Below are positions 1-11,495 of a DNA stretch of 11,495 nt, in pieces (the stretch's first letter is position 1; every line of letters starts with the position of its first letter). The stretch is taken from NCBI GenBank assembly GCA_031262335.1, contig JAISHX010000059.1, positions 1-11,495 of the forward strand. The letters run 5' to 3'. This stretch comes from Clostridiales bacterium (lineage in GTDB: Bacteria; Bacillota; Clostridia; Lachnospirales; WRAX01). A model generated the notes under the pieces. It was not told the DNA's origin. It was given only the letters and a program-made list of their open reading frames with translations, and made no database searches. A program made the position numbers and the translations under genes.

Positions 1-156
1 CCGGATATTACGAGCCTGCTCAGGGAGCCTCTCGTATGTACCGGGTTCAAAATACCCTGTTACAGGCATAAGCCTAAGAAGCAGAAACACCGCTGATACA
101 ACAACGAAGATTGTTACGATAGAGCGTAACAATCTCGTTGCGGTATACTTTAACAT
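1..156 (-). CDS. ABC transporter permease, OppB/DppB-like (5' part only)
   Basis: This is the first 52 codons of a gene that runs out of the window at its left edge. The N-terminus (MLKYTATRLLRSIV, then a hydrophobic segment at about residues 11-30, then LRLMPVTGYFEPG) has the usual form of the first transmembrane helix of OppB/DppB-type permeases, which form half of the membrane channel of peptide/nickel importers. The ATG lies 3 nt after the stop of the substrate-binding protein gene, and its AAAGG ribosome binding site overlaps the last codons of that gene, so the two should be co-transcribed and translationally coupled. The family call rests on the N-terminus and on the neighbour; substrate specificity cannot be read from this fragment. 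Confidence 0.85.
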   Translation of the reverse strand, partial: MLKYTATRLLRSIVTIFVVVSAVFLLLRLMPVTGYFEPGTYERLPEQARNIR

Positions 157-159
157 TGA

Positions 160-2160
160 TTATTTACCTTTTATTGCTTCTTTTTCCGCCTCATAGGCGA
201 CGCGTTGAGCTTCGCGCTCCTCCGATGTAATAGGCTCCGTTCCGTAAATTACGTCAAGGAATCTATCGGGAGAATTTCCGTACATTCCCCTGCTCAAAGA
301 ATCGTACGGGTTTTGTACTTTGTTTATTGCATAGTTTCCGCCAACATATCGGAACGGAATTATAACATAGTTATCATACATAATTTGTTCTGCTTTTGCA
401 AATTTTTCATAGCGTTCGTCAATATCATAAGTTGTGTTTGCATCGTTATATGCTGCTTCATATTCACTATATGACGGGAAAAATTCAAAACCGTAGTCGT
501 TCATGTCGTTATCTTTAAGCAAAGTGCCAAGGTAGTTGTTTGGGTCGGAATAGTCAGCAGACCAACCAAACTGCCACATATCAAACGCGCCGTTGTCAAC
601 GGTTGTATAGTAAGTGTCGCCCGTATAAATGACAGTTTCTATAATTACATTATCTGTACCAAGACCTTCTTCAAGCACTTGTTTGGTTACTGCGGATTGT
701 GCTTTTGAAACTTCGTTGCTTGTTCCGAGAATACGGATTTTAATCGGCCATGTTACGCTGTCGCCGAGTTCTGCTTTTGCGGCATCAAGAGCTTCTTTTG
801 CTTTATCAGGGTCATAATTGTTTCTGTTTGCTTCAATAACCTCCGGTAAATTGCCAAATTCCGTATAATCCTTGCCTTCTTCTGTTACGCAAAGACCAAC
901 CGGCATAAATGCGCCGGACAACATTTTATCAACAGCCTCTTCTTCAGGATTATATATTTTAAGATACGGCCTTCTGTTGAAAGCATGGAAAACAGCTTTG
1001 CGGAAGTTTTCATTAAGTGCAGCCGTTCTGAAGTCGGGGTTGGCATATTCACCTGATGTTTCACGAACATTAAACGCCCAACACCATGACTGGCTGCTTG
1101 TGCTTGTAATATAAAGCTGGTTGCTGTAAGTTGGGTCTGCCAACATTTCTTCAAGATACAGAGTAGTGATTGCGGCAGCAGAAATGTCGCCGCGTTTGTA
1201 AAGTTCCAAAGGAACAACTTCATCCGCTACGAAGAAATAACGTATATAAGGAATATGAACGCGGTCTTTTTGCCAATAAAGCTCATTTTTTTTGAAAATT
1301 TTTTCAACCTCAAGAGTCCAGTCTGTCATTGTAAAACTACCGTTATAAAGGATAGACTCTTTACCTTTTGTACCAAAATCATCTTCGCCTATTTCATTAA
1401 GGAATTTCTCGTTAACAGGGCAGTATACGCCATAAGTGGTAATTGAAGGGAAATAAGGTGTAGGATTTATCATAGTATATTCAAGTGTCATATCATCAAG
1501 TGCTTTAACTCCGACTGTACTGAAATCAACAGAGTCGCGTGCAGCTTTGTAACCTTCAACATCATCACCGTATTCGTCAAGAAGAGCAAGAAGAGAGTCA
1601 TAATACTCTTGTGCACCGGCAACGAAGTCGGTAATAAACCATGCGTTAAGTGATGCGTGATATGGGTCAAGAACATATTTTGCTGATGTAACAAAGTCAT
1701 GAGCGGTTACATTTTCGCCGTACTCTTTTTGGTCCCATGTTGCCCATTTTACGTCCGAACGGATTTTGAAAGTAAAAACTTCAGCATTATATGAAACAGT
1801 GTAGCTTTCAGCAAGGCTTGGTTTCAAACGTGCAAATTTGTCTGTTTCAAGAAGGTTTTCTTCAAAGTGAACATAACCGTCCTCAGCATCAACTGATTTA
1901 TTTGTTACAAGATAATTGAGTGTACCGCAGTCTTGTGTCATGTATGTAACATACGGTTCACCCATGTCCCCCGGTGCAGGCGAGTTTGATTCGCTTGTCT
2001 GAGTTACCTCGTTTGAATTTTCTGTTGCATCTGTTGTGTCTGACGTTGCTTCAGTAGGTGAAGTGGTTGCGTTTGTTTTGTCGGAAGAATTATTCCCGCC
2101 GCAAGCGGTCAAAGCCATTGCCGCTAATAATGTGGCGGCAACTACTTTTCGAAACTTCAT
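160..2160 (-). CDS. oppA: OppA-like oligopeptide ABC transporter substrate-binding lipoprotein
   Basis: Extracellular solute-binding protein of family 5 (SBP_bac_5, cluster C), which captures peptides outside the cell and delivers them to the OppBC permease. Residues 1-20 are a lipoprotein signal with lipobox LTAC (Cys20 would be the lipid-modified residue). A Ser/Thr/Asn/Glu-rich tether follows to about residue 65, then the binding domain. Family features include LKPSLAESYTVS followed by FKIRSDVKWATWD near residues 110-140. At 666 aa it is somewhat longer than a typical 520-600 aa OppA. A good AAAGGAG site lies 13 nt upstream of the ATG (2174-2180), an unusually long spacing, but the signal peptide starts cleanly at this ATG. 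A sigma-A-like promoter is present just upstream and the permease gene follows directly. It is first in its operon. The ligand could be oligopeptides or another peptide-like solute; oppA is used as a generic name. Confidence 0.9.
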   Translation of the reverse strand: MKFRKVVAATLLAAMALTACGGNNSSDKTNATTSPTEATSDTTDATENSNEVTQTSESNSPAPGDMGEPYVTYMTQDCGTLNYLVTNKSVDAEDGYVHFEENLLETDKFARLKPSLAESYTVSYNAEVFTFKIRSDVKWATWDQKEYGENVTAHDFVTSAKYVLDPYHASLNAWFITDFVAGAQEYYDSLLALLDEYGDDVEGYKAARDSVDFSTVGVKALDDMTLEYTMINPTPYFPSITTYGVYCPVNEKFLNEIGEDDFGTKGKESILYNGSFTMTDWTLEVEKIFKKNELYWQKDRVHIPYIRYFFVADEVVPLELYKRGDISAAAITTLYLEEMLADPTYSNQLYITSTSSQSWCWAFNVRETSGEYANPDFRTAALNENFRKAVFHAFNRRPYLKIYNPEEEAVDKMLSGAFMPVGLCVTEEGKDYTEFGNLPEVIEANRNNYDPDKAKEALDAAKAELGDSVTWPIKIRILGTSNEVSKAQSAVTKQVLEEGLGTDNVIIETVIYTGDTYYTTVDNGAFDMWQFGWSADYSDPNNYLGTLLKDNDMNDYGFEFFPSYSEYEAAYNDANTTYDIDERYEKFAKAEQIMYDNYVIIPFRYVGGNYAINKVQNPYDSLSRGMYGNSPDRFLDVIYGTEPITSEEREAQRVAYEAEKEAIKGK

Positions 2161-2213
2161 GTTTTTTGAACATCTCCTTTATTTTTATATTTTGTACAAC
2201 ATATCTATTTTTT

Positions 2214-2243
2214 ACTGTAACACAAGCCTTTTATTCATGTCAA
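2214..2243 (-). promoter_or_regulatory. sigma-A-type promoter of the oppA operon
   Basis: Read on the minus strand, a perfect -35 box TTGACA (2238-2243) is followed by an 18-bp spacer and a -10-like TACAGT (2214-2219). This places the transcript start near 2207, about 45 nt before the oppA ATG. It sits after the spmB terminator, so the importer operon is transcribed independently of spmAB. Confidence 0.7.
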
Positions 2244-2300
2244 GAAAATTTTTTATTACTTCATATAAAGTTTTTGCCAGTTCGACTGCATTTTTATAAT

Positions 2301-2326
2301 AAAAAAGGGAGCGTTAAGCTCCCTTT
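2301..2326 (-). terminator. Rho-independent terminator of the spmA-spmB transcript
   Basis: A perfect 9-bp stem AAAGGGAGC / GCTCCCTTT (2304-2312 with 2318-2326) has a 5-nt loop. On the minus strand it is followed directly by a T run (complement of the A run 2301-2306). It begins 4 nt after the spmB stop codon and ends transcription before the oppA promoter. Confidence 0.9.
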
Positions 2327-2329
2327 ACA

Positions 2330-2872
2330 CTATTTGCCAAATGTAACGATTGTAATAACAAGTGCGCCTGCAAGTCCTACAGCATTGGCTATCAACGCAC
2401 CGGCAAGCGTATAACGCGTTTTTGTTACATTTACGCTTAAAAAATACACACTCATTGTATAAAATACCGTTTCCGTACAGCTCATCATTACGGATACAAA
2501 CCGCCCTATAAATGAATCTGGACCGTAATTTTTAAAAATATCAAGCAATAATCCTGTTGATGCCGACGATGATACGAGCCGCATAAATGACAGCGGGACA
2601 GCTTCTTTTGGAAAGCCGACAACATTTGCGGCAGGGGAAAGAAGTTCTGACAGAAAAGTAAGAAAACCGGATTCGCGTAAAATTCCGACAGCAACCATAA
2701 GCCCGATTAATGTGGGAAGAATTTTTACGGTTATTTTCAAACCGTCTGTTGCACCTTCAAGAAAAGTATCGTATACACTTATTTTCTTTTTCATTCCAAA
2801 AATAATCATGACCGAAACTACTATAGGTATTATCATATCTGAAACAAATGAAACAATACCGATAAAATTCAT
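2330..2872 (-). CDS. spmB: Spore maturation protein SpmB
   Basis: A 180-aa polytopic membrane protein of the SpmB family (nucleoside-recognition/Gate domain). In Bacillus and Clostridium, SpmA and SpmB act together in the forespore and are needed for full dehydration of the spore core and for heat resistance; their transported solute is not established. Family landmarks seen here are LPTLIGLMVAVGILRESG near residues 53-70, PLSFMRLVSSSASTG near 93-107, and the conserved C-terminal block DSFIGRFVSVMMSCTETVFY near 118-137. Length is normal for the family. Its ATG overlaps the spmA stop codon (ATGA), so translation is coupled. A terminator follows the stop immediately, so this is the last gene of its unit. 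Confidence 0.95.
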   Translation of the reverse strand: MNFIGIVSFVSDMIIPIVVSVMIIFGMKKKISVYDTFLEGATDGLKITVKILPTLIGLMVAVGILRESGFLTFLSELLSPAANVVGFPKEAVPLSFMRLVSSSASTGLLLDIFKNYGPDSFIGRFVSVMMSCTETVFYTMSVYFLSVNVTKTRYTLAGALIANAVGLAGALVITIVTFGK

Positions 2873-3465
2873 TCTCTCACCGCCTTACCAAATGTCGCTC
2901 GTTCAAATACTTTTGCCGCAACGATTGCCGCAATACTTGAAAGTAGTGTCGCAGCAATTCCGGGACCTATTATTTCGGAAGGATTTGCCGAGTTATACTG
3001 TGAACGGTATGCAAGAATGTTTACTGTAATAAGTTGCAGACTTGACATGTTTATTATAAGAAACATGCACATTTCACGGCTGGCAGATTTTTTATCGGGG
3101 TTTATTTTTTGCAGTTCTTCCATTGCAAGAAGTCCGGGAGGTGTCGCCGCCCATCCAAGCCCTAAAATATTTGCGATAAAATTCGCGGATATATATTCCA
3201 TTGCTTTGCTGCGAGGATTAAGCGTCGGAAACAGAAACTTCAAAACAGGATAACATCTCCGCGCCAATGCGGAAACAAGTCCGCTTTTTTCTCCTATCCG
3301 CATAATTCCTGACCAAAAAGCCACAATCCCCGCCATTTTAATACAAACAGCAACAGCCTCCGCTGAGGAATTTATGCACGCGCTTGTCACAGAATCTATT
3401 CTGTTTGTGACAAGCGCATAAACAACTCCGATAAGTATCATTGCCGCCCAAAGTATATTAAGCAT
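2869..3465 (-). CDS. spmA: Spore maturation protein SpmA
   Basis: A 198-aa multi-pass membrane protein of the SpmA family (nucleoside-recognition/Gate domain), partner of SpmB in spore core dehydration. The N-terminus MLNILWAAMILIGVVYA is a membrane helix. Other family landmarks are FWSGIMRIGEKSGL near residues 50-63, a proline/glycine-rich ANILGLGWAATPPGL block near 97-111 and MFLIINMSSLQLITVNILAYR near 133-153. The ATG has a CGGAG ribosome site about 6 nt upstream. Only 46 nt separate it from the stop of the upstream S8 protease gene, with no terminator hairpin between, so spmAB is probably read from the protease promoter, an internal promoter I could not identify, or both. Confidence 0.95.
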   Translation of the reverse strand: MLNILWAAMILIGVVYALVTNRIDSVTSACINSSAEAVAVCIKMAGIVAFWSGIMRIGEKSGLVSALARRCYPVLKFLFPTLNPRSKAMEYISANFIANILGLGWAATPPGLLAMEELQKINPDKKSASREMCMFLIINMSSLQLITVNILAYRSQYNSANPSEIIGPGIAATLLSSIAAIVAAKVFERATFGKAVRE

Positions 3466-3511
3466 AACATTCTCCGCTTTTATAATAACTTGTACAGTTT
3501 ATGCCGGACTT

Positions 3512-6500
3512 TTACGGAATATAATAACCGGTTTTTCTTTTTTCGAGAATAAGTAAAATAATAAAAATAGGCAGAAGAAAATTCTTTTTATGAACAGAAA
3601 CGGCGACTACATCTTGCGGAAACGAAAGATACGCCATATAATTGTTCCGCCGATTAAAAGTCGCGCTTAATTGCATAAATGTTTCAAACAAGTCAAGCTG
3701 ACCATAACCATATTGGTTATTTGGGTATACAATATCCGGACGGCGGTATGCTCCTGCAAGCAGCATTGACTTAACTATGTTTGTATTCATATAAGGATAA
3801 TTGCCGTCTACAACTCCCCACTGCAATAGCAACGCCGCCGCACCCCCGACAATAGTTGCCGAGATACTTGTTCCGCTTGCTGTTCTAAAACCGCCGCCGG
3901 CATCTGCTCCAGATACATTGACACCTGGCGCAATTAAATCGGGGCGGATTATTCCGGCACGCGACGGACCTCTGCTTCCGTCTATATACAAGTTTTGGTT
4001 TACATGATTGTATGCGCCGACAGAAATCAAATCCCTATCGCTGCCGCCGTTTGTTACTGTAGTTTCGGGAGAAGAATCAATGAAAAATGTATCCGGTTTG
4101 CTCCAGTTGTTCGCACTCATCCAAAAATGGAATGTTCCGTTTACGATTTTATCGCCTCGAAGAAAAATTTTCCATATGCCGGGTTCGGGATTTTTGAATC
4201 TCAAGCATGCAAATTCGTCGCCGTTATGTTCAACGCTCGTCATATAATCAAGCCACACTTGTGTATGATAAAAAATCATTTCAAAGCGCATGTTCAAAAG
4301 GTTGCGGGGACGCGTATAGTCAACTCTTTCACCTGACGGAGATTCAAAGCTTATTGAGAATCTATCCGGTGCATATCCCCAAATATTAACAAAAATTCCG
4401 CTTTCGCCTTCCGCGACATTAAATTCGCAGATTGCGATGTCCTCCGAAGCCCTGATTTGAACTTTTGCATGCTTGCGGGAGTTGCCTTCATTACCGCTTG
4501 CTGCCGTTATAATAAAGCTGCGGACATTATTTGAGCCTGTAAATGTTGTTATTGTGTCATGCGGACCCATGTTTGTTCCAAGTCCGAGTATTGCGGAAAG
4601 AGGCATATCAAACTCAGATGCCTTGTTAATAAGATAAAACAAGCCGAGAGCAATGTCCGTGTAATAAAAAGCAATCTTATCCTCGTCAAAAACCATACAT
4701 TCTTCACGGTCATTTTTTTTTGCCGGCGCAAGTTTGACAACAATAAGTTCGGCATCGGGAGCGATTCCAACATAATTAGAAATGTTACGTCCCGCCGCAA
4801 TGCTTGAAATAAATGTTCCGTGACCAATCGTGTCATTGGACGGAACAATCTCAAACGGATTGTCAGTTAAGAGTGCGGCGTTTATTTGTGCCTGCGTAAA
4901 TTCTGTGCCTTTGTTTATCGAAACAGGAGGCATGCCCACTTTTGAAGTTTGGTCCCACAGCAACATTATTTTTGAGGAGCCGTCCTCATAGCGAAAGCTT
5001 TCGTGCGTATAATTTATGCCGGAGTCAATAATCCCTACCAGCGTTCCGCTTCCGGTCAGGTTTAACTGAGGGTTGTTTATTAGCGGCAATATATCTGTTT
5101 CGGCAAGAATGTCTTTTTCAAGCACACCGTAAAGAAGAGGGTGGCTCAAGTCTGTAAGTATTGTTATTTGGTTTGCAAACTCTTGTATAAGGAAACGATT
5201 CATCGAAATAAGCGCTTTGTTATACTCAATCAAATATAAGAAAATTATATCATCTGTAGAATTTATTGCTCTTACAAGTGCCGGATTGTATTCAACTATT
5301 AAATCCACAAACTCTTCAGACATGATTTTGTCACGTTCTTCCCGCCATATGCTTTCTGATGCCTCTGCAGAATAAATATCGCGTGATGATTGTACAAGTA
5401 TGTCAAGAGAACTTAATGCACAAAGCTTGCCGTATCCCCATGAATTATTAGGGTATGTTATATTGCGTTCACGCTTTGCACCTGAACAAATTGCGCCTAA
5501 CAGCGTCTGACCGTAAAGATATGGGTTATTTCCGTGAACAATGCCCCACTGCATTAAAAGAGCGCATGTGCCGGTTACAAAAGGTGCCGCCATGCTTGTG
5601 CCGGTTTTTGTATCGTATCCGCCCATTGGAGCACATGAAACAATATTTTCAGCCGGAGCAACAACAGACGGATTTAGGTTATGTGTATCCATATTGCCGC
5701 CAAGACTGGAAAAAGTCGAAATCCGCCCGCTGATAAAATCATACCCGCCGACACTTATTACACTGCGTGCCGTTGCGGGTATTGTAAGCGTATTGTTGCG
5801 TTCGGCATCAATAAAATATGCTCTGTCAGAGCTTGATGATGTATTAAGCCACATATGGTATATTCCGTTCAAAACATCCACAGTATAAAATTTTATTGTC
5901 CAGATTCCTTCGCTAAGTTCTTCGCGGACGCTTGTAATTTCAATATTTATTTCTTCCATCATACTGAACGGCGTTCCCATTGAAAATACAATGTAAACAA
6001 GGTCAACACCCAAATTATATCTCAGACGGTTTCCGTTGTAAGGAATCCGTCCTGTGGATTGCCCGTTCGGACCGATAATTTCGACATCGACCATATCGAC
6101 TTGTGATTTCCACAGGTCAATAGAAACATATTTTGTCGGACTGTATATTGCTATTTGCACGGAAGATTCTGTTGCAAAAGCTCCTTCAGCATGTCTGTCG
6201 AGTGCGCCTTCGTTACCTGCTGCCGCTACTATTATTGTTTTTCCTAAAAGTGCCATATCGTCAACATAGCTTTCAAAAAGACTACTGCCATCATGCGAGC
6301 CGTAAGACGAGCCGTAACTCAAGTTAATAGCAATCGGCATATCAAGCTCTTCTGCGCGTTCGATTACATATTTCAGCGCATACATTACGTCAATCGTATT
6401 TATTGGATAGCTGTCATAATCAGGCATGCCAAGTTTAACAATAAGCAGGCTTGATTCCGGAGCCGCGCCAATGTATTCCTCGTCTGAAGCAAAACCGTTT

Positions 6501-6766
6501 CCCGCCGCTATGCCCGCAACGTGCGTACCGTGTCCCGAAAAATCATAGTGCGGAACAATCTCTCTGGCTGCCTCATAACTGCCTGTTGCAATCGCCTCAT
6601 TTATTATCTCAGACCCAAATTCTGCTCCAAAAGAAAAACCTTCCGGCGGCGTTCCGGTAATAGACATATCCCAAATACTTAATATGCGCGTATTGCCGTT
6701 TGCATCAATAAAATCAGGATGTGTATAATCTATGCCGGAAGGTATTATATGTAAAACACAACTCAA
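3512..6766 (-). CDS. Csp-like tandem S8 (subtilisin) protease, interrupted at its 5' end
   Basis: The open frame encodes two subtilisin-like (peptidase S8) modules. Module 1 (about residues 9-455) has the His motif DFSGHGTHVAG (His79), the oxyanion Asn in AAAGNEG (Asn185) and the Ser motif GTSMAAP (Ser391). Module 2 (about 570-1035) has a full set: Asp581 in GIIDSGINYTH, His649 in GHGTF, Asn759 in ASGNEG and Ser967 in SGTSISA. Each module has a roughly 120-residue beta-rich insert between Asn and Ser, as in clostridial Csp germination proteases, and residues 460-570 look like the prodomain of module 2. The architecture matches C. difficile CspBA, where CspB cuts pro-SleC. Module 1 has no prodomain, and its Asp motif reads IIPSGIDYTHPDF, with Pro9 where the catalytic Asp belongs. 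Genuine protease sequence starts near 6740. The nominal start is TTG with no ribosome site. So this is the 3' part of a gene broken by the adjacent recombinase element, either an excisable split gene or a pseudogene. The C-terminus ends with a short hydrophobic segment and EKRK. Confidence 0.85.
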   Translation of the reverse strand: MSCVLHIIPSGIDYTHPDFIDANGNTRILSIWDMSITGTPPEGFSFGAEFGSEIINEAIATGSYEAAREIVPHYDFSGHGTHVAGIAAGNGFASDEEYIGAAPESSLLIVKLGMPDYDSYPINTIDVMYALKYVIERAEELDMPIAINLSYGSSYGSHDGSSLFESYVDDMALLGKTIIVAAAGNEGALDRHAEGAFATESSVQIAIYSPTKYVSIDLWKSQVDMVDVEIIGPNGQSTGRIPYNGNRLRYNLGVDLVYIVFSMGTPFSMMEEINIEITSVREELSEGIWTIKFYTVDVLNGIYHMWLNTSSSSDRAYFIDAERNNTLTIPATARSVISVGGYDFISGRISTFSSLGGNMDTHNLNPSVVAPAENIVSCAPMGGYDTKTGTSMAAPFVTGTCALLMQWGIVHGNNPYLYGQTLLGAICSGAKRERNITYPNNSWGYGKLCALSSLDILVQSSRDIYSAEASESIWREERDKIMSEEFVDLIVEYNPALVRAINSTDDIIFLYLIEYNKALISMNRFLIQEFANQITILTDLSHPLLYGVLEKDILAETDILPLINNPQLNLTGSGTLVGIIDSGINYTHESFRYEDGSSKIMLLWDQTSKVGMPPVSINKGTEFTQAQINAALLTDNPFEIVPSNDTIGHGTFISSIAAGRNISNYVGIAPDAELIVVKLAPAKKNDREECMVFDEDKIAFYYTDIALGLFYLINKASEFDMPLSAILGLGTNMGPHDTITTFTGSNNVRSFIITAASGNEGNSRKHAKVQIRASEDIAICEFNVAEGESGIFVNIWGYAPDRFSISFESPSGERVDYTRPRNLLNMRFEMIFYHTQVWLDYMTSVEHNGDEFACLRFKNPEPGIWKIFLRGDKIVNGTFHFWMSANNWSKPDTFFIDSSPETTVTNGGSDRDLISVGAYNHVNQNLYIDGSRGPSRAGIIRPDLIAPGVNVSGADAGGGFRTASGTSISATIVGGAAALLLQWGVVDGNYPYMNTNIVKSMLLAGAYRRPDIVYPNNQYGYGQLDLFETFMQLSATFNRRNNYMAYLSFPQDVVAVSVHKKNFLLPIFIILLILEKRKTGYYIP
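6724..6749 (-). other. Putative recombinase attachment junction inside the protease gene
   Basis: On the minus strand the arms TATAAT and ATTATA (6744-6749 and 6724-6729) flank a 14-nt centre around CCGG, giving an imperfect 26-bp palindrome with 9 of 13 positions paired. Serine recombinase attachment sites usually are imperfect palindromes of this scale with a short crossover core. Protease homology runs up to TTCC at 6737-6740 (codon TCC plus the last T of the expected Asp codon GAT); beyond that the sequence belongs to the recombinase side. The recombinase stop codon is about 30 bp away. That this is the site used is inference. Confidence 0.5.
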
Positions 6767-6771
6767 AATTA

Positions 6772-8367
6772 TCAGAGATTAAACTCAATGCTTAGACTTT
6801 CGCCGTTCCAATAGACCGCTTTAAGCAAGTCTTTTATATAGAGTTGCCTTGTTTCCGGCGTAAGCGTAACAAAGTTATCATTAAAGTAAGAAAGTTTTTG
6901 CAGGAGTTCTTTTTCACGCTGTTCTGTGGCTTTTAAATTTTCGCTTAGTGCTTTAATATTTTTAAGCTCCGATTGTTTTTTGTTTAATTGTGTGTCAAGC
7001 TGTTCAATCTGTGCAAATACGTATTTTTCGGCGGTTTGATTTTTTGAAAGCATTAGTGTAAGATTATGTATTTGCGTTGTTAATTCTGATATTTCATGTT
7101 CAATGATTGCGGCGCGGTCATGCTCTGATAAGGTTTTGGGAAGTTTTAACAATGATATGAATTTATCTGTATTCATTTCGGCATAAGCGGAAAGCTGTTT
7201 TATAATTTCTGTATCTGCCTCTTTGCCGTCAAGATTTTTTATGCTGCATTTTTTTCCGCGTGACCGAGCTTTTGTGTGACATCTGTAATAATAATTTTCC
7301 TCATTTTTATTGGTTCGGTATGTTACGCCCATTTTGCCGCCGCATTCCGAGCACCGCAAAACAGAAGAAATTAAAGATACTTTTGATGTGCTTTCGCGGG
7401 GGGCTTTATCAGCATTATACTTTATAATGCTTTGAGTTTCAAGCCATGTTTTTGAAGAAATTATACCTTTGTGAGTACCTATTGCTATTATCCAATATTT
7501 AAAGTCATTAACTTTTTGTTTTTTGTTTGCGCCCTTACCAAAACTATATTTTCGGTGAATCAGCAATCCGTTACCGTTAAAATCTTCTTTTGCAGAAGCT
7601 ATATCGCAGCCTAATTCAGAAAAATAGGTATAGATTGATTCATCGGAAATAACATAGACCGGATTTTCAAGTATGTGTTTTAACGGTGTTACCGCAAAGT
7701 TAGAATTTCTGTTTGTGAAAATTCTTTTTTCTTCTAAATAGAGTGATAATTTCCCGAGTGAACGTAACTCAAGATATTTATCAAAAATAAGGCGAATCGT
7801 TTCAAGAGCTTGTTCATCATGAATAAGTTTTGTAAAATTACGTTTGTTCCCTGATTCGTCAACAAAAGATTGTTTTTCTGTCTTAAAACCGAACGCCGGC
7901 TTGCCGTTAAGCCAGCGTTCGGAACGTGCAAGCTTGGCAAGGTTGTCGCGGATTCGTTCGGTTATAGTTTCTCTTTCAAGCTGTGCGAAAACCGATGCGA
8001 TGTATAGCATTGCGCGTCCGACAGGTGTTGAGGTGTCGAAACGTTCCGTTACCGAAACAAATGTAATGTTTCTTGAATTTAATTCTTCTAAAATTTCTGA
8101 AAAATCCATAACCGAGCGGCTTATACGGTCTAAACGGTAACATATCAGAGCGGAAATTTCTCCGGATTTAATATCATTCAGAAGCCGATTAAAGGCAGGG
8201 CGGTTTGTGGTGCCGCCCGAAAAGCCCTCATCGGCATAAACCTCAAAAGCTGATTCTCCTGTAGTAAAATTCAGTTTGGCGTACTGTTTGCACATATCAA
8301 TTTGATTTTGGATACTTTCGCCTTTTTCGCTTGCGCGGGACTTGCGGGAGTAAATAGCAGTTTTCAT
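6772..8367 (-). CDS. Large serine recombinase (SpoIVCA/TnpX-type site-specific recombinase)
   Basis: A 531-aa DNA recombinase that would cut and rejoin att sites through a serine-DNA intermediate. Residues 1-150 are the resolvase catalytic domain: YSRKS with the expected nucleophile Ser10, DEGFSGG near 46-52, YRLDRISR at 77-84 with the conserved arginines, and a long E helix near 120-147. Residues 155-310 fit the Recombinase domain (WLNGKPAFGF). A zinc ribbon follows with Cys339, Cys342, Cys363 and Cys374. Residues 400-490 are a charged heptad-rich coiled coil of the type that controls integration versus excision. Length fits SpoIVCA (about 500 aa) and other large serine integrases. The ATG overlaps the stop of the upstream small gene (ATGA). 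The gene ends about 30 bp from the broken protease frame, the usual position of an integrase next to its attachment site. No frameshift or lost motif is visible, so it is probably active. Confidence 0.93.
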   Translation of the reverse strand: MKTAIYSRKSRASEKGESIQNQIDMCKQYAKLNFTTGESAFEVYADEGFSGGTTNRPAFNRLLNDIKSGEISALICYRLDRISRSVMDFSEILEELNSRNITFVSVTERFDTSTPVGRAMLYIASVFAQLERETITERIRDNLAKLARSERWLNGKPAFGFKTEKQSFVDESGNKRNFTKLIHDEQALETIRLIFDKYLELRSLGKLSLYLEEKRIFTNRNSNFAVTPLKHILENPVYVISDESIYTYFSELGCDIASAKEDFNGNGLLIHRKYSFGKGANKKQKVNDFKYWIIAIGTHKGIISSKTWLETQSIIKYNADKAPRESTSKVSLISSVLRCSECGGKMGVTYRTNKNEENYYYRCHTKARSRGKKCSIKNLDGKEADTEIIKQLSAYAEMNTDKFISLLKLPKTLSEHDRAAIIEHEISELTTQIHNLTLMLSKNQTAEKYVFAQIEQLDTQLNKKQSELKNIKALSENLKATEQREKELLQKLSYFNDNFVTLTPETRQLYIKDLLKAVYWNGESLSIEFNL

Positions 8368-8534
8368 TTCTTACCACAAACTCTTTCGTAAAACCCCTCA
8401 AAGTCTTTGTCAATGTCGGCATTTATTGCACGGACAGCGGCTTGCGTACATTTTTCGCGCCAGTGGTTTCTTTCTTCCTCCGTTATGGGCGGATTTAATA
8501 CAATAACTTTTATTTTTTGCTTACTTTTTGGCAA
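8364..8534 (-). CDS. Small basic protein coupled to the recombinase
   Basis: A 56-codon frame that I do not recognise. It starts at TTG (8532-8534), 6 nt after a very strong GGGGAGGGG ribosome site (about 8541-8549), and its TGA overlaps the recombinase ATG as ATGA. The product begins PKSKQKIKVIVLNPPITEEE (a strongly basic start, a beta-strand-like stretch, then acidic residues) and continues as a charged helix ending in FYERVCGKK. The ribosome site, non-AUG start and stop/start overlap support a real gene better than its length does. Its position suggests a role with the recombinase, for example as a directionality or accessory factor, but nothing in the sequence proves this. The frame stays open further upstream, but no other start there has a comparable ribosome site. 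Confidence 0.65.
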   Translation of the reverse strand: MPKSKQKIKVIVLNPPITEEERNHWREKCTQAAVRAINADIDKDFEGFYERVCGKK

Positions 8535-8659
8535 TTTCAGCCCCTCCCCTCTTTTTTTAAGTTTATGTTGCTTGAATTGATTTATTCTTTTGCACGATGC
8601 TAATCTTGCGGTTACAGCATGCCACTTTATAACGAGTATGACAAGAGAAATTTTCGTAC

Positions 8660-8675
8660 TTAAGAATGTTCTTAA
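8660..8675. promoter_or_regulatory. 16-bp palindrome upstream of the recombinase genes
   Basis: TTAAGAA-TG-TTCTTAA is a perfect inverted repeat with 7-bp arms and a 2-nt centre. It is 125 bp upstream of the small gene that leads into the recombinase, and just past the terminator of the ECF/DUF1893 operon, so it sits where an operator of the recombinase transcript would be. I found no convincing -35/-10 pair to anchor it, and no known regulator box matches clearly. Confidence 0.35.
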
Positions 8676-8686
8676 ATTGAATAAAT

Positions 8687-8712
8687 AAAAAAACCCTCTT
8701 GCGAGAGTTTTT
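8687..8712 (-). terminator. Rho-independent terminator of the ECF-DUF1893 operon
   Basis: On the minus strand, CTCT/AGAG (8704-8707 with 8696-8699) close a 4-nt loop, the stem extends through A-rich/T-rich flanks with a small internal mismatch, and seven T residues follow (complement of 8687-8693). It lies about 50 nt after the DUF1893 stop codon and separates that operon from the recombinase genes. Confidence 0.75.
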
Positions 8713-8760
8713 GGATTGCATAATTCTTTTCAAATGCCTTCTCTTGCCTTTATCCGCCTT

Positions 8761-9219
8761 TTACTGAATAGATGATAAACAGGCTTTAAGGCATTTGACG
8801 GTGTCGATAATTTGAGTAAGACATTTGTACGGTTCTTTAACATCCAATACAGAACGCTCTATCGGGCATATGCCGTTCTCGTTTTTATTATGAATTACTT
8901 CCGCAATTTCACCATATGTAGCATGTACATTGTGCAAAGCAAGGTACTCGTGGGCGGCAATACTCATGACATCTCCGTAAACTTCACTTGCACCGCCCAT
9001 GATTATTATTGCAGCCGCCGCTTTTCCGATAATTTTGTCCGCCACAAAAGAATCCTGAAATTTATCAGGCTCGGTTTGATACAGTTTCAAAAGCGGTGAA
9101 ACACCGTGTCCGCTGGCAACATAAATATTCTGCCCGTTGCGTACAACTACACAAGTCGCCTCACCGCTTTTTATAGCTTGCACCGCCCCAATTTTTGATT
9201 TCTCCAAGTTTTGAGGCAT
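8761..9219 (-). CDS. DUF1893 family protein
   Basis: A 152-aa soluble protein of the DUF1893 family (TM1506-like), whose founding structure has a cytidine-deaminase-like fold; no reaction is established. Landmarks are CVVVRNGQNIYVASGHGVSP near residues 23-42, VADKIIGKAAA at 59-69, YGDVMS near 81-86 and the C-terminal NGICPIERSVLD near 115-126 with Cys118. No canonical deaminase HAE...PCxxC zinc signature is visible, so a binding role is as likely as catalysis. I chose ATG at 9219 over an ATG at 9252: the former has GAGGGA 7 nt upstream and begins MPQNLEKSK as family members do, whereas the latter would overlap the ECF gene by 29 nt without a ribosome site. It follows the ECF S-component gene after 4 nt, so the two are co-translated, suggesting it handles the imported compound or senses it. 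Confidence 0.85.
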   Translation of the reverse strand: MPQNLEKSKIGAVQAIKSGEATCVVVRNGQNIYVASGHGVSPLLKLYQTEPDKFQDSFVADKIIGKAAAAIIIMGGASEVYGDVMSIAAHEYLALHNVHATYGEIAEVIHNKNENGICPIERSVLDVKEPYKCLTQIIDTVKCLKACLSSIQ

Positions 9220-9223
9220 AGTT

Positions 9224-9781
9224 CTATCCCTCACGCTTATTAATATTTTCAATACGGAATATAAGCAAAGGCATAATAGCCCATTGAAGCAAATAGCCGG
9301 GTAATGCCGTTTTGATTCCGTTCAGTATGCTTGCTGCGCCAACCGTTTCATTGCCCAATAGATAAATGCTTGCCATAACTGCTACTGCAAATGCGATTCT
9401 GCCTGACAACTGTGCACTAATCACTTTTAAAATAGTCGGCATTTTAACGGTATACAACAAGCCTGAAGACAAACCAAACACCGCAAGTTCTACCATTATA
9501 AATGGCAAAAGAACCGTTGTGGGCATGCCTGAAAGTGCAAAACTAACAAGCGGTGCTAACGCACCGGAAACAGCACCTGCGAATGGTCCGGCTAAAAATC
9601 CTACAGCTATAATCGGCAGATACATCGGTAGGAAAGTCTGACCGAGACCTGCTCCCAAGCCGGAGATTGTTCCGACAGCATGGAAAACCTGCGGCAGAGC
9701 TACCGCCGCAACAATTGCCGTCAAAATAGCTAAAGTCTGAACTTTAGCGTTGGTTCTGCTAATAACAATTGCTTTTGTCAT
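9224..9781 (-). CDS. ECF transporter S component (substrate-binding membrane protein)
   Basis: A 185-aa hydrophobic protein with about six membrane segments, typical of the S (substrate-capture) subunit of energy-coupling factor vitamin importers. After a short polar N-terminus (MTKAIVISRTNAKVQ), segment 1 follows. A loop-rich block, GLGQTFLPMYLPIIAVGFLA, then GPFAGAVSGALAPLVSFALS, is the pattern I associate with the ECF S components annotated generically or as cobalamin/CbrT-like, but the vitamin cannot be assigned. It ends with a positively charged tail. The ATG has AGAGAGG 8 nt upstream. No EcfA1/EcfA2/EcfT genes are present, so it should share a module encoded elsewhere (group II ECF). 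It is the first gene of a two-gene operon with DUF1893. Confidence 0.85.
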   Translation of the reverse strand: MTKAIVISRTNAKVQTLAILTAIVAAVALPQVFHAVGTISGLGAGLGQTFLPMYLPIIAVGFLAGPFAGAVSGALAPLVSFALSGMPTTVLLPFIMVELAVFGLSSGLLYTVKMPTILKVISAQLSGRIAFAVAVMASIYLLGNETVGAASILNGIKTALPGYLLQWAIMPLLIFRIENINKREG

Positions 9782-9820
9782 AACACTTACCTCTCTTTTA
9801 AATTATTTTTATGAACTTCT

Positions 9821-9861
9821 ATGCACTAAACAAAGCTTTTTATCTTAATACTTTTGTGCAT
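9821..9861 (-). promoter_or_regulatory. Inverted-repeat leader upstream of the ECF operon
   Basis: Outer arms ATGCAC/GTGCAT (9821-9826 with 9856-9861) and inner arms CAAAG/CTTTTG (9831-9835 with 9851-9856, one bulge) can fold into a nested hairpin ending about 40 nt before the S-component ATG. It could be a small leader regulatory RNA or a split operator. It matches no riboswitch class that I can recognise, and no promoter placing it inside the transcript is convincing. Confidence 0.3.
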
Positions 9862-9871
9862 GACAGTAAGC

Positions 9872-9912
9872 AGTAAACCCCATTTCAGAAATGAACTGAA
9901 ATGGGGTTTACT
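9872..9912. terminator. 17-bp perfect hairpin between tRNA-Ala and the ECF operon
   Basis: AGTAAACCCCATTTCAG (9872-9888) and its exact complement (9896-9912) are separated by 7 nt. Read on the minus strand it lies 80 nt after the tRNA and before the ECF operon, a position suited to termination of the tRNA transcript. The 3' side carries only GGGGTTTACT rather than a long T run, so it is a weak intrinsic terminator by sequence; a bidirectional terminator or a small mobile hairpin are alternatives. Confidence 0.5.
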
Positions 9913-9964
9913 ATTCCGAAATCTTAATTACCGCCGCTACTGTATTTCTGAAAAAGTATAACAT

Positions 9965-9986
9965 CGGCGGATTCAAGATTGCGCCG
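9965..9986 (-). terminator. Weak GC hairpin just after tRNA-Ala
   Basis: CGGCG (9965-9969) pairs with CGCCG (9982-9986) around a 12-nt loop, starting 5 nt after the mature 3' end of the tRNA. Five T residues occur about 10 nt further on the minus strand. It could terminate the tRNA transcript or guide 3' processing, but the stem is short. Confidence 0.3.
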
Positions 9987-9991
9987 TTGAC

Positions 9992-10064
9992 TGGAGATAA
10001 AGGGACTCGAACCCTCGACCTCTCGGATGCGAACCGAACGCACTCCCATCTGTGCTATATCCCC
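9992..10064 (-). tRNA. tRNA-Ala (anticodon CGC)
   Basis: A 73-nt cloverleaf on the minus strand. The acceptor GGGGATA/TATCTCC has the G3:U70 wobble that identifies alanine tRNAs. Then come a D stem GCAC/GTGC, an anticodon stem TTCGG/CCGAG with loop TTCGCAT (U33, anticodon CGC, A37), a 5-nt variable region, a T stem GAGGG/CCCTT with loop TTCGAGT, and A73. The 3' CCA is not encoded (next bases GTC). It reads GCG codons. A near-consensus promoter lies immediately upstream, so it is transcribed alone. Confidence 0.95.
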
Positions 10065-10074
10065 AACAATACCA

Positions 10075-10103
10075 ATTATATAATATTTTAAAACTTTTTG
10101 CAA
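10075..10103 (-). promoter_or_regulatory. Promoter of tRNA-Ala
   Basis: On the minus strand TTGCAA (10098-10103, -35, 4 of 6 consensus positions), an exact 17-bp spacer, and a perfect TATAAT (10075-10080, -10). The -10 box ends 10 nt before the first tRNA base, giving a leader of only a few nucleotides, as is usual for tRNA genes. Confidence 0.85.
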
Positions 10104-10112
10104 GTATCTTTG

Positions 10113-10167
10113 AAAAAATATTTGGAAGCAATTTATCCCCACACCTAATATGAGGGGAATAAATTGC
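10113..10167 (-). terminator. Hairpin terminator after the 225-aa protein gene
   Basis: GCAATTTATCCCC (10128-10140) pairs with GGGG(A)ATAAATTGC (10154-10167) over 13 bp with one bulge, around a 13-nt loop. On the minus strand a T-rich stretch containing six T residues (complement of 10113-10118) follows after about 10 nt. It lies 43 nt after the stop at 10211 and upstream of the tRNA promoter, so it would insulate the two units. Confidence 0.6.
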
Positions 10168-10210
10168 CCGTTAAGTTAAATATAAAATCAAGTTTTACTG
10201 CTTATACAGA

Positions 10211-10888
10211 TTAAGCATAAGTTAGCGAAAACACTCTTGCTTTAAGATTTTTAAGTTGCCGCAAAACTTGCAACGCGTCAGAATAATCTGATGAAATTCC
10301 TTCAAGATTCACACGCTGATACTGCTCGCTTTTTATAAAAAATGCCGCCTCAAAAACATTAAGCGGAATTTTTTCACCGTGAATAGAAATTCTTAACGAA
10401 TCCACAATTTTTACTCCGCGTTTTTTCCAAATCAGTTCATTTTTAGCCGCGGTGTCGTTTGTAAGGTCAAAAATGACTGCATTTTTTTGATAATATAAAT
10501 CAAAAATACCGCCCGTTTTGCTTGACGGCAAATTAACAATAATATGCGCACGACTTACAGTTTCTTTGTCAAATCGGCGGAATGTTATATTCAAACCTGT
10601 TTCGCGAAAAACGTTTTTTTCATGATTTTCATAAATGGATAAATCGTTGCGGTTGTCTAACACAGTAAGAAAATTAACGACTCTTCCCGCATTAAATATT
10701 GCAGCATCTGTCATTGCTTTTGTGCCGGAAAATATTACCGTTTCGCATTTTGAAAGCGGAACGCCGCAAATATTCGCGGCTTTTATGAATGCGCCTTCAA
10801 AAAAAAACGGAAAAATTCTTGCTCCGTGCGGTTTGATGCGCTCTTCTAAAGAATAATGATTCTGATTCGTTAAAACGGAAGCTGTCAT
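10211..10888 (-). CDS. Hypothetical cytosolic protein, 225 aa
   Basis: I do not recognise this protein. It has no signal peptide or membrane helix. The N-terminus is SLEERIKPHGARIFPFFFEG, followed by alternating hydrophobic strands and helices: ETVIFSGTKAMTDAA near residues 49-63, GRVVNFLTVLDNR near 68-80, AHIIVNLPSSKTGGIFDLYY near 115-134, then KNAVIFDLTND near 136-146 and VKIVDSLRISIHGEKIPLNV near 160-179. This pattern suggests an alpha/beta (possibly Rossmann-like) fold, but no nucleotide-binding GxGxxG motif is seen. The start is ATG at 10888, 5 nt after a strong GGAGG; a TTG 12 nt upstream lies inside that ribosome site and is not used. It follows the membrane protein gene after 58 nt, so the two may share a transcript. 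A TATACA-N18-TATATT pair in that gap is a weak internal promoter candidate. Confidence 0.8.
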   Translation of the reverse strand: MTASVLTNQNHYSLEERIKPHGARIFPFFFEGAFIKAANICGVPLSKCETVIFSGTKAMTDAAIFNAGRVVNFLTVLDNRNDLSIYENHEKNVFRETGLNITFRRFDKETVSRAHIIVNLPSSKTGGIFDLYYQKNAVIFDLTNDTAAKNELIWKKRGVKIVDSLRISIHGEKIPLNVFEAAFFIKSEQYQRVNLEGISSDYSDALQVLRQLKNLKARVFSLTYA

Positions 10889-10946
10889 TGCTCCCTCCAA
10901 AAATATTCCTTCCTAATATATACGCAACAATACTATACTGTATAAC

Positions 10947-11495
10947 TTATTTTATATAATACTTAATTTTCGCTATTCCGTATTCAACAAATTCATTTTC
11001 ACTATCTTTAATGGCTGCGCGTAATAAGTATTTGTGCGCTTTTTCGTAATTGCCTCCGTTAAACATTATTACTGCAAGATTATATAAGGTTGTGGCTCTT
11101 AATTTTTTTCCTGAAAATTGTATCAAAATGTGTAAAATTCCGGAAACACTCACAATCAACGCAAGAAATATTAACGCTGTTGAGGGAAAAATTACAGCAA
11201 AGCATGAAAGTATAAAACCGGTTATTGCAACAACAGGATTGAATTTAGGGGCGGCATAAGGCAGTTTCTCACGACTGAAATTGCTTGTGTCAAACGTATA
11301 CATATTGTATACAGAAGGTTTTGGGTATACAACTTCACCTTTTGGAACATAGCCTTTTGGACGCGGACGCGGTATCGGAACAGGCGTATGCTTTGAAAGC
11401 ACTTTAAACTCGGAAATCTGATTGCCTGAAATTTTAAACATAATATGAATCTCATTTTTAAGGCGTTTACCACCGGCACTTTTAACCTTCCGTGA
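10947..11495 (-). CDS. Proline/arginine-rich two-helix membrane protein with TPR-like tail (5' end probably outside)
   Basis: I do not recognise this protein. Counting from the only in-frame ATG (11441, giving 164 aa), residues 18-42 are rich in Pro, Arg and Lys (PVPIPRPRPKGYVPKG). Residues 68-108 form two membrane segments with a short turn, and residues 117-150 (TTLYNLAVIMFNGGNYEKAH and onwards) look like a single tetratricopeptide-type helical hairpin ending in a tyrosine/lysine tail. The topology suggests both termini on the same, probably cytoplasmic, side. The ATG at 11441 has no good ribosome site, and the frame stays open through 18 more codons to the window edge at coding-like base composition, so I list it as partial; a start at 11441 remains possible. 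It lies upstream of, and co-directional with, the 225-aa gene. Confidence 0.7.
   Translation of the reverse strand, partial: SRKVKSAGGKRLKNEIHIMFKISGNQISEFKVLSKHTPVPIPRPRPKGYVPKGEVVYPKPSVYNMYTFDTSNFSREKLPYAAPKFNPVVAITGFILSCFAVIFPSTALIFLALIVSVSGILHILIQFSGKKLRATTLYNLAVIMFNGGNYEKAHKYLLRAAIKDSENEFVEYGIAKIKYYIK

Follow-up and report, generated by a model that had tools for sequence, protein, structure and literature searches.

Why does a csp-type germination protease gene begin in the middle of its own catalytic Asp motif, right beside a large serine recombinase, and is such a gene dead or can it be made whole again? We addressed this question in a window of 11,495 nucleotides, which is contig C224 (JAISHX010000059.1) of the metagenome bin G000 of a Clostridiales bacterium (1.10 Mb in 224 contigs, 58.5% complete); C48 and C159 are further contigs of the same bin. 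The organism is likely a spore former, because its sigK is one frame (215 aa, above the cut-off of NF004471 and below that of TIGR02846) and spoIIAA, spoIIAB and sigF are present, all as open frames. In profile searches SpoIIAB and SigF scored above their cut-offs and SpoIIAA slightly below.

A csp gene in two parts

The protease gene, its downstream neighbors and the recombinase lie on the same strand of the window:

2330..2872, minus strand: Gate-domain protein (Pfam Gate), which we take from its size and pairing to be SpmB-like
2869..3465, minus strand: Gate-domain protein (Pfam Gate, slightly under the gathering score), presumably SpmA-like, again judged from size and pairing
3512..6734, minus strand: 3' part of the csp gene with tandem S8 modules, recognized by profile match, in-silico join and catalytic residues
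6772..8367, minus strand: large serine recombinase of 531 aa, the proposed csp-rejoining enzyme (Pfam Resolvase, Recombinase and Zn_ribbon_recom; PHROG 95 integrase)

The whole protease frame (3512-6766, minus strand) runs for 1,084 aa without a stop. Its best NCBIfam match is CspBA, at profile positions 88-1098 of 1099, and since this match begins at position 88, the window frame lacks roughly the first 87 positions, which hold the prodomain and the Asp. The start of the frame reads ..HIIPSGIDYTHPDF, with Pro9 in the place of the first-module Asp. The first module retains His79, Asn185 and Ser391, the second Asp581, His649 and Ser967; in the split state the first module has neither prodomain nor Asp. 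Against the CspBA model the 3' part scores 666.7 bits, the cut-off being 1250, a value reached in none of the 58 genomes searched; the CspBA-type features found are the CspB prodomain in the 5' part and the tandem S8 modules in the 3' part. The initial annotation, made from the letters of the window alone, had described a csp-like gene broken inside the Asp motif, with prodomain and Asp absent, about 1080 codons without a stop that keep the three first-module residues, and an intact large serine recombinase about 30 bp away. The profile match, Pro9 and the 1,084-aa frame bear this out, as does the recombinase, the frame of which is open throughout its 531 aa and ends 31 bp from the recombination-site core.

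The same annotation had predicted that the rest of the genome would contain a 5' frame of roughly 100-115 codons. When the CspBA model was searched against all contigs of the bin, two places matched, the window and positions 3788-4093 of C48, where this frame was found:

C48 3674-4096, outside the window: 5' part of the csp gene (5' exon), a frame of 140-143 aa with the CspB prodomain, ending at the Asp motif IIDSG

The prodomain in this frame scores 67.1 bits (cut-off 25). The Asp is residue 129 of 140, and after its motif a few codons unlike csp lead to a stop. Rather than being absent or decayed, the 5' exon is open and stop-free, which leaves the split reading standing. Joined in silico, the C48 half and the window half give 1,204 codons with no stop and with the Asp regained, and an alignment of the joined protein with seven relatives is gapless at the join. 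Chance is an unlikely explanation of this coincidence, because the family, the breakpoint and the frame are the same and matching recombination-site arms occur on two separate contigs. Beyond the two halves, the CspBA model search found no other csp copy in the bin, which is 58.5% complete; therefore, a second copy could be missing from the assembly. A search of the protein collection for other lone 5' exons (10 candidates, with proteins of 0.55-1.75 times the query length) returned only the C48 frame itself.

We also asked whether the csp genes of relatives start at the breakpoint. They carry the gene uninterrupted, and the split reading again held. The CspBA model matched in 34 of 58 genomes (G000 included), with no lone 5' csp piece in any other row listed among those 58, and a survey of the prodomain in 106 genomes of the order (G000 included) gave matches in 54 (72 rows). 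Only two of the 72 rows are in frames shorter than 300 aa, namely, the C48 half of G000 and a frame of 96 aa with three internal stops in G018. In the latter genome (C25, 75554-77118) the csp prodomain with its three stops is directly beside its own protease frame, and since the piece directly adjoins its own csp match, this copy is probably a case of plain decay without insertion. When 392 genomes were drawn more widely, the 3' part had matches (E up to 1e-100) in at least 146. Residues 1-500 of the 3' part, used as a protein query, found 3,352 proteins, the six best of which are 47-52% identical, 1,186-1,226 residues long and possess the prodomain; among the 120 listed, this domain is absent from four (P0035, which is the window's own, P0083, P0106 and P0119). 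P0083 is a CspBA-type protein of 1,038 aa that starts a few residues ahead of the Asp motif, without prodomain; a further split, a frameshift or the edge of a contig could explain this.

Recombination sites and the DNA inside them

The two breakpoints have the hexamer TTCCGG in common (C48 4060-4065, window 6740-6735), and the sites read as follows:

6735..6740, minus strand: attR core TTCCGG, within the Asp-Ser-Gly codons of csp
6753..6763, minus strand: P arm AGTTGTGTTTT, which recurs perfectly inverted in the inner arm of attL (C48)
C48 4060-4065, outside the window: attL core TTCCGG, partner of attR, within the Asp-Ser-Gly codons

Taken together, the inner arms of attL and attR form an attP-like dyad centered between TT and CC, with matches at 18 of 30 positions (reached in 114 of 20,000 shuffles) and a perfect run of 11 bp (reached in 4 of 20,000). 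Symmetry on the attB side is not significant (13 matches, reached in 1,184 of 5,000 shuffles). Symmetric attP arms are described as the rule for phage serine recombinases in the sections consulted of PMC5595907. With up to 3 mismatches allowed, the bin yielded no other copy of the attL arm sequence, and because the att arms match across contigs, C48 and C224 are tied to each other independently of binning. As far as sequence goes, it is almost certain that the split in csp could be precisely rejoined at the att sites of the recombinase. The locus has three of the features that mark a skin-type arrangement: a spore-formation gene in two undecayed parts that rejoin in frame in silico, a site-specific recombinase encoded at the att end, and a core shared by attL and attR with symmetric P arms.

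Inside attL, C48 carries an AT-rich gene for a protein of 274 aa (GC 27-29%, without a Pfam match), followed by acpS-nnrD. This gene (L006, C48 4995-6170), a fusion of acpS and nnrD into a single frame of 391 aa, is the sole match to the fused protein and the sole acpS found in the bin; used as a query against 15 genomes of the family, it gave matches of ACPS length, except for one of the NnrD type in G007. Inside attR, beyond the recombinase operon, there are an ECF-DUF1893 pair, a tRNA-Ala and two more frames:

8761..9252, minus strand: DUF1893 protein (profile match), inner side of attR
9224..9781, minus strand: ECF transporter substrate component (28.9 bits, gathering score 30.7), inner side of attR
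9991..10065, minus strand: tRNA-Ala (CGC), inner side of attR

The ECF-DUF1893 pair was found in G008 too. The DNA immediately upstream of the recombinase continues into DUF1893 instead of the 5' exon, which rules out a short mobile element with its end there. A known phage was also rejected: with the recombinase and the 274-aa C48 protein as queries, no confirmed relative was found in IMG/VR, and the best phage record has 38% identity.

The inner ends of C48 and C224 showed no overlap with any contig of the bin; the only contig join found is at the outer end of C224, which overlaps C159 by 119 bp. Synteny in 16 regions of other genomes gave nothing useful on direct versus inverted order. At attL the GC skew changes sign (from about +0.2 to -0.2), while nothing similar is seen at attR, a pattern compatible with either a direct or an inverted arrangement. 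With ordinary genes inside the att sites, the locus may be an inversion or a rearranged element rather than a compact skin, and the csp split could correspond to a large segment in direct order, an inversion or an element that was later rearranged. Recombination between attL and attR would rejoin csp in each topology, with a different fate for the segment.

The recombinase, its upstream region and its relatives

The 531-aa recombinase is the only such match in the bin (E up to 1e-5). Upstream of it are the following features:

8364..8534, minus strand: frame of 56 aa with a TTG start, overlapping the recombinase start by four bases (ATGA)
8560..8587, minus strand: sigma-E-type promoter pattern GAATAAA-13-CATAAACT, an exact match ahead of the 56-aa frame
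8689..8712, minus strand: terminator-like hairpin after the ECF-DUF1893 pair (weak, one found versus 2.0 expected in shuffles)

The 56-aa frame, which by our own count carries a net positive charge, is a candidate recombination directionality factor. These factors have little sequence similarity among them and most are small and basic, according to the sections consulted of PMC5025042. Searched against the best 80 of at least 574 recombinase loci, the frame gave a single weak match (30 residues, E 0.08). Because of the hairpin at 8689..8712, the recombinase operon probably starts separately from the ECF-DUF1893 pair. Six sigma-factor patterns, the sigma-E-type one included, all in the form that we assume for them, were tried on the DNA ahead of the recombinase and ahead of the 5' exon. 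The sigma-E-type match was the only exact one of the six (mean 0.00 in 200 simple shuffles), and five pieces of the organism's own DNA (30.6 kb, both strands) contained two exact matches to this pattern, the second one intragenic. Two results count against a skin-type reading: none of the six patterns gave an exact sporulation-sigma match upstream of the C48 5' exon, and among 79 recombinase relatives not one is preceded by the sigma-E-type match (chance would give 0.75 in total), so that this motif is not a general mark of the recombinase kindred.

Identity to the window recombinase is 42-46% among the ten best-matching other proteins. A single-sequence scan of GTDB with the window recombinase gave no matches; an alignment-based scan confirmed at least 574 stretches, the best 80 of which were taken as relative loci. 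Among these best 80 of at least 574, a sigK piece lies within 200 bp of the recombinase match in 39, and a csp gene is beside it in none. For 16 of the other 41 loci, the frame adjoining the recombinase was run against profiles, which identified yabG (L105, L119), spoVFB (L116), FeoB (L101), a GidA/FAD-type protein (L100, L125) and a transporter permease (L089, L096); the frame at L108 had a weak profile match only, and seven of the 16 had none. Neighbors without a sporulation tie, that is, feoB and the transporter genes, count against a skin-type reading. For the tree, labels were also assigned by eye (L133, spoVFB; L102 and L162, feoB; L123, L127, L129, L147 and L148, FAD oxidoreductase), with the remaining 27 classed as "other." The sigK label is strongly clustered on this tree (5 changes versus a shuffled mean of 27.3). 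A long branch (1.48) leads to the window recombinase, which falls outside the main sigK clade in a group with mixed labels (sigK, yabG, FAD oxidoreductase and other), and its nearest neighbors by path, across that long branch, are two sigK-abutting rows of the mixed group (2.22 and 2.31).

Within the same family, 4 of 15 genomes (G001, G006, G010 and G011) have a relative of the recombinase at E up to 1e-60, which in G006 and G010 adjoins one sigK part. G011 has a skin-type sigK split (L213, C163 2414-13359) with the parts about 10 kb apart and the related recombinase between them. In G001 (L209, contig C3), a related recombinase (4571-6169, plus strand) adjoins a further S8 protease gene, of which the 5' part (6053-6934) is present, cut off before the Ser motif. 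Ordinary genes lie nearby, namely one similar to queG and one that looks by eye like a glycosidase. No 3' part turned up when the 99-kb contig was scanned along its full length for a Ser motif. This locus is possibly a second split protease gene, and since its recombinase adjoins a truncated S8 gene near ordinary genes, the split-protease architecture may recur in the family.

Competing explanations and known systems

We consider that the split csp gene is best explained, with a probability of roughly 0.6, as a skin-type sporulation gene rearrangement with developmental rejoining in the mother cell. A CspBA-type gene would be split at the att sites of a large serine recombinase in its first-module catalytic Asp codons; during sporulation, sigma-E would activate the recombinase together with the 56-aa frame in the mother cell, recombination of attL with attR at TTCCGG would rejoin csp, and the restored protease would be loaded into the spore, the chromosome of which would keep the split state. 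The initial annotation had proposed a skin-type element, and much of that proposal agrees with the split at att sites beside an intact recombinase, the open 5' exon that joins in frame, the uninterrupted relatives and the recombinase relatives that adjoin sigK, yabG or spoVFB. The bounded element that it implies is less certain, the halves lying on two separate, unbridged contigs with ordinary genes on their inner flanks. A bolder version, which we regard as tentative and rather doubtful, is that working chromosome (with the only acpS found, the tRNA-Ala and the ECF-DUF1893 pair), not a mobile element, lies between the halves, and that csp would be restored by a chromosome-scale inversion or excision affordable only to a doomed mother cell.

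Alternatively, the integrase of a mobile element may have used csp as its attB, leaving a dead gene that is never rejoined. Some recombinase relatives do adjoin feoB and transporter genes, for which we know of no regulated excision, and the rejoining of csp has so far been read in silico. However, both halves keep open frames and catalytic residues, the recombinase gene is undamaged, the bin search gave no further csp copy, and sigK, sigF, spoIIAA and spoIIAB are present as open frames, all of which make such an insertion pseudogene unlikely. We give even less credit to a switch in which attL and attR are inverted on one chromosome and a large segment flips, turning csp on and off, perhaps regardless of sporulation. 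It would account for the ordinary genes on both inner flanks and for a skew flip at attL only, and the C. difficile skin recombinase inverted plasmid DNA with attP and attB so placed (PMC5025042, in the sections consulted), but strand flips are common, direct order fits the same pattern, and both contigs continue unbroken through the att core, which would argue against a mixed population. It is highly improbable that C48 and C224 are chimeric or come from different organisms. Despite the fragmented and incomplete bin (224 contigs, 58.5%) and a tetranucleotide correlation of only 0.26 between the inner parts of the two contigs, their arms are perfect inverted repeats over 11 bp and, as a weaker argument, their outer parts correlate at 0.54 with each other and at 0.58 and 0.62 with C159, versus family maxima of 0.47 and 0.50.

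If a developmental rearrangement of csp is indeed what the locus encodes, programmed DNA rearrangement would no longer be confined to genes that build the spore (sigK, gerE, spsM, spoVFB and yabG) and would include one that controls its awakening. The recombinase would set germination capacity irreversibly in the mother cell, and a complete first protease module would be beyond the reach of cells with split csp. The claim is directly testable, with the breakpoint, the att sites and a candidate directionality factor defined.

The sporulation genes named as split in the sections consulted of PMC10747680 and PMC5595907 are sigK, spsM, spoVFB, gerE and yabG, and those of PMC6957869 also describe a prophage in kamA. 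The claim that no csp-type gene had been reported as so interrupted agrees with our search, in which no report of a split csp gene was found in the literature covered, most subscription journals lying outside it. One close parallel in architecture is skin (C. difficile and B. subtilis; sigK, SpoIVCA-type), which likewise has a large serine recombinase at one end and halves of a mother-cell gene joining in frame via attL and attR; a sigK piece also adjoins 39 of the 80 relatives of the window recombinase. In contrast, the target here is a germination protease, sigK of G000 is one frame, and no bounded element is seen. The other systems are compared as they appear in the parts of the sources consulted. 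The SP-beta prophage in spsM also has a serine recombinase, and its rejoining is developmentally regulated; it is a whole prophage, whereas none of the three csp inner-flank proteins tried had a PHROG match. The elements gin (gerE, B. cereus) and vfbin (spoVFB, B. weihenstephanensis) are, like the csp locus, recombinase-bearing insertions in sporulation genes, although in different targets; gin is non-phage and requires a separate directionality factor, GirX. The gerE rearrangement has been demonstrated, and for yin, a prophage-like element in yabG of C. botulinum, the excised circle has been observed, whereas for csp, in this as in the comparison with skin, rejoining is predicted from sequence. 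YabG is a cysteine protease, unlike Csp, but in yin, as here, it is the gene of a spore protease that is split, and the wider tree that holds the window recombinase also includes two that adjoin yabG.
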